A DNA stretch of 64,000 nucleotides from Rhodoferax saidenbachensis (GTDB taxonomy: Bacteria > Pseudomonadota > Gammaproteobacteria > Burkholderiales > Burkholderiaceae_C), in assembly GCF_001955715.1 (NCBI RefSeq), contig NZ_CP019239.1, forward strand, positions 3,658,001-3,722,000, read 5' to 3'. Below are positions 1-64,000 of this stretch, one piece after another. The position numbers and the translations under genes are program-made. Within the stretch, counting starts at the first letter, position 1. Each line of letters starts with the position of its first letter. The notes under the pieces are model-generated. The model searched no databases. It worked only from the letters and a program-made list of their open reading frames with translations, and was not told the DNA's origin.

Positions 1-2
1 CC

Positions 3-329
3 GCCGTGCCCACGGAAAAACGCGCGGAATACCTGGCCTATGCGACCCAGTTCGCTGCGTTGTTCAAGAAGCATGGCGCGCTCAAGATTGTGGAGAACTG
101 GGGCGACGACGTGCCCGAAGGCAAGCAGACCTCCTTCCCTTTGGCCGTGCAACGCGAACCGCATGAGAGTGTGGTGTTTTCCTGGGTCGTTTGGCCCTCG
201 CGCGAAGCACGCGACACTGCCTGGAAAACACTGATGGAAGAACCCGCCATGCAGCCCGGCGCCAGCCCCATGCCGTTTGACGGCAAACGCATGATTTACG
301 GTGGCTTCCAGACCATCCTCGAAACCTGA
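3..329 (+). CDS. DUF1428 family protein, 5' end outside the window
   Basis: The frame is open to the window edge, so the true start lies upstream; the GTG at 6 is probably internal because DUF1428 proteins begin about ten residues earlier. About 108 residues are visible. Family hallmarks are TSFPLAVQ in the middle, the hydrophobic stretch VVFSWVVW and the C-terminal MPFDGKRMIYGGF, the most conserved part of the family. DUF1428 proteins are small soluble alpha/beta-barrel proteins of unknown function. The next gene starts 25 bases after the stop and is on the same strand, so the two may be co-transcribed. The family call is firm; no biochemical role can be given. Confidence 0.85.
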   Translation, partial: AVPTEKRAEYLAYATQFAALFKKHGALKIVENWGDDVPEGKQTSFPLAVQREPHESVVFSWVVWPSREARDTAWKTLMEEPAMQPGASPMPFDGKRMIYGGFQTILET

Positions 330-354
330 AACCCTTCAACCGAAGAGCCAAGCC

Positions 355-831
355 ATGTCCACTCCCACTTCTTCTGCCGATCCCCGCGAGCTGGTGCTCA
401 CGCGTCTGATTGCGGTACCGCGCGAGAAACTCTTTCGCTGCTGGACCGAGCCTGCCCTCATCGTGCAGTGGTTCACCCCGCCGCCCTGGAAAACCATCCG
501 CGCCGAGATGGATTTGCGCGCCGGTGGCGCCAGCAACATCGTGATGCAAGGCCCCGACGGCACCGAAATGCAAAACCCCGGCATCTACCTGGAGGTGGTG
601 AAAAACGAACGCCTGGTGTTCACCGACGCCTACACCGGTGCCTGGGTGCCGTCCGCCAAACCCTTCTTCACCGGCGTATTGACCTTTGAAGATGAGGGCG
701 GCAAGACGCGTTACACCGCGCGGGCGCGGCACTGGACGGCAGAAGATGCCAAGGCCCACGAAGACATGGGTTTCCATGTCGGCTGGGGCATCGCGACCGA
801 CCAGCTCGCCGCACTGGCAGCAACGCTGTAG
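355..831 (+). CDS. SRPBCC / AHSA1-like domain protein
   Basis: A 158-residue protein with the START/Bet v1-like fold of the AHSA1 family. Visible signatures are an N-terminal strand ending in ALTR-like LVLTRLIAVPREKLF, then CWTEPALIVQWF (the W-x-W/F motif of the family) and the C-terminal helix beginning MGFHVGWG. Members bind hydrophobic ligands or act as small stress or regulatory proteins; the substrate cannot be read from sequence. I chose the ATG at 355 because it gives the normal family start; an upstream in-frame start at 301 would overlap the DUF1428 gene. It is followed 25 bases later by the inositol oxygenase gene. Confidence 0.8.
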   Translation: MSTPTSSADPRELVLTRLIAVPREKLFRCWTEPALIVQWFTPPPWKTIRAEMDLRAGGASNIVMQGPDGTEMQNPGIYLEVVKNERLVFTDAYTGAWVPSAKPFFTGVLTFEDEGGKTRYTARARHWTAEDAKAHEDMGFHVGWGIATDQLAALAATL

Positions 832-856
832 CGCCCCTTTTGAGGAGACCTCCACC

Positions 857-1678
857 ATGAACACAGCAACCGCCACAGAGCCCAACCAGTGGCTGGCCGA
901 AGAGGACGAACGCACGGCGTTTCGGGACTACAGCACCCCGGAAATCGAACGCGTGCGGCAGTTCTACCGGACCAACCATATCCACCAGACCTACGACTTC
1001 GTGCTGCAGAAGAAAAAGCAGTGGCTGGCGTTCAACCAGCGCACGATGACGCCCTGGGCAGCGCTGGACTACCTCAATACGCTGGTCGACGAGTCCGACC
1101 CCGATATCAACCTGCCGCAAATCAGCCACCTGCTGCAAACGGCAGAAGCCATCCGCGCAGACGGACACCCGGACTGGTTTGTACTCACCGGGTTTATCCA
1201 TGACCTGGGCAAAGTGTTGTGCCTGTTTGGCGAACCGCAATGGTCGGTGGTGGGCGACACCTTTCCGGTGGGATGCAGGCACTCCGACAAGATTGTGTTT
1301 CCCGAATTTTTCGCGCTAAACCCCGACCACAGCAATCCGCAATACGACACGCCCTGCGGCGTGTACACGGCTGGCTGTGGTCTGGGCAACATCCATATGT
1401 CCTGGGGGCACGACGAGTACCTCTACCACCTGCTCAAGGACTGTCTGCCGGAGCCTGCGCTGTACATGATCCGTTACCACTCGTTCTACGCGTGGCACCG
1501 CGAAGGCCAGTACACGCAACTGACCGATGCCACGGACCGGGCCAACCTGCACTGGGTGCAGAAGTTCAACCCCTACGACCTGTACTCCAAGAACCCGAAT
1601 CCGCCGGTGCTCTCCGAACTCAAGCCGTATTACGAAGACCTGATGGCGAAGTACCTGCCAGCCGAACTGCAGCTCTGA
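857..1678 (+). CDS. Myo-inositol oxygenase (MIOX) family di-iron oxygenase
   Basis: A 273-residue HD-fold protein that should cleave myo-inositol with O2 to D-glucuronate in the cytoplasm. All six di-iron ligands known from mouse MIOX have counterparts: H91 (HLLQTAE), H115-D116 (IHDLGK), H185 (WGHDEY), H208 (RYHSFYAWH) and D241 (FNPYDLY). The stretch GEPQWSVVGDTFPVGC (residues 125-140) is also near-invariant in the family. The ATG at 857 is preceded by GAGGAGA at a usable distance. No inositol transporter or uronate gene lies beside it; the RidA gene converges from the other strand with a two-base gap. MIOX is best known from eukaryotes and is scattered in bacteria. Confidence 0.92.
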   Translation: MNTATATEPNQWLAEEDERTAFRDYSTPEIERVRQFYRTNHIHQTYDFVLQKKKQWLAFNQRTMTPWAALDYLNTLVDESDPDINLPQISHLLQTAEAIRADGHPDWFVLTGFIHDLGKVLCLFGEPQWSVVGDTFPVGCRHSDKIVFPEFFALNPDHSNPQYDTPCGVYTAGCGLGNIHMSWGHDEYLYHLLKDCLPEPALYMIRYHSFYAWHREGQYTQLTDATDRANLHWVQKFNPYDLYSKNPNPPVLSELKPYYEDLMAKYLPAELQL

Positions 1679-1680
1679 CG

Positions 1681-2166
1681 CTAGCTGCGAATCTCGACTT
1701 CGCCCTCAATCTCCACCGGAATATCAAACGGCAGCTCGGCCATACCCACCGCGCTGCGCGAATGCGCGCCAGCTTCTGAGCCCCAGAGTTCAAGGATGAG
1801 GTCAGAGAAGCCGTTGATCACACTGGGCTGCTGGTTAAAGCCCGGGCCGGAATTCACCATGCCGAACACACGCACCCAGTTGGTGATGCGATCCAGGTCG
1901 CCCAGAGTGCGCTGCAAACTGCCCAGAATGGACAGCGCGGTCAGCCGTGCAGCGGTGTAGCCCTGCGCCACAGTGAGATCACGCCCGAGCTTGCCCAGCG
2001 GCGCGGCGATGGATCCGTCGGTGTTTTGCGGGCTGTGGCCCGAGATGTAAGCGCGCGAGCCGATGACGCGCACAACCCGGAAAGGCAGCACGACGCCCGG
2101 CGGCGGTTTGATCGGTGCGGGCAGTACCAGCCCCAAGGCTGCGAGTCGTTCTTCAATTTTGGACAT
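1681..2166 (-). CDS. RidA/YjgF-family protein
   Basis: A 161-residue member of the RidA/YER057c/UK114 superfamily, in the longer subgroup that starts KIEERLAALGL and carries PFRVVRVIGSRAYISGH. True RidA hydrolyses reactive enamine/imine intermediates through a conserved Arg near the C-terminus. This protein has a differing C-terminal region (GAHSRSAVGMAELPFDIPV) typical of the atypical subgroup, so imine hydrolysis is not assured. The ATG at 2166 is preferred over a TTG at 2196, which would overlap the crotonase gene. It follows the crotonase by 26 bases and is probably co-transcribed with it. Confidence 0.82.
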   Translation of the reverse strand: MSKIEERLAALGLVLPAPIKPPPGVVLPFRVVRVIGSRAYISGHSPQNTDGSIAAPLGKLGRDLTVAQGYTAARLTALSILGSLQRTLGDLDRITNWVRVFGMVNSGPGFNQQPSVINGFSDLILELWGSEAGAHSRSAVGMAELPFDIPVEIEGEVEIRS

Positions 2167-2192
2167 GGATTTTTCGGGTGTCGTCAGAAAGC

Positions 2193-3017
2193 TCAAAACT
2201 TACCATGCCGCCCCGCACCTGCTGCAAAGCGCCCCGCCCCTTGCAGCCCTTCGGCAATACATGCCTTTCCGCGTTGCCACTCCTGGTGCAGTGCCTGTGG
2301 CAGCGGCAGGTCCCACTGCGCGTAGGCGCTGGCACGGTCAGCCAGCATGGTTTTTTGCGGGAAGGCGGCGATCTGCTCGGCAAGTTGCACCGCAGCCCGC
2401 AGGGCCTGACCCGTGGGCACCACACGGCTGCACAGGCCCATCTGCAAGGCCTCGGCCGCTTCCACTTTGCGCCCGGTGAGGATCAGGTCCATCGCGTGGC
2501 CCATGCCAATGAGGCGCGGCAGACGCACCGTGCCGCCATCGATCAACGGCACACCAAAGCGGCGGCAATACACACCGAAGTAGGCGTCTTCTTCCATTAC
2601 GCGCATGTCGCACCACAACGCCAACTCCATGCCGCCCGCCACTGCGGCGCCACTGATGGCGGCGATGACCGGTTTGGTGAGCACCAGCCGCGAAGGGCCC
2701 ATCGGTCCCGCAGGTCCGCTCGGCGTAGCAGGTGCACCGTAGTCATTGGCGGAAAAATCCAATGTGGCAAATGGATCAACGTCTGCCTGCATCTGCTGCG
2801 CCATGCGCGCACCAGCCTGCAAATCCCAGCCCGCACAAAAGTGTCCGTGTGCGCCGTGGAACACCGCCACGCGCGCCGAGGCATCGGCCTCGAATGCGGA
2901 AAATGCGGCATACAACTGCTGCGCAGTGTCGGCGTCCACAGCGTTGCGCACGTCGGGGCGCTGCAATGTCACGATGGTGACTGGGCCTTGCACTAGGGTT
3001 TCTACGGCTTTGTTCAT
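2193..3017 (-). CDS. Enoyl-CoA hydratase/isomerase (crotonase) family protein
   Basis: A 274-residue crotonase. The oxyanion-hole region FHGAHGHFCAGWDL (about residues 53-66) and the second oxyanion motif GAAVAGGMELALWCD fit the fold. The usual hydratase catalytic Glu pair is not clear: the loop reads RRFGVPLIDGGTVRLPRL, as in many crotonases of unassigned substrate. It presumably acts on an acyl-CoA thioester. The gene is divergent from livH; the 106-base gap 3018-3123 must hold both promoters. It lies just upstream of the RidA-family gene on the same strand. Confidence 0.85.
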   Translation of the reverse strand: MNKAVETLVQGPVTIVTLQRPDVRNAVDADTAQQLYAAFSAFEADASARVAVFHGAHGHFCAGWDLQAGARMAQQMQADVDPFATLDFSANDYGAPATPSGPAGPMGPSRLVLTKPVIAAISGAAVAGGMELALWCDMRVMEEDAYFGVYCRRFGVPLIDGGTVRLPRLIGMGHAMDLILTGRKVEAAEALQMGLCSRVVPTGQALRAAVQLAEQIAAFPQKTMLADRASAYAQWDLPLPQALHQEWQRGKACIAEGLQGAGRFAAGAGRHGKF

Positions 3018-3123
3018 GCGGCCGATTAAATAGACCCCAAACAGCCGCGGAAATCAGTGACAACCCTATCAGCGCTTTGTGGGCCTCCCGCTATAACCGA
3101 ACGAAAGAACAAGAGGAGACAGC

Positions 3124-4020
3124 GTGCAATTTCTTCAATTGGTGATCAGCGGGGTCGCACAGGGGTGCATCTACGGCCTGATTGCGCTGGGCTTTGTGCT
3201 CATCTACAAGGCAACAGAAACCGTGAGTTTCGCGCAGGGCGAGCTGATGATGCTGGGCGCCTTTGGCGGCCTGGTGGCTATGACCATGCTGGGCTTTCCC
3301 TACTGGCTGGCAGTCATCGCGGTGCTCTTGGCCATGGTGGCTTTCGGCGTGCTGCTGGAGCGCCTTGTGATTCGCCCCATCCTTGGGCAACCTGCGTTCT
3401 CCATCGTGATGCTGACCATCGGCATTGGTTATGTGGCACGTGGCCTGATCACCATGATTCCCGGCATCGGCACCGACACCAACGCCCTGCCCGTTCCCTA
3501 CAAAGATGAAATCCTGAAATTCGGCGGCAACGAAATGGGCATAGGTGCACTCGTGCTCAATGTCGAACATCTGGTGATCATCGGCGCCACCGGCATTCTG
3601 TGCGCGCTGCTGTTTGCACTGTTCCGTTACAGCAAGCTGGGCATTGCGATGCAGGCCGCGTCGCAAAACCAGTTGGCCGCGTATTACATGGGCATCCCCG
3701 TGCAACGCCTCAATGGCATTGCCTGGGGCCTGGCCGCTGCAGTCGCTGCGATTGCCGGCCTGCTGCTGGCGCCCATCACCTTTGTACACGCCAACATGGG
3801 TTTCATCGGCCTCAAAGCTTTCCCGGCTGCTGTGGTGGGCGGTTTTGGCAGCCTGCCGGGCGCGATTGTCGGCGGGTTGGTGATTGGCATGGTGGAGTCA
3901 CTCGCGGGCTTCTACCTGCCGGACGGCTTCAAGGACACCGCAGCCTACGTGGTGGTGCTGATCATGTTGATGGTCAAGCCCAATGGCCTGTTTGGCGAAA
4001 AACTCCGGAAAAAAGTCTAA
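3124..4020 (+). CDS. livH: Branched-chain amino acid-type ABC transporter permease LivH
   Basis: A 298-residue inner-membrane permease of the LivH family with about eight hydrophobic segments. Family marks are the N-terminal GCIYGLIALGFVLIYKATE and FAQGELMMLGAF, and the C-terminal GGFGSLPGAIVGGLVIGMVE, which forms the contact with the ATPases. The start is GTG at 3124, with AGGAG at 3113-3117. It is the first gene of livHMGF-acs-binding protein. A copy of repeat R1 separates it from livM. The importer class also handles aromatic and fatty acids, amides and urea, so the name does not prove an amino-acid substrate. Confidence 0.93.
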   Translation: MQFLQLVISGVAQGCIYGLIALGFVLIYKATETVSFAQGELMMLGAFGGLVAMTMLGFPYWLAVIAVLLAMVAFGVLLERLVIRPILGQPAFSIVMLTIGIGYVARGLITMIPGIGTDTNALPVPYKDEILKFGGNEMGIGALVLNVEHLVIIGATGILCALLFALFRYSKLGIAMQAASQNQLAAYYMGIPVQRLNGIAWGLAAAVAAIAGLLLAPITFVHANMGFIGLKAFPAAVVGGFGSLPGAIVGGLVIGMVESLAGFYLPDGFKDTAAYVVVLIMLMVKPNGLFGEKLRKKV

Positions 4021-4023
4021 AAA

Positions 4024-4106
4024 TATGACCCCCACGTTCGTCACTTCGTGTACTTCACTGCCCCCCGAGGGGGCCATTTCCCCTTGGGGCGGCCCGGCGG
4101 GAAAAT
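4024..4106 (+). repeat. Dispersed repeat R1, copy A
   Basis: TATGACCCCCACG, then TGCCCCCCGAGGGGGC with a CCCCC/GGGGG hairpin, and CCTTGGGGCGGCCCGGCGG. It begins three bases after the livH stop and ends just before the livM ATG. Confidence 0.82.
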
Positions 4107-4109
4107 AAC

Positions 4110-5186
4110 ATGCGTTTCATCTTCAAAACCGATTACGCGCAGGACATCAACCTCGCCAAACATGGCGGGCATGTCTTCTGGTACAGCGTGCTGATGGTGT
4201 TTCTGCTGGCCGCCCCCTGGCTGCTGACGGAGTACAGCCTGGCGCAGCTCAACCTGGTGCTGATCTATGCCATCGCCGGTCTGGGGCTGATGCTGCTGGC
4301 GGGCTTTACCGGGCAGTTCTCCCTGGGACATGCAGCCTTCCTCGGCGTGGGTGCCTATACACAGGCCTACCTGACCGGGGTAGGCCTGCCCTTTTTGCTG
4401 TCGCTGGGCATCTCGGGTTTTCTCTCCGCGCTGATCGGCATCGTGGTGGGATTGCCCGCCCTGCGGCTCAAGGGCATTTACCTGGGCATGGCCACGCTGT
4501 CATTCGGCTTCATCATTGAAGAGGTGTTTGCACGCTGGGAGTCGGTCACCGGTGGCAACGCGGGCAAGTCGGTCGCAGCGATCAAGATGTTCGGCCACGA
4601 CATTGGTGGCGGCGAAGGTTTTTACTTCGTCTGTCTGGTCATCACCGTGGCCTGCACGCTGGGCATTCTGAATCTGCTGCGCAGCCCCACCGGGCGGGCG
4701 TTTGTAGCGATCCGCGATTCGGAAATTTCCGCGCAGAGCATGGGCATTCACCTGGCGTATTACAAGACGCTGTCGTTCTCTATCTCTGCCGCGCTGGCCG
4801 GGTTTGCCGGCGCGCTGTATGCCCACAACCTGCGCTTTATTTCGCCGGACCAGTTCAATCTGTTGCAGTCAATTGACCTGCTGCTGATGATTGTGATCGG
4901 CGGCCTGGGCTCGGTGCACGGTGTGTTTCTGGGCGCCATTTTCCTGATCATCCTGCCGCAGGGCATCTCGGCCATGAAGGAATTTTTACCCGAATTTATC
5001 GGCCAGGCCCCAGGCCTGAAAAACGTGATTTACGGCACCGTACTGATTGCCTTTGTGCTGTTTGAACCCTTGGGCTTGTACGGCCGCTGGCTCAAGGTGC
5101 GCACCTATTTGCAGATGTTCCCGTTCTACCGCAAGGGCATGTTCAAGCGGCAGAAATCCTTCCAAAAATCGGACCGGCTGAAATGA
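4110..5186 (+). CDS. livM: Branched-chain amino acid-type ABC transporter permease LivM
   Basis: A 358-residue second permease subunit with about nine membrane segments. It carries LIYAIAGLGLMLLAGFTGQFSLGHAAF-type sequence near residues 50-75 and the ATPase-contact motif IGGLGSVHGVFLGAIFL near residue 270. The ATG at 4110 comes directly after repeat R1, whose tail (GGCGGGAAAATA) is the only possible ribosome-binding context. Its TGA overlaps the livG ATG (ATGA at 5183-5186), which implies translational coupling. The C-terminus is basic (KGMFKRQKSFQKSDRLK). Confidence 0.93.
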   Translation: MRFIFKTDYAQDINLAKHGGHVFWYSVLMVFLLAAPWLLTEYSLAQLNLVLIYAIAGLGLMLLAGFTGQFSLGHAAFLGVGAYTQAYLTGVGLPFLLSLGISGFLSALIGIVVGLPALRLKGIYLGMATLSFGFIIEEVFARWESVTGGNAGKSVAAIKMFGHDIGGGEGFYFVCLVITVACTLGILNLLRSPTGRAFVAIRDSEISAQSMGIHLAYYKTLSFSISAALAGFAGALYAHNLRFISPDQFNLLQSIDLLLMIVIGGLGSVHGVFLGAIFLIILPQGISAMKEFLPEFIGQAPGLKNVIYGTVLIAFVLFEPLGLYGRWLKVRTYLQMFPFYRKGMFKRQKSFQKSDRLK

Positions 5187-6106
5187 GTACCCATACACCC
5201 GTTCGGGCTGAGCCTGTCGAAGCCCCCTACGCAAGCCCTTCGCCCATTCGACAAGCTCAGGACAGGCCAAGCTCAGGACGAATGGACTCTACGCTGCTCT
5301 CGGCCAAAAACCTCAGCGTGCGCTTTGGCGGCGTGCTGGCGGTCAATAACGTGAGTTTTGACGTCAAGCAGGGCGAAGTGTTCACGCTGATCGGCCCCAA
5401 TGGCGCGGGCAAGACCACGGTGTTCAACCTGATCAGCCGCATCTACACGCCCACCAGTGGCGAGATTGCTTACCTGGGCCCCCAGGGCATGCTCAAGCTG
5501 ACCGATCAGCCACCGCAAAACGTGGCCTCGCTGGGCATTGCCCGCACCTTCCAGAACATCGAGCTGTTTGAACATGCCAGCGTGCTGCACAACCTGCTGA
5601 TTGGCCGCCACACCCACCGCCAGACCGGGCTGTGGCAGGACATCTTCTTCACCGGCAAGACCCGCGAGGCCGAGATACTGGCGCGCGAGAAGGCCGAAGA
5701 AGTGATCGACTTCCTGGGCCTGCAACACTACCGCGATGCGTTTGTTGCCGGCCTGCCCTACGGCGTGCGCAAGGTGGTGGAAATGGCCCGCGCGCTGTGC
5801 ACCGAACCCAAGCTGCTGCTGCTGGACGAACCGTCCAGCGGCCTGAACGTGGAAGAAACCGATGACATGGCGTTCTGGATCCAGGACATCAAGAACGAGC
5901 TGGGCATCACCGTGCTCATGGTGGAGCACGACATGAGCCTGGTCTCCAAGGTCTCGGACCGTGTGCTGGCCATGAACCAGGGCGAAGTGCTGGCCATGGG
6001 CACACCACGTGAAGTGCAGGCCGACCCCGGTGTGATCGAGGCCTACCTGGGCTCCATCGACGATGTGTCATCCCTGCGCCGCCAGGCCACCCAGGAGGCC
6101 GCATGA
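5183..6106 (+). CDS. livG: ABC transporter ATP-binding protein LivG with repeat-encoded N-terminal extension
   Basis: The ATPase core is standard: Walker A GPNGAGKTT, Q-loop RTFQNIELF, a signature-like region YGVRKVVEMARAL (degenerate, as in LivG), Walker B LLLLDEPSSGLN and switch His in VEHDMSLV. From the ATG that overlaps livM (ATGA) the protein has 307 residues, about 40-50 more than usual. Residues 6-33 (PVRAEPVEA...RQAQDRPSSGR) are encoded by dispersed repeat R3. A second ATG at 5282, right after the repeat, would give a normal 274-residue LivG. Which start is used is undecided; the coupled one at 5183 is annotated. Confidence 0.9.
   Translation: MSTHTPVRAEPVEAPYASPSPIRQAQDRPSSGRMDSTLLSAKNLSVRFGGVLAVNNVSFDVKQGEVFTLIGPNGAGKTTVFNLISRIYTPTSGEIAYLGPQGMLKLTDQPPQNVASLGIARTFQNIELFEHASVLHNLLIGRHTHRQTGLWQDIFFTGKTREAEILAREKAEEVIDFLGLQHYRDAFVAGLPYGVRKVVEMARALCTEPKLLLLDEPSSGLNVEETDDMAFWIQDIKNELGITVLMVEHDMSLVSKVSDRVLAMNQGEVLAMGTPREVQADPGVIEAYLGSIDDVSSLRRQATQEAA
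5201..5281 (+). repeat. Dispersed repeat R3 inside livG
   Basis: Arm GTTCGGGCTGAGCCTGTCGAA (5201-5221, split in halves) faces the inverted arm ATTCGACAAGCTCAGGAC (5246-5263), followed by a second AAGCTCAGGACGAA. The family is known to me from other Burkholderiales as a scattered palindromic element whose translation reads VRAEPVEA or FDKLRA. Here it is in frame with livG. Confidence 0.75.
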
Positions 6107-6900
6107 GCACCTTGCCGCCGCCCATCAGCGACCAGCCGGTGCTGAAACTCCTGAATGTAGAGAGTGCCTACGGCCCCATCAAGGCCATCCGTGGTGTGAG
6201 TCTGCAGGTGCGCCGCAGCGAGATTGCCACGGTGCTGGGCTCCAACGGCGCGGGCAAGACCACCATTCTCAAAACCATTTCGGGCATCATCGATCCGCGC
6301 AAGGGCTCCATCGAGTTCAAGGGTGAAAACATCACTGCGATGGACCCAGCCCACATCGTGCAGCAGGGCCTGAGCCACGTGCCCGAGGGGCGCGAGGTGT
6401 TCCCGCTACTGAGCGTGCGCGACAACCTGCTGATGGGTGCCTACACGCGGTCTGACCGCGATGGTGTGGCCCGGGACATGGAGGCGGTGTACAACTACTT
6501 CCCCATCCTGCGCGAGCGGGCTGCGCAGGACGCGGGCCTGCTCTCGGGCGGGCAGCAGCAGATGCTGGCGATCAGCCGCGCGCTGATGGCCAGCCCCGAC
6601 CTGATGCTGCTCGACGAGCCCAGCCTGGGCCTCTCCCCCAAGCTCACCAAGGAAATCTTCGAGATCGTGGTGCGCATCAACCGCGAACGCGGCACCACCA
6701 TCCTGCTGGTGGAACAAAACGCCAACATGGCACTCAACGCATCGGACTACGGCTATGTGCTGGAGAACGGCCGCATCGTGATGGAAGACACCTGCGCCCA
6801 CCTGCGCGAAAAAGATGACATCAAGGAGTTCTACCTGGGGCTCAAGGATGACGGCGTGCGCGGCGAGCGGCGCTGGAAGAAGAAAAAGACATGGAGGTGA
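6103..6900 (+). CDS. livF: ABC transporter ATP-binding protein LivF
   Basis: A 265-residue ATPase with Walker A GSNGAGKTT, signature LLSGGQQQMLAI, Walker B LMLLDEPSLGLSP and switch His replaced by Gln in VEQNANMA, as is normal in LivF. It should pair with LivG at the cytoplasmic face of the LivHM permease. The start overlaps the livG stop (ATGA). The tail GERRWKKKKTWR is basic and typical of Comamonadaceae homologues. Repeat R1 begins one base after the stop codon and separates livF from the acyl-CoA synthetase gene. Confidence 0.93.
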   Translation: MSTLPPPISDQPVLKLLNVESAYGPIKAIRGVSLQVRRSEIATVLGSNGAGKTTILKTISGIIDPRKGSIEFKGENITAMDPAHIVQQGLSHVPEGREVFPLLSVRDNLLMGAYTRSDRDGVARDMEAVYNYFPILRERAAQDAGLLSGGQQQMLAISRALMASPDLMLLDEPSLGLSPKLTKEIFEIVVRINRERGTTILLVEQNANMALNASDYGYVLENGRIVMEDTCAHLREKDDIKEFYLGLKDDGVRGERRWKKKKTWR

Positions 6901-6901
6901 A

Positions 6902-6985
6902 TATGACCCCCACGCTCCACCGCTCTGCGGGTCGCTGCCCCCCAAGGGGGCTAATTTTCCTTGGGGCCGCCCTGCGGAAAATTGC
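6902..6985 (+). repeat. Dispersed repeat R1, copy B
   Basis: TATGACCCCCACGCTCCACC, then CTGCCCCCCAAGGGGGCT and CCTTGGGGCCGCCCTGCGG. It begins one base after the livF stop codon and precedes the acyl-CoA synthetase gene. Confidence 0.82.
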
Positions 6986-7030
6986 CCTTCCCATCGAATT
7001 ACTTCGCTACAGAATTTTGAGGGCAGCAGC

Positions 7031-8887
7031 ATGAGTGGACTTTGGGATACCTCAAGCATTCAACCCCGCAATGACGTCGTCATGGCAGGCGAAACCATTC
7101 CTGCCATCTTCTGGAACGCGGTGGAAAAACGCGGCCCGAATATCTGGATGCGGCAGAAACACCTGGGCCTGTGGCGCAGTTGGACCTGGAACCAGACCGC
7201 AGACGCCGTGCGCGAGATTGCCGGTGGTCTGATGAGCCTGGGCTTTGAGAAAGGCGAAACCGCCTCCATCCTCGGTAACACCGTGGTCGAATGGGTCTGG
7301 GCCGATCTGGGCGTGTTGTCGTGTGGCGGTGTCTCCAACGGCATCTACCCCACCGACGCGGCCTCACAGGTCCACTACCTCTGTGAAGACTCGCGCACCA
7401 CCATATTGTTTGTGGAAGACGACGAGCAGCTCGACAAGGCACTCGAAGTACGCGCCCAACTGCCAGGCCTGCGCAAGGTCGTGGTGTTTGACATGGAAGG
7501 CCTGCGCGACCTGCAGGACCCCGACGTCATCAGCCTGGACGCGCTGCGCGCCCTGGGCCGCGCCTACCTCACACAACACCCCGATGCGGTGCAACAACGC
7601 GTGGCCGCCTGCCAACCCGAAGACCTGGCCATTCTGGTCTACACCTCGGGCACCACGGGCAAGCCCAAGGGCGGCATGCACCTGCACCAGGGTCTGGTCT
7701 ATACCGTGCGCGGCTACAACACACTGGTGGCGCAGGACGAGCGCGACGAGCGCATGTGTTTCCTGCCGCTGTGCCACATTGCAGAGCGCATGGGTGGCGA
7801 GTACTTTGCGCTGTACACCGGTGCCAAGCTCAACTTTGTGGAAAACCCAGAAACCATTCCCGAGAACGTGCGCGAAATCGCACCCACGGTGTTCACCGCC
7901 GTGCCCCGGGTCTGGGAGAAGTTTTACTCGGGTGTGATGATTTCGCTCAAGGAAGCCGGTGCCATCCAGCAAGCGGCCTACGGCTGGGGCATTGGTGTGG
8001 GCACGGCCATTGCCGACAAGGTACTGGCCGGTCAACCGGTCAACGGCTGGCTCAAGTTCCAGTTCCAGATCGCGCAGTGGCTGGCACTCAACAACGTGCG
8101 CAAGCTCATTGGCATTCACCGTGCGCGGTTTCTGGTGACGGGCGCTGCGCCCATCTCACCCGACCTCGTCAAGTGGTACCTGGCCTTGGGCGTGCCCATG
8201 CTGGAGGTGTGGGGCATGACGGAAACCTGCGGTGCGTCTACGGGCGTGCCTGCCAACCAGATCAAACCCGGCTCGATTGGCCCAGCGGCAGCCTACAACG
8301 AGATGAAGCTGAACCCGGCCACCGGTGAAATCCTGGTGCGCGGCAAAAACGTATTTGCAGGCTACCTGAACCTGCCCGAGAAAACCGCCGAAGCCATCGA
8401 CAAGGATGGCTGGCTGCACACCGGCGACGTGGGGGTGGTGGATGCCGATGGTTTCTACCGCATCACCGACCGCATGAAGGACATCATCATCACCGCGGGC
8501 GGCAAGAACATCACGCCCAGCGAGCTGGAGAACGACCTGAAGTTTTCGCCCTACATCACCGACGCGGTGGTCATCGGCGACAAGCTGCCCTACCTCACGG
8601 TGATCATCATGATCGACCAGGAAAACGTGGAGAAGTTTGCCCAGGACGCCGATGTGCCGTTCAGCAACTACGCGTCCCTGACCCGCTCGCCCGAAGTGCA
8701 GGCCCTGATCCAGGCCGAGCTGGAGCGGGTCAACAAGAAGTTTGCGCGTGTCGAACAGATCAAGAAATTCTTCCTGCTGGAGACCCAGCTCACCGCCGAG
8801 GATGAAGAACTCACCCCCACGATGAAGCTCAAACGCAAGCTGGTGGAGAAGAAATATGCACCCCAGATTGAGGCGATGTACCGCTGA
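7031..8887 (+). CDS. AMP-dependent acyl-CoA synthetase (long-chain FadD/FAA1-like)
   Basis: A 618-residue adenylate-forming ligase. It shows the P-loop YTSGTTGKPKG near residue 205, the aryl/acyl pocket region, the A5-type motif VWGMTETCGAS, and the hinge GWLHTGDVG followed by DRMKDIIITAGGKNITPSE with the C-terminal catalytic Lys region. It activates a carboxylic acid to acyl-AMP and then acyl-CoA. It belongs to the 600-residue long-chain class rather than the 540-residue medium-chain class. The ATG at 7031 has GAGGG upstream; a longer frame from 6815 runs through livF and repeat R1 and is rejected. Its position inside a liv operon suggests that it activates the imported substrate. Confidence 0.92.
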   Translation: MSGLWDTSSIQPRNDVVMAGETIPAIFWNAVEKRGPNIWMRQKHLGLWRSWTWNQTADAVREIAGGLMSLGFEKGETASILGNTVVEWVWADLGVLSCGGVSNGIYPTDAASQVHYLCEDSRTTILFVEDDEQLDKALEVRAQLPGLRKVVVFDMEGLRDLQDPDVISLDALRALGRAYLTQHPDAVQQRVAACQPEDLAILVYTSGTTGKPKGGMHLHQGLVYTVRGYNTLVAQDERDERMCFLPLCHIAERMGGEYFALYTGAKLNFVENPETIPENVREIAPTVFTAVPRVWEKFYSGVMISLKEAGAIQQAAYGWGIGVGTAIADKVLAGQPVNGWLKFQFQIAQWLALNNVRKLIGIHRARFLVTGAAPISPDLVKWYLALGVPMLEVWGMTETCGASTGVPANQIKPGSIGPAAAYNEMKLNPATGEILVRGKNVFAGYLNLPEKTAEAIDKDGWLHTGDVGVVDADGFYRITDRMKDIIITAGGKNITPSELENDLKFSPYITDAVVIGDKLPYLTVIIMIDQENVEKFAQDADVPFSNYASLTRSPEVQALIQAELERVNKKFARVEQIKKFFLLETQLTAEDEELTPTMKLKRKLVEKKYAPQIEAMYR

Positions 8888-8949
8888 GTTTTACCGTTGA
8901 TTTTTTCGTTGATTTCAGTGTGTTGATCATTATTCCAAGGAGACAAACC

Positions 8950-10140
8950 ATGAAACTGTTAACTGCCATTTCCCTCACCACGCTGGCCCTCTCGGCCACC
9001 GTGGCCCAAGCCCAACAGGGTGTCAGCAAGGACGAGATCCTGCTCGGCTCTATCCAGGATTTGTCGGGGCCGATTGCCGGCTTCGGCAAACAGGCGCGCT
9101 TAGGGATGATGCTGGCCGTCGATGAAGTCAACGAACAAGGCGGCGTCAACGGTCGCAAGCTCAAGCTCATCGTGGAAGACTCGGCCTATGACCCCAAGAA
9201 GGCCGTGCTGGCCGCGCAGAAGCTGGTCAATCAGGACAAGATTTTCATGATGGTGGGCCACATCGGCACCGCACAGAACATGGCCGCTATGCCGGTGCAG
9301 TTTGAGAAGAACGTGATCAACTTCTTCCCGATCACCGCTGCGCGCGAAATGTACGAGCCCTTCCACAAGCTCAAATACTCCTACGCCGCCACCTACTACG
9401 ACCAGATGCGCAACGCGGTGCCCAAACTGGTGAAGGAGAAGAACGCCAAGAAGGCCTGCGTGATGTACCAGGACGATGATTTCGGCCTCGAAGTGCTCAA
9501 GGGCGGTGAAGACGGCCTGAAGTCCATTGGCATGGAGTTTGCCGAGAAGACCTCGTACAAACGCGGCGCCACCGACTTCTCGTCGCAAGTGGCCAAGATG
9601 CAGTCCTCCGGTTGCGAACTGATCGTGCTGGGCACCATCATCCGCGAAACCATTGGCGCTATCGGCACCGCGCGCAAGCTGGGCTACAACCCCACCTTCA
9701 TCGGCTCCAGCGCAGCCTACACCGACCTGATCCACAAACTCGGTGGCCCGGCCATGAATGGCCTGTACGCCACCATGACGGTGCAGAACCCCTACCTGGA
9801 CGAAGCCTCGCAGCCGATCCGTTTCTGGGCCGCCAAGTACAAAACCAAGTTCAATGAAGATCCCACCGTCTTCTCGGTCTACGGCTACAGCATCATCACC
9901 AGCTTTGCCGTGGCCGCCAACAAGGCCGGCAAGAACCTGAGCACCGACAGTTTCATCAAGGTGATGGACAGCCTGACCATCGAACCCGACTTCTTCGGCG
10001 GCGCGGTGCAGACCTTCACCGCCACCAAACGCCTGGGCAGTGATGCCTCGCGCCTGTCGCAAATCCAGGACGGCAAGTGGAAGACCGTGTCCGACTACTT
10101 TGGCAGCACGGCAGCGGCCAAGGCGCCCGCCAAGAAGTAA
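8950..10140 (+). CDS. ABC transporter periplasmic substrate-binding protein (LivK-like)
   Basis: A 396-residue type I periplasmic binding protein. Residues 1-20 are a signal peptide with cleavage after AQA. The mature start ILLGSIQDLSGPIAGFGKQ is typical of the PF13458 group. AAGGAGAC lies seven bases before the ATG. It delivers substrate to LivHMGF. The fold covers amino acids, aromatic acids, amides and short fatty acids; with the neighbouring acyl-CoA synthetase a carboxylic acid is the best guess. A strong terminator follows at 10160-10183. Confidence 0.92.
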   Translation: MKLLTAISLTTLALSATVAQAQQGVSKDEILLGSIQDLSGPIAGFGKQARLGMMLAVDEVNEQGGVNGRKLKLIVEDSAYDPKKAVLAAQKLVNQDKIFMMVGHIGTAQNMAAMPVQFEKNVINFFPITAAREMYEPFHKLKYSYAATYYDQMRNAVPKLVKEKNAKKACVMYQDDDFGLEVLKGGEDGLKSIGMEFAEKTSYKRGATDFSSQVAKMQSSGCELIVLGTIIRETIGAIGTARKLGYNPTFIGSSAAYTDLIHKLGGPAMNGLYATMTVQNPYLDEASQPIRFWAAKYKTKFNEDPTVFSVYGYSIITSFAVAANKAGKNLSTDSFIKVMDSLTIEPDFFGGAVQTFTATKRLGSDASRLSQIQDGKWKTVSDYFGSTAAAKAPAKK

Positions 10141-10159
10141 GCGCCAGATACTCAAAACC

Positions 10160-10183
10160 AGGCCACCTTCGGGTGGCCTTTTT
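10160..10183 (+). terminator. Rho-independent terminator of the liv operon
   Basis: A perfect 8-bp stem (AGGCCACC, GGTGGCCT) with a TTCG tetraloop is followed by five T residues. It lies 20 bases after the stop codon of the binding-protein gene and ends the livH-to-binding-protein transcription unit. Confidence 0.92.
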
Positions 10184-10268
10184 ATTGCGCCGAATGGTCA
10201 ATGCTCCGGTTCACACAGATAGCGCACAATCCCGGCCACACCCACCTCCCAACCCATGAAGGAACCCC

Positions 10269-10868
10269 GTGGACATTGACCCTCTGGAAGTGATAGAAGC
10301 CGCCAAACCGGAAGCCCCGACGAAACACCGCTGGCTCAACCCGGCCGTGGCTATCACGGTGGCGCTCCTGGCCACGTTTATGGGTATTTGCAAGGTCAAG
10401 GACGACAACATCGTGCAGGCCATGCAACAGGCCCAGGCCGACAAGCTGGACCACTGGCAGTTTTACCAGGCACGCAATATCCGCGAGGAGGTTGCCAAGG
10501 CCGCACTGGTGCAGATGCGCATTCAGGCGATTGGAGCCAGCGGCAAACAGCTCACTGCCGTGACCGAGCAGATCAAGGTGTACGAGACACTGGCAGCAGA
10601 GCAGAACCAGAAAAAGAACGAACTGAAGGCGCAGGCGGAACAAGACCAGGCCAACTACGACGCGCTGAACTTCCGCGACGACCAGTTTGACCTGTCCGAC
10701 GCGGCCATTGCGATTGCAATCTCGATGCTGGCGGTGGCGTCACTGACGGGCCTGCCTTGGCTGTATCTGCTGGCACTGGTGCCATCCGGCTACGGCTTTC
10801 TGATGGGTACCGCAGGCTTGGCCGGGTGGGGCATCCATCCGGATGCGTTGATCAAGCTGTTGAGCTAA
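10269..10868 (+). CDS. DUF4337-family membrane protein
   Basis: A 199-residue protein with one membrane segment near residues 25-42 (PAVAITVALLATFMGI), a central helical, coiled-coil-like part rich in Gln/Glu/Lys (about residues 50-135), and two more hydrophobic segments at the C-terminus (AIAIAISMLAVASLTGLPWLYLLALV). This order is that of DUF4337 proteins, which have no known function. The start is GTG at 10269 with AAGGAA upstream. Its TAA overlaps the stop codon of the convergent DUF1566 gene. Confidence 0.75.
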   Translation: MDIDPLEVIEAAKPEAPTKHRWLNPAVAITVALLATFMGICKVKDDNIVQAMQQAQADKLDHWQFYQARNIREEVAKAALVQMRIQAIGASGKQLTAVTEQIKVYETLAAEQNQKKNELKAQAEQDQANYDALNFRDDQFDLSDAAIAIAISMLAVASLTGLPWLYLLALVPSGYGFLMGTAGLAGWGIHPDALIKLLS

Positions 10869-11473
10869 GGCGTGCACACCAGTTGCACCGGCAAGCGGGT
10901 GCGCTTGGTGACGTCCTTGCGCGCATCACCGGTGGTCACATCCACGGCCCAGCCATGCAGCACGTCCACACGCACGGCGTTGTCGTTGTTGCGGCCCGCC
11001 ATGACGTTGCCATAGTTGTACTGGTTGACCGTTGCGGTGTTCACGATGCGGGTGCCCGACCAGCGCCACACTGCAGCATCCGCAGGAAACAACTCTGTTT
11101 TTTTGCCTTTGGAGGCAGCGCTGGCCGCACTGACAACGGCCATTGCCTGAAGCTCCGGCACGCTGGGCAGACGGCACCCCTTGCCTCCGCTGGTGTTGCG
11201 TTCACCCGCCAGTGCCATGCCTTCTGCGTGGCTGAGCAGGACTACCGCACCTTCACAGGTCTGGCCATTCCAGCGCTGCCCGTGGACACAGCGGTCCCAG
11301 ACCAGTTTGCGCAGCGGGTCCACCACACTGGCGCCATCCGAGGTGGGCTGCCAGGCCGGCTCCGGCGCCGTGCCCCAAGCCGCACTGGCGAGTACGGCCC
11401 ATGCCAAGGGCAATACCCGCCGCGCCACCCGACCGGGGCGGAATTTATGGTTAATTTTGCCTGTAGCCCTCAT
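10865..11473 (-). CDS. Exported DUF1566 (Lcl-type) domain protein
   Basis: A 202-residue protein with a twin-Arg-rich N-terminus and a hydrophobic segment (VLPLAWAVLASAAWG) that is probably a signal peptide. The mature part carries the DUF1566 pattern: VWDRC, W-x6-CEG, an A-rich helix, GCRLPSVPELQAM and a final LPVQLVC. Such domains resemble C-type-lectin/FGE-like modules found in surface or periplasmic proteins. The four Cys residues may form disulfides. The start codon lies inside the flank of repeat R2 (11458-11512), which separates it from the thioesterase gene. Confidence 0.72.
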   Translation of the reverse strand: MRATGKINHKFRPGRVARRVLPLAWAVLASAAWGTAPEPAWQPTSDGASVVDPLRKLVWDRCVHGQRWNGQTCEGAVVLLSHAEGMALAGERNTSGGKGCRLPSVPELQAMAVVSAASAASKGKKTELFPADAAVWRWSGTRIVNTATVNQYNYGNVMAGRNNDNAVRVDVLHGWAVDVTTGDARKDVTKRTRLPVQLVCTP

Positions 11474-11512
11474 GGAGTATGCGCAAACAGCTATGAATTC
11501 AATAGCAAATCA
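11458..11512 (-). repeat. Dispersed repeat R2, copy 1
   Basis: Read on the minus strand it begins TGATTTGCTATTGAATTCAT and runs through AGCTGTTTGCGCA to GGGCTACAGGCA, about 55 bases. Its first three bases are the TGA stop codon of the thioesterase gene, and its far end covers the start of the DUF1566 gene. Copies 2 (17247-17302) and 3 (29704-29759) match over the whole length. Confidence 0.8.
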
Positions 11513-12007
11513 GGAGACGATGTAAGCACCTGCCCCGGTGGACAGCAGCTTGCCGTCGGCCCCCAGGAACTCCATGCGCGTAGACGCCACGCGCGAGCCC
11601 AGGCGCATGACTTCGGCGCGCAGCTCGAAACTCTCGCCAATGCCGGGGCGCAGGTAGTCGATGCGCAAGTCGATGGTGCCCAGCTTGCTGAAACGGTGCA
11701 GCCGCTGCAGTGGCGCCTCGTCCATGTGGCGCGCACCAATGGCCGCCATCACCGCCAGACCGCCCATCGCGTCCAGCCCCGCGCTGATGACGCCGCCGTG
11801 GATGCGGTTGAAGCTGTAGTGCCCCACCAGCTCGGGCTTCATCGCAATATGCGCCACCGCACGCTCGGGGGTGATGCTGGCGATCTTCAGACCCAGCACC
11901 TTGTTAAAAACAATGGACTCTTCGAAGATCCTTTTCAGGCCCTCCAAAAACTCGGATTCGAAGACGATGGGCGCTGCAGTGGTGGGTTCGGCGGGTGCTT
12001 TGGGCAT
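11510..12007 (-). CDS. PaaI/YigI-type hotdog-fold acyl-CoA thioesterase
   Basis: A 165-residue hotdog-fold protein. The motif FNRIHGGVISAGLDAMGGLA (near residue 70) contains the HGG-x-D/A pattern of PaaI-type thioesterases, which hydrolyse acyl-CoA esters. DLRIDYLRPG is the second conserved strand. It ends a minus-strand run of acyl-CoA metabolism genes, ten bases after the acyl-CoA dehydrogenase, and so probably releases CoA from intermediates or dead-end products. Its TGA is the first codon of repeat R2. Confidence 0.85.
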   Translation of the reverse strand: MPKAPAEPTTAAPIVFESEFLEGLKRIFEESIVFNKVLGLKIASITPERAVAHIAMKPELVGHYSFNRIHGGVISAGLDAMGGLAVMAAIGARHMDEAPLQRLHRFSKLGTIDLRIDYLRPGIGESFELRAEVMRLGSRVASTRMEFLGADGKLLSTGAGAYIVS

Positions 12008-12017
12008 AGCCGGATTG

Positions 12018-13193
12018 TCATATACCGAGCTGACGGCTGGCCAACTCTTTCATGATCTCTTCGGTGCCACCGCCAATCGTCATCACCTTGACCTCGCGGT
12101 AGATGCGTTCGCTGGCCGTGCCGCGCATAAAGCCCATACCACCCAGAATCTGCACGCCCTGGTCGGCACAGAACTGCATGGTTTGCGTGGCGTGGTTCTT
12201 GAGCAGGCAGACCTGCGCCACCCACTCCGCGCCCTTGGCGGACTTGTCGCCGCGGTCACCGGCATCGGCGCGTGCCGACACGGCGTTGAGCCACGCGCGT
12301 GTGGATTCGATGCGCATCTTCATATCCATCAGCTTGTGGCGGATCACCTGGTGGTCCACCAGCGCCGTGCCAAAGGTCTTGCGTTGCTGCGCCCACGACA
12401 GTGCTTCGTCATAACAGCACTCCGAGAAACCCAGCGCCATGGCGGCCATCGACAAGCGCTCGCCGTTGAAGTTAGTCAGGATCATCTTGAAGCCTGCGCC
12501 CTCTTCGCCCACCAGGTAGCGCGTCGGCACCCGGACATTGTCAAAGTGGATCTGCGCGGTGTCTGAACAGTGCCAGCCCATCTTCTTCAAAGCAGTGCGC
12601 GTGATGCCTGGCGCATCGCCCGGCACCATCACCATCGAGATGCCCATCGGGCCTTTGTTCTTCAGGTCGGTGCGCACCGCCACCGTCAGCCAGTCGGCCC
12701 GCGTGCCCGACGTGATGAAGACTTTTTCACCATTGATGACGTAGTCATCGCCGTCGCGTTGCGCGGTGGTTTTCAGCGCCGATACGTCGGTGCCACCACC
12801 GGGTTCGGTGATGCACAGCGAAGAGATTTTCTTGCCCGCCAGCACATCGGGAATGACTTCCTGCTGTAGCGCGGGCGAGCCATGGCGCAACACCGGCGGC
12901 AGGCCAATGTTGTGGCTGAACAAGCTGGCCATCAGGCCGCCGCTGCCGCCATAGCGGGCCAAGGCAATCGCCTGCGTCAGGCGCACACTCCAGGGCACCA
13001 GCGTGCCACCGAACTCTTCCGGGTAGCCCATGCCCAGCCAGCCCAGTTCGGCCGCACGGCCATACAGCGCGCGCGGAAATTCGCCTGCTTCTTCCCAGTC
13101 ATTCAAATATGGCGCCACTTCGGTTTCGATAAAACGACGCGATGCGTCTTCGATTTGTTGCAGGTCTTCCTGGCTAAAAATATCGGATGTCAT
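12018..13193 (-). CDS. Acyl-CoA dehydrogenase, isovaleryl/citronellyl-CoA type
   Basis: A 391-residue FAD enzyme of the acyl-CoA dehydrogenase family. Flavin and substrate motifs include CITEPGGGTDVSALKT and VFITSGTRADW. The Glu found in MCAD near the C-terminus is replaced (IGGGTEEIMKE), while an earlier Glu is present in NFNGERLSM. This placement is that of isovaleryl-CoA and citronellyl-CoA dehydrogenases, so a branched acyl-CoA substrate is plausible. The second dehydrogenase gene lies upstream on the same strand, and repeat R1 copy C is between them. Confidence 0.88.
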   Translation of the reverse strand: MTSDIFSQEDLQQIEDASRRFIETEVAPYLNDWEEAGEFPRALYGRAAELGWLGMGYPEEFGGTLVPWSVRLTQAIALARYGGSGGLMASLFSHNIGLPPVLRHGSPALQQEVIPDVLAGKKISSLCITEPGGGTDVSALKTTAQRDGDDYVINGEKVFITSGTRADWLTVAVRTDLKNKGPMGISMVMVPGDAPGITRTALKKMGWHCSDTAQIHFDNVRVPTRYLVGEEGAGFKMILTNFNGERLSMAAMALGFSECCYDEALSWAQQRKTFGTALVDHQVIRHKLMDMKMRIESTRAWLNAVSARADAGDRGDKSAKGAEWVAQVCLLKNHATQTMQFCADQGVQILGGMGFMRGTASERIYREVKVMTIGGGTEEIMKELASRQLGI

Positions 13194-13221
13194 GGATTCT
13201 TCCTAATGCAATGGATGAGCG

Positions 13222-13293
13222 CCACCGGGCCGCCCCAAGGCGCGAAGACCCCCTCGGGGGGCGGCAAACCGTGTAGCGGTGAAGCGTGGGGGG
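13222..13293 (-). repeat. Dispersed repeat R1, copy C
   Basis: Read on the minus strand it starts directly after the TAA of the upstream acyl-CoA dehydrogenase gene: CCCCCCACGCTTCACCGC, then GCCGCCCCCCGAGGGGG and CTTGGGGCGGCCCGGTGG. It matches copies A (4024-4106) and B (6902-6985). The CCCCC/GGGGG core can form a tight hairpin. Confidence 0.8.
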
Positions 13294-14463
13294 TTATGTT
13301 CGGCGCTTGGCCACGCCCATGGTTTTGGCGATGATGCCCATCATCACTTCGTCAGCACCGCCGCCAATCGAGCCCAGGCGGCTGTCGCGGAACATGCGTG
13401 ATACCTTGTTTTCCCACGTGTAGCCCATGCCACCCCAGAACTGCAAGCAACCATCGGGCACCAGACGGCCCAGGCGCCCGGCCTTCAGCTTGGCCATCGA
13501 TGCCAGCTCCAGCACATCCTTGCCGCTCACGTACAACTCGCAAGCGCGATAGGTCAGCGCGCGCAGGCTTTCCACTTCGGTTTTCATTTCAGCCAGGCGG
13601 AACTGCACCCACTGCTGATCGGCCAGCGTGGCGCCAAACATCTTGCGCTCCTGCGCCCATTCCACAGTCCATTCAATGCAGTTGTTCAGTGCCTGCAGAG
13701 CACTGGCCGCGCACCACAGGCGCTCTTCCTGGAACTGCTGCATCTGGTACACAAAGCCCGCACCCTCCTGGCCGATCAGATTGCGCTGTGGCACGCGCAC
13801 TTCGTCAAAGTACAGCAGGCCGGTGTCGCTGCTGTGCATGCCGATCTTCTTGATCTTGCGCGCGACCTCGATGCCTTTGCGCAGCTTGCCGTTCTCACGC
13901 AGCGGCACCATCACCAGGCTCTTGTTCTTGTGCGCGGGGCCGTCGCCGGTATTGACCAGCATGCACATCCAGTCGGCTTGCAAGCTGTTGGTGATCCACA
14001 TTTTCTGGCCAGTGATCACATAGTCGTCGCCATCCTTGCGCGCGACGGACTTGATCGCCGACACATCGCTGCCCGCGCCGGGTTCGCTCACGCCGATGCA
14101 GCCCACGGTGTCACCTGCAATCGCTGCCGTCAAAAATTCTTTCTTCAACTCCTCACTGCCAAAACGTGCCAGCGCAGGCGTACACATATCGGTCTGCACA
14201 CCAATCGCCATCGGCACACCGCCGCAGTCGATATGGCCCAACGATTCGGCCATCGCCATGCCATAGGAATAGTCCAGCCCGCTACCGCCATAGGCTTCGG
14301 GTTTGGTCAGGCCCAGCAGGCCCAGGTTGCCCATCTTCTTGAAGATCTCATGGGCCGGGAACATTTCGGCCTCTTCCCAGGCCTCCACGTGCGGATTGAT
14401 CTCGGCGTCGATGAAACGCTTGAGCGTCTTCTGGATTTCCTGGTGTTCGTGGGTGAACTGCAT
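13294..14463 (-). CDS. Acyl-CoA dehydrogenase, citronellyl-CoA (AtuD)-like
   Basis: A 389-residue acyl-CoA dehydrogenase with IGVSEPGAGSDVSAIKS and MWITNSLQADW. As in the neighbouring dehydrogenase, the C-terminal position where MCAD has its catalytic Glu reads IGGGADEVM, and a Glu is found earlier in FQEERLWCA. Overall it most resembles AtuD-type enzymes that oxidise branched or terpenoid acyl-CoAs. AGGAGA lies before the ATG. The SDR gene upstream on the same strand ends 42 bases away. The rest of the atu pathway (geranyl-CoA carboxylase) is absent here, so citronellol catabolism is not claimed. Confidence 0.88.
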   Translation of the reverse strand: MQFTHEHQEIQKTLKRFIDAEINPHVEAWEEAEMFPAHEIFKKMGNLGLLGLTKPEAYGGSGLDYSYGMAMAESLGHIDCGGVPMAIGVQTDMCTPALARFGSEELKKEFLTAAIAGDTVGCIGVSEPGAGSDVSAIKSVARKDGDDYVITGQKMWITNSLQADWMCMLVNTGDGPAHKNKSLVMVPLRENGKLRKGIEVARKIKKIGMHSSDTGLLYFDEVRVPQRNLIGQEGAGFVYQMQQFQEERLWCAASALQALNNCIEWTVEWAQERKMFGATLADQQWVQFRLAEMKTEVESLRALTYRACELYVSGKDVLELASMAKLKAGRLGRLVPDGCLQFWGGMGYTWENKVSRMFRDSRLGSIGGGADEVMMGIIAKTMGVAKRRT

Positions 14464-14504
14464 GCTCTTGTCTCCTGACTCTGATGGTCAATATTTATGC
14501 GTGC

Positions 14505-15389
14505 TTACTTGGCAAACACTTTGGGCGTCACAGCCCGATGGAAGCCGTTGAACGGCTTGATCGCATCCCGCGCCTGGGACTTCTCGTCCGCCACGCGCAT
14601 CGGCCAGCCCATGCGCACTTGGGGACGTGCACCGTCGATGCGCAGTGTGGTGCCGCTGATAAACGCGGCGGCGGGACTCAGCAGAAACACAATGCCTGCC
14701 GCGGTCTCTGCCTCGGTGCCAAAGCGACCCAGCGGCACCGTCTTGGCCATCTCGCGCAGCATGGGGCCGGCTTCTTCGGGGTAGTGGTCCATACCGCTGG
14801 ACGCGATGTAGCCCGGCGCCACGGCGTTCACACGCACGCCACGGTTGGCCCATTCAATCGCCGCCGTCTCGGTAAAACTCACCATGCCTGCGCGCGCCGC
14901 ACCGCTGTGCCCCATACCCGGCATGGAGCCCCACATGTCGGCCACGATGTTGACGATGGCGCCGCCGGTCTTGTTCATGCCCTGTGTGTAAACCTCACGC
15001 GCCATCAGGAAGCCACCGGTCAGGTTGGTGTTGATCACCGCTTCCCAGCCCTTGGCGCTGATGGCTTCCAGCGGCGTCATGTACTGGCCACCTGCGTTGT
15101 TCACCAGGCCGTCGATGCGGCCACGTTCGGCAAAGATCGCTGCGACCACGGTCTTGACGGATTCTTCCTGACGGATGTCACAGACCTGGAAACTCGCCGC
15201 ACCGCCGTCCTCGACGATCTCGTCCACCACCTTTTGCAACTTCTCGGCCTTGCGCCCGATCAGTACCGCATGGGCACCCAACGCCGCAAGTTCGTGCGCC
15301 ACACAGCGCCCGATGCCAGAGCCACCGCCCGTAATCACTACCACTTTGCCCGCGAACAGATGGGGGGCAAATACAGAACCGTAAGACAT
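14505..15389 (-). CDS. SDR-family oxidoreductase
   Basis: A 294-residue classical short-chain dehydrogenase: cofactor motif TGGGSGIGR near residue 18, NNAG (LVNNAGGQ), and a catalytic region where the usual YxxxK Tyr is replaced (GHSGAARAGMVSF), so it fits the 2,4-dienoyl-CoA-reductase/peroxisomal trans-2-enoyl-CoA reductase-like branch that lacks the Tyr. It probably reduces an unsaturated or oxidises a hydroxy acyl-CoA. The ATG at 15389 has AAGGAG five bases upstream; a GTG at 15395 is too close to that site. It directly follows the TetR gene with a two-base gap. Confidence 0.85.
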   Translation of the reverse strand: MSYGSVFAPHLFAGKVVVITGGGSGIGRCVAHELAALGAHAVLIGRKAEKLQKVVDEIVEDGGAASFQVCDIRQEESVKTVVAAIFAERGRIDGLVNNAGGQYMTPLEAISAKGWEAVINTNLTGGFLMAREVYTQGMNKTGGAIVNIVADMWGSMPGMGHSGAARAGMVSFTETAAIEWANRGVRVNAVAPGYIASSGMDHYPEEAGPMLREMAKTVPLGRFGTEAETAAGIVFLLSPAAAFISGTTLRIDGARPQVRMGWPMRVADEKSQARDAIKPFNGFHRAVTPKVFAK

Positions 15390-15391
15390 CT

Positions 15392-16054
15392 TCACTCCTT
15401 GAGAAACAAAGCCACAGCAGCGTCGGCCAGCCCATCCAGCGACGCACCCTTTTTGGGGTCAAACCATTGCACCGACCAGCTCAGCGCGCCCAGGATCAAC
15501 AGGCGCGCGAGCTTGACTGGCGCGCGCAGATGCCCGCTGGCATGCAACGCTTCCAGCACCGGATTCCAGGCCGACTCGTACTGCACCTGCAACTTCGCCA
15601 ACACGGTGCGCTGACGCGCCAGCAGCGAGCGGTGCTCGTACAACATGACTGGGATGAAATCACTTCCGGGGCCATGCAGCACCTCAAAGTGCGCGCGCAC
15701 CAAGCCACGCAGTTGTTCTACAGGCGTCGGGTTCTTGAGCGCCATCAACGTCTGCTGCTGGCGCGCAATAGCGGTCTGCATGCCCTCTTCCATCACGGCG
15801 AAGAGCAGCACGTCCTTGCTTTTGAAATGGTAGAAAGGCGAGCCGCTTTGCATACCCGCCGCCGCCGCAATGTCACGCGTGGTGGTGGCCGCAAAGCCTT
15901 TGCGGCGGAACAATTTGGCCGCAGCGCGCAACAGCTCATGGCGACGATTGCCATCGTCGCGCTCGTCCACGGTCTTGCGCGGACGACCACGCGGGCGCTT
16001 GGGCGCGGTATCAGGGGTTGCGGGTATGGCGGTAACGGTCTCGGGTGCCTTCAT
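15392..16054 (-). CDS. TetR/AcrR-family transcriptional regulator
   Basis: A 220-residue regulator. The N-terminal tail is basic and AT-hook-like (PKRPRGRPRKT), followed by a TetR helix-turn-helix (LLRAAAKLFRRKGFAATTTRDIAAAAGM near residues 40-67) and FYHFKSKD. The C-terminal ligand domain is of the fatty-acid or acyl-CoA class found next to such clusters. It heads the SDR/acyl-CoA dehydrogenase/thioesterase run and likely represses it. A palindromic candidate operator lies 33-46 bases upstream (16087-16100). Confidence 0.88.
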   Translation of the reverse strand: MKAPETVTAIPATPDTAPKRPRGRPRKTVDERDDGNRRHELLRAAAKLFRRKGFAATTTRDIAAAAGMQSGSPFYHFKSKDVLLFAVMEEGMQTAIARQQQTLMALKNPTPVEQLRGLVRAHFEVLHGPGSDFIPVMLYEHRSLLARQRTVLAKLQVQYESAWNPVLEALHASGHLRAPVKLARLLILGALSWSVQWFDPKKGASLDGLADAAVALFLKE

Positions 16055-16086
16055 GCCCTGACCATACCAAATTCACTTATTTTTAG

Positions 16087-16100
16087 CAAGCGTTTGCTTG
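16087..16100. promoter_or_regulatory. Candidate TetR operator upstream of the SDR/ACAD cluster
   Basis: Inverted repeat CAAGC-GTTT-GCTTG with perfect 5-bp arms and a 4-base spacer, in an AT-rich stretch 33-46 bases upstream of the TetR start codon. TetR regulators often bind CAAGCG...-type palindromes next to their own gene. This is position and symmetry only; binding is inferred. Confidence 0.55.
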
Positions 16101-16405
16101 GTGAAAATAGTTGGCATTGAGATACGTGTTTCTATTGCCCCGCAAAAGGACTGGGGTGAGCGCCTCCGCTCGTGTCCCCCGCAGCGGGCTACGCCCTTTG
16201 CTCCTCCTTTACCTCGCTGCGGTGCTCACCCCAACCCTCTCACTGGAAAACAGATTTGCGCATTGAAACGCAAACCAAGTCGGCGCAAGGTGGCTGGGCG
16301 TTTTGCGCAGGTAAAGGAGGAGCCCGCAAAGCGGGCGGGGGACACGGAGCAAAACGTCCAGCCGCCTTGCGCCAGCGCCCACGATGCCCCGCCGTCAGTC
16401 AACAC
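16101..16405. repeat. Intergenic region with nested inverted repeats
   Basis: No gene is supported between the TetR start and the SDR stop. Five inverted-repeat pairs are visible: GGGGTGAGC 16153-16161 with 16224-16232; GTGTCCCCCGC 16172-16182 with 16335-16345; GCTCCTCCTTTACCT 16200-16214 with 16309-16323; TTTGCG 16255-16260 with 16269-16274; and a 19-base arm at 16282-16300 with 16355-16373 (17 of 19 paired). The first four are perfect. The pairs interleave, so not all can form at once. It may be a composite of intergenic repeat elements. Confidence 0.75.
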
Positions 16406-17233
16406 TCAATCCACGAAGAAATCGGGAACGAAGTTCTTGGTCCCCGGCGTCACCGAGTACTGGTCCAGATCCGTCACGCCATGCTCGATCAGCAGACTGT
16501 CGTCGATAAAGAAGTTGCCAGTCACCGTACTGGGGCCCGTGAGGATCAGGTAGGCCGCGTCGGACAGGATTTCGGGCTTGCGGCACAACGCCAGGTCCAC
16601 GCCCGGGATCATCTGCATGGCAGCGGTGGCGATTGCCGTGCGTGGCCACAGGCTGTTGACACCGATGCCGAATTTCTTGAATTCACCCGCGTGACCCAGT
16701 GTGCACATGCTCATACCGTACTTGGCCATGCTGTACGCGGTGTGGGCAGCGAACCAATGCGTTTTCATGCTCAACGGCGGCGACATGGTCAGAACATGCG
16801 GGTTGCGCCCGGCAGCGGCGGATTTCTTCAACTCTGGCAGGCAGGTCGATGTGCACAGATAGGTGCCGCGCGCGTTGATGCCATTCATCAAGTCGAAGCG
16901 CTTCATCGGCGTGGCTTCGGTGTTGGTGAGGCTGATCGCGCTGGCGTTGTTCACCAAAATGTCGATGCCGCCAAACGCTTCAACTGCCTTGGCGACCGCA
17001 GCGACGACGGCGTCATCGTCACGGATGTCCACCGCCAACGGCAACGCGTTGCCACCCGCCGCTTCGACTTCCTTGGCCGCGCTGTAGATGGTGCCGGGCA
17101 GCTTGGGGTTCGGGTCGGACGTCTTGGCGATGATGACGATGTTGGCGCCATCTTGCGCAGCGCGCTTGGCGATGGCCAGGCCAATGCCGCGCGAGGCGCC
17201 GGTGATGAAAAGGGTTTTACCTTTGAGTGTCAT
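16406..17233 (-). CDS. SDR-family oxidoreductase, HSDL2-like
   Basis: A 275-residue short-chain dehydrogenase with cofactor motif TGASRGIGLAIAKRAAQDG, NNAS, and a catalytic YSMAK (TAYSMAKYGMSMC) preceded by Ser in LTMSPP. The insertion TSDPNPKLPGTIYSAA is typical of the hydroxysteroid-dehydrogenase-like-2 branch, thought to act on fatty acyl or lipid substrates. The ATG at 17233 has AGGAG upstream. It lies downstream of the crotonase gene on the same strand, with repeat R2 copy 2 between them. Confidence 0.87.
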   Translation of the reverse strand: MTLKGKTLFITGASRGIGLAIAKRAAQDGANIVIIAKTSDPNPKLPGTIYSAAKEVEAAGGNALPLAVDIRDDDAVVAAVAKAVEAFGGIDILVNNASAISLTNTEATPMKRFDLMNGINARGTYLCTSTCLPELKKSAAAGRNPHVLTMSPPLSMKTHWFAAHTAYSMAKYGMSMCTLGHAGEFKKFGIGVNSLWPRTAIATAAMQMIPGVDLALCRKPEILSDAAYLILTGPSTVTGNFFIDDSLLIEHGVTDLDQYSVTPGTKNFVPDFFVD

Positions 17234-17246
17234 GTCTGTCTCCTGT

Positions 17247-17302
17247 TGTAATTGCTCTACTTTTAATAGCTGCCTGCGCAACATCTATGCGGGCTACAGG
17301 CA
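17247..17302 (+). repeat. Dispersed repeat R2, copy 2
   Basis: Plus-strand sequence from TGTAATTGCTCT through TTAATAGCTGCCTGCGCAA to GCGGGCTACAGGCA. It matches copies 1 and 3 along about 55 bases but points the other way relative to its neighbouring genes: its TG end faces the SDR start codon instead of providing a stop codon. Confidence 0.78.
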
Positions 17303-17317
17303 CTTTTTATATAAAAA

Positions 17318-18082
17318 TTAGACCTTGCTGAAATCCGGCTTGCGTTTCTCCATGAACGCCGTGAACGCTTCCTTGGCAGCCGGCTCGCCCAGCATGCGAC
17401 CAAAGCTCACCGCTTCTTCGTCGATGCGCTCCAGCACCTGCGCCATCTGGCCCTTCTTGAGCAGGCGTTTGGTCTCGACCAGCGAGGCCAGGGGTTTGGC
17501 GGCCAGCTTGCGTGCCTGGGCCTGGGCGATGTTGTTGGCTTCTGTAGGGGGCACAACGCGGTTGACCAGCCCCACTTCAAGCGCGGCTTCAGCCATGAAG
17601 GGTTCACCCATCAACAGCGTTTCTGCTGCGCGGTGGTAACCCATCATCTGGGGCACCAGCAGGCTTGACGACGCCTCGGGGCACAGACCCAGGTTGACGA
17701 AGGGCATGGAGAAGGCTGCGTTGTCACCGGCGTAAACCAGATCGCAATGGAACAGCATGGTGGTACCGATGCCAACTGCCGGGCCACAGACGGCGGCGAG
17801 GATGGGCTTGGGGAACGAAGCCAGGCCACGCAGGAAGCGGAACACGGGTGCGTCCTGGGCCTTGGGCGGATTGCTCAGGAAGTCACCAATATCGTTGCCC
17901 GCGCTAAAGATGGCGACGTCGCCCTGAAACACGACGACGCGCACAGCGGCATCGTCTTTGGCAGCCTCCAGCGCATCGGCACAGGCGGCGTACATGGCCT
18001 GGGTGAAAGAGTTCTTTTTGTCCACGCGGTTTAGCGTGAGGGTGGTGACGCCGTCGGCGGTGTGGATGAGGATGTCAGACAT
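17318..18082 (-). CDS. Enoyl-CoA hydratase/isomerase family protein
   Basis: A 254-residue crotonase. The oxyanion-hole motif VAIFSAGNDIGDF and the second motif CGPAVGIGTTMLFHCDLVYA are present. The loop where hydratases have a catalytic Glu reads VNLGLCPEASSSLLVPQ, the pattern of enoyl-CoA isomerase/PaaG-like members with one acidic residue. It probably hydrates or isomerises an enoyl-CoA in the same pathway as the dehydrogenases downstream. Confidence 0.87.
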   Translation of the reverse strand: MSDILIHTADGVTTLTLNRVDKKNSFTQAMYAACADALEAAKDDAAVRVVVFQGDVAIFSAGNDIGDFLSNPPKAQDAPVFRFLRGLASFPKPILAAVCGPAVGIGTTMLFHCDLVYAGDNAAFSMPFVNLGLCPEASSSLLVPQMMGYHRAAETLLMGEPFMAEAALEVGLVNRVVPPTEANNIAQAQARKLAAKPLASLVETKRLLKKGQMAQVLERIDEEAVSFGRMLGEPAAKEAFTAFMEKRKPDFSKV

Positions 18083-18156
18083 GGGAGGTTGCTTTCAGTT
18101 TCTGGTTGGTTCGGGACTGCACATGTGCTGCACGCCGCAGTCCGTAGCGCAAATTA

Positions 18157-18969
18157 TCACGACTTGTAATAAACGATCTGGTGGGTGGTGACCAAGAGTT
18201 CACCGGCCTCGTTCCAGAGCTGGGCGGTCTGGTCAAAGAATCCGTTGTGAAACGCCTGGCCGCGTGCCTGGCCCAGCAGATACCCGGTGCCGGTGCGCGC
18301 CAACGCGGCGCTGTCGGCGTGGAAGTAGATGGTCATACTCACCGTGCCCACGGGCGTGGGACTGGCGCGGCGCACGATGATGCGCGGAAAAAAAATGTCG
18401 GACATGGACGCCAGCGAGGCGAAGTCCAGCGGGCGCGGCGGGTTGTCGCGCAGCCAGAGCTGGGTCAGGCTAGTGCCGCTGTCGCCACCATTCCATTCCG
18501 TGGGAAAACCGCCGCCCACCACACGCAGTTCGTAGCGCTGCACAAAGGCCATGGGCGCCGTGTGTTGCTCTGGCAAGGGCGTGTCTTGCGGTGGCTTGGC
18601 GGCGGGCATGGTCAGCTCGTCGGTGCTCCATGTCTCGCGACGCACTGCGGTGAGTGCCGTGGCCGTCATGACGACCAAGTCGTCCTGCAGCAGCTCGATG
18701 GTCCAGTGCTGGGTGGATCGATTGGTGCGCGCAGGGCGGGCCTGCAGCGTGAAAGCACCGTCAGCCACCGCAGCGCAGAAATTCACGGTAAGCGAGACCG
18801 GGTCGCCCAGACGCTCCGGGTGTTGCAGCACGGCCTGCAACATCTGCGCCGCCGTGGTGCCGCCAAACGGCCCGACCATATTGGCATACCCCGCATGGGT
18901 CTGGCCTGTAAAGCTGCCATCGTCCTGCGCCTGCAGCGCGATGGCTTCGTCAAATACATGCATGTTCAT
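18157..18969 (-). CDS. TesB-like acyl-CoA thioesterase (double hotdog)
   Basis: A 270-residue protein with two hotdog halves. The first contains MVGPFGGTTAAQML and LTVNFCAAVADG, the second GGGFPTEWNGGDSG and VSMTIYFHAD. This matches the thioesterase-like superfamily PF13622/TesB. It should hydrolyse medium or long acyl-CoAs. The ATG at 18969 overlaps the stop of the alpha/beta hydrolase gene (ATGA), so the two are translationally coupled. A longer frame start at 19005 lies inside the hydrolase gene and is less likely. Confidence 0.82.
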   Translation of the reverse strand: MNMHVFDEAIALQAQDDGSFTGQTHAGYANMVGPFGGTTAAQMLQAVLQHPERLGDPVSLTVNFCAAVADGAFTLQARPARTNRSTQHWTIELLQDDLVVMTATALTAVRRETWSTDELTMPAAKPPQDTPLPEQHTAPMAFVQRYELRVVGGGFPTEWNGGDSGTSLTQLWLRDNPPRPLDFASLASMSDIFFPRIIVRRASPTPVGTVSMTIYFHADSAALARTGTGYLLGQARGQAFHNGFFDQTAQLWNEAGELLVTTHQIVYYKS

Positions 18970-19847
18970 GCTGTTGCGGTTCTCGCGGAAAGGCCGCCCA
19001 GCCACTGATTCAGGCGCGGCCAGAGTTGTGAAGCCTGCTCGGGGCGGAAGGGGCCGAAGTGGCCCAGGCGGCGTGCGGCCACATCGGCGGGCGCAATGCT
19101 AAGCACTTCGCGCGGCGCGTTGGCGTACAGGTTGACCAGACTGTGCGTGCCACGCAGGGTCATGAGTTCGTCATCGGTGATGGACAGGGCCAGCACCGGG
19201 AACTGCACATTTGCATAACTTTGCCGCGCGGACTCGCCCTCCACACCCACGCTGTAGCGCGGGTTCAGGCACCAGCGGCGCCATTGCAGGATGACGCCTT
19301 TCGGCAAGTCGCCTACTTTCTTCAGGCGACGGCCCGGGAAGTAACCACACAGCTTGGTGGCCAGTGGCACCAGCAAGAACCAGAAGTACGGCACGATGCG
19401 CTTGAGCTGTGGCGCGTTCTCGCGCCAGTAGCCACTGCCCGCGGCCACGCTGAGCAGGCCACTTATCTTGCTGGTGTCGCGCATCAGGCCTGGCAGTTGC
19501 GCCCCCAGGCTGTGGCCCATCAGGTACAGCGGCGCCTGAGGCAAGGCCGCATGGGCCTGGTGGACTACGGTTTCGTAGTCACGTGTCCAGTCGTACAGGT
19601 CGGCCTTGAAGCCACGCAAGCCGCCGTGTGCGGTATTGGGTAACGAGTCACCCGAGCCGCGGTAATCAAACGTGGTGACGCGCCAGCCCTGGGCGGCCAG
19701 CCACTGCGCGAAGGCCGCGTAGTAGTCCTGACGCACGCCCATCGCACCGCCGATGACCAAGCTGCTTTGCGCGGGCTTGGCGGAGTCTTCATAAACACGC
19801 ACGGCCAACTGCGCGCCGTCTGCGGTGGTGATGCTGGTGACTTGCAT
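18966..19847 (-). CDS. Alpha/beta-hydrolase fold protein
   Basis: A 293-residue hydrolase with the nucleophile elbow GHSLG (LMGHSLGAQLPGL, near residue 96), an oxyanion stretch after strand 3 (VIGGAMGVRQDYY), an acidic residue near SITDDELMTL and a catalytic His in RRLGHFGPF. The family includes esterases and lipases that act on small esters. I use the ATG at 19847 with AGGGGG upstream rather than an earlier in-frame ATG at 19898, which would start inside the terminator region. It begins a two-gene unit with the thioesterase. Confidence 0.82.
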   Translation of the reverse strand: MQVTSITTADGAQLAVRVYEDSAKPAQSSLVIGGAMGVRQDYYAAFAQWLAAQGWRVTTFDYRGSGDSLPNTAHGGLRGFKADLYDWTRDYETVVHQAHAALPQAPLYLMGHSLGAQLPGLMRDTSKISGLLSVAAGSGYWRENAPQLKRIVPYFWFLLVPLATKLCGYFPGRRLKKVGDLPKGVILQWRRWCLNPRYSVGVEGESARQSYANVQFPVLALSITDDELMTLRGTHSLVNLYANAPREVLSIAPADVAARRLGHFGPFRPEQASQLWPRLNQWLGGLSARTATA

Positions 19848-19884
19848 TTCAAAACCCCCTGAGGAATGTGCAAAGCAAAAGGGT

Positions 19885-19911
19885 AAAAAAAGGGCCACGC
19901 TAAGGTGGCCC
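19885..19911 (-). terminator. Rho-independent terminator after the thiolase gene
   Basis: On the minus strand GGGCCAC (19905-19911 side) and GTGGCCC form a 7-bp stem with a 6-base loop, followed by seven T residues. It lies 13 bases after the thiolase stop codon and ends the fadE-to-thiolase operon, so the hydrolase gene downstream needs its own promoter. Confidence 0.88.
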
Positions 19912-19923
19912 GTTTGCGTGTGC

Positions 19924-21117
19924 TTAGACGCGTTCGAAGATACCGGCAGCGCCTTGTCCCGTGCCCACGCACATCGTGACCATGCCGTACTTCAGGTTGT
20001 TGCGGCGCAGCGCGTGGATGACGGTGGCGGCGCGGATGGCACCGGTAGCGCCCAGCGGGTGGCCCAGCGCAATGGCGCCGCCCATGGGGTTGACCTTGGA
20101 GGCGTCCAGGCCCAGCGTGTTGATGACGGCGAGTGACTGGGCGGCGAAAGCTTCGTTCAGCTCGAACCAGTCGATATCGCTGTGTTGCAGACCTGCATAA
20201 CGCAGGGCTGCAGGAATCGCTTCGATCGGGCCGATGCCCATGATCTCGGGCGGCACACCGCGCGCGGCGAACGACACAAAGCGCGCCAGCGGTGTCAGGC
20301 CAAACTGCTTGACTGCCTTCTCACTGGCCAGAATCAGCGCACCTGCGCCGTCACTGGTTTGCGAGCTGTTGCCAGCGGTAACGCTGCCACGGGCAGCGAA
20401 CACGGGCTTGAGCTTGGCCAGGCCTTCGAGCGAGGTGTCAGGGCGTGGGCCTTCATCCAGGCTCACGGTACGGGTCTTGGTGGTGACTTCGCCAGTGGCA
20501 AGGTTCGGCGTGCGCTCGATCACGTCGATGGGCGTGATTTCGCTGCTGAACTCACCAGCCTGCTGGGCCTTGATGGCACGCAGGTGCGATTCCAACGCAA
20601 AGGCATCCTGCATTTCACGAGAGACTTTCCACTGCTGCGCCACCTTCTCAGCGGTCAAGCCCATGCCGTAGGCGATGCCGATGTTTTCGTCGCGCTCGAA
20701 GATTGCAGGATTGAACGAAGGCTTGTTGCCGCCCATGGGCACCATGCTCATCGACTCGGCGCCGCCAGCGATCAGCACATCGGCTTCGCCCACACGGATG
20801 CGGTCGGCAGCCATCTGGATGGCGGAGATGCCGGATGCGCAGAAGCGGTTGACGGTGATGCCGCCGACGGGATGGTCAAACGCCAGACCGACCGCGATAC
20901 GGGCCATGTTCATGCCCTGCTCGCCTTCGGGGAAGGAGCAGCCAATGATCGCATCTTCGATGGCCTTGGGGTCCAGCGTGGGCACTTGCAGCATCGCGCT
21001 CTTCAGCGCGGCAACCAGCAGCTCGTCGGGACGGGTGTTGCGGAAATAACCGCGACCGGAACGCCCGATGGGCGTGCGTGTCGCCGCAACGATATAGGCT
21101 TCTTGAACTTGTTTCAT
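19924..21117 (-). CDS. Acetyl-CoA C-acyltransferase (3-ketoacyl-CoA thiolase)
   Basis: A 397-residue thiolase. The nucleophilic Cys lies in NRFCASGISAIQMAA (near residue 92), the His in GGAIALGHPLGATGA and the second Cys in CVGTGQGAAGIFE. It cleaves 3-ketoacyl-CoA to acetyl-CoA and a shortened acyl-CoA, the last step of beta-oxidation. It lies downstream of the bifunctional hydroxyacyl-CoA dehydrogenase/enoyl-CoA hydratase, its functional partner, across a 167-base gap that contains an elaborate inverted-repeat structure. A terminator follows it. Confidence 0.93.
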   Translation of the reverse strand: MKQVQEAYIVAATRTPIGRSGRGYFRNTRPDELLVAALKSAMLQVPTLDPKAIEDAIIGCSFPEGEQGMNMARIAVGLAFDHPVGGITVNRFCASGISAIQMAADRIRVGEADVLIAGGAESMSMVPMGGNKPSFNPAIFERDENIGIAYGMGLTAEKVAQQWKVSREMQDAFALESHLRAIKAQQAGEFSSEITPIDVIERTPNLATGEVTTKTRTVSLDEGPRPDTSLEGLAKLKPVFAARGSVTAGNSSQTSDGAGALILASEKAVKQFGLTPLARFVSFAARGVPPEIMGIGPIEAIPAALRYAGLQHSDIDWFELNEAFAAQSLAVINTLGLDASKVNPMGGAIALGHPLGATGAIRAATVIHALRRNNLKYGMVTMCVGTGQGAAGIFERV

Positions 21118-21165
21118 GTTGACCTTTCAAAGATCACGTTAAATAGTACGGGGGGCGTGGCTGAG

Positions 21166-21283
21166 AAAGCGTAGCGAGCGCCTGTCAGGCTAGGCGGACG
21201 GAGCACAGGAACCGGAACGTACTTCCTGTACGTGAGGATTCCGAGCACCGCCCAACGACGCATGGCAGGCGCACAGTAGCTTT
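21166..21283 (-). ncRNA. Structured intergenic RNA-like element between fadN-type gene and thiolase
   Basis: Nested inverted repeats: outer arms AAAGCGTAGCGAGCGCCTGTC (21166-21186, given in two halves in related copies) with 21264-21283; GGCGG 21193-21197 with CCGCC 21248-21252; CGGAA 21213-21217 with TTCCG 21239-21243; and apical stem ACGTAC-TTCCT-GTACGT (21217-21233). The element starts one base after the stop of the upstream gene, in the transcribed gap of the operon. It may be an mRNA processing or stability element or a dispersed repeat; it is not a known family that I can name. Confidence 0.55.
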
Positions 21284-21284
21284 A

Positions 21285-23684
21285 TCAGTTACGAACCGGC
21301 TTGCCGGTGGACATCATGCCCATGATGCGCTCTTGCGTCTTGGGGTGGGTCAGCAGCGAGGTGAACGCCTTGCGTTCCATCGCCATCAGGTATTCCTCGG
21401 TCACCAACGTGCCCGCATCGACCTGACCGCCACACACCACTTCAGCGATCATGAGGCCGATATGAAAGTCGTGCGCGCTGATGAAACCGCCGTCACGCAT
21501 GTTGACCAGTTGGGCGCGGATCGTGGCGATGCCACTGCGGCCTGCGACCGGGAAGCTGCGCTTGTGCGGCGCACGGTAGCCGCCGGTGTACATGGCCTTG
21601 GCCTCGTTGATGGCGACGAACAGCAGCTCGTCCTTGTGGGCCACAACGATATCGCTGTCCAACAGGTAACCCAACTTGCGGGATTCCAGCGCGCTGGTGC
21701 CGACCTTGGCCATCGCCGCGGCGGTGAAGCCTTCAGTCAGGAAAGGCAACACGTCCTTGGACGTGGACAGCGCCATGTTTTCGGCAGCACGGCGTGCGAT
21801 ATAGGTCAGGCCGCCAGCGCCGGGCACCAAGCCCACGCCCACTTCCACCAGACCGATGTAGCTTTCCATCGCGACGACGCGCTTGCTGGAGTAAACCGCC
21901 AGCTCGCAGCCACCGCCCAGCGCCAGACCACGCACTGCAGAGATCACGGGCACGTTGGAATAGCGCAGCTTGAGCATCGCGTTTTGCAGCTCGGCTTCTG
22001 CGCCTTCAATCGCTTTCGCGCCACCCATGATGAACGCGGGCATCATGCCTTGCAGATCGGCACCGGCGGAGAACATCTCATCCGGCGACCAGATCACCAG
22101 GCCCTTGTAATCTTTCTCGGCCAGCTCTTGCGCTTGCAGCAGGCCTTCGATCACGCCGCCACCGATGGCGTGCATCTTGGTCTTGATGCTGGCAATCAGA
22201 ACTTCGCCGTCCAGCGTCCACAGGCGGATGGATTCGTCTTCGGAGATCGTCTTGCCTGCGGTTTCAGCGGCAGGTGCGTTGGAACCCAGCACGCTCTCGG
22301 GGAAATGCTGGCGCTCGTAGACGGGGAGCTTGCGCACAGGCGCAAAGGTACCCGTCGTCGGGTTCCACGAACCGGCAGGCGTGTGCACACCACCGGCGTC
22401 GGCCACGGGGCCCTTGAACACCCAATCGGGCAGCGGTGCCTTGCACAGCGCTTTACCGGCATCGATATCTTCCTTGACCATGTTGGCCACTTCCAGCCAA
22501 CCGGCTTCTTGCCACAGCTCGAACGGGCCTTGCTTCATGCCAAAGCCCCAGCGCATGCAGAAGTCCACATCGCGGGCGTTGTCGGCAATCGACGCCAGAT
22601 GCACAGCCGCGTAATGGAAGCTGTTACGCAAGATGGCCCAGAGGAATTGGCCTTCTTTGCCTTCAGCGTTGCGCAGCAGTTTCAGGCGCTCGGCGGCAGG
22701 CTTCTTGAGCATGCGGCCATAAACCTCGTCAGCCTTCTGGCCAGCGGCCACGTAGTCCTTGGACTTCAAATCAAAACGCAGCACATCACGGCCGACCTTC
22801 TTGAAGAAACCGGCCTTGGTCTTCTGACCCAAGTTGCCCATCTCCAGCAAAGTCTTCAGTACTTCAGGCGTCGCAAAACTTTCGTAGAACGGATCGGTCT
22901 CGATCGACAGCGTATCTTGCAATGTCTTGATCACGTGGGCCATGGTGTCCAGACCCACCACGTCTGCTGTGCGGAAGGTGCCGGAGGATGCACGGCCCAG
23001 CTTCTTGCCGGTCAGGTCATCGACCACGTCAAAGGTCAGGCCGAAGTTCTGCACCTCTTTCATCGTGGTCAACATGCCGGCGATACCGACGCGGTTGGCA
23101 ATGAAGTTCGGAGAGTCTTTGGCGCGGACCACGCCCTTGCCCAGATTGCTGGTCACAAAGGCTTCCAGCGCGTCCAGGTGTTCGGGCGCAGTGGTAGGGG
23201 TGTTGATCAACTCCACCAGTGCCATGTAGCGGGGTGGGTTGAAGAAATGAATACCACAAAAGCGTGGTTTGATCTCTTCGGGCAACGCCTCGGAGAGTTT
23301 GGTGATTGACAGGCCGGAGGTGTTGGACGCGACGATGGCATGTGGTGCCACAAACGGAGCGATCTTCTTGTAGAGATCGAGCTTCCAGTCCATGCGTTCG
23401 GCAATCGCCTCGATGATGAGGTCACAGTCGCGCAGTTGCTCCAGATGCTCTTCGTAATTGGCCTGGCCAATCAGCGCAGCATCATCGGCCACACCCAGCG
23501 GGGCGGGCTTGAGTTTCTTGAGCCCGTCAATCGCGCGGATCACGATGCCGTTCTTGGGGCCTTCCTTGGCAGGCAGGTCGAACAGGACCACCGGCACCTT
23601 GACATTGACCAGATGGGCAGCGATTTGCGCACCCATCACGCCGGCGCCCAGCACCGCGACTTTTTTGACTACAAAACGGGACAT
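21285..23684 (-). CDS. Bifunctional 3-hydroxyacyl-CoA dehydrogenase / enoyl-CoA hydratase (FadN-type)
   Basis: A 799-residue protein. The N-terminal half is a 3-hydroxyacyl-CoA dehydrogenase: GAGVMG at residues 13-18, the catalytic region GIHFFNPPRYMALVE and SPNFIANRVG. The C-terminal half (about residues 500-720) is a crotonase with FSAGADLQGMM and RGLALGGGCELAVYS. This order, dehydrogenase first, is that of Bacillus FadN and not of E. coli FadB, which has the hydratase first. It carries out hydration and NAD-dependent oxidation in beta-oxidation. I use the ATG at 23684, which gives the normal N-terminus. Confidence 0.92.
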   Translation of the reverse strand: MSRFVVKKVAVLGAGVMGAQIAAHLVNVKVPVVLFDLPAKEGPKNGIVIRAIDGLKKLKPAPLGVADDAALIGQANYEEHLEQLRDCDLIIEAIAERMDWKLDLYKKIAPFVAPHAIVASNTSGLSITKLSEALPEEIKPRFCGIHFFNPPRYMALVELINTPTTAPEHLDALEAFVTSNLGKGVVRAKDSPNFIANRVGIAGMLTTMKEVQNFGLTFDVVDDLTGKKLGRASSGTFRTADVVGLDTMAHVIKTLQDTLSIETDPFYESFATPEVLKTLLEMGNLGQKTKAGFFKKVGRDVLRFDLKSKDYVAAGQKADEVYGRMLKKPAAERLKLLRNAEGKEGQFLWAILRNSFHYAAVHLASIADNARDVDFCMRWGFGMKQGPFELWQEAGWLEVANMVKEDIDAGKALCKAPLPDWVFKGPVADAGGVHTPAGSWNPTTGTFAPVRKLPVYERQHFPESVLGSNAPAAETAGKTISEDESIRLWTLDGEVLIASIKTKMHAIGGGVIEGLLQAQELAEKDYKGLVIWSPDEMFSAGADLQGMMPAFIMGGAKAIEGAEAELQNAMLKLRYSNVPVISAVRGLALGGGCELAVYSSKRVVAMESYIGLVEVGVGLVPGAGGLTYIARRAAENMALSTSKDVLPFLTEGFTAAAMAKVGTSALESRKLGYLLDSDIVVAHKDELLFVAINEAKAMYTGGYRAPHKRSFPVAGRSGIATIRAQLVNMRDGGFISAHDFHIGLMIAEVVCGGQVDAGTLVTEEYLMAMERKAFTSLLTHPKTQERIMGMMSTGKPVRN

Positions 23685-23751
23685 AAAAATTCCTGAAACG
23701 GATACGGTGCAGACAGGCAAACGCCTTGCCCGCTGCGCCGTTCATTGAAAA

Positions 23752-24186
23752 TTACTGGACGCGAATCCAGGTTTGGGTTCGGTAGAAGAAGCCGATGTAG
23801 CCACGCATCTCGATCTTTTTGCCACCTTCGATGGGGGTCATGGTCATCTTGTAGACCTTGCCGGTACTGGGCTCGACGATCGTTCCGCCCTCCCAGATGT
23901 CTTTGCCTTCGGTCTTCTTCAGGCCGCGGATGAGTTCCAGACCCAGTGTGGGCTGGCCCTTGCGGTCATCCTTGCACTCGTCGCACTTTTCATCGGGTTT
24001 GGCCTTGGGATCGAGAATTTTCTCGATCTTGCCGGACACCACACCACCGTTATCGACGATGCGGATTTCCGACTTGGGCGAACCGTCCTTGTCGTCAATG
24101 GTTCTCCACAGGCCCACGGGCGTCATCTGCGCCATGGCGGCGACAGAAGAAAAACCCAGGGCAATTGCAATGGCTGTACGGAACAT
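23752..24186 (-). CDS. Exported DUF2147-family protein
   Basis: A 144-residue protein with a signal peptide (cleavage near AMAQ) and a beta-rich lipocalin-like DUF2147 domain: PVGLWRTIDDKDG, SEIRIVDNGG, and the C-terminal MRGYIGFFYRTQTWIRVQ. Two Cys (CDEC) may chelate a metal or form a disulfide. The family occurs in periplasmic or outer-membrane settings; function is unknown. It is located between the fadE-type and fadN-type genes on the same strand, so a role in lipid or hydrophobic-ligand handling is only a guess. Confidence 0.85.
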   Translation of the reverse strand: MFRTAIAIALGFSSVAAMAQMTPVGLWRTIDDKDGSPKSEIRIVDNGGVVSGKIEKILDPKAKPDEKCDECKDDRKGQPTLGLELIRGLKKTEGKDIWEGGTIVEPSTGKVYKMTMTPIEGGKKIEMRGYIGFFYRTQTWIRVQ

Positions 24187-24237
24187 AGGAACTCCTCGTT
24201 ATTAGTTATCAGACAAGTTTGAATCGCCCAAGGACTC

Positions 24238-26034
24238 TCAGGCGAATACCGCGTCGGTATCCATCAGCACTTTGCTGCCGGCACGTGCGGTACGCATCAA
24301 TGTAGCCGTTTCCGGGAACAACTTGGCAAAGTAAAAACGCGCGGTCTGCAGCTTGGCCAGATAGAACGGGTCCGCATTACCAGAGGCGATTTCGCGCAGT
24401 GCGACTTGCGCCATGCGGGCAAAGAAATAACCGAATACCAGGTGGCCCGCCACGCGCAGGTAGTCCACCGCAGCAGCGCCCACTTCGTCGGGGTTCTGGA
24501 AGCCCTTGAAACCGATCTCGGTCGTGAACTTGGTCATCTGTTCACCCAGCACCGCGATGGGCGTAATGAACTCGGACATTTTTTCGTTGGTACCTTCTTC
24601 TTCCACCAGCTTGCCAATCAGCTTGCCAAATTTCTTCAGTGTGGCGCCGTTATTGCCCAGGATCTTGCGGCCCAGCAGGTCCAGCGACTGGATGGTGTTG
24701 GTGCCTTCGTAGATCAGGTTGATGCGGTTGTCGCGCACAAACTGCTCCATGCCCCATTCCTTGATGAAACCGTGGCCGCCGAACACTTGCATGCAGGCGT
24801 TGGTGGCAACGTGGCCGTTGTCGGTCAGGAAGGCCTTCGCGATAGGCGTCAGCATGGCGACCAACTCGCCGGAATCCTTGCGCACCTTTTCGTCGGGGTG
24901 GCCGTGTTCTTTTTCCAGCAGCATCGCGCAGAAAGCCTGCAGCATGCGGCCGCCTTCGGCGTAGGCCTTGGCAGTCAGAAGCATCTTGCGCACATCGGGG
25001 TGCACGATGATCGGATCGGCCGGCTTGTCCTTGGCCTTGGGGCCGGTCAGCGAGCGCATCTGGATACGGTCTTTGGCATAGGCCAACGCGTTCTGGAACG
25101 CCACTTCGGTCAGGCCCAGCGACTGGTTACCCACACCCAATCGGGCGGAGTTCATCATCACGAACATGCCCTGCATACCCTTGTTGGGTTGGCCGACCAT
25201 GGTGCCAATGGCGTCTTCCATGACGATCTGGGCAGTGGCATTGGACTTGATGCCCATCTTGTGCTCCAGGCCGCCGCAGTAGATGCCATTGCGCGAACCC
25301 AGGCTACCGTCCTTGTTCACGTTGAACTTGGGCACGATGAACAGGCTCACACCCTTGATGCCGGGAGGCGCATCGGGCAAGCGGGCCAATACCAGGTGGA
25401 TGATGTTATCGGCCATATCGTGTTCGCCGGCGCTGATGAAGATCTTGTTGCCTGTGATCTTGTAGGTGCCGTCGGCCTGCGGTTCGGCCTTGGTGCGCAT
25501 CAGGCCCAGGTCGGTACCGCAATGGGGTTCGGTCAGGCACATGGTGCCGGTCCATTCGCCACTGGTCATCTTGTGCAGATAGGTCTGTTGTTGCTCGGGC
25601 GTGCCGTGCGTATGCAGTGCGTGGTAGGCGCCGTGCGTCAGGCCGGGGTACATGGTCCAGGCCTGGTTGGCACTGTTCAGCATTTCGTAGAACATGCCGT
25701 TGACCACCAGAGGCAGGCCCTGGCCGCCGAACTCGGGGTCGCAACCCAGAGCCGCCCAACCGCCCTCGACATAGGTCTTGTAGGCTTCCTTGAAACCCTT
25801 GGGCGTGGTCACCGCGTGGGTTTTGGGGTCCAGCGTGCAGCCTTCAGCGTCGCCCGAAATATTCAGCGGGAAAATGACTTCCGAGGCGAACTTGCCGCCT
25901 TCTTCCAGCACCGCGTTGATGGTGTCGGCATCAATTTCCGCATGCTTGGGGATCTGCTTGAGTTCATCAACAACTTTGAGCACTTCGTGCATCACAAACT
26001 GCATGTCACGCAGTGGGGGGGTGTAAGTGGGCAT
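24238..26034 (-). CDS. Long acyl-CoA dehydrogenase (FadE/DmdC class, 598 aa)
   Basis: A 598-residue acyl-CoA dehydrogenase of the class with an extra C-terminal domain. Motifs: MCLTEPHCGTDLGLMRTKA, IFISAGEHDMADN, GHGFIKEWGMEQFVRD and the catalytic-Glu region INLIYEGTNTIQSLDLLGRK, where YEGT matches the MCAD-type base. It performs the first step of beta-oxidation. AAGGAG precedes the ATG at 26034; the frame upstream of that runs into the TetR gene. It is the first enzyme gene after the TetR regulator and is followed by DUF2147, the FadN-type protein and the thiolase. Confidence 0.92.
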   Translation of the reverse strand: MPTYTPPLRDMQFVMHEVLKVVDELKQIPKHAEIDADTINAVLEEGGKFASEVIFPLNISGDAEGCTLDPKTHAVTTPKGFKEAYKTYVEGGWAALGCDPEFGGQGLPLVVNGMFYEMLNSANQAWTMYPGLTHGAYHALHTHGTPEQQQTYLHKMTSGEWTGTMCLTEPHCGTDLGLMRTKAEPQADGTYKITGNKIFISAGEHDMADNIIHLVLARLPDAPPGIKGVSLFIVPKFNVNKDGSLGSRNGIYCGGLEHKMGIKSNATAQIVMEDAIGTMVGQPNKGMQGMFVMMNSARLGVGNQSLGLTEVAFQNALAYAKDRIQMRSLTGPKAKDKPADPIIVHPDVRKMLLTAKAYAEGGRMLQAFCAMLLEKEHGHPDEKVRKDSGELVAMLTPIAKAFLTDNGHVATNACMQVFGGHGFIKEWGMEQFVRDNRINLIYEGTNTIQSLDLLGRKILGNNGATLKKFGKLIGKLVEEEGTNEKMSEFITPIAVLGEQMTKFTTEIGFKGFQNPDEVGAAAVDYLRVAGHLVFGYFFARMAQVALREIASGNADPFYLAKLQTARFYFAKLFPETATLMRTARAGSKVLMDTDAVFA

Positions 26035-26056
26035 GGGAATACTCCTTGGTAAAAAT

Positions 26057-26740
26057 CTAGAGGGCGCCGAAACGCGCAAGAACATTGTCAAAACCGCGGT
26101 TGGCACGTTCAATCGAGCCGGGGTTTTTCAAAAAACGGGCTTCGTAGTGCAGGCCCAGAATCAGCGCGTGGATTTCAAAGGCAATCTGGTTCTCGTCGGC
26201 GTCTGTCTGCAAATGGCCGCATTGTTTGGCCAGCACCACTGCGCGGTTCATGGCAGCCAGCCAGGTTTGTACCGACATGGCCAGCGCATCACGCACCGGG
26301 CCGGGGCGGTCATCAAACTCGATGGCACCACTGATATAGATGCAGCCCGAATCAATTTCGGTGGACGTACGTGTCATCCAGTTGGCAAACAGCGCACGCA
26401 GGCGCGGCAGGCCGCGTGGCTCGCGCAGGGCGGGGTAGAACACGTCCTGCTCGAAACGTTCGTGGTACTCACGGATGACGGAAATTTGCAGTTCTTCGCG
26501 GGAGCCAAAGTGGGCAAACACACCCGACTTGCTCATGCTCATGACTTCGGCCAGGGCGCCGATGCTCAGGCCTTCCACACCAATCTGGGTGGCCAAGCCC
26601 AAAGCAGCGTCAATGATGGCCTGTTTGGTTTGCTGCCCCTTTTGCAGGGCGCGTCCCGACGGTTTGCGCACAGGCGCCCGGGTGCCAGCCGTTGTGGCGG
26701 CGGGGCGAACACGCTTTGCAGAATAGGGGGCCAGGGCCAT
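26057..26740 (-). CDS. TetR/AcrR-family regulator of the fad operon
   Basis: A 227-residue regulator with a basic N-terminal tail, the TetR helix-turn-helix (ALGLATQIGVEGLSIGALAEVMSM) and KSGVFAHFGSREEL, then a C-terminal domain. It lies 22 bases upstream of the long acyl-CoA dehydrogenase gene and heads the beta-oxidation operon. A 24-bp near-perfect palindrome is located 17-40 bases upstream of its start, so autoregulated repression relieved by an acyl-CoA is likely. It is not close enough in motif detail to name it FadR or PsrA. Confidence 0.88.
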   Translation of the reverse strand: MALAPYSAKRVRPAATTAGTRAPVRKPSGRALQKGQQTKQAIIDAALGLATQIGVEGLSIGALAEVMSMSKSGVFAHFGSREELQISVIREYHERFEQDVFYPALREPRGLPRLRALFANWMTRTSTEIDSGCIYISGAIEFDDRPGPVRDALAMSVQTWLAAMNRAVVLAKQCGHLQTDADENQIAFEIHALILGLHYEARFLKNPGSIERANRGFDNVLARFGAL

Positions 26741-26756
26741 GGAATAAAACTGTCAC

Positions 26757-26780
26757 AAAATAGAACGATCGTGCTATTTT
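26757..26780. promoter_or_regulatory. Palindromic operator for the fad-operon TetR regulator
   Basis: AAAATAGA-ACGATCGT-GCTATTTT is a 24-bp palindrome with one mismatched pair, centred at 26768/26769 and 17-40 bases upstream of the TetR start codon. The ACGATCGT core with AT-rich flanks resembles known TetR-family operators. The regulator and the fad operon behind it are the obvious targets. Confidence 0.72.
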
Positions 26781-26849
26781 GCAACATTTCCAAACCCCCA
26801 CCCTGAAAGCAGGGTTTTCTAGAGGGGGATTCCTAGGCGAGGCTAGGGT

Positions 26850-27506
26850 TTACCCGAGAAGCAAATGCAAGCTGGACTCCAGGTGCTCCGACGGCAAACG
26901 CTTGAAACCGGAGCGCACAAAGCGCTGCAAACGCCCCACCGCAAAAGCCGACAACACAGCGGCACGCACCTGGGCATCCGCAGTGGGCGTAGCCCCAGCG
27001 ACCGCGCCATCACGCAGGCACTGCTTGAGGGTGGCCTCCAGCTTGTCAAAAAACTGGTTCATGCGCTGTTGCAGGCGCTCGTTCTCGAACACCAGCGCGT
27101 CGCCCACCATGACACGTGCCATGCCGGGATTTTTTTCGGCGAACTGCACCAGCATGCCAATGACCTTGGCTGCCTGTCGTGTCCCTACATCGGTTGCGCC
27201 AGCGCCGGCAACCTGCTCACGCTCAACAATCTGGTTGACCAGCGAGAACACGGTTTGTTCGATGAAATCGATCAGACCCTCGAACATCTGGGCCTTGCTG
27301 GCAAAGTGCCGGTACAACGCGGCCTCACTCACGTCCAGGCGGGCGGCCAGCGCCGCCGTGGTGATACGGTCCCCGCCAGGTTGTTCCAGCATGCTGGCCA
27401 GGGTTTGCAAGATCTGCACCCTGCGCTCACCCGGTTTGGGACGTTTGCGGATGGGCGCCTCAACAGCGTCGGGATCAGAGGATGGGGTTGGCAAGGCGTC
27501 TGGCAT
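26850..27506 (-). CDS. slmA: Nucleoid occlusion factor SlmA
   Basis: A TetR-fold DNA-binding protein of about 218 residues that in E. coli blocks FtsZ assembly over the nucleoid. Landmarks match E. coli SlmA in order: RRVQILQTLASMLE, RITTAALAARLDVSEAALYRHFASK, FEGLIDFIEQTVF, ERLQQRMNQFFDKLEATLKQ and RFVRSGFKRLPSEHL. The helix-turn-helix is followed by YRHF as in the reference. The ATG at 27506 is chosen; an ATG at 27533 would add nine residues. It lies near argB, a common betaproteobacterial arrangement. Confidence 0.9.
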   Translation of the reverse strand: MPDALPTPSSDPDAVEAPIRKRPKPGERRVQILQTLASMLEQPGGDRITTAALAARLDVSEAALYRHFASKAQMFEGLIDFIEQTVFSLVNQIVEREQVAGAGATDVGTRQAAKVIGMLVQFAEKNPGMARVMVGDALVFENERLQQRMNQFFDKLEATLKQCLRDGAVAGATPTADAQVRAAVLSAFAVGRLQRFVRSGFKRLPSEHLESSLHLLLG

Positions 27507-27584
27507 GGTCCGCGATGAGTGGTGTGGAATCATTCTCGCACAGCGGTCTGCAGGGTTTTTCCTAGGCAAGACCCCTTAGCGGCG

Positions 27585-29015
27585 CTAGGCAGGTAACCAC
27601 AAAGATACACGCAGGCCGCGCCCGCCCGTGCCCTCCTCCACCTGCAAGCGGCTTTGGTGCACGCGTGCTATTTCTTCCGCAATCGCCAGACCCAGGCCAT
27701 TGCCCTCGCCCACCGTACCGGGCACGCGGTAGAAGCGCTCCAGCATGCGCGCCCACTCCCCTGGGGGCACGCCTGGCCCGTCGTCTTCCACTTCCAGAAA
27801 GGCCTGCAGCGGCCCTTGGCCCTGCATGTGTTTGCGGCCACAACGCAAGGTGACGTGACCGCCAGGCGGGGTGTACTGGATGGCGTTGTCAACCAGGTTG
27901 CCCAGCAGCTCTCGCAGCAGCCATTCATGCCCGGCAACATGCACCGAGGCCGCGTCCAGCCCCAAGTCCAGACCTTTGTTGCTGGCCTGGTCCAAATGGC
28001 TCTCGAGCATGACTTCGCAAAGTTGCTTCAGGTCCACCCGCTGCATGGCCTGGGTGTGGGCACTGCGCGCGTCAGCGCGGGACAGGGCCAGCAGCTGGTT
28101 GGCCAACTGGGACGTACGGCGTACGGCCTGGCGCAGCTTGAGGATCTGATCCGCTCCTAAAGTGATAGCTGCTGGCGCAACCTGTGTGCCGACCAGAGCA
28201 CTATTTTGTTTATTTTTTTCGACCTCGGCCGCCTGCGCCCAGGCCTCGATTTGGGACTGCAGGCCCGCCAGCGGTGTCCGCAACTGGTGGGCTGCATCGG
28301 CCACAAAACGCCGCTGACTCTCCGCCTGGGCATCGACGAGGCTGAACAGGCGGTTGAGCGAGAGCACCAGGGGCCGCACCTCATCGGGCGAAGCGCTGGG
28401 GTCGAGTGCGGAGAGGTCGCGTGGCGAGCGGCGCTCCACATCATTCTTGAGCTCCAGCAAAGGTCGCAACGCCCGGTAGACGGCCCAGTTGACAGCAAAG
28501 ACAGCGGCAATCACCAGCACCACATTGGGCAACAGGGCCTTGAACCACAACATGCGCAGCCACTGCTGGCGCGGATCGGAACCATCGGCCAGGCGCATCA
28601 CCATCTCACCAGCCACGGTTTTGACGCGCTGGCTGATGATGCGGTAGGTGACACCGTCAAACTCTTCGCTGGCGAACTCTGGCTCGTACGTGGTAGGAGG
28701 CAGGCCGGTGAGCCAAGCGTTCCCCACCATGACGCGGCCCTGTATATCCACCACCGCAAACGCAGACATACCGGGGCGTTCGTGCAGAAAATCTTCTACC
28801 GGTGGCGCGATCAGGAGTACGGGCGGACTGCCCGCCTGGACTCCGCGCCCCACGACAGAGTCCGCCAGAAGCGGGACCAGTTGCAGTAGTTGGCGATCTT
28901 GCTGAAATGCGGCACTGTCGGCCGAGCGGAAATCAAACCAGGTATTGAGGGCCGACAGCAGAAACAGCGGCACCAACAGCAGCAACAGCAGGCGTTGCCG
29001 CAGGCCGGAGATCAT
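27585..29015 (-). CDS. Sensor histidine kinase, TctE/QseC-like
   Basis: A 476-residue membrane kinase: first membrane segment at about residues 7-23, a periplasmic 2CSK_N-type sensor, a second segment near residue 155-175, HAMP-like linker, H-box AAHQLRTPLAGL, N-box LLGNLVDNAIQYTPPG, G1 VEDDGPGVPP and G2 GEGNGLGLAIAEE. It autophosphorylates on His and passes phosphate to the response regulator upstream. Its ATG at 29015 overlaps the regulator stop (ATGA). The stretch between the H-box helix and the second helix (EVEKNKQNSALVGTQVAPAA) is longer than usual and coincides with a fragment of repeat R2 at 28163-28180. Confidence 0.9.
   Translation of the reverse strand: MISGLRQRLLLLLLVPLFLLSALNTWFDFRSADSAAFQQDRQLLQLVPLLADSVVGRGVQAGSPPVLLIAPPVEDFLHERPGMSAFAVVDIQGRVMVGNAWLTGLPPTTYEPEFASEEFDGVTYRIISQRVKTVAGEMVMRLADGSDPRQQWLRMLWFKALLPNVVLVIAAVFAVNWAVYRALRPLLELKNDVERRSPRDLSALDPSASPDEVRPLVLSLNRLFSLVDAQAESQRRFVADAAHQLRTPLAGLQSQIEAWAQAAEVEKNKQNSALVGTQVAPAAITLGADQILKLRQAVRRTSQLANQLLALSRADARSAHTQAMQRVDLKQLCEVMLESHLDQASNKGLDLGLDAASVHVAGHEWLLRELLGNLVDNAIQYTPPGGHVTLRCGRKHMQGQGPLQAFLEVEDDGPGVPPGEWARMLERFYRVPGTVGEGNGLGLAIAEEIARVHQSRLQVEEGTGGRGLRVSLWLPA
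28163..28180 (+). repeat. Repeat R2 core fragment inside the histidine-kinase gene
   Basis: TGATAGCTGCTGGCGCAA matches the R2 core of copy 3 (TAATAGCTGCTTGCGCAA on its minus strand) at 16 of 18 positions. It lies inside the coding frame, in a linker of the kinase that is poorly conserved and rich in Lys, Asn and Gln. Confidence 0.5.
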
Positions 29016-29695
29016 GCGAGCATTTCCAGCCGATAACCAAAACCGCGGATGGCACGCAGGGCGATGCCATGGGGCTCCAATTTGCCGCGCAGGCGGGAGA
29101 TGTAGACCTCGACCGCATTGGGGGTGATTTCCTTGTCCCAGCCCGTCAGGGCCTGCAGCAGCTTGTCCTTGTTGGCAGGTTTGGGCGCCTGGAGCAGCAA
29201 ATACTCCATGACCGTCCATTCACGCGGACCCAAGTCGATGGGCAGGGCCACGCCGCCCACCGTGCGGATGCTGGCCTGACGCTGTGCCGTATCCAGCTCC
29301 AGCGGGCCAAAGCTCAGAATGGCCGATGTCGCGGCCTGCGAACGGCGCAGCAAGGCACGCAGGCGCGCCAGCAGCTCGGGCAACTCAAACGGTTTGATCA
29401 TGTAGTCGTCCGCGCCCATGTCCAGCCCCTGGACACGGTCCTGCAAGGCGTCACGTGCGGTGAGGATCAACACGGGCATCGCATGCCCCTCCTTGCGCAG
29501 CCGTTGGGTCAGCGCCAGGCCATCCATGGCGGGCAGGCCAATATCGATCACCGCGATGTCAAAAGCCTCCGCTTGGGTGACCTCCAGCGCACGCTCGGCA
29601 CTGCCCACCCAATCCACCGCATAACCGGCGTCGGACAGGCCCAGCTTGATACCACTGGCCACCATCACGTCATCCTCTACCAGCAGCAATCTCAT
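29012..29695 (-). CDS. OmpR-family response regulator, TctD-like
   Basis: A 227-residue regulator with a receiver domain (acidic pocket VEDD, phosphoacceptor D51 in VIDIGLPAMDGL, Thr in LTARD, Lys in IKPFELPEL) and a C-terminal winged helix (TVMEYLLLQAP, VYISRLRGKLEPHGIALRAIRGFGYRLEML). It acts with the histidine kinase encoded directly downstream with a four-base overlap. TctD-type regulators control tricarboxylate uptake, but no transport gene is next to it, so the target is open. Confidence 0.93.
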   Translation of the reverse strand: MRLLLVEDDVMVASGIKLGLSDAGYAVDWVGSAERALEVTQAEAFDIAVIDIGLPAMDGLALTQRLRKEGHAMPVLILTARDALQDRVQGLDMGADDYMIKPFELPELLARLRALLRRSQAATSAILSFGPLELDTAQRQASIRTVGGVALPIDLGPREWTVMEYLLLQAPKPANKDKLLQALTGWDKEITPNAVEVYISRLRGKLEPHGIALRAIRGFGYRLEMLA

Positions 29696-29703
29696 GACGT
29701 TTC

Positions 29704-29756
29704 AGGCCTCCAGCCCTTATGGAATTTGCGCAAGCAGCTATTAATTCAATAGCAAA

Positions 29757-29759
<3 letters not shown>
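29704..29759 (-). repeat. Dispersed repeat R2, copy 3
   Basis: On the minus strand it reads TGATTTGCTATTGAATTAAT, AGCTGCTTGCGCAAATTCC and GGGCTGGAGGCCT. The first TGA is the stop codon of argB, as copy 1 supplies the stop of the thioesterase gene. It fills almost the whole gap between argB and the response regulator gene. Confidence 0.82.
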
Positions 29760-31033
<1,274 letters not shown>

Positions 31034-31096
31034 AAAAACTCCCAAAAAGGGTTGGAATAAAGTAACCTGAAATCTACAAAACAAATAATAACTGAA

Positions 31097-33037
31097 TTAA
31101 TGTGCGACTTGGAGTGCCAGCGCCTCGGCCTCCTGCGCCATATATATCCAGTCCACAATTTCACCGGCTGGTATATAACCCGTCACCAGACTTTGCATCA
31201 TTTGGCGCACTACGCCGACATCATTGATCTGGAGCGCCGCTTCCAGTGAATGAATATGGGGCTCCAATATCTCCCAAGAAATATATTCTTCGCTGGCCTT
31301 CATAATGCCGGGGTGATTGGTCGGCATGGGGTTATCCCCAATCAGTAATTCCTCGTACAGTTTCTCGCCCGGCCGCAGGCCCGTGGTATCAATGGCGATA
31401 TCTCCATCGGGATATTCGGATGTTTTCAGGCTCAGGCCCGATAACTCAATCATGCGCAACGCCAAATCCATGATGCGAACTGGCTCCCCCATATCCAGCA
31501 CAAATACATCGCCCCCCTTGGCCATGGCCCCGGCCTGCAATACCAGCTGGGCGGCTTCGGGAATCGTCATGAAATAACGGGTAATGTCCGGGTGGGTCAG
31601 CGTGATGGGGCCGCCATCGCGGATTTGCTGGCGAAACCTCGGCACCACCGAGCCGGAAGAACCCAGAACATTGCCAAAGCGCACCATGGCAAATCGGGTC
31701 CCTGACGGCGCAGCTGCCAGAGCCTGCAACACCATTTCCGCCAGCCGCTTGCTGGCGCCCATGATGTTGGTTGGCCGCACCGCTTTGTCGGTGCTCACCA
31801 GTACAAAGTCGGTCACGCCGTTGTTCTGCGCCGCCTGGGCCGCCCGTAGCGTGCCCAGCACGTTGTTTTTAATGCCCTCGGCAGGGTTATGTTCCACCAA
31901 AGGCACGTGCTTGTAGGCCGCCGCGTGGTAGACCGTGTCGGGCTTCCAGGTGGCCATGATCTCGTGCAGGCGATCACTGTCTTGGACAGACGCCAGCAAG
32001 GGGACCAGGCGAATGGCACGGCCCGCCAGTTTTTCTTCCAGCTCCTGGTGGATCGCGTACAGCGCAAACTCACTCTGCTCAATCAACAACAGCGCCTGGG
32101 GCCCTACCGCAAGGATCTGGCGACACAGTTCACTGCCAATGGAGCCGCCGGCGCCAGTGACCAGCACAACCTTCTCCGCAATATTGCGGGACAACAGGAT
32201 GTGGTTGGGCGACACCGGCTCGCGCCCCAGCAGGTCATCGATGTCCAACTCGCGCACATCTGACACATTGACCTTGCCCTGGGCTAGATCGGTCACACTG
32301 GGCAGGGTGCGCACCGACACGCGCGCACGGCGCATTAGGGCCAGTACCTCGTTGCGGCGTTTACGCCCCATGCCAGGCATGGCTAGCAACACCGTACTAA
32401 TGCCAAGAGTGGAGACCCAGTGTGCCAGATCACTGGGGTTGTAGATGGGCTGCCCGTTAAGCACATGGCCATGCAGCCGGTCGTCGTCATCCAGAAAGCC
32501 CGCAACCTGCATCTCCGGGCTGTTGGCCATGGCAGCGGCCAGTTGTCGCCCCGTCTTGCCCGCGCCATAAATCAACACCTTGGGGCGGCCGGCCTGCTTG
32601 AGGATGTTCTGGTATTGATCCCCCAGCCAGACACGGGCTAGGGCGCGTGAGGCACCCACGAACAGCAGGAGCAGTATGGGTTGAATGATGCCAAGGGTGC
32701 GGGGTACGCCGGGCACACCAACTGCCGTGAACACGGCGGCATAGATCACCGCATAGACTCCCACTGCCTTGGTGACCGTCATGAGAGCCGGCCAGCCGGA
32801 AAATCGGAAAATGGCTCGGTAAAGGCCCGCCCCAATGAAAATAGGCAGGGCAAGTGCAATCGATGCGCCAGCAGCCCCACGCGCGGGGCCCTCCAGGGGC
32901 AACCATTCGCCCAGCCGCAGGTAGTAGGCCAGCCACACTGTCAACACACACAGGCTCGTGTCCAGTGCCAAGACCACTCCCCGCTTTGCAAAACGCGGCA
33001 AGCCGAGCATGGGCAGCGCAAAACGGCGCAACATCAT
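31097..33037 (-). CDS. Membrane-bound UDP-GlcNAc-type 4,6-dehydratase (PglF/WbpM/CapD family)
   Basis: A 646-residue protein: four membrane segments in the first ~150 residues, a CoA-binding-like Rossmann domain (VLIYGAGKTGRQLA) and a C-terminal SDR dehydratase domain with VTGAGGSIGSELCRQI. The catalytic region STDKAVRPTNIMGASKRLAE has Met where small dehydratases have Tyr, typical of the large class. It converts a UDP-HexNAc to the 4-keto-6-deoxy sugar, the entry to QuiNAc, FucNAc or bacillosamine. It is next to the initiating phosphosugar transferase, so its product may be the first sugar of the repeat unit. Confidence 0.92.
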   Translation of the reverse strand: MMLRRFALPMLGLPRFAKRGVVLALDTSLCVLTVWLAYYLRLGEWLPLEGPARGAAGASIALALPIFIGAGLYRAIFRFSGWPALMTVTKAVGVYAVIYAAVFTAVGVPGVPRTLGIIQPILLLLFVGASRALARVWLGDQYQNILKQAGRPKVLIYGAGKTGRQLAAAMANSPEMQVAGFLDDDDRLHGHVLNGQPIYNPSDLAHWVSTLGISTVLLAMPGMGRKRRNEVLALMRRARVSVRTLPSVTDLAQGKVNVSDVRELDIDDLLGREPVSPNHILLSRNIAEKVVLVTGAGGSIGSELCRQILAVGPQALLLIEQSEFALYAIHQELEEKLAGRAIRLVPLLASVQDSDRLHEIMATWKPDTVYHAAAYKHVPLVEHNPAEGIKNNVLGTLRAAQAAQNNGVTDFVLVSTDKAVRPTNIMGASKRLAEMVLQALAAAPSGTRFAMVRFGNVLGSSGSVVPRFRQQIRDGGPITLTHPDITRYFMTIPEAAQLVLQAGAMAKGGDVFVLDMGEPVRIMDLALRMIELSGLSLKTSEYPDGDIAIDTTGLRPGEKLYEELLIGDNPMPTNHPGIMKASEEYISWEILEPHIHSLEAALQINDVGVVRQMMQSLVTGYIPAGEIVDWIYMAQEAEALALQVAH

Positions 33038-33052
33038 TCTTTTATATCCCCA

Positions 33053-33613
33053 CTAATGCGCAACGCCGTCGCGGCGCAGCACTTTCAAAAAAGTGAGCCA
33101 CAGTATCCACACATCAAAACGCAGCGATTGCTTTTGCTGGTATTCGGCATCCAGCTTCACTTTGACGGGAATATCGAGCTCATCCCGGCCATTGACCTGC
33201 GCCCATCCGGTGAGCCCCGGCAGCAAGGCATGCACACCCACTGACGTGCGCAATGCGATGAGGTCGTCCTGGTTATACAGTGCTGGGCGCGGGCCCACAA
33301 AACTCATGTCACCCTGCAAAATGCTCCAGAGCTGGGGCAGCTCATCCAGACTGGACTTGCGCAAGAAACTTCCAATAGGGGTCAGGTAGGCCGCGGGATT
33401 GCTCAACAAGTGGGTGGCCACTGCCGGGGTGTCTACACGCATGCTGCGAAATTTGGGCATTTTGAAGATGCGGTTATTGCGCCCCACCCGGTCAGACCAG
33501 TACAGCGCCGGGCCAGCGGACGTGCAGCGCACTGCCAAGGCGGTAAGCGCCAGCGGAACCAGCAGAAACGTGCCAGCACAGAGCGCAAGAGTGATGTCAA
33601 AAAGGCGTTTCAA
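33053..33613 (-). CDS. Initiating phosphosugar transferase, short PglC-like
   Basis: A 186-residue bacterial sugar transferase of the minimal monotopic type. It has the N-terminal re-entrant helix (FDITLALCAGTFLLVPLAL), KMPKFRSMRVD, the catalytic Asp-Glu in SSLDELPQLWSILQGDMSFV and GPRPAL, then PGLTGWAQVNGRDEL. It transfers a sugar phosphate to undecaprenyl phosphate. I set the start at a TTG (33613) because it yields the canonical MKRLFDITLAL opening; no ATG is available and the frame upstream is not conserved-looking. It follows the dehydratase gene's direction and precedes it by 15 bases. Confidence 0.88.
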   Translation of the reverse strand: MKRLFDITLALCAGTFLLVPLALTALAVRCTSAGPALYWSDRVGRNNRIFKMPKFRSMRVDTPAVATHLLSNPAAYLTPIGSFLRKSSLDELPQLWSILQGDMSFVGPRPALYNQDDLIALRTSVGVHALLPGLTGWAQVNGRDELDIPVKVKLDAEYQQKQSLRFDVWILWLTFLKVLRRDGVAH

Positions 33614-33650
33614 TTTGGCTTCGTTCTGACAGTTTTTCAATCCAAGGCTT

Positions 33651-33845
33651 TCAGGGCCTTGATAAGGTCGTTGGCGGCGCGGCAGTGGCAGTGCGTGAAG
33701 ACATGCCCAGGTAGATTTGCAGTGGTGTTTTCGCATCCAGTTCCCGCAGGGTGCCTGTCAAACCTTCTGCATACAGCTTGGCAGACTCGCCCGGCAAAAC
33801 CGGGGCACTAGCCAATAACCCCGAAATGGATTTCGGCGCGTTCAT
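33651..33845 (-). pseudogene. Small 64-residue ORF, possible gene remnant
   Basis: An open frame between the flippase-fusion stop and the sugar transferase start. The middle (GESAKLYAEGLTGTLRELDAKTPLQIYLG) reads like real coding sequence, while the C-terminal third (RTATAAPPTTLSRP) does not, as if the frame had been lost. There is no clear ribosome-binding site. I cannot name a family. It may be the N-terminal stub of a gene deleted during cluster rearrangement, or a chance frame. Confidence 0.3.
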
Positions 33846-33850
33846 ACAGG

Positions 33851-36733
33851 TCAAACGAATTCTGGCGTGACTTTTGCACTTTGCAACACTCCCCATTGCC
33901 ATCTGGCCACTACGCACAGTGTAATAAGTGCACAAACAAGGGCAGCCACGCTGGTAGAAACAAGCGCAACACATATTGCAACCCATGCCAGCCAGCCAGC
34001 GGCTGCAATCATCATTTCTCGAGGAGACAAGCCAATTTGACGGTACGTACCCGCCAGAACGGCGGCGACAGAAAGAATTGCGCCAACCAGAGCACCGACT
34101 GCGACGCCCATTACACCCAACGTCGGCACCAACATCAAGTTCGCCAATATATTGCCTGTAAAACCCAGCATTGCAGAATACAGAACGCGCGAGGTACGTC
34201 CTGCCGCGATTGCGAGTTTATTGGCCAGCGCACCAACAATAACTACGGGTATCTGCATCAGACCAATCTTTACGATATCTGCCAGAACAGTAATTTGGGA
34301 TACGGATAACTGTTTCCCGAGCAGGGCAGCAACGAGTGGCTCCGCAAAAAAAACACCTCCAAGCATCAATACCCCGCCGCACCATATTCCAGCCGCTATG
34401 AGACGGTTCGCGTCTTGACGCTGCTGCTTATCTCCCGCACGGAGTATGAATGCTTTAGCCATTTGGGGCAGCACTACCGCCGTAGCCCCAACGCTGGACA
34501 AACCTGAGAACAGCACGACTATTTTTGAGGCAAATGCCCAGGCAGCAACCGTTCCCGCCCCCACCGACGAGGCGAATGCGTAATTCATCGGAATCAACGC
34601 CGCAGGCAATACAGCCGCTGCAACCAGTGGCCAATACACAGCCCTCACCTCTGCAGTCGCTGCGAAGGGTGCAATTGCAGGCAACAACACCAACCCATGG
34701 ATACGCAAATGCAAGGACACAATCGCTGCGTTGACTAACGTGCCTAGCAACATGCCACCAATACCCGCCGCCAAAATCAGTTCGCGGGGGGCCATGACCA
34801 GCGCAAGCAAAGTCACCACTGGCACTGCGAGTTGCGCCTTTGCAGAGACACGCGGCTTGCCAAGCGAGTTCAGTGCGGCGTTGCCAACTACCGTCCAAGC
34901 AGACAGGGCGATGATTGGCGCAAACCATCGCAACAGGCTAACGGCCTTGACTTGGCCTTCCGCAGTGGCAGTGCGCAGTACCCACGTGACAAGCCAGGGG
35001 GCGCTGACCCACACAAAACACGTCGCGCCGACCAACAACCATAGTGCAAGCCCGAGTGTTCCCCGCAACAGACGGGCACGCTCAACGGCAGCATGATGTT
35101 GAGCCGCAACAAACGGCAATACCATCGCATCCCCCAGAGGTATCGCCAGACAACTGACAAAGAACATTGGAATCATCGCCGCTGCGAAAAAGGCATCCAA
35201 GTCTGCCCCCAAGCCCACCTGGCCCGTTAACAACAAATCGCGCGCAAAGAACCCAAGGTAGCAAGTCAGCGTGATCAGCATCACTACCGCCCCCGAACCT
35301 GCAAAGCGATCTGCCGGCAGAGCGGCCGGAAACCTCTGCTCAGACAATACCGGGGTATTTGTGGAGGTGGGACGCGATAACACACCGCCCGTCAAATGGC
35401 CACTCAAAAGGCTAACCCAGCCCATGAAGCCTATAAGCATAAAAAAGTGCCACAAACCAAAACGTTGCCGGTATAACGTGCCAACGTTCGGGTGGATATA
35501 AGCCAAGATAGTAATTAGCACTGCGCAAAAAACTGCTCCCGCAAGCAACTTGCGACTCCTGTGGCGAACGACGGTGACAGCCGCGCCAAGACAGACCAAA
35601 TACCAAAAGGCAGTTTCCATGGCGCCAATCAGGCGCGGCAAAGTTACACGTTCGCCCCAGGTATTGGGGAATGGGGCAAACAGGCCAACTACCAAGGCCC
35701 GTGGGAGGTAGGCGATGGCTGCCCACGCCGTGTCCGGCAGTCTGTCACCATCCACTTCACTGCCTGCCCCCACAAATCGTCCATGCTGCACAAAATGCCA
35801 ACGGAGTTCGGAGCCTCGATGCAGGCTTTTGTCCAAAATAGCAGGAATCTGCTCGCTTGGCGTCCATAGAAACTTTTCAGTGCTGTATGCGCCTACATTC
35901 AATGCACCTTGGTCACTGCCCAAGCTTTCACCGTACACACCAACTGCCGTACCCTGGCGCATAAAAACTGCCGCGACGATCACCAAAAGCGCAATGAACA
36001 CGAATCGGACTGCAATCACGCTCAGCTTGCTGCGCACGATCGATGCCAAGACAAAAGATGCTGAAAAACCAAGCACCATGACCAATACATAATACGGTCG
36101 CACTAAGCCCAGCAATGCAGCCCCCAAAAGGGCAGCCATCAAAATACCAAGTACGTTTCTGAATCGTATTCGAAACTGTTCATCGTGCATTGCTAACCAT
36201 GCATCCAGCACCAATAACAAGCCCACAATCGCAAATGCGTCTTTGTGGTTTTGCCCATACCACTGCAAGGCAGAAGGAAAAACCAGAAAGCAGATAGCGG
36301 CCAGCAGACCGCCGAGCTTACCTATATCACCTTCCACGAGGCGTGCGCCGATGCGGTAAATCAGCAAGGCCCCCGTGGCATGTGCTGCGGCATTGAATGG
36401 AATAAACCACGCCGGATCCGGGCCAAGCAAGGCATAAAGTGCAGAAAGCAAGCCCACGTTGGCGGATGCGCCCTGCGGGTAAATCCGCCATTCAGACCAG
36501 CCAACGGTATGAATCCGTTGCGCGATATCCACCGCCATGTTGTGAAACACGATGGCATCATTCATGAGCAAGCCGTGCCCGGCATGCATTTCGGGAAACA
36601 ACGGTAGCACTGCCTTTTGCAGAAGCAATGCCATAAACGACGCGTAGGTAAAACTGAGCGCCCAAAACACGCGCCAAGATGGAAACGTTAAACCATCGAT
36701 TATTTGGATTCCTGCTGCATACGACTTATTCAT
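33851..36733 (-). CDS. Polytopic fusion: GT-C/polymerase-like half plus MurJ/Wzx-like flippase half
   Basis: A 960-residue membrane protein. Residues 1-445 have about ten membrane segments, a first periplasmic loop with acidic and Trp/His residues (MNDAIVFHNM, GWSEWRIYPQG), QNHKDAF at 161-167 and a large loop near 255-335, a layout like GT-C glycosyltransferases or Wzy polymerases. Residues 446-482 are a polar linker. Residues 483-960 have about 14 segments and look like MurJ/MviN flippases (LGADLDAFFAAAMIPM, LNSLGKPRVSA, LPQMAKAF). No other Wzx or Wzy is seen in the cluster, so both jobs may reside here. The start overlaps the upstream glycosyltransferase stop (ATGA). Confidence 0.72.
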   Translation of the reverse strand: MNKSYAAGIQIIDGLTFPSWRVFWALSFTYASFMALLLQKAVLPLFPEMHAGHGLLMNDAIVFHNMAVDIAQRIHTVGWSEWRIYPQGASANVGLLSALYALLGPDPAWFIPFNAAAHATGALLIYRIGARLVEGDIGKLGGLLAAICFLVFPSALQWYGQNHKDAFAIVGLLLVLDAWLAMHDEQFRIRFRNVLGILMAALLGAALLGLVRPYYVLVMVLGFSASFVLASIVRSKLSVIAVRFVFIALLVIVAAVFMRQGTAVGVYGESLGSDQGALNVGAYSTEKFLWTPSEQIPAILDKSLHRGSELRWHFVQHGRFVGAGSEVDGDRLPDTAWAAIAYLPRALVVGLFAPFPNTWGERVTLPRLIGAMETAFWYLVCLGAAVTVVRHRSRKLLAGAVFCAVLITILAYIHPNVGTLYRQRFGLWHFFMLIGFMGWVSLLSGHLTGGVLSRPTSTNTPVLSEQRFPAALPADRFAGSGAVVMLITLTCYLGFFARDLLLTGQVGLGADLDAFFAAAMIPMFFVSCLAIPLGDAMVLPFVAAQHHAAVERARLLRGTLGLALWLLVGATCFVWVSAPWLVTWVLRTATAEGQVKAVSLLRWFAPIIALSAWTVVGNAALNSLGKPRVSAKAQLAVPVVTLLALVMAPRELILAAGIGGMLLGTLVNAAIVSLHLRIHGLVLLPAIAPFAATAEVRAVYWPLVAAAVLPAALIPMNYAFASSVGAGTVAAWAFASKIVVLFSGLSSVGATAVVLPQMAKAFILRAGDKQQRQDANRLIAAGIWCGGVLMLGGVFFAEPLVAALLGKQLSVSQITVLADIVKIGLMQIPVVIVGALANKLAIAAGRTSRVLYSAMLGFTGNILANLMLVPTLGVMGVAVGALVGAILSVAAVLAGTYRQIGLSPREMMIAAAGWLAWVAICVALVSTSVAALVCALITLCVVARWQWGVLQSAKVTPEFV

Positions 36734-37875
36734 ACCGCAGCCTTGAATAGTGCCGCGTAAAAATCCAACCATGCAGCGCTCACAGCAGAACTTGAAAACT
36801 CGCGCACTGCACGGGTTCGCGCCGCTTCGCCCAACGCAGTTCGCGCGTTATTGTCAGATCCCAGCCATATCATCGCGTCTGCAAGATCGCGAACATTTCC
36901 CTTTTCCACAAATACTCCCGTTTTTCGATCAACGATTGCGTCAATGACACCGTCGATCTGATACGCAATGCTGGGAATGCCGCAGGCTGCTGCCTCAATG
37001 ACCACAGACCCAAAACCTTCTCGGTAACTTGGTAACACGAACACATCCGCCGCAGCCATATAGCGTTCGGGGGTCGTTGTTGAACCGAACCAACGAATAC
37101 GCGCACCCAATTGATTGCCACGTTCTTGGAGAGCCGCTTGAATGCCGTCTTCATCAGGACCGATCATCCAAAGTGCCCACTGTTGATTTTTTGCGTTAAC
37201 CGCGGCAAACGCCTCCACCAGATCAAACACGCCCTTATCGCGAACCAGACGGCCAACGAAAACGAACACTGGCACATCGTCGGGAAGATTCAATTCAGCG
37301 CGCAACATGGCGCGCACGACAGTGTCTGAATGAAACTGAGTCAAATCGACCCCGGCAATCGACCCGTTGCCGAGAACAATGACGCCTCCGCGTTGCACTA
37401 CGTGCTCATTCTCTAAAAATCTACATTGCGAGGCACTATCCGCAAAGACTCGGCTGGATAGTGCTGCGATCAGTCGATCGATTGCCTTTAGCAAACGGCG
37501 CGCACCACCCGTGCTGTTCGCCCAAACCTGCCCAGTGAAGGTATGGAAGCGCCATGGGACGCCAGCGAGCCTAGCGGCCAGCATGCCGAGCAGCCCCCCC
37601 TTTGGCGTCATGCTATGGACAACTGACGGACGTATTTCCCTGAAGCAACGCAATAACTGAAATAGCGCACGCAAATCCTGCCAAGGCCTAATCTTCCGGG
37701 CGATATCAACATGGCGCACCCTCACTACATGCGTAATCTCTTCAACCAACGGATAAGCTGTGGTGTTGACACACAGCGTGACATCGTAAGTCCGCGCCAA
37801 AGCAAGCAAATGGGTGCGCAAAAATGCGTTGACCGCAAAAGGGGTGGTCGCAACGAAAATCAGGGAGTGTTTCAT
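36730..37875 (-). CDS. Glycosyltransferase family 4
   Basis: A 381-residue GT-B retaining glycosyltransferase. The N-terminal half has VVHSMTPKGGLLGMLAARLAG, typical of the WcaL/WbpH-like and CapM-like group; the C-terminal half has FVGRLVRDKGVFDLVEAF and the E-x7-E motif EGFGSVVIEAAACG. It adds a sugar to a lipid-linked intermediate in the cytoplasm. The stop overlaps the fusion-protein start. The donor cannot be read from sequence. Confidence 0.88.
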   Translation of the reverse strand: MKHSLIFVATTPFAVNAFLRTHLLALARTYDVTLCVNTTAYPLVEEITHVVRVRHVDIARKIRPWQDLRALFQLLRCFREIRPSVVHSMTPKGGLLGMLAARLAGVPWRFHTFTGQVWANSTGGARRLLKAIDRLIAALSSRVFADSASQCRFLENEHVVQRGGVIVLGNGSIAGVDLTQFHSDTVVRAMLRAELNLPDDVPVFVFVGRLVRDKGVFDLVEAFAAVNAKNQQWALWMIGPDEDGIQAALQERGNQLGARIRWFGSTTTPERYMAAADVFVLPSYREGFGSVVIEAAACGIPSIAYQIDGVIDAIVDRKTGVFVEKGNVRDLADAMIWLGSDNNARTALGEAARTRAVREFSSSAVSAAWLDFYAALFKAAV

Positions 37876-38047
37876 ATCCGATTTGGAGCTTTTAGGCCAT
37901 TTTTCGCACCAAATACCAACTTGCTACCTTATATAAACCTCAGTAGAAAAATGAAAAAGCAGAGAAATGCGCCCCGTCAGCCATGCCCTATTTATCAGGG
38001 TGGCTATACCCAATGTCCTGCAGCGCTGAACAATGTAAAGCGCCCAT

Positions 38048-38866
38048 TTACATCAACTTACGCAATGCGTGAACCAGCAGCCGCTTGGCAAACTTCGCAA
38101 GCGACAACGCGACCAATAAGAACCACAGGAGCAGTCCAATTTTCTCATTCTGGTAATGAATTCGAAAGTTGCTCAACTCGGCGCACTCCATTGCCCACAG
38201 TTGGGCGCTCAAACCTCCATCACCATAGGGAGCCTTGTGGAGACGAGCCATAGAAATCTCCAGCCGAACGATTTCCACCCCCGCTAAGGCTAGCTGCTGC
38301 CATAACAAGGCGTCCTCTGAATGCCGTTGAGACTCTCTAAAACGGATAGGCAGATCAGACTTCAACATAACCGAGGGGGTCGGAAAATAACTTTTTAGCA
38401 GGAGTGTCATAGCTGAAATGGGGGAGGCTTTGAATACCCCCACCTTCGCATTCCAACCATCATCGTCATTACTCCAACCATACCGGTGCCCCGATAAGCC
38501 GACGCTGGGATGTGATTGCATGTAACCGAATTGAATGTTAATTTTCTCAGGGCACCAACTGTCATCGGAATCCAAGAAGGCGATATAGGGCTGGGATGCC
38601 CGGGCCCAACCCGCATTCCTGGCCGAAGCAGCGCCTTGATTTTTGTCGAGCTGGAATATTTTGATCCAGCGCGGATATTGCATGGCCAATTCTTGCAGTA
38701 TCTCCCACGTACTGTCCTTGCTGGCGTCATCAATCAATATCAACTCCTGGGGCAATAATGTTTGTGCAAGCACAGAATCTATAGCCCGCCGGATCGTGCC
38801 GGAACACTGGTAGCATGGAACGACGACGCTTATTGGCGCAAAATTTATGTGCGGGAGGGATATCAC
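38048..38866 (-). CDS. Glycosyltransferase family 2
   Basis: A 272-residue GT-A enzyme: VVVPCYQCSGTIRRAIDSVL, LILIDDASKDST and the metal-binding FLDSDDSWCPEK (DxD-like DSDD). The C-terminus has a hydrophobic, basic helix (LLLWFLLVALSLAKFAKRLL) that may associate with the membrane. The start is GTG at 38866, nine bases after the deacetylase stop. Between this gene and the GT4 gene lies an AT-rich 172-base gap with no feature that I can name. Confidence 0.87.
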   Translation of the reverse strand: MISLPHINFAPISVVVPCYQCSGTIRRAIDSVLAQTLLPQELILIDDASKDSTWEILQELAMQYPRWIKIFQLDKNQGAASARNAGWARASQPYIAFLDSDDSWCPEKINIQFGYMQSHPSVGLSGHRYGWSNDDDGWNAKVGVFKASPISAMTLLLKSYFPTPSVMLKSDLPIRFRESQRHSEDALLWQQLALAGVEIVRLEISMARLHKAPYGDGGLSAQLWAMECAELSNFRIHYQNEKIGLLLWFLLVALSLAKFAKRLLVHALRKLM

Positions 38867-38875
38867 AGCAATTGC

Positions 38876-39646
38876 TCAACGCAGGCGCAAAGGGTCCGTC
38901 ATCCGGAAGCGATACCAATCCCAGTCACCCTTGATTTTCTGCTCCAGAACACGCGCCGAATCACCATTGAGCACGACAGAGCGGTTCAACATTAGTGCGT
39001 CACGCCCTACACGGTTGATATCAAAGTAACTGCTGGCTGCAAGCTCATAGCCACATTCGTTTGCCGCATCCCTCACCCGAAGATTGGCAGCCCCGTAGGG
39101 ATAGGCCATGGTAGTGATCGACATGCCAAGAACATCCGCGAGGTATGCCTGGCTGGTCTTGAGTTCTGCACGTAAATTGGCTTCGTCGCAACGTGTCAAA
39201 TCGCAGTGCGTGTCCCCGTGTGCACCGATGCAAACACCAGGCATAGAAGCCAGTTCCCGTAATTCAGACTCAGACAGGAAGCCTTTTTCTTTGTCGCGCA
39301 CAAAACGTCCAGTGACAAATACCGTAAACGGGATGTTCCGCTCTACCAGGAGTGGTGCAACCACATGCAGGTTGTCTGCATATCCATCATCAAACGTTAT
39401 TGCCACTTCAGTGGTGTCTGCGGATATTTCCGCATCAGCCCTGGCGAGCCGGTACTTCACCAAAACGTCCAAGTGCTCCTTGAATCGCCCCAGCGCTATC
39501 GTATTAAGGTTCAGATGGTCCCCATAGGCACGCTGACCAACAGTGTGGTATGTCAATATGCGCAACCCTTTCTTCGGAGATTGCAATACACGGCAACAAG
39601 ATACCGCCAGCGATACGGCCTTGAGGGCTGCGCCTTGCCACCTCAT
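38876..39646 (-). CDS. Polysaccharide deacetylase (NodB homology domain)
   Basis: A 256-residue carbohydrate esterase family 4 protein: TYHTVG opening, ITFDDGYADN (catalytic Asp and metal-binding Asp), IGAHGDTHCDLTRC (metal-binding H-x4-H-like pair) and MAYPYGA. It removes N- or O-acetyl groups from a glycan. No signal peptide is clear; the N-terminus has one hydrophobic stretch. The ATG at 39646 overlaps the FemAB stop (ATGA), so the two proteins are made together. Confidence 0.87.
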   Translation of the reverse strand: MRWQGAALKAVSLAVSCCRVLQSPKKGLRILTYHTVGQRAYGDHLNLNTIALGRFKEHLDVLVKYRLARADAEISADTTEVAITFDDGYADNLHVVAPLLVERNIPFTVFVTGRFVRDKEKGFLSESELRELASMPGVCIGAHGDTHCDLTRCDEANLRAELKTSQAYLADVLGMSITTMAYPYGAANLRVRDAANECGYELAASSYFDINRVGRDALMLNRSVVLNGDSARVLEQKIKGDWDWYRFRMTDPLRLR

Positions 39647-40632
39647 GCACGCCCCCTCCGTCCGATGAGGTAACTCACCGGTTTCCGCAAAAAAAAGGGG
39701 GAGGCAAAATCCCATTCACCCACCTGCGTGAAATCTGTGGCGCCGGAGCCTTTTTTGAAGTCATACACACCTCGATTATTGACGGGGTCCGCCCCACTCA
39801 TGTCGTACCACTGCACGCCCATGATTGCGCACTGATTCATTAAGAACCAAAATGCAGAATGTGATGCATAGACCTTTCGTCCTGCCGGATTGGCAACTGC
39901 AAACATATCCCACGCCTTGCCACCCATGGCCAACGCACCCCGAAGTGCCAGCAAATTGCCCTGTTCATCATCGCAACGCACGATCACACAGTGTTTACCA
40001 AACGCCGAAAGCAATGACTCGATCTCATCCTTGCTGGTTTGGGCTGCAAGACCTTTCAGCTCCTGCATAGATTCATATGCCCGCATCATTTCCACAGGGT
40101 CTGGATTCGCCCAGACAGAGGTTGATAACCCACGCTTGAAGGATCGCCGCAAATTGTGACGCCAGTTACCGCTGCACATCTGCAGCCGTTCCTCCTCAGG
40201 CAGGGAAGGGCGGTACTCCAAACTCATGCCACTCGACAAAGGCTGAGAGCTTCGCGCCCATCCGTTGGAATCCAGCATCTCGTCAACCCCGTTCGCACGC
40301 ACGCCCAGCGCATTGAATCTGCAATACAAAAATTTGAGCCCCGACAGCTTGCGAATAGCTTGTCTGAAATCCTTGTTCCAGGACTGGATATCACCCAAAG
40401 GCCCCCCTGGAATCCAGACAACGCCGACACCCAAAGGATAACGACGCACTAATATCTGGGCAGCTGCAACCACTTGACTGTTCCGACGAGCCACCATCCG
40501 CACTGGCAGCCACCCAAATCGCGCTCGATGTTCGCCCCACGCGTGACTCTGGTATACCGTGAAGTCTTCCAGTCGAAGAATCAAGGCATCCCACTCAATG
40601 GCGTTTCCGGTCCAGCGCTGCCAAGTTAGCAT
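39643..40632 (-). CDS. FemAB/GNAT-like aminoacyl or acyl transferase
   Basis: A 329-residue protein with two GNAT-like halves. FTVYQSHAWGEHRARFGW near the N-terminus and the C-terminal YDMSGADPVNNRGVYDFKKGSG are signatures of FemAB-like proteins in exopolysaccharide clusters; the latter resembles the FemX/methicillin-resistance end motif with F-K-x2-F-G. Known Fem proteins add amino acids from tRNA to peptidoglycan; the polysaccharide-linked group is uncharacterised. It overlaps the DegT-like gene by seven bases. Confidence 0.78.
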   Translation of the reverse strand: MLTWQRWTGNAIEWDALILRLEDFTVYQSHAWGEHRARFGWLPVRMVARRNSQVVAAAQILVRRYPLGVGVVWIPGGPLGDIQSWNKDFRQAIRKLSGLKFLYCRFNALGVRANGVDEMLDSNGWARSSQPLSSGMSLEYRPSLPEEERLQMCSGNWRHNLRRSFKRGLSTSVWANPDPVEMMRAYESMQELKGLAAQTSKDEIESLLSAFGKHCVIVRCDDEQGNLLALRGALAMGGKAWDMFAVANPAGRKVYASHSAFWFLMNQCAIMGVQWYDMSGADPVNNRGVYDFKKGSGATDFTQVGEWDFASPFFLRKPVSYLIGRRGRA

Positions 40633-41648
40633 AGGAAATTTATCATCCAGAGAGACTGGTAGTGTGCTGGGGCAGTCGGAGCAACTGCCTTTGGCAAATC
40701 AGGCCAACGCACACAATCCAGCCCGGAAGAACGCGCTACTTTGACGACAAAAGCAGCGTCGGCATCCGATGCATAGAAGGGAAAACCATAGGGCACGGTA
40801 TTTTCTGGGAGGCTTGGGAACACAGTTTGAATAGGGTAGTTCGCCAGTTGGAGTTGAAACTTTTGGTACAAATTTTTGCGCCGCTCTGTCTCGGCCGCTG
40901 CATCAATACTCGCTAGAGCCTTCATCACATAGGGGTGTGGCCTAGGGTCTTTCGGCAACACAAATTCATTCTCTTCTGCAAGCGGGGTAATAGCATGCCC
41001 AGTCCGCCAATATCGAATCAAGCGCACAAGACTTTGCATCCATGCCAAGACTGGGACTCTCAAATACCGCTGAATTCTAGACAAGAGACGCTTCAGATTA
41101 AAAGATACTGGTAAAGCTTGATCGGAAAAAGGCAGCTGATCGGGCAGCTTTTCTACCATTGATGCACGGTTCACCAGCAGTGCTGCGCCATTGGGGAGGA
41201 AAAAGGTCTTTCGCATACTAAGTAGTCCAAGGTCGCCTCGCGAGCCCAATAGCGCGCCAGACGTGTCAGCACTTAGAAACCCATGGGCATTATCTTCGAT
41301 CAAAATTGCCCTGGTGCGCTTGCAGTAGGCGCGGAACGGTTCCAAGTTCTGAGGGAATCCGAAGTAATTCACCGCTAAAACTGCTGCGCAGGTAGGCCAT
41401 AACGCTGAGGAAGCACTAGGCTCCAGGCGTTCATCGACTTCCAAAAAGACGGGCACGGCACCAACCGCGTGTATGGCGGCCAACAGATCCCTGCATATAA
41501 ATGCAGGAACAAGAATGTATGCTCCTGGGGCCAAGCTGAGCGCACGCAAGCCCTCGGCGAGTGCAAATCGCCCCAAGCTAAAAAAGCGGACTGCACTGAC
41601 ATCGGAAAACCCAGGCAGATTCAGTGCAGCATTTCCCTTGTCAATCAT
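40626..41648 (-). CDS. DegT/DnrJ/EryC1-like PLP-dependent aminotransferase homologue
   Basis: A 340-residue fold-type-I protein: LVPAFICRDLLAAIHAVGA near residue 50, IEDNAHGFL (the conserved Asp and His that stack on PLP) and SMRKTFFLPNGAALL, where the Lys after MR is in the position of the Schiff-base Lys. It is shorter and more divergent than sugar aminotransferases, so it may act on an unusual keto sugar or other carbonyl. The FemAB gene downstream overlaps it and the methyltransferase upstream overlaps by eight bases. Confidence 0.75.
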   Translation of the reverse strand: MIDKGNAALNLPGFSDVSAVRFFSLGRFALAEGLRALSLAPGAYILVPAFICRDLLAAIHAVGAVPVFLEVDERLEPSASSALWPTCAAVLAVNYFGFPQNLEPFRAYCKRTRAILIEDNAHGFLSADTSGALLGSRGDLGLLSMRKTFFLPNGAALLVNRASMVEKLPDQLPFSDQALPVSFNLKRLLSRIQRYLRVPVLAWMQSLVRLIRYWRTGHAITPLAEENEFVLPKDPRPHPYVMKALASIDAAAETERRKNLYQKFQLQLANYPIQTVFPSLPENTVPYGFPFYASDADAAFVVKVARSSGLDCVRWPDLPKAVAPTAPAHYQSLWMINFLC

Positions 41649-42615
41649 TCAACTCCAGTATCGCGATGAGGTCATTGCCCATGCCGGAATGGTCAAATTG
41701 ATGCAAAGCGGCCTGGAAGGCCTTTGCAGATCGTAGACTTGTTGCCTTACCAAAGGCCTCTGGCAGCAAACCCACTTTGGCTGCAGCTATAAACATATGC
41801 GGATAGGAGAACGTCTGCATACTCACTAGGCGCAATCCGAATCGCTTCGCATAGTTCTCAATATCAACCGGCCTGAAGTGGTACAGATGGATTGGTACTT
41901 CAATGCAATCAGGCGCTACTTTATAAATTAGCCCACCATAGTTTGGAACTGCGACCATTACCCTCCCCCTTGGAAGAAGACGATCTTTCACAAATGCGAA
42001 ATAGGCTGCTGGCGAATGGACATGCTCAAGCGACCAATTCATTCGGATCATGCCAAATCGTCTCTCTTCAGGCACAGAGGAGAGATCAGGCCAAACTTCG
42101 ATACCGGCTTTCATCAAGCTAGTTCGCGCTTGCTCTGCTACTTCGACTCCCGCCACGGGGATAAAACGCCGACATGTCCGGAGACTGCTTTGCCCCCCCC
42201 AGAAATGGGCACTGATACCAGCACCGCATCCAATGTCTAAAAATGCTCCCTGCCCCCCTGAAGCATAGTAGTCACGCACCGGGTCAGCTATTTCGGGTTT
42301 GACATATGGCGCCAGCCGATTCCCAACAGCAGGCACCAGATCGGCAAGCATTCCCAAAGAACTGTTTGCAAAGATTGTGGCTAATCGGGCCGCCCACCGA
42401 CGCAAAGGGGATGCTACTTCGTGAAAGGAATAGGTATTTGCATAGTATCTTCCAATTTCCGCACTTGTTGGACGCGGGTTGGTAGAGTGCAACCCGCACT
42501 TCAAGCACTCCACCACGTTGAATATCTGATTAGTAGTGGCATGCAGTTTGTCAGTCTGCTGTGTAACCAATCTAGATTCGACCGAGCCGCAGAAATCACA
42601 AGATACAGTTTCCAA
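41641..42615 (-). CDS. Class I SAM-dependent methyltransferase with N-terminal zinc-ribbon-like motif
   Basis: A 324-residue protein. CDFCGS (residues 6-11) and CLKCGL (near 35) form a four-Cys motif as in sugar C-methyltransferases and related proteins. The SAM domain has FLDIGCGAGISAHF near residue 125 and SLEHVHSPAAYFAF. It probably methylates a sugar or sugar nucleotide. The start is TTG at 42615 with AGGAG six bases upstream, which decides it. It lacks the long C-terminal domain of TylC3-type enzymes. Confidence 0.82.
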   Translation of the reverse strand: METVSCDFCGSVESRLVTQQTDKLHATTNQIFNVVECLKCGLHSTNPRPTSAEIGRYYANTYSFHEVASPLRRWAARLATIFANSSLGMLADLVPAVGNRLAPYVKPEIADPVRDYYASGGQGAFLDIGCGAGISAHFWGGQSSLRTCRRFIPVAGVEVAEQARTSLMKAGIEVWPDLSSVPEERRFGMIRMNWSLEHVHSPAAYFAFVKDRLLPRGRVMVAVPNYGGLIYKVAPDCIEVPIHLYHFRPVDIENYAKRFGLRLVSMQTFSYPHMFIAAAKVGLLPEAFGKATSLRSAKAFQAALHQFDHSGMGNDLIAILELND

Positions 42616-42623
42616 AAAAGCTC

Positions 42624-43463
42624 CTATTTGACTCGACCTAAAAGTCGATCACGCAACTGCCCAGCATAAGACCTGGCGAGAGCTTTAATAATCAACGCCT
42701 TCGTCCACCATCCAACTGCCTCCGACCAAAAGAACTGCAGATAAACCCCTCTTACCTGCTGTCGGATTTTTGGTGCTGTAGCAGTGGCTTGACTCGAATG
42801 CACCCGCCAAGCGGCAAGAATTTCCCTTGCATAGGCAAAGTCAACAATCATACCGACTCGAATAAAGTATTCAAAGTCACATGCATAACTGAGTTTTTCG
42901 TCCAGTAATCCAACTTTTTCAAACACATCTCTGCGCATGAACCATGCTTCGGAATCTACGTAACAACCAACTTGCAACAGCAAATTCCCTGCCACAACCT
43001 TGGGGATGAACGCATCTGGCAACGAGAACTTGGAGAAATGGTGCCCTAATATATTCCCGTGTTCATCAATGAAATGCGTGTCACAGAATATAAGTCCAGC
43101 CGTCGGATACTCTTTAGAGACTTCAAGTTGCCGCGCTATGCGATTTGGATAACATAAGTCATCTTGATCAATAATGGCCAGCCAATCGCCTTGCGATTTT
43201 TGAAATGCAAAGTTTCTGGCATTGGGCAAACCACCATTTTTCTTGAAATAGGGCTTTATTTTTTTATGTCGATTGGCATATTCGTTGATGACATCTGCAG
43301 TTCCATCCTTTGAACCATCGTCAACAATAATGACTTCTATATTTGGATAGGTTTGCGCCAAAACACTATCCAAGGTCTGGCGCAGAAACCTTTCACCGTT
43401 GTAAGTACATATAACAATTGATACCAATGGGCTATTGTTTATCACAGCACGATCCTCTTCCAT
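42624..43463 (-). CDS. Glycosyltransferase family 2
   Basis: A 279-residue GT-A enzyme: SIVICTYNGERFLRQTLDSV, VIIVDDGSKDGT and IDQDDLCYPNR for metal and nucleotide binding. QKSQGDWLAI precedes the DxD-like motif as usual. The C-terminal part has no membrane segment. The ATG at 43463 overlaps the stop of the GT4 gene by one base (TGATG); a GTG at 43475 is an alternative. The gene has a lower GC content than its neighbours upstream, as does the rest of this sub-cluster. Confidence 0.88.
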   Translation of the reverse strand: MEEDRAVINNSPLVSIVICTYNGERFLRQTLDSVLAQTYPNIEVIIVDDGSKDGTADVINEYANRHKKIKPYFKKNGGLPNARNFAFQKSQGDWLAIIDQDDLCYPNRIARQLEVSKEYPTAGLIFCDTHFIDEHGNILGHHFSKFSLPDAFIPKVVAGNLLLQVGCYVDSEAWFMRRDVFEKVGLLDEKLSYACDFEYFIRVGMIVDFAYAREILAAWRVHSSQATATAPKIRQQVRGVYLQFFWSEAVGWWTKALIIKALARSYAGQLRDRLLGRVK

Positions 43464-44698
43464 CAGGCAAGACACTCTAGAAAGAGTTGCCGATACTCAT
43501 TCGCCATATCTTGCTTTAAATTGAGCAGTTGATCCCGCGCAAGTGATGCCCGGTGCTGCCACTCCTCTGGGACTGTCACGAGGCTTGTGAATGCATAAGA
43601 CAACTCCGCCGGGCTTCCAGGTGAAACCAGTACGCCGAGCTCTGGCGTGACGAACTCAGGAATGGCACCCACATCTGTTGCCAAGACAGGCACACCGACC
43701 CCCATTGCCTCAATCAAGGTCAAACCAAAACCTTCAAAACTTCTTGTCGCTACTACCAGCAAGTCCAATTGTGCAATCAGGGATACCGGGTCGCCCTTCA
43801 CGTAACCAAAAAAGTGGATTCTGTCACCCACCCCTAGTCTGCCCGCAATACGCGTCAGCCGCTCCAGTTCATCTGCAGGATCTCCTGATCCAATGACAAT
43901 CACGCGTAACAGCTCGCGCACAGTCGGCGCAACTCGGGCCAATGCGAACACCAAGTCTTCGTGCCCCTTATAGGGGGATACACGACCGACAATACCTATC
44001 AACTTTTCTCTCTTGGTCGCACCAATGGACTCACGGATATCTACTGCAGCATCCTCTTGCTGTCGCAGATCGCTGCGGATACCGTTATGGATCACGCGTA
44101 TGCGCAGCGAGGCCGCGTCAATCCACCTACGCGACAACAGCGCATGTCTGGTCGCCCGCGATACACACACGAAAGCTGAAGCCAATCTGTTCATTCTGCG
44201 GTCTACATACTGCTCAAACCATGCCATAAATGGGGCAGCTGCCACAGCAGCATGATGCACCAGCATCACACGAGCACCGATTCCTGCGCGAGCGCCGGCC
44301 TCCAGCGCGCAAATTGCTCCCCATGCTGCCGGATACCCTCCGTTATCCGCCAACAGCAAGTCAAAATTACCTTCACGCGAGAACTGCCGTTGCAACCGCC
44401 TGACCGACAGCCAATAGGTCAATGGCTGCAGAAAATGCAGTAGCTTTGAGACATGGCGCAGCAGCCGCGACTCCCGGCAACGGCGATTCAATTCATTGTG
44501 GGAATAGGAAACCGCTTCGACGCTGCGAACGTAAGGAAGTTTTGCAAAATTTTCCCGCAGGCGTGCAAATCCGCGGTTACCCTTGTTCACCATCAGCACG
44601 ATTTCGTCATCAGGCACCGGCCAGGTGGACAGCAGTTCCAGCAGGTGGGTGTCGACGCCGCCCCACGACTCCTGTTCCCAGTAAATCAGTATGCGCAC
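43463..44698 (-). CDS. Glycosyltransferase family 4
   Basis: A 411-residue GT-B enzyme: WGGVDTHLLELLSTW opening, VSRATRHALL, GIVGRVSPYKGHEDLVFAL and the C-terminal EGFGLTLIEAMGVGVPVLATD with the E-x7-E motif. It adds a hexose or related sugar to the growing unit. The start is GTG at 44698; it follows the methyltransferase stop by two bases. It and the GT2 downstream share one base of overlap. Confidence 0.88.
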   Translation of the reverse strand: MRILIYWEQESWGGVDTHLLELLSTWPVPDDEIVLMVNKGNRGFARLRENFAKLPYVRSVEAVSYSHNELNRRCRESRLLRHVSKLLHFLQPLTYWLSVRRLQRQFSREGNFDLLLADNGGYPAAWGAICALEAGARAGIGARVMLVHHAAVAAAPFMAWFEQYVDRRMNRLASAFVCVSRATRHALLSRRWIDAASLRIRVIHNGIRSDLRQQEDAAVDIRESIGATKREKLIGIVGRVSPYKGHEDLVFALARVAPTVRELLRVIVIGSGDPADELERLTRIAGRLGVGDRIHFFGYVKGDPVSLIAQLDLLVVATRSFEGFGLTLIEAMGVGVPVLATDVGAIPEFVTPELGVLVSPGSPAELSYAFTSLVTVPEEWQHRASLARDQLLNLKQDMANEYRQLFLECLA

Positions 44699-44700
44699 GC

Positions 44701-45498
44701 TTACACCACTATGCCTTCAGCCAGCGCGTGGTGCTCAAAAAGAAGGGTGCGAATCACCCCCCCATACTCGGGCACCTCACAGAGCTGTCTAATCTTGTAG
44801 CCTGTCACATTGAAAGGCGGCGCAGTGAGCACCACGCCGGAATTGAACAGCAGGCGAATGCCGCAACCCGCCGTGATATCTGCATTGGGCTGGAACCCCG
44901 GGGTATCTGGAAGGTGCTCAGTAATGACCCAGCGCTGGTATTTTCGGCACTTCTCCAGCACTTGCTGAATGTGTGCATTGGACAGATGCTGAAAGACCTG
45001 CCGGACAAAGATGACGTCGCCATCGGGCAGAGCATCGTTCACAGCATTCAAACATAGAAACTCAACATTTGGAAAGTCAAAGTTCTTTCGGTTGTGTTCC
45101 TGCAGTTCCGCAACGATATCGCACGCATAGTAGTGCTGCGCAAACTCGACAAACTGCCGACCAACATTGAAGTCCCCGGAACCCAAATCGACCAAAACAA
45201 GCTTGTCTGGAAAAGAGGCCAGAAAAGCCTGAACTGCCTGTACGTAGGGCGTGACGATGACAGGATCGTGGGAGCCCGTCCCTGAATAGTAGCTGCCCTC
45301 GTCGCTGCCCCACTCCCTGTTCTGATAAATCTCGGAAAAGACTCGCTCGACAGGCAAATTACTGTATCTGCCGTGTTGGCGGGCTTCAGCTGCACGCGCA
45401 CGCATTTCCAGCAGTTTATTTGGCAGGATACGCCGCACCATAGAACGCAGCAAAGCCACAGCCTTGCTCCGTTTGAAATTCTGTGCAGGCTTTCTCAT
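44701..45498 (-). CDS. Class I SAM-dependent methyltransferase
   Basis: A 265-residue protein with a basic N-terminus (KNFKRSKAVALLRSMVRRIL) that may touch the membrane. The SAM-binding motif LVLVDLGSGDFNVGRQF is near residue 100, with ACDIV as the acidic ribose-binding site and DGDVIFVRQVFQHLSNAHI as motif post-II. The target is unknown; in this place a sugar O-methylation is plausible. Its ATG overlaps the stop of the sulfotransferase gene upstream (ATGA). Confidence 0.8.
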   Translation of the reverse strand: MRKPAQNFKRSKAVALLRSMVRRILPNKLLEMRARAAEARQHGRYSNLPVERVFSEIYQNREWGSDEGSYYSGTGSHDPVIVTPYVQAVQAFLASFPDKLVLVDLGSGDFNVGRQFVEFAQHYYACDIVAELQEHNRKNFDFPNVEFLCLNAVNDALPDGDVIFVRQVFQHLSNAHIQQVLEKCRKYQRWVITEHLPDTPGFQPNADITAGCGIRLLFNSGVVLTAPPFNVTGYKIRQLCEVPEYGGVIRTLLFEHHALAEGIVV

Positions 45499-46736
45499 GG
45501 GTGTTCGGCCCGACCGGTCACCTGGACCCAGTTGCCGTTAAATTTGACACCGCGCAGCGTGCGCATGTAGTGGCGATAACAGAGTTGCACGCGCCGAGCA
45601 TAAAAAACAGGGGTCAATAACAACTGCAACCGCATCTGATTGGTTCCCGTACGCAATATTGACCAGATATGGCTCGGGGACAGGAAGCGAAGTTCGCACC
45701 TGAGAGGAAGAAGAATGGCCATGGCGACCAGCACGGTATCGACAGGCCCTACAGGCCGTACCGGATAGCGATACCAGCGCAGGCGGTCATTCATGATGTA
45801 GTTAAGCACGTACTTGTCGATGCGCCCCAGGCGCTGCTGCCAGCCGTTTTCAGTACGCGTTGCGGACCAACCAGTGGCCGCAAAGGTCTTGTTTGAAATC
45901 CGATCACCATGCCAATCCAGTCCGGCCCAAGTGCTCCTGAGCATGGACTCCTGGAAGTCCACCCCCAACCAGTCAGCAAACGCCCTCAGTACGTCCTCTC
46001 TGGGAATATCCTCAAGGCGTGTTGCGATGTAATCAAGACCCAGTTCCTCGGCGAGCGCCGAATCTTCAAGCGCCATCTTCAGACAGTTGTAGACATGCTG
46101 CTGGTTGTCGTGGCTACGGTAATAGCGCCGAAAATGCTCAACATGCGAGCAGAAATTCGCCCTTGGGTCCCGGGAACTGAAGACCACACGGGCTCTGGGA
46201 AAATCCTTGAGAAAGAGGCGGAACTCATAGTCCAGATGCGGGTGGTGAAAAATGACTTTCGCATCCGCGATCTGCTGGCCGAGACACAACTTATAAGCAC
46301 CGTAAACCGCTAGCAGGAAGTCCCGGCTGGTGACCGGATGTTCACCCATGAGTCCGACTAAATGGGCTTTGAATTCAGCAGTGTCCAAGGTGAACGACTC
46401 GTCGGAGTGCTCACCGAGCCGGTCTTTGGCTTCTTGTATATCGTAACGGGACACCAGCTTGTAAAGGTATTGCCCAATAAACTCGTCGGCGGCATCTGCC
46501 GCCCGTACACCCGCCACATTGAAGGTGAGCGCTCGGGCGAAGAATTCCGAATAAACGGCGAAGTGACCGTTGAAGGTGGCAATCTGAGTATGAGAATCAA
46601 GCAGACTTTGAAGAAAATCAGAGCCTGTGCGTCCGGTCGTGACCAGCGCCACCATGGGCAGCGACTGCATATGAGCCATCCAGCGCTGATAGTCCTGCGC
46701 CGATGCAGCCACGCGGCTCGTGTTTCCCACTACCAT
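45495..46736 (-). CDS. Sulfotransferase-family protein
   Basis: A 413-residue protein with a 5'-phosphosulfate-binding loop TTGRTGSDFLQSLLDSH at about residues 33-49 and a candidate 3'-phosphate-binding strand-helix FSSRDPRANFCSHVEHF near residue 180. These place it in the PAPS-dependent sulfotransferase superfamily. It should transfer sulfate to a sugar hydroxyl or amine. The APS kinase gene that could supply PAPS is 700 bases upstream on the same strand. The C-terminal 120 residues are basic and not recognised. Confidence 0.78.
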   Translation of the reverse strand: MVVGNTSRVAASAQDYQRWMAHMQSLPMVALVTTGRTGSDFLQSLLDSHTQIATFNGHFAVYSEFFARALTFNVAGVRAADAADEFIGQYLYKLVSRYDIQEAKDRLGEHSDESFTLDTAEFKAHLVGLMGEHPVTSRDFLLAVYGAYKLCLGQQIADAKVIFHHPHLDYEFRLFLKDFPRARVVFSSRDPRANFCSHVEHFRRYYRSHDNQQHVYNCLKMALEDSALAEELGLDYIATRLEDIPREDVLRAFADWLGVDFQESMLRSTWAGLDWHGDRISNKTFAATGWSATRTENGWQQRLGRIDKYVLNYIMNDRLRWYRYPVRPVGPVDTVLVAMAILLPLRCELRFLSPSHIWSILRTGTNQMRLQLLLTPVFYARRVQLCYRHYMRTLRGVKFNGNWVQVTGRAEHP

Positions 46737-46747
46737 CTATCCACCTG

Positions 46748-47398
46748 TCACGCAGGGTGGGACTGAATTACAGCGCGCATTACTACCGGATCCTGATCGC
46801 CGAAGGGCGCAAAACCCGGCGCCACCTCAAAATAGCGTACCGCGAAGCGTGATGCAACATCGGCAAGAAACGGCTCGGGATCAATGAAGCGCCGGTAATG
46901 ATCGGTCTTGAATTCGTGCAAGCCGACCTTGCTGCCAACACCGTAGAGCGTGTCGAATATCGTGCGCGCCTCCAGCATCAGAACCCAAGGCGCAGAAGTG
47001 ATCCTGCCAATATTAGCCAGCAATCTGTCGGCTTCTTGATAACTGATGGAATGCAGCGAAAAGCGGCTGTAAATAACCAGCCGCTTGGCACCCTCGCCGA
47101 ACGCATTGAAGTCGAGGTCAGTGAAATCGGCTTGCTGCACGGCCATCCTGCTCGAAATGGCAGGAGGAAGATCATTGGCAACCTTCTGGAAGTTCCCGAC
47201 GGCTACCGCGCAGGCGTCGAGGCCGGTGTAATGCGAAACAGTTTGCCCAAGAGCTAGGCCATCACGACCGTTGCCGCAACCGAGCTCAACCACCGTATCA
47301 CTGGCTCGCAGTTGGCGCTCAAGGCAGTAACGCCCAAATCCCGATGGCTCCTGAAGGGAAAAGGCCTGGTAATGACTATTCCAGAATGAGTCTTGCAT
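46748..47398 (-). CDS. Class I SAM-dependent methyltransferase
   Basis: A 216-residue soluble methyltransferase: FWNSHYQAFSLQEPSGFGRY opening and SAM motif VVELGCGNGRDGLALG near residue 40, with the acidic motif LDACAVAVGN. The opening resembles small-molecule or glycan methyltransferases in O-antigen clusters. The ATG at 47398 with AGAGAA upstream is preferred over a frame start at 47434. It is located between the APS kinase and the sulfotransferase, so its acceptor may be the same sugar. Confidence 0.82.
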   Translation of the reverse strand: MQDSFWNSHYQAFSLQEPSGFGRYCLERQLRASDTVVELGCGNGRDGLALGQTVSHYTGLDACAVAVGNFQKVANDLPPAISSRMAVQQADFTDLDFNAFGEGAKRLVIYSRFSLHSISYQEADRLLANIGRITSAPWVLMLEARTIFDTLYGVGSKVGLHEFKTDHYRRFIDPEPFLADVASRFAVRYFEVAPGFAPFGDQDPVVMRAVIQSHPA

Positions 47399-47473
47399 TG
47401 TTTTCTCTTGCGTTATTGTTATTCTTCCCGCCAAGGCTTAGGGGCGGGCAAAAATGTAGGTGATAGAGAGAGT

Positions 47474-48001
47474 CTAGCTGACGGCCGGATAGAGCTTGTC
47501 AAACGCATCCATCAGCCGTTCTAGCTCGGCATCTGGCTCCAGCCCCGGCATGTATTCGATGACGAGATCTGGACGCAACGGCTCGTCAACCGGCACATCG
47601 AGTCCCGCGACATTGTGCAATTCGCCAGCATCGAAGCGGCGATAAATGCCTTTGGGGTCGCGGCGACGCAATTCATCGATAGCAACCTTGAGGTAGACCT
47701 CGAAATAACCCGGTTGGTTCTCGCGATTCCATTGGTGGATTTCCTTGATCAGGGCAACGGTGCTGACCACAACGGTGACTCCCTGCGAAGCGATCAAGCG
47801 GGCCAACCGTGCATATTTGAACGCCAACTGAACCCGGGCATCGCTGCTATGGTCGGTGGTGGAGGCCAGGGCCTCACGCAGCTCATCGCCATCGAGCATC
47901 ACCACGGGACGACCCAAGTCGCGAAGACGCTGAGCCACCAATCGAGCCAGCGTGGTCTTTCCAGCGGCAGACAGGCCTGTAATCCAAAAAACATTCGACA
48001 T
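47474..48001 (-). CDS. cysC: Adenylylsulfate (APS) kinase
   Basis: A 175-residue kinase: P-loop ITGLSAAGKTT at residues 7-17, VMLDGDELREAL, and RDPKGIYRRFDAGELHNVAGLD, which matches the APS-kinase lid and substrate loop. It phosphorylates APS to PAPS. The region after VVVSTVALIKEIHQWNR differs from housekeeping CysC, where the segment reads ISPFR; this variant is usual in polysaccharide clusters. No cysD/cysN sulfurylase is present. Together with the sulfotransferase downstream it suggests dedicated PAPS supply. Confidence 0.87.
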   Translation of the reverse strand: MSNVFWITGLSAAGKTTLARLVAQRLRDLGRPVVMLDGDELREALASTTDHSSDARVQLAFKYARLARLIASQGVTVVVSTVALIKEIHQWNRENQPGYFEVYLKVAIDELRRRDPKGIYRRFDAGELHNVAGLDVPVDEPLRPDLVIEYMPGLEPDAELERLMDAFDKLYPAVS

Positions 48002-48129
48002 AAAGTGGCAATGATCAAGCTACTGGAAGTGAGTTTTTAGCCGGCGGCCTGACAGGAAGAAACCGGCTGCAGCCACTTAGATGGCGTGCTTCGCCCCTCT
48101 AATTTTAGGGAGAAGGCACTTTAATTATC

Positions 48130-49950
48130 TCATTTCCCGGCAGCTAATCGGCTCTCGAATGTCAAGGCCGCCAATAACTCCCGCTCAGGATCTGCAACGC
48201 TTCGCGCATATTGCGCGCAGAACGCTTGGACCGCGTGCTGGATCTGAGGCTGCAACCACCAGCTCACCACGTCATGCCAAACCGCATTGACATGCCGTGC
48301 CGCAGCCACCGGGTCTTCGAAAAATATACCCGCGTCGGCCAGTACCTTAAACAACGGCCGCGCTTCGGCACGCAACTCCCATTGGCCGGGGTTCCAGAAC
48401 ATCACTGTGGGGATGTTTCTGGCTAGGGTCTCAAGAAATCCGGTTGAATTGTAGGTATAGACGAACAGCCTGCTGCTCTGCAGCCTTTGCTCGATGGGCG
48501 TCACGCTGGGGTCGACCTCTACTTTGGGAAAAGTCGCTCGCCATTGCGGCACATATGCACTGCGCAGCTTTTCATCAGTACGCTGATGGATACGCAACAC
48601 GAGTTGCTTTCGGGCGGGCGCATCCAGAGCCTCGGCAAAAGCCAGTTGATCGGATAGGAATGCCTGGGACTGATTGGCGGCCACCGGCCAACTACTGTTC
48701 TTGAAACTCACCATGCGAATGGGCACAGTGACAAGCAACAGATCCCCATCGGGCTTGCCTACGCCTTGTTTGCGGTCCAAATTGGTCAGCGCGAACAGCG
48801 GATAAATGCTGGGCCGTGCGTCCCGCCAACCCCAGGTGAGAAAGCGGTCCGAAATTTCCACCTGATGGTCCTCCCCCGCAACTACTTCACCGACCCCATA
48901 AAAGCCACCATGCTGGCCAATCACCAGCGGAACGCCTTCTTGGGTACGCGCTGCGGCCCAGGCCTGGAACACCTCGTCGAACTGGAAAGAGTTGGACGTG
49001 AAGATGACCCTGGGCCGCTTTGGCCACGGCAGGCAGCGCAGCACCTCCATCAAGGCTGGGTAGCCTTCCAGGTAAACCGTCGGTATCTGAAGCGGGATCA
49101 TCTTCCTCAGGAAAACGCGGAACGGATCATCCGTCACATTCTCAGCCGGCAGCTCGAAAACGCCTCGAAGGGCCATGTCGGGAGCGACCTGGGGCGGCGG
49201 GGGCGAGCGCCAGAACTTGGGGATCTGCCCGAGCTTCAACTGGAGCCGCGCCGAAAAGGACCTTGGCAGGCCCGTATTCAGGAAAAACGCTTCCCCGGGA
49301 AGCACCAGCCTGTCAAGAAAGGCCCTGATCGCCTTGCGCAGTGTTTCCCCCGCGCCGACCGGTGCGTCCGCCGTGGCGCTGGTCTGCATCAGTCCGCGGC
49401 TTTCACCGGCCACCTCCTCCCACGTCAGGCACCCCTGCTCACGGATCGCACAGGCATAGAGAAAATGGTTCCAACCCAAATCGTCCGGGCTCATACCCCG
49501 CAGGTCACGGGGAATCAATTCATCTCCCGGGTCGTTGATAAGGAGTGTCGAATCCACATCGTCGCGCTCCGCAGCTTTCGCAACCATGGTCCAGCGATCA
49601 AAAAGTACGTGGGTAAACAGGTATAGCCAAGGGCCCAACAAGATGCGCCAGTACCTCAGACCGTGCTGCGTTCCATGGTGCGCATTGAGCGCCGTCGCAA
49701 GGTTGGCCAAAGCCGCTTCATAGCAGGCCTGCAGGTAAGCATAGTCTGCGCGAAACTTGTCGCGATCGTCCCAGTGGTAGGGAATCACCTCTGCGTCCAG
49801 CCCTTCCCAGCGTTCACGCTCGTCGGGCAAGCGGCACCAGTTGCCGATGAAAAGGAGGGGCTGATCACGGCGCCAGGAGCGCTGGTCCGATGTCGTCACC
49901 AGCAATCGGCGCTTCGTCGCGGCCATAGGCCGGCTCTCGTTACCCTCCAT
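48130..49950 (-). CDS. LIC12162-family putative transferase
   Basis: A 606-residue protein resembling the LIC12162 (TIGR04331) family: LLVTTSDQRSW, PLLFIGNWCRL, the W/Y-rich core (YWRILLGPWLYLFTHVLFDRW) and the C-terminal STGFLETLARNIPTVMFWNPG, which looks like a GT-B nucleotide-sugar site. Such proteins accompany nonulosonic-acid genes and are proposed glycosyltransferases, without proof. The ATG at 49950 lies one base after the LeuA-like stop; an ATG at 49926 is possible. It is the last gene of the nonulosonate block. Confidence 0.72.
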   Translation of the reverse strand: MEGNESRPMAATKRRLLVTTSDQRSWRRDQPLLFIGNWCRLPDERERWEGLDAEVIPYHWDDRDKFRADYAYLQACYEAALANLATALNAHHGTQHGLRYWRILLGPWLYLFTHVLFDRWTMVAKAAERDDVDSTLLINDPGDELIPRDLRGMSPDDLGWNHFLYACAIREQGCLTWEEVAGESRGLMQTSATADAPVGAGETLRKAIRAFLDRLVLPGEAFFLNTGLPRSFSARLQLKLGQIPKFWRSPPPPQVAPDMALRGVFELPAENVTDDPFRVFLRKMIPLQIPTVYLEGYPALMEVLRCLPWPKRPRVIFTSNSFQFDEVFQAWAAARTQEGVPLVIGQHGGFYGVGEVVAGEDHQVEISDRFLTWGWRDARPSIYPLFALTNLDRKQGVGKPDGDLLLVTVPIRMVSFKNSSWPVAANQSQAFLSDQLAFAEALDAPARKQLVLRIHQRTDEKLRSAYVPQWRATFPKVEVDPSVTPIEQRLQSSRLFVYTYNSTGFLETLARNIPTVMFWNPGQWELRAEARPLFKVLADAGIFFEDPVAAARHVNAVWHDVVSWWLQPQIQHAVQAFCAQYARSVADPERELLAALTFESRLAAGK

Positions 49951-49951
49951 G

Positions 49952-51109
49952 TCAGCTGCGTGCCGCAAGCTGAGCGACCATGGCCCTGAGCTCTTCGTCG
50001 CCAAGGATGGCTGAATCGGTCAGGCGGCCCTTGATCTGCGCAAAAAGCTGGTCCAATTTCCGCTCCTCCAAGGACATGCCCAGCGCAGCGATGCGCGCCG
50101 CCACCCCCTTGCGGCCGGAATGCCGCGTGATCGGCAACTGCCGCGCAGGAGCGCCAACCCGTTCGGGCTGGATGATTTCGTAGGTACTGGCCGCCTTGAG
50201 TATCCCGTCCTGATGCAGGCCGGCCCCGTGGGCAAACGCATTGCCGCCGACGATGGCCTTGTTCGGCGCGATCGAGAACCCCGTCGCTTCTGCGACCAGC
50301 CGGCTGGCCGGCCAGAGTCGCGTCGTATCGACGCGGTTGGAAAACGGGTAGCGGTCCGGCCGCACGGCCATGGCCATGACAATTTCTTCCAGGGCAGCGT
50401 TGCCCGCCCGCTCTCCCAGGCCGTTGATGGTGCAATGCGCCTGCCGCGCCCCCGCCTCAAGGCCGGTCAGCGTGTTGATGGTCGCGAGGCCCAAGTCGTC
50501 GTGACAATGGATGCCAAGCAAGATACCGCCCAGCTCGGGCACTTCACTCTGCAGCGTTTCAAGGTAGTGGCGAATGTCCGGTGGTGTGGAGTAGCCCACT
50601 GTGTCGGCCACCGTCAGCACGCTCGCTCCACTCTGAACCACTGTCCTGGCCACTTTGCACAAAAAATCAAGGTCCGCCCGCGATGCATCTTCGGCAATGA
50701 CTTCAACCTCTGCGCAAACATGGCGCGCCGCATTAATGCATTCCACCAGCATCTCAAGCGCGGCCCCCGCCTCCATGCCCAGCTTGCACCGGATGTGCAG
50801 ATCGCTAACCGGCATGACCAGAGCGATCCGTGGGTGTGCCGCCCAGCGCAAAGACTCACCGGCCACGGCGATGTCATCGAGCTTGGTTCGCGCGAATGCG
50901 GCGATCCTGACTTCGCGGCATTGGCGCGCAATATCGGCCAGCGCACGTGCGTCTTCCGGCGATGCCGCCGGAAATCCGGCCTCTATGGTGTCTACGCCGA
51001 GACGCTGCAAGGCCTCGGCAATAGCCAGCTTCTGCGCGGGCAGCATGGCAGCCCCGGGCGCCTGCTCGCCGTCCCTTAGTGTGGTGTCGTAGATCTGTAC
51101 CGGGATCAT
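49952..51109 (-). CDS. LeuA/NifV-like acyl-CoA:2-oxoacid condensing enzyme
   Basis: A 385-residue DRE-TIM metallolyase. DTTLRDGEQAPG (residues 8-19) carries the metal-binding Asp and the base Arg; GIHCHDDLGLA has the His-x-His metal pair; NGLGERAGNAALEE follows. HQDGILKAASTYEII matches isopropylmalate synthase. It should join acetyl-CoA to a 2-oxo acid to give a 2-alkyl malate. It ends at about residue 385, without the LeuA regulatory domain, so it is not under leucine feedback. It overlaps the ATP-grasp gene by four bases, in a sugar cluster rather than an amino-acid operon. Confidence 0.85.
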   Translation of the reverse strand: MIPVQIYDTTLRDGEQAPGAAMLPAQKLAIAEALQRLGVDTIEAGFPAASPEDARALADIARQCREVRIAAFARTKLDDIAVAGESLRWAAHPRIALVMPVSDLHIRCKLGMEAGAALEMLVECINAARHVCAEVEVIAEDASRADLDFLCKVARTVVQSGASVLTVADTVGYSTPPDIRHYLETLQSEVPELGGILLGIHCHDDLGLATINTLTGLEAGARQAHCTINGLGERAGNAALEEIVMAMAVRPDRYPFSNRVDTTRLWPASRLVAEATGFSIAPNKAIVGGNAFAHGAGLHQDGILKAASTYEIIQPERVGAPARQLPITRHSGRKGVAARIAALGMSLEERKLDQLFAQIKGRLTDSAILGDEELRAMVAQLAARS

Positions 51110-52161
51110 GAAAGGTCGGCGGCTTTCACCATCAGAATGGCCCTGGGCGCCATGCCCACATCGATGTCCCGTACAGGTGCCTTTAGCGGGTAAGGCGTGC
51201 CCAGCGTTTCCGCGATGGCCGAGGCCATGATCGGAAACCCGGCCATATGGGCGGCCACAACGCTACCGCTGGGCCTCGGGTTGACCTCAAGCAAGCACGG
51301 TCTGCCCTGATCATCCGTCATCAAATCAATATCGTGGAGCGCATCAAGGCCCAGTGCCTCGGCGATTTCGAGGCAATACTTCATGATTACCGGATCGGAG
51401 ACGATCCGATTGCCAGTAAACGGAATTCCTGCAGGGTTGAAGCGGCGGCGAACCAGCGCCGCCTGCGCCTTACCGCGGATCGCAAACACATCCACGTCAT
51501 GAACCGGGGCGTGGAGCAGAGGCATTACCATCAGGGCTCCATCTTCAAACCACTTACTCATTTCTTCCGGCGTAGCATGGTTTGCCTCGCGCTTTTCGCG
51601 TGCGCCGCCACCAATCCAGGCCGCAGGCGCTTCGTCGGAACCGACCAAAACGCGCATGCCGCGCCCGCCCCGGCCCGCCACCGGTTTGACAATCACGCTG
51701 CGGCGCGGATAACCGAAACCGGAGATGGCAGAGCGCAGATCGTCCACGCTGGCCACACAGACATGCTCGGGCACCCGCAGCCCGGCAACCTGCAGCGCAC
51801 GATATGTGGCCTGCTTGTCGCGAATCAAATCAAGTACCGCGACCGGACTCGCCAACACCACCGCGCCCGCTGCTGCAATCTTTTCACGACCGGCAGCCAA
51901 GCTGAAGGCCTCGGGGTCGGAGCCCGGCAGTACCAGATTCACCTTTTCGGCCGCAACGATGCGTGCCACCTCATCAACGTAAGTGGCATCCTCACCCCAG
52001 GGCACCTGGTAGAAAGCATCCACATAAGCCCGCCCTGCCGCGTTGGGGGAGGCGTCCACCCCCACCAGATACGGTTTGAGTACCGGGTCACCACGCAAAT
52101 GCGTCAACAAGTCCGGCGACATCGTTCCGCCCACGCAGGTCAGGAGGACGCGGGCCGTCAT
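51106..52161 (-). CDS. ATP-grasp domain ligase
   Basis: A 351-residue protein with a CarB-like preATP domain (LPGSDPEAFSLA), an ATP-grasp core SVIVKPVAGRGGRGMRVL and the Mg/ATP motif LEVNPRPSGSV near residue 295. ATP-grasp enzymes activate a carboxylate as acyl phosphate and join it to an amine or thiol. Located between a condensing enzyme that makes a hydroxy-acid and PseI, it could ligate that acid to an amino sugar. It overlaps both neighbours by four bases (ATGA). Confidence 0.85.
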   Translation of the reverse strand: MTARVLLTCVGGTMSPDLLTHLRGDPVLKPYLVGVDASPNAAGRAYVDAFYQVPWGEDATYVDEVARIVAAEKVNLVLPGSDPEAFSLAAGREKIAAAGAVVLASPVAVLDLIRDKQATYRALQVAGLRVPEHVCVASVDDLRSAISGFGYPRRSVIVKPVAGRGGRGMRVLVGSDEAPAAWIGGGAREKREANHATPEEMSKWFEDGALMVMPLLHAPVHDVDVFAIRGKAQAALVRRRFNPAGIPFTGNRIVSDPVIMKYCLEIAEALGLDALHDIDLMTDDQGRPCLLEVNPRPSGSVVAAHMAGFPIMASAIAETLGTPYPLKAPVRDIDVGMAPRAILMVKAADLS

Positions 52162-53222
52162 GCCAGGTTCACCACGTCGCCGGCGCTAATCGGCTGGTCA
52201 AGCGCGATGGCAACCCGGGCGGTTTTTCCGAGTACCGATTCGTAACTCGACGGCGGCAGGCCGGCTGCCCCAGGCAGTGGCCGCTTCAGCCCCACATTGG
52301 CTGCGGAGAACACATCTCCGGCGGCAATCGGCTCGCGAGCGATGAGGCAGCGGTGACGTTGTGCGCGGACCGCCTCCTCGGCCGGCGCCGGCACGATCCG
52401 GCCGTCCCCGAGCATCACGGAAAGCCGGCGAATCCCGGCGACCATCTGGCTGAACCCGCCCGGCTCCATGGAAATAAAGTGATCGGCCCCGGCAAGGTGC
52501 TTGTCGAGCGTGAAGTGCTTTTCGATCACGGTAGCGCCAAGTGCGACCGCAGACAGACAGGCCAGGTCATCGAGCGTGTGGTCTGAGTAGCCGACGGGTA
52601 TGCCAAACCGCTGCGCCATCGCCTGCATGCCATTGAGGTTGATGGTCTCGTCAGGCGCCGGGTAAAGCGCCGTGCATTTGAGAACCGCAACGCCAGGCGA
52701 ACCATGCTGCTGGGCGGTCGTGATCGCAAGCGCGATTTCCTCTTCATAGGCCAACCCGGTCGAAATAATCATGGGCAGGCCGCGGCGCGCTGCCTCGGCA
52801 ATCAGCGGCTGGTTGGTCATGAGGCCGGACGAAACCTTGACGGCCGGCATGCCAAGACGGCACATCCGGTCCAGGCTGGCAAAGTCACCGGGCGTTGAAA
52901 ACAGGATGATTCCAAGCCGGTCTGCCAGGGCCATCATCTGCTGCATTGCCGCATCGTCGAGCGACTTGTCGCGAAACTCGGCATGCGAAACAGTGCCAGC
53001 AACATAACTCTCTTCTGCATCGACGGTCTGCAATTTGACGGCATCCGCACCCGACGCGGCTGCCGCCTCGATCATGCGTGCACAGAGTGCTACATCACCA
53101 TGGTGGTTGACCCCCACCTCGGCAATGACAAAGACGGGCTGCCCGGGTCCGATGAGGCGATTGCCAATAGCGAAAGAGGTCGCTGCCCCTGCCGTTTGGC
53201 CACGGGTCGATGTTGATTTCAT
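52158..53222 (-). CDS. pseI: Pseudaminic/legionaminic acid synthase (NeuB family)
   Basis: A 354-residue NeuB-family enzyme: VIAEVGVNHHGDVALCARMI near residue 32, AVKLQT, and IEKHFTLDKHLAGADH with Lys/His at the phosphoenolpyruvate and metal site. The C-terminal SAF (antifreeze-like) domain begins near residue 290. It condenses a 2,4-diacylamino hexose with PEP to the nonulosonate. With PseB, PseC and PseG present the pseudaminate version is most likely, but legionaminate synthase would look similar. The ATG at 53222 is in good context; the stop overlaps the ATP-grasp start. Confidence 0.87.
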   Translation of the reverse strand: MKSTSTRGQTAGAATSFAIGNRLIGPGQPVFVIAEVGVNHHGDVALCARMIEAAAASGADAVKLQTVDAEESYVAGTVSHAEFRDKSLDDAAMQQMMALADRLGIILFSTPGDFASLDRMCRLGMPAVKVSSGLMTNQPLIAEAARRGLPMIISTGLAYEEEIALAITTAQQHGSPGVAVLKCTALYPAPDETINLNGMQAMAQRFGIPVGYSDHTLDDLACLSAVALGATVIEKHFTLDKHLAGADHFISMEPGGFSQMVAGIRRLSVMLGDGRIVPAPAEEAVRAQRHRCLIAREPIAAGDVFSAANVGLKRPLPGAAGLPPSSYESVLGKTARVAIALDQPISAGDVVNLA

Positions 53223-53262
53223 ATTGCTGGTTTCCGAAGTAGACTGGATCCGGGATCCAGCC

Positions 53263-53943
53263 CTAGATTATTGCCCGGCCGAGCTCGAACGCCTCGGCAG
53301 CAGCCACGCCAACCGAGGCGCCGCGCCAGCCCGCCAGATGCGTCACGGCCTCGGCGGAGCGAGGGTGGGGAAAGGCGCGCATCTCGCCGCCGTAGGCTCC
53401 AAGAGCGGCCAGCTTCTGCGGCAGGTAGTCGGAGACATCCACGAACCAGTCCGGCGCAAACGGGGGAAACGACGCGGCAGGCCGCCACTCCGTGCTGGAA
53501 GGCGTTTCAAAAAACAGCAGTTGCCGCACACAAAAGTCCGGCAGGGGCCGGCAGGCTGCCACGACGGCGTCATGGACGCGGCGATGGTCAATATTGACGT
53601 CGCCGGCATGGTGCGTGTACACGATGTCGGGCTGGCATGTGCGAATGATTTTCTCGATGTCCTGCACGATATCGAGCAAGGCGACCTGGTCCATGCGGTT
53701 GTCGGGATAAGCCAACAAGCTCAGGTCGGTCACGCCGAGTTCGCCGCACGCGTGGCGCGCAGCCGCCTGGCGGGCGGCAAGCTCTCGGGCGCGGTCAACG
53801 GGGTCGCGGGCTCCGACGCCGTCGGCCAGCAGCAACACGGTCACACGCGCCCCCTCGGCACGGTGGCGGGCCATGGTGGCCCCACAGCCTAGCACCTCAT
53901 CGTCTGGGTGAGCCGCTACCACCAACACACTATTAACAACCAT
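53263..53943 (-). CDS. PIG-L/LmbE-family N-acetyl sugar deacetylase
   Basis: A 226-residue zinc deacetylase: AAHPDDEVLGCG at residues 11-22 holds the Asp/His metal ligands, and THHAGDVNIDHRRVHDA has the last His ligand. The family removes N-acetyl groups from GlcNAc-type substrates. It is directly upstream of PseI and shares the strand; the gap is 40 bases. It could expose a sugar amine for re-acylation. AAGG precedes the ATG at 53943; a longer frame start at 54087 lies in the repeat-bearing gap. Confidence 0.87.
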   Translation of the reverse strand: MVVNSVLVVAAHPDDEVLGCGATMARHRAEGARVTVLLLADGVGARDPVDRARELAARQAAARHACGELGVTDLSLLAYPDNRMDQVALLDIVQDIEKIIRTCQPDIVYTHHAGDVNIDHRRVHDAVVAACRPLPDFCVRQLLFFETPSSTEWRPAASFPPFAPDWFVDVSDYLPQKLAALGAYGGEMRAFPHPRSAEAVTHLAGWRGASVGVAAAEAFELGRAII

Positions 53944-54388
53944 CGAATAACCTTTTGAAGTGAAGCACCCGCCCTTGCACGGTGGCGGCCGGTCGTCGGC
54001 CATCTCCGCAGGGACGCCGTGCTCTCGCAATCTTACCGCCGGTGTCAGCCTAGGCACGATAACTCGGCCTCGTGAGTCCAGGGCCATCCAGACGGACCGC
54101 GGGACTGTTTACAGTTGAACGTGCAACGCGCCCCTGAGGGCGCAGTGGCCGCTACTCGCTATTCACTTGATAGCAGCTGACGCTCGCTGATATTGGACGG
54201 ATAGCCTATTTGATACACAAGATGAGGGAGAAACCAGTCACTTCCTGCTTGCTCCCGCCCGTATCACATCGCGGGACCAATTCCCGCAGCGCCAAGCAGC
54301 TAAAAATTTCATAGCATTTTGAACCGGAAGCACCCTGTTGCGCTTGGCCAAGCTGGTTTCGGCTGAAATAGGCTTGCTGGTAGCAAGC
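53944..54388. other. 445-base intergenic region with degenerate R2 repeats
   Basis: No gene is supported. Two R2-like pieces are visible: GATAGCAGCTGACGCTCGC at 54162-54180 and CAGCTAAAAATTTCATAGCA at 54296-54315, both degenerate. The 61-residue frame at 54238-54423 runs into PseG and has no family look. The promoter of the PIG-L-to-LIC12162 block is probably in this gap. Confidence 0.6.
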
Positions 54389-55909
54389 TCATACGGTTTG
54401 CCGGTAACAGGCAACCCCGTCACTCACGTCTGGGGACTCCGAAGCCTGGAAGCCTAGCGATTCAAACACTTTTCTTGACGGAACGTTGTCGACTTTGACC
54501 TGTCCGAATACCGATGCGCCCGGCGCATCGGCACGCAAGCGCATAAGGGCTGTGTTGAGCAGCCGACGGCCCAAGCCATATCCCCTGAATTCAGGAGCGA
54601 TGCTGTAGTCTATTTCCCATCCTATGTCTCCACACTCGAAACGAACCTGCCCGAGTGCCACGCCGTCCGCAGTCTCGACGATGTAAAGCCTGACGCTCGC
54701 CAGGTCCCCAAGTTTCTGCCGGAGCCAGCGCGCGTGGCCATCCGCCGGGATGGGTGCAGAAGAAAAGGCATTGCTGCGCGTCGTGGGGTCATTGGCCCAT
54801 TCAAGCAAGAGCTTTTCGTCTTCCAAAGTGGCGAGGCGCGCTTGCATCACAGTTTCCGGCATCAGGGTGAGAGCTGTTACAACTCGGCTCACGCCGCGAC
54901 CGTCCACCAGGGCCATGCAGCGCAGCGACCATTCCTGCGGAAGTCCCTGCCGGATCAAGCGGTCCAGCGCCCCGGTGATCATCGACTGATCGACTTCGTC
55001 ATGATGGCCGAGCAGCTGGATGAGCCCAAGACGATGCAGTTCTTCGCTGATGGGGCGCTGGTTGTCGGCGAGCGTCACGACCAGACAAGGCAGGCCCAGG
55101 CACAATCGCTCCCAATGGGTGGAACCGCCGGCGCCGATCGCGAGGTCAGCCCGGGACATCAACGTGGCCAGGCTAGGCAGGCCCGCATGCACACGGATGT
55201 GGGCGTGTGCTTCGGCCTTCTGCCGAACGGCATCGCCATGCCGGCTGCTCGCTCCAATCACGATGTCCACTTCGATATCCGGTCGCCCCAGGGCAAGAAA
55301 GGCGTCCAGCGCCCGCTCCGTGAGGTTGGCGCTGTCGGCGCCGCCGAAAAAAACCAGGGTGCGGCGAACGGCACCCCGGCGTGGCGCCACATGCGCATGC
55401 AGCCTGGCGTAATCGGGGTGCAGCAGGGCGTAGGTCGGACCGATCAACTGGCGGCAGGATGCGGGCAGCTTGTCCGCGTAGCGCTCGTGCATGTCTGCCA
55501 CCAGGTTCTGGTCAAGCAACAAATCGCAGTCGTGGGGCCGGTTGCACAGGTCATCGATCACCATCAGGCGATCGGCTGAAGCACGGAGTTCGCCTTCCCA
55601 TCGCCGGTCCAGAAGGTAGTGATCGACAATCAGCCAGTTTGCTTTCCGGCCCAAGCCAACCTCAAGGGCAGCGCGCGTCTCTCTGGCATCGTCGACCCAG
55701 TTGCCAGTTGCAAGACCGGGAACGGGGGCGAGCAACTGGACCGCAAAGCCACGCTCAGTGATCAGATAGCCAAGATGGCCAGGTTGCTCACGGCAAATAA
55801 AAAGTACGTCAGCACCCCGCGCCTTCAAGGATTGCGCCAGCGTAAGGCAACGCATGACGTGGCCCGAACCGACCTGCGATCCGCCATCGGTACGAAAGAC
55901 CACCCACAC
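54389..55909 (-). CDS. pseG: PseG UDP-sugar hydrolase fused to GNAT acetyltransferase (PseG-PseH type)
   Basis: A 506-residue fusion. Residues 1-325 are PseG: FRTDGGSQVGSGHVMRCLTL with the catalytic His in GSGH, and LVFFGGADSANLTERALDAF. It releases UDP from UDP-2,4-diacetamido-2,4,6-trideoxy-altropyranose. Residues 340-506 are a GNAT domain: RLATLEDEKLLLEWANDPTT, IGWEIDYSIAPEFRGYGLG (acetyl-CoA loop) and VKVDNVPSRKVFESLGF, in the PseH position for 4-N-acetylation. Separate genes encode these steps in Campylobacter and Helicobacter. The start is GTG at 55909. Confidence 0.88.
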   Translation of the reverse strand: MWVVFRTDGGSQVGSGHVMRCLTLAQSLKARGADVLFICREQPGHLGYLITERGFAVQLLAPVPGLATGNWVDDARETRAALEVGLGRKANWLIVDHYLLDRRWEGELRASADRLMVIDDLCNRPHDCDLLLDQNLVADMHERYADKLPASCRQLIGPTYALLHPDYARLHAHVAPRRGAVRRTLVFFGGADSANLTERALDAFLALGRPDIEVDIVIGASSRHGDAVRQKAEAHAHIRVHAGLPSLATLMSRADLAIGAGGSTHWERLCLGLPCLVVTLADNQRPISEELHRLGLIQLLGHHDEVDQSMITGALDRLIRQGLPQEWSLRCMALVDGRGVSRVVTALTLMPETVMQARLATLEDEKLLLEWANDPTTRSNAFSSAPIPADGHARWLRQKLGDLASVRLYIVETADGVALGQVRFECGDIGWEIDYSIAPEFRGYGLGRRLLNTALMRLRADAPGASVFGQVKVDNVPSRKVFESLGFQASESPDVSDGVACYRQTV

Positions 55910-55912
55910 CGC

Positions 55913-57985
55913 TCAGCGTACCTTGAACAGCGGCGCGAGCGGCTCGCACTCCAGCAGGGTCCGCAGCGTGCCCTCGGAAACCGCGCGTGCAATCATGCCA
56001 AAGACTTCGCGGTAACAGGCCAGCAACTGGTCGATGTCGGCATCGCTGTGCGCGTAGCTGAGGTTGTGTGTGCCGAGTGTGTAAACGCCGCGCTTGAATA
56101 CTTCCTGGATGAACAGCGTCTTGATTTCCACCGCGGAGACTCCTGCGGCAGCCTTGAAGGCCAGAAAACTCCACGAAGGGTGGCCGCTGATGCCGATAAC
56201 ATGCGCCATATCCAGGTCCGCAATCAGCTGGTTGACCCCGTCGATGACTTTCTGTCCGCGCAGCTTCAGGGTTTCCAGAACCGGTTCACGCTTGAGTTTG
56301 TGAAGAACGGCCTTGGCGGCCGCGAGCGACAAAGTCTCGCCGCCGAATGTGCCGGAAAAGAAAATGTCTTCCACGACCGTCATGTACTCGGCCTGGCCGA
56401 CCAGGGCCGACAGCGGATAGCCGTTGGCAATGCCTTTGCCGAAGGTGGCCAGATCGGGTGTGACCCCGAACTCCTGTTGCGCTCCGCCTATCGTGTAGCG
56501 AAAACCTGTGATGGTTTCGTCAAAAACCAGCAAGGCCCCGTGCTGGTGTGCGGCAGTCTGCACCTTCTCAAGAAACCCATCCTTGGGCCAGGTCGAATTC
56601 ATCGGCTCAAGGATAACGGCGGCAAACTCGTCTGGATGCGCATCGAGGAGGCGCTGCAATGATGCAATGTCGTTATAGGCAAAGGTCTGGGTCAGCTCCT
56701 TGACGGCCAGCGGCACCCCAAGGTCCCGCGCCGTACTGCCGATGTACCAGTCCTGCCAGCCATGGTAGCCACAGACGGCCACGCGGTTGCGGCCCGTATA
56801 AGCCCGCGCCACACGAATGGCACCTGAGGTGGCGTCGGTGCCATTCTTTGCGAAGCGGACCTGCTCGGCGCAGGGGATCAACTCCACCAGCAACTCCGCG
56901 ACTTCTGCCTCGAGCCGATGTGGCAAGGAAAACGTCACACCGCTGTCCATCTGCTGGCGCACGGCTACGTCCACATCGGGGTCGCAATAGCCGAGCGTCA
57001 CACAGCAAAGTGCACTGACGAAGTCAACGTACTCATTGCCGTCGATGTCCCACATGCGGCTGCCTTTGGCGCGATCAACAAAATACGGCGACACCCCGAA
57101 AGGCAAGGCTGTTTTGCTTTTACTGAATGTTTGCGAACCCAGCGGAATGACCTTCAAGGCACGGTCTAGGAAAGCTTCGGAGTTTTTGTAGCGTTCAGTC
57201 ATTGGGTATTTTTCTAGAAACTGTTTGTCTGCGGCCAGGGATTTTTTGCTTCCCTCATTGCGCTCGAACCGCGTATTGATCTGCATCAGCGCCGGCTCCG
57301 CAGCCAGCAGCGCCAACACGTCGCGGGTGGAGAAAGCAGGATTTCTCGGGTACAGCCGCTCATAAACCTGCTTCACAAACTCGAAATCTTCGGGCTCATC
57401 GACCGTCCAGCGCATGCCGGAACGGTCTGTTTCACCGGACACATGGTTGCCGACCCGAAAGCGATCGGACTGCCTCCGGATGAACGGGGTCACATGCTCG
57501 CGATGCGACGGCAGCACCGCCTCGCGCCACGATGCTTCAAGTGCTGCAAAACGGGCCACCTCCACGTCCAGTCCATCGGGGTAGCTCGCCGGCTCGCAAT
57601 TGGACAGGTAATCCAGGTCACTCGCGACAAAACGCGTGACGATTTCATCGATCAACGCCCAATCGGCAAGCGGGCAATCCCCCGTCAAGCGCACGACGAT
57701 ATCAGGGGCATATGGTCGTGCGGCGCAGACGAAGCGGTCAAGGACATCGGTAAGGCTTCCGCGGAAACAGTCCACGCCCTCACGCGCGCACAGCTCGGCA
57801 AGGGCGTCGTCGGAAGGGTCGGTGCTGGTCGCTACCACCATGGCACTGAAGGTCGTGCAACGCTTCAGGCGCTCGAGCTGCAATGCCAGCATAGGCCTGC
57901 CGATTATCGGCATCAATACCTTGTTGGGCAGGCGCGTAGACGAGGTACGCGCCTGAAGGATAGCCAGGATCCGCTGCGCCATCAT
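55913..57985 (-). CDS. Cytidylyltransferase fused to class-III aminotransferase
   Basis: A 690-residue fusion. Residues 1-245 are a SpsF/PseF-like cytidylyltransferase: LAILQARTSSTRLPNKVL, TGDCPLADW and WTVDEPEDFEFVK. From residue 262 (ATG at 57202 could start it alone) it is a class-III PLP aminotransferase like glutamate-1-semialdehyde aminomutase: RFAKNGTDATSGAIRVARAYTG, LVFDETITGFR and the Schiff-base Lys in FGKGIANGYPLSALVG. The first half can activate the nonulosonate to its CMP form; the second half's substrate is unknown. The gene follows PseC/AKR in the cluster and precedes PseG. Confidence 0.86.
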   Translation of the reverse strand: MMAQRILAILQARTSSTRLPNKVLMPIIGRPMLALQLERLKRCTTFSAMVVATSTDPSDDALAELCAREGVDCFRGSLTDVLDRFVCAARPYAPDIVVRLTGDCPLADWALIDEIVTRFVASDLDYLSNCEPASYPDGLDVEVARFAALEASWREAVLPSHREHVTPFIRRQSDRFRVGNHVSGETDRSGMRWTVDEPEDFEFVKQVYERLYPRNPAFSTRDVLALLAAEPALMQINTRFERNEGSKKSLAADKQFLEKYPMTERYKNSEAFLDRALKVIPLGSQTFSKSKTALPFGVSPYFVDRAKGSRMWDIDGNEYVDFVSALCCVTLGYCDPDVDVAVRQQMDSGVTFSLPHRLEAEVAELLVELIPCAEQVRFAKNGTDATSGAIRVARAYTGRNRVAVCGYHGWQDWYIGSTARDLGVPLAVKELTQTFAYNDIASLQRLLDAHPDEFAAVILEPMNSTWPKDGFLEKVQTAAHQHGALLVFDETITGFRYTIGGAQQEFGVTPDLATFGKGIANGYPLSALVGQAEYMTVVEDIFFSGTFGGETLSLAAAKAVLHKLKREPVLETLKLRGQKVIDGVNQLIADLDMAHVIGISGHPSWSFLAFKAAAGVSAVEIKTLFIQEVFKRGVYTLGTHNLSYAHSDADIDQLLACYREVFGMIARAVSEGTLRTLLECEPLAPLFKVR

Positions 57986-58214
57986 TACTCCGGCGAGGCG
58001 GCTTTGTCAGCCTGGCCACTTCGCTTCATGTTGGCTGTAAAAGAGCGCTTCCGATCGGCAGACTGAGCAGCAGAAGATGTTAGTGAGCAACAGTTAAATT
58101 TCATTAACACATTAGATCCTGAACATCGATGACTGCAACAGTGAAATTGGGGCGGTGCGTTCTTCGCCAATCAAGGCGAGACGAGGAATAAATCCAAAAA
58201 CATGACGCAAAAAT
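57986..58214. other. AT-rich intergenic gap between GNAT and cytidylyltransferase fusion
   Basis: 229 bases without a supported gene. The part near 58080-58214 is markedly AT-richer than the flanks. No clear terminator or operator is seen; a promoter for the downstream fusion gene is possible. Confidence 0.4.
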
Positions 58215-58757
58215 TTAAGAACTCAAATTGATGTCGTAGCCCATAATCAAATTCGAGTCAGATTTATTTATGTATTGGCTATCGATGGGTTTAAAACCAG
58301 CTTTTTCATAACTCCGAATCGCAGAAATATTCGTTTTATCGACACCCAGCTCAAATCTGGTGATGCTTTTATTTTCGTACAACCAGTGTGCCGATGCTTC
58401 GAAAACTTCCGAAAAAACACCTCGTCCGCGCCATTGTGCATCACCGATCAAAACGCCCATTACTGCGTATTTTTTTTCAACCTGAACAGGTTCATATTTT
58501 ATATTTCCAATATGCCTGCTGGTTGTCTTATCGAAAATCCCCAAAAAACATACGTCCGGTCTACCAATACGCATTCGAACATAGCTTTTTAATTGAGCAA
58601 GGCTTTCTGTATTTTTAGACGCTGAAATATATATTTTTGTAGTTGGCTCAGTTAGCCAACCAAGATACTCAAGTGTGACGTCATCTTCAGTTAGCGGGCG
58701 AAGAAAAAATCTTTTGGATTCAATCTTCTCTTTTGAAAAATCGAGATTTTTAATCAT
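58215..58757 (-). CDS. GNAT-family N-acetyltransferase, AT-rich, possible PseH
   Basis: A 180-residue RimJ/RimL-type GNAT: FFLRPLTEDDVTLEYLGWL near residue 17, a substrate strand with TRHIGNIKYEPV, the acetyl-CoA loop GDAQWRGRGVFSEVFEA and VDKTNISAIRSYEKAGF. This layout matches PseH, which acetylates UDP-4-amino-4,6-dideoxy-AltNAc. A second GNAT is fused to PseG, so this one may acylate another position. Its codon and base composition is much more AT-rich than the neighbours, which suggests recent acquisition. Confidence 0.82.
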   Translation of the reverse strand: MIKNLDFSKEKIESKRFFLRPLTEDDVTLEYLGWLTEPTTKIYISASKNTESLAQLKSYVRMRIGRPDVCFLGIFDKTTSRHIGNIKYEPVQVEKKYAVMGVLIGDAQWRGRGVFSEVFEASAHWLYENKSITRFELGVDKTNISAIRSYEKAGFKPIDSQYINKSDSNLIMGYDINLSS

Positions 58758-58891
58758 TTTTTTGTCGATGACTCTTTGCCTTGGCCATCGATTCCTGTAT
58801 TGACATCATGAGTAACTCAGCGGTCTTAGCAACACTGGAAATTTGCAATTGATGTAGCTTACACAATCAATTGGATGTATCGTTTTCCACA

Positions 58892-59790
58892 CTACTTCCA
58901 ACGCGATGGGTTAATGACTGCTTCGTCGTGAATGGCAAATCGGCCCAGGCTGCGCAGGCTCTCCGGCGAGACGGTTGCTTGCGCCGCCTCAAGTATGCCT
59001 TCCCATTGCTCCGGCTGTTCACACCCGACGATCACCTTGTCGATGTCCGGACACGCGAGGCAGAACCCCAGAGCCGCCTGCAAGGGCGACAGGCCCGACG
59101 CTTCATGTTGAGCCCAGAGCGCGGCATGGTGCTCCCGCACCCCTGCAAAGTGCGGAGGAAGGCGGGCCGGTTCGCTGAGCAGTATGCCCTGGAGAAAGGC
59201 GCTACGCACATGCACCTCGACGCCGCTGCTCCTGGTGCGAGCGGCCATCCCGCTGGTGACGTAACGCTGGTCGTAAATATTGTAGGGAAGCTGCACCAGT
59301 TCCAGCGCATACCGCTGCTCGAGCAGGAAAAACTGCTGCGGGTCGTACAGGGAACAACCTATTTTTTCCACCAGCCCTTGCGACCTGAGCTTTTGCATCA
59401 GAACCCACAAGGCATCGCCCGAGGGTCCGAGAAGATCGTCGGCATGGTGCACCAGCAAACCGTAGGCGGCCCAACCCCGGAGCCTGGCGAGGGAATCGTG
59501 GAATGCCTCCTCCACCAGCTTCGCGGACTCGGCAGGCGACAGGTCCAGCCCTTTCAAAGGGCGGGTCTTGGTGACAATGGAAAAACCGTTGGCAAGCGCG
59601 CCCTGCTCACCGAGAACGCGCTCAGCATCGCCGTAGGTCCAAGCGGTGTCCAGCAGGCCCACGCCGGTCTGCCGGGCACGCGCCAGCAGCTTGACGACGG
59701 TTTCCGGCGTCGCCATTCCGCTGCGGTTGGTGATGCCATAGGGCATGCCCCACTGGACGGTTCCCAGCCCCAGCCGCTGCGCCCCCCCGG

Positions 59791-59794
<4 letters not shown>
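58892..59794 (-). CDS. Aldo/keto reductase
   Basis: A 300-residue NADPH-type reductase: GLGTVQWGMPYGI opening, tetrad residues Asp and Tyr in LLDTAWTYGDAE, Lys in VTKTRPLKG and His in LLVHHADD. It reduces a carbonyl, here probably a keto sugar or a nonulosonate-related aldehyde. Such reductases are often seen beside pseBC in proteobacterial clusters without a proven role. The ATG at 59794 overlaps the PseC stop (ATGA). Confidence 0.88.
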
Positions 59795-61958
<2,164 letters not shown>

Positions 61959-61986
61959 TTATTTTTGCATCAAACAATTTCGTACA

Positions 61987-63174
61987 TTAGCCTGCCACTG
62001 CGGCTGCAATGATTTTTTCCAACTGGACGTAAGTTGGGGCCGCATCGTCGTTATTCATGACATAGGCCGACATTTTCGCTGACTGCGCCAAGTAGTCCTG
62101 CTCAGACATAGCAAGCAGGTGAGAGACCCGGTCGGAAAACTCTTCGTAGCTGTCTTTTGTGAGGCTCCACACCCCATCCACACAAAAGTTCCACCGCGGG
62201 TCTTTGGAAAAATTACAGAACAACACCTTGCAGCCCCTGTTGGCAGCTTCCCGCAATGCGGTGGACATCAGCGCCAGCGACAGCCTGCTTTTGGAGATGA
62301 GCCCATAGGTGGTGAATTGATCGCGCACGCGAGGGGTGATGGGCGTCTCGGTGCCAATATATCTTTGATACCACGCAAGCTCCACATCGCGCTGGTGAAT
62401 ACTTGCGCGTTCCTGGCCTGGGGACACATCGCGCTTGCCCGCAATCACAATGCGCAGGCCGTGCTCCTTGGCATAGCGCACCGCGTAGGAAGCCACCCTG
62501 CCAATGGCGTCCTCGGAGCCGGGGTACAACTTATTCCACCCCGGAGACGCTTCTGCAACCACGCACAAATCGTATTCATAGGAATGCGCCGGGGCAGTGG
62601 CATGCGCATCCTTCCAGAAGCGCCGAAAGTAGGACTCACGCAACGACCCAATGGGATAGAAAGCGCCCACCTGCGCGCCCTTGGATGTATAAAGATCTTT
62701 CTCATACTCACCAAAGCACGCAAACTCCGGCAGAAAAATGTGCTGAGCCTTTTCCGGAAGAAGTTCCACCACATCGTACCGAGCCGCATTTTGAATTGCC
62801 AGAAAGCGCATGCGTGTGTGGTTGATTCTGGCAACCCGGTAGAACAGATCAGAGTTGTCAATGAATGTAATGACAATGGCAGGACGCAAGCGCCTGAGTA
62901 GCACAGCAAAATAAGACTCCTGAACTCCGCGCCCTCGTAACACCAGCCAAGCCACCCCCCCAATCAGCATCCAACTCAAATACAGAGTTTTTGCGGGTAT
63001 ACCAATGACAATACTCTTTGCTCCAGCGCATAGCGGCGTCAAATAGTCAGCATTGGTGGCCTCAAAAATGGCCACCTTAACGGGCTGGGGATGACCCCAT
63101 TGGACCTTGACTCCCCTAAGCCAAAGGCCAAGGCGACGCAAACGCCCCGCAAGCCTTTGCCTGAACCCGGCCAT
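61987..63174 (-). CDS. Surface-carbohydrate biosynthesis protein, GT-B-like orphan
   Basis: A 395-residue protein. After a basic N-terminus comes VAIFEATNADYLTPL, then AKTLYLSWMLIGGVAWLVL with a hydrophobic segment, and in the C-terminal half TETPITPRVRDQFTTYGLI and STALREAANRGCKVLFCNFS, a GT-B-like acceptor/nucleotide loop. It resembles the surface-carbohydrate family that travels with Pse or Leg genes (TIGR04396-like), whose function is unproven. The ATG at 63174 overlaps the SDR stop (TGATG); a longer start at 63243 is within the SDR gene. Confidence 0.65.
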   Translation of the reverse strand: MAGFRQRLAGRLRRLGLWLRGVKVQWGHPQPVKVAIFEATNADYLTPLCAGAKSIVIGIPAKTLYLSWMLIGGVAWLVLRGRGVQESYFAVLLRRLRPAIVITFIDNSDLFYRVARINHTRMRFLAIQNAARYDVVELLPEKAQHIFLPEFACFGEYEKDLYTSKGAQVGAFYPIGSLRESYFRRFWKDAHATAPAHSYEYDLCVVAEASPGWNKLYPGSEDAIGRVASYAVRYAKEHGLRIVIAGKRDVSPGQERASIHQRDVELAWYQRYIGTETPITPRVRDQFTTYGLISKSRLSLALMSTALREAANRGCKVLFCNFSKDPRWNFCVDGVWSLTKDSYEEFSDRVSHLLAMSEQDYLAQSAKMSAYVMNNDDAAPTYVQLEKIIAAAVAG

Positions 63175-63998
63175 CACCACGTGGACCGCCCGCCATCCAT
63201 TACGATATTTTGTCCATTGAGGTAACTGGATGCGTCCGAGCACAGGAACTGCACTGCTGAACGGTATTCATCGACCTGCGCCATGCGCCCAAGCGGAATG
63301 AGCGCAGAGAGGCGCTTCACAAACTCATCGCCCTGCCCATTGAACACACCACCAGGAGACAAAGCGTTGGTCCGCACGCCCCGGTCCGCCCAATAGGTGG
63401 AGAGGTATTTGGTCAGCCCCACCAAGCCGGCCTTGATAACGGAGTAAGTCACGGGCTTCACAGGCTGCTGGTCTTCTGTCACGCCCGCTTTCCGATAGAT
63501 CCGCTGATCAGGAGAAAAAACGGACAGGTCGGAAGCAATATTCAGAATAACGCCACCGCCACTTTGTGCCATGGCCGTACCAAACACCTGGCTGCACAGG
63601 AAGGCCCCCGTAAGCCCCACAGAAATCTGCAGATTCCACTGGTCCAGCGCAAAGTTCTCCAACCTGGATGATTCCTGTATGCCCAAACCACCGACCACTT
63701 TGGGGTCGATAGCGGCGTTATTAACAAGGATGCGGATATGGCGACCTTCACTCACCATTTGCTCCGCAACTGCGTTCACCGAAGCGGGTTGGGATACATC
63801 CATCACCCGAGTCACAATCCGATCAAGCGGAGCAAGTACTGACAGAAGCGATTTGGCAGTATTAAGTGAAACTTCACTAACGTCGGTTAATACAACGGTG
63901 GCACCGACTTCCAGCAAGGCAGCGGCATGCTCACGCCCCAACAGCCCCGCCGCACCGGTGATCAAAGCGGTTTGCCCTGTCAGATCAAATTTATTCAA
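63174..63998 (-). CDS. SDR-family oxidoreductase, PtmA-like, start near window edge
   Basis: A 274-residue classical SDR: TGAAGLLGREHAAALLEVGA, LVNNAAIDPKV, catalytic Tyr/Lys in TYSVIKAGLVGLTKYL and LSPGGVFNGQ. Flagellin-modification SDRs of the PtmA type look like this and lie beside Pse/Leg genes. The only visible start is TTG at 63998; the frame stays open to the window edge, so the true start may lie outside. It overlaps the downstream orphan gene by one base. Confidence 0.8.
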   Translation of the reverse strand: MNKFDLTGQTALITGAAGLLGREHAAALLEVGATVVLTDVSEVSLNTAKSLLSVLAPLDRIVTRVMDVSQPASVNAVAEQMVSEGRHIRILVNNAAIDPKVVGGLGIQESSRLENFALDQWNLQISVGLTGAFLCSQVFGTAMAQSGGGVILNIASDLSVFSPDQRIYRKAGVTEDQQPVKPVTYSVIKAGLVGLTKYLSTYWADRGVRTNALSPGGVFNGQGDEFVKRLSALIPLGRMAQVDEYRSAVQFLCSDASSYLNGQNIVMDGGRSTW

Positions 63999-64000
63999 TA

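Follow-up and report, generated by a model that had tools for sequence, protein, structure and literature searches.

The window analysed here, a 64,000-nucleotide stretch of Rhodoferax saidenbachensis DNA, holds a gene resembling leucine-synthesis enzymes among genes for a nonulosonate, which raises the question of what acid its product would make and where that acid would go. The nonulosonates on a bacterial surface influence how phages, hosts, and grazers recognise the cell; they differ widely in their N-acyl groups, and the origin of the unusual acids is often unknown. Our preferred reading, to which we assign a probability of roughly 0.55, is that the LeuA-like enzyme makes an acid that an ATP-grasp ligase couples to an amino group on the nonulosonate or on a precursor of it, with a pse-type front cassette building the sugar and a PIG-L enzyme freeing the amine. 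The genes concerned are as follows.

48130..49950, minus strand: LIC12162-family transferase (TIGR04331, 461 bits against a cut-off of 225)
49952..51109, minus strand: LeuA-like condensing enzyme of 385 aa, pocket-switched clade (HMGL-like, 261.6 bits; HCS_D2, 81.1 bits)
51106..52161, minus strand: ATP-grasp ligase, predicted carboxylate-amine ligase (ATPgrasp_Ter, 65.6 bits; PylC-like_N, 35.1 bits)
52158..53222, minus strand: nonulosonate synthase of the NeuB family with a SAF domain, below the PseI equivalog cut-off (PF03102, 231.4 bits; PF08666, 47.8 bits)
53263..53943, minus strand: PIG-L/LmbE de-N-acetylase (PF02585, 104.7 bits; motifs AHPDDE and THHAGDVNIDHRRVH)
54389..55909, minus strand: PseG-GNAT fusion, front cassette (domain profiles)
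55913..57985, minus strand: cytidylyltransferase fused to a class-III aminotransferase, front cassette (domain profiles)
58892..59794, minus strand: aldo/keto reductase (AKR), front cassette (domain profiles)
59791..60948, minus strand: PseC aminotransferase (543 bits against a cut-off of 423.5)
60945..61946, minus strand: PseB-like dehydratase (Polysacc_synt_2, 358.6 bits)

Layout of the locus and its front cassette

The four genes on which the initial annotation centred (LeuA-like, ATP-grasp, synthase, and PIG-L) all have open frames on the minus strand with the expected domains, and the coordinates agree with the spacing that it described, namely 4-base overlaps joining the NeuB-family, ATP-grasp, and LeuA-like genes and a PIG-L gene 40 bases upstream, for which an earlier start at 54087 is possible. 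The in-frame ATG of the LIC12162-family transferase lies 1 base past the LeuA-like stop, so the gene series extends beyond the LeuA-like gene. The module sits in a large polysaccharide cluster that also encodes glycosyltransferases, methyltransferases, and a sulfotransferase; three 227-aa ORFs elsewhere in the window are unrelated.

Compared with the pseudaminic acid pathway (PseB, PseC, PseH, PseG, PseI, PseF), the locus has PseC, PseG, which passes its NCBIfam cut-off, and a PseB-like dehydratase. It differs in that the synthase is not PseI, in that the cytidylyltransferase, which shares one chain with an aminotransferase, resembles PseF only weakly (28.5 bits against 205.7), and in the additional ATP-grasp, LeuA-like, and PIG-L genes. 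The class-III aminotransferase domain was considered as a part of the module and dropped, because it also lies beside PseC, AKR, and PseG in 5/5 relatives, which were chosen by their match to this domain. Besides the GNAT domain fused to PseG, the locus contains a free GNAT gene; the two could perform ordinary acetylation, an observation that speaks against the preferred reading.

The synthase had been named PseI, a label that proved wrong because the protein falls below the NCBIfam cut-offs for both the PseI equivalog (247 bits against 340.25) and the N-acetylneuraminate synthase NnaB equivalog (297.4 bits against 399.65), and three relatives with the same pse cassette upstream have a true PseI (489–501 bits). 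Its NeuB and SAF domains place it in the NeuB family, and the positions K53, Q55, H236, D247, and R314 (Nm numbering), which we take to be catalytic, are kept in 98/98 aligned proteins; judged by sequence, it is a divergent NeuB subfamily. A loop insertion near R314 was discarded as the mark of a new N-acyl pocket because it is also common in other NeuB rows. The idea of an N-acyl swap gained support from the slot between PseG and PseI, which in three relatives holds N-acyl genes (a formyltransferase-type gene in two and PseH in one). No ATP-grasp, LeuA-like, or PIG-L gene was found in these three relatives, whose contigs continue beyond the synthase.

The LeuA-like enzyme and its pocket

LeuA-type enzymes accept 2-oxo acids, and the LeuA-like protein belongs to the same condensing superfamily (HMGL-like; LeuA/HCS/CimA) by its retained residues: H204, H206, and N240 are present in 57/57 clade members and R15 and D16 in the 54/54 that reach that region, all of them presumably catalytic or metal-binding. 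The clade of 57 comprises rows P0001–P0058 including P0018 and excluding the partial P0023. All five positions of the 2-oxo-acid pocket are altered in every member: L75 of NmIPMS is replaced by F, S141 by I, N169 by T, and P171 by A, each in 57/57, and the H99 position holds T, A, S, N, or I in 57/57, with no His. The positions L75, H99, S141, N169, and P171 are those named for NmIPMS in PMC8490860. In a tree of 77 rows, from which P0023 and most ordinary LeuA rows were left out, the switched-pocket proteins formed a separate clade on one branch with support of 99/90.

Could the protein nevertheless be an ordinary leucine-biosynthesis gene that lies in the cluster by chance? Its best NCBIfam matches are 2-isopropylmalate synthases, yet these stay under the curated cut-offs, with both LeuA equivalogs below (TIGR00973, 417.3 against 598.7 bits; NF002086, 460.7 against 532). 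The genome moreover has a separate 519-aa LeuA-type open frame elsewhere, 43% identical and with the ordinary pocket, in keeping with the earlier proposal that the LeuA-like enzyme is distinct from the leucine enzyme. Because the pocket is changed throughout, the clade is separate, and the gene is linked to ATP-grasp and NeuB, a role in leucine synthesis appears very unlikely on sequence grounds, and we give an ordinary leucine gene at this place next to no credence. No C-terminal LeuA regulatory domain was detected by Pfam, and it is likewise absent from some ordinary-type matches. The labels homocitrate synthase (TIGR02660, 314.8 bits against 462.9) and citramalate synthase CimA (TIGR00977, 190.7 bits against 450) were also rejected; Phe72 of the LeuA-like protein sits where one homocitrate synthase carries a His that we assume faces the distal carboxylate.

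Two of the replacements make the pocket bulkier and more hydrophobic, which would favour a small 2-oxo acid over ketoisovalerate or 2-oxoglutarate as the substrate. As described in PMC8490860, plant MAM enzymes are IPMS relatives without the regulatory domain in which the same five positions are altered for another 2-oxo acid; the MAM pocket is opened (S to G, P to G), whereas the clade has S to I and P to A. It appears that a leucine-synthesis enzyme with a rebuilt pocket has been retooled as a supplier of a glycan acid and kept with a dedicated ligase.

Linkage of the synthase, ATP-grasp, and LeuA-like genes

Homologues were counted as linked when they lay on metagenome contigs of the same size, a proxy applied to the best 57 LeuA-like rows (P0001–P0058 minus P0018, none below P0058), 110 ATP-grasp rows, and the best 120 NeuB rows. 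Among the matches listed, same-size contigs numbered 30 for LeuA/ATP-grasp, 25 for LeuA/NeuB, and 29 for ATP-grasp/NeuB, and 20 were common to all three lists, which bears out the suggested linkage of the three genes. Among the best 120 LeuA-type rows (5 unsized), a same-size contig in the ATP-grasp or NeuB lists was found for 37/62 switched-pocket proteins versus 0/58 ordinary ones.

In a Polaromonas MAG, the NeuB, ATP-grasp, LeuA-like, LIC12162, and APS kinase genes recur at 89–96% identity, with the LIC12162-family gene again neighbouring the LeuA-like gene. Close to the end of that contig, an acyltransferase gene on the opposite strand lies upstream of NeuB. The recurrence in the MAG, together with that of the first three genes on many metagenome contigs by the size proxy, takes the arrangement beyond chance, and by these comparisons the three genes are a conserved, rare module. 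Of the four genes for which co-occurrence had been expected, the NeuB/ATP-grasp/LeuA-like core showed it. PIG-L is the weakest part of the proposed module: the Polaromonas MAG yielded no match to it (0/1; no positive control; collection without contigs <3 kb). PseG likewise had no match there (0/1, under the same limits), so the core may work with another sugar supply too. If the acid were merely an N-acyl group, the travelling of the synthase with the acid genes would be left without a reason, which counts against the preferred reading.

Elsewhere, ATP-grasp matches in three order-level genomes were rejected as instances of the module, with no NeuB, LeuA-like, or PIG-L gene in the surrounding 17–20 kb. 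A plasmid search returned 72 records, all <60% identical (20 listed at 25–29%), viral contigs gave no match, and the LIC12162-family gene was found in 1/150 relatives, the own genome only.

The predicted ATP-grasp model (pLDDT 95) has the ATP-grasp fold. Its fold neighbours are mostly biotin carboxylases, with the L-amino acid ligases YwfE and BacD and PylC among them; given the many biotin carboxylases, amide formation was not singled out and no function was taken from the fold, and the protein is a predicted carboxylate-amine ligase. PIG-L scores above its Pfam cut-off of 28.2 bits and carries both motifs, whose roles we presume.

Putative route, alternatives, and related systems

In the preferred reading, the PseB-like dehydratase, PseC, AKR, cytidylyltransferase-aminotransferase, and PseG would yield a diamino-trideoxy sugar, and the canonical PseI would be swapped for a plug-in of divergent NeuB-family synthase, ATP-grasp, and LeuA-like enzyme. 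The LeuA-like enzyme would condense acetyl-CoA with a 2-oxo acid that is not 2-ketoisovalerate (candidates are pyruvate and other small ones) to a 2-hydroxy-2-alkylsuccinate, e.g., a citramalate-type acid. The ATP-grasp enzyme would turn this acid into an acyl phosphate and link it as an amide to a free amine on the sugar or on the nonulosonate, with PIG-L as the putative source of that amine at this locus. The synthase would add PEP, the cytidylyltransferase domain would then activate the product, and a transferase, for which the LIC12162-family protein is a candidate, would place the nonulosonate in the surface polysaccharide. The acid, the acceptor, the role of PIG-L, and the order of steps are what we infer.

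The acid might instead be made and ligated as proposed but be carried by a different residue of the polysaccharide, or bound as an ester, as the large cluster with its glycosyltransferases, methyltransferases, and sulfotransferase would allow; the linkage of the LeuA-like and ATP-grasp genes to a NeuB-family synthase across diverged contigs speaks against this, and we consider it unlikely. It is also rather improbable that the LeuA-like product passes through LeuCD and LeuB of the cell to a longer 2-oxo acid that is transaminated and attached by ATP-grasp: the nearness of the fold to YwfE and BacD and the class-III aminotransferase domain would suit such an amino acid homologation, but a Pfam scan found LeuB, LeuC, and LeuD homologues in 0/20 locus proteins, and the aminotransferase domain, shared by the 5/5 relatives, is not module-specific.

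A further alternative is that the nonulosonate chain itself is extended, the LeuA-like enzyme adding acetyl-CoA to the keto group left by the synthase, so that a dicarboxylic sugar acid of 11 carbons results, and ATP-grasp forming an amide or lactam from one of its carboxylates; if true, the amidated acid would be a new class of surface sugar. This would account for the three genes travelling together and for the divergence of the synthase, and the product of the NeuB-family synthase would itself be a 2-oxo acid, the class of substrate that LeuA-type enzymes take. However, the bulky, hydrophobic S to I and L to F changes (57/57) fit a polyhydroxylated 9-carbon substrate poorly, and the cytidylyltransferase domain kept in the cluster would require the anomeric keto carbon, making chain extension quite doubtful.

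Among the open-licence PMC articles listed, no title or abstract opening pointed to a nonulosonate cluster with a LeuA-type enzyme, and no article in open-licence PMC combined sulfolactate, ATP-grasp, and polysaccharide. According to PMC3765264, the sfmABCDE operon of Shewanella oneidensis encodes, among others, an IlvB-annotated enzyme dependent on TPP, a reductase, and an ATP-grasp-domain protein (a suggested carboxylate-amine ligase). The operon is required for normal modification of flagellin, in which a nonulosonate that is probably mono-N-acetylated bears an additional moiety. Like the module, it combines a metabolic-type enzyme with an ATP-grasp protein; unlike it, the enzyme is IlvB-type and not LeuA-like, a SAM methyltransferase is included, and the five genes as described contain no NeuB or PIG-L. 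A third locus (L029) has an unrelated acid enzyme and no NeuB-family or LeuA-like match within 18 kb, whereas it shares with ours an acid-forming enzyme, PIG-L, and a distant ATP-grasp in a glycan setting. Together with the IlvB-type and ComA cases, the module suggests that an acid synthase paired with ATP-grasp is a possible general plan. In L029, the distant ATP-grasp gene (27% identity) overlaps the PIG-L gene and is accompanied by ComA (sulfolactate-synthase family), PAPS reductase, and phosphatase genes.

Arrangement of the module and its synthase

The minus-strand positions proposed in the initial annotation for the PIG-L, synthase, ATP-grasp, and LeuA-like genes agreed with the coordinates and the domain search:
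53263-53943, minus strand, PIG-L
52158-53222, minus strand, NeuB-family synthase
51106-52161, minus strand, ATP-grasp
49952-51109, minus strand, LeuA-like enzyme
48130-49950, LIC12162-family transferase, a further gene beyond the four proposed, adjoining the module, as it also does in a Polaromonas MAG

Neighboring module genes overlap by 4 bases (52158-52161 and 51106-51109, minus strand), and 40 bases separate PIG-L from the synthase. The series probably runs on into the LIC12162-family transferase, since an in-frame ATG of that gene lies 1 base past the LeuA-like stop; the protein, a candidate nonulosonate transferase, was found in 1 of 150 family genomes (the window's own only). The PseG-GNAT gene and the shorter PIG-L start are separated by 445 bases (53944-54388), whereas downstream spacing is tight; this gap could contain a promoter or be the seam where the front cassette meets the tail module. 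A GNAT gene at 58215-58757, between the AKR and cytidylyltransferase-aminotransferase genes, looks like a recent insertion (37.6% GC versus 58.4% for the window).

The earlier label PseI for the synthase was not borne out: it scored 247 bits with the PseI model and 297 bits with the NeuB model, both under cut-off. The window occupies 3658001-3722000 of a 4.26 Mb single-contig genome, whose sole other NeuB match lies about 16 kb away, a NeuB-TIM-barrel fusion beside heptose genes that also falls under both cut-offs. Because both proteins miss the cut-offs, the pse-type front end probably supplies the unusual synthase. The region around this fusion (L003:5175-13978, genome 3721174-3729977) lies mostly beyond the window; there the second NeuB, joined to a xylose-isomerase-like TIM barrel, is accompanied by phosphoheptose isomerase, a heptose-kinase-like protein, nucleotidyltransferases, an IlvE-like aminotransferase, and two SDRs, possibly a route to another ulosonic acid.

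Relatives sharing the front cassette

The cytidylyltransferase-aminotransferase was matched in 6 of 200 family genomes, and the five besides the window's own were examined. The gene order in all five was PseC, AKR, cytidylyltransferase, aminotransferase, PseG, interrupted in L023 by about 3 kb; PseB was found in three. A NeuB-family gene with 34-37% identity to the window synthase came next in four; the fifth contig stops short. ATP-grasp, LeuA-like, and PIG-L had no match in any of the five, of which only L025, L026, and L027 extend beyond the synthase and therefore test the tail. These three carry a canonical PseI (489-501 bits), preceded after PseG by a formyltransferase-type gene in two (one scoring below the NCBIfam cut-offs, the second above that of its Pfam model) and PseH in one; the slot thus seems to serve N-acylation, and the N-acyl swap suggested initially fits this use.

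A conserved, rare module with a rebuilt LeuA-like pocket

The NeuB, ATP-grasp, and LeuA-like module is conserved and rare. In overlapping genome samples searched at E 1e-30 or 1e-40, the window's own genome was the only one with the ATP-grasp among 399 family genomes and again among 398 phylum genomes. The order sample (399 genomes) gave 4, its own and three with no match to the other module genes in the 17-20 kb covered, and the class sample (274 genomes) gave 2, its own plus L029. Of 87 genomes from the genus to which the Polaromonas MAG belongs, only that MAG had it; at 92% identity there, the host is probably related to this group. Taking equal contig size as a proxy for the same contig, with ordinary LeuA rows as control (zero coincidences), metagenome contigs coincided as follows among the matches listed (LeuA-like 57, ATP-grasp 110, and NeuB 120 rows): 30 for LeuA-like/ATP-grasp, 25 for LeuA-like/NeuB, 29 for ATP-grasp/NeuB, and 20 for all three.

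Judged from its residues, the LeuA-like enzyme looks re-tooled. At the five positions lining the 2-oxo acid pocket, L75, H99, S141, N169, and P171 in NmIPMS (PMC8490860), all 57 clade members have F first, T, A, S, N, or I (never His) second, and I, T, and A at the remaining three, with catalytic residues kept; the genome's other LeuA-type frame has L, H, S, N, and P. The best 120 LeuA matches listed comprised 62 switched and 58 ordinary pockets, and equal-size contigs in the ATP-grasp (query, the window's own protein) or NeuB lists accompanied 37 of the 62 against 0 of the 58 among matches listed (Fisher's p = 1e-14; the rows being related, one clade-level association). The switched group (61 rows) formed one side of a branch with support 99/90; two of four more distant switched proteins on this branch share an equal-size contig with an ATP-grasp match.

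Ile for Ser and Phe for Leu make the pocket narrower and more hydrophobic. Since citramalate synthase presumably has a bulky residue at the Ser position, a first guess at the substrate is pyruvate or a similar small acid. Phe72 aligns with a His of one homocitrate synthase, which counts against 2-oxoglutarate.

Described systems and the PIG-L parallel

The nearest described case known to us is the Shewanella oneidensis sfmABCDE operon, required for flagellin modification and encoding an ATP-grasp protein alongside an IlvB-annotated enzyme, a reductase, and a methyltransferase; in that modification, a further moiety sits on a nonulosonate that is likely mono-N-acetylated (PMC3765264). The logic is similar, but the acid enzyme differs (IlvB-annotated versus LeuA-like). 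No LeuA-type enzyme in a nonulosonate cluster was found among the open-licence PMC papers listed, covered mostly at title/abstract level. The module probably serves custom N-acylation of nonulosonates, itself a known type of modification.

The PIG-L motifs are intact, but the gene is only weakly tied to the module. Neither PIG-L nor PseG had a match in the Polaromonas MAG, in searches run without a positive control. There, an AT3-SGNH acyltransferase gene lies upstream of NeuB on the opposite strand, adjoining the contig end. The tie gains support from class-level genome L029, where a PIG-L gene ends within that for a distant ATP-grasp (27% identity over 299 residues), with an asparagine-synthase gene nearby:
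L029:1677-5890, glycan locus with PAPS reductase, ComA (phosphosulfolactate synthase family), histidine phosphatase, PIG-L, and the distant ATP-grasp in a row

We infer a second acid-plus-ligase module here, its acid likely sulfolactate, making the locus a possible sulfolactyl-sugar module.
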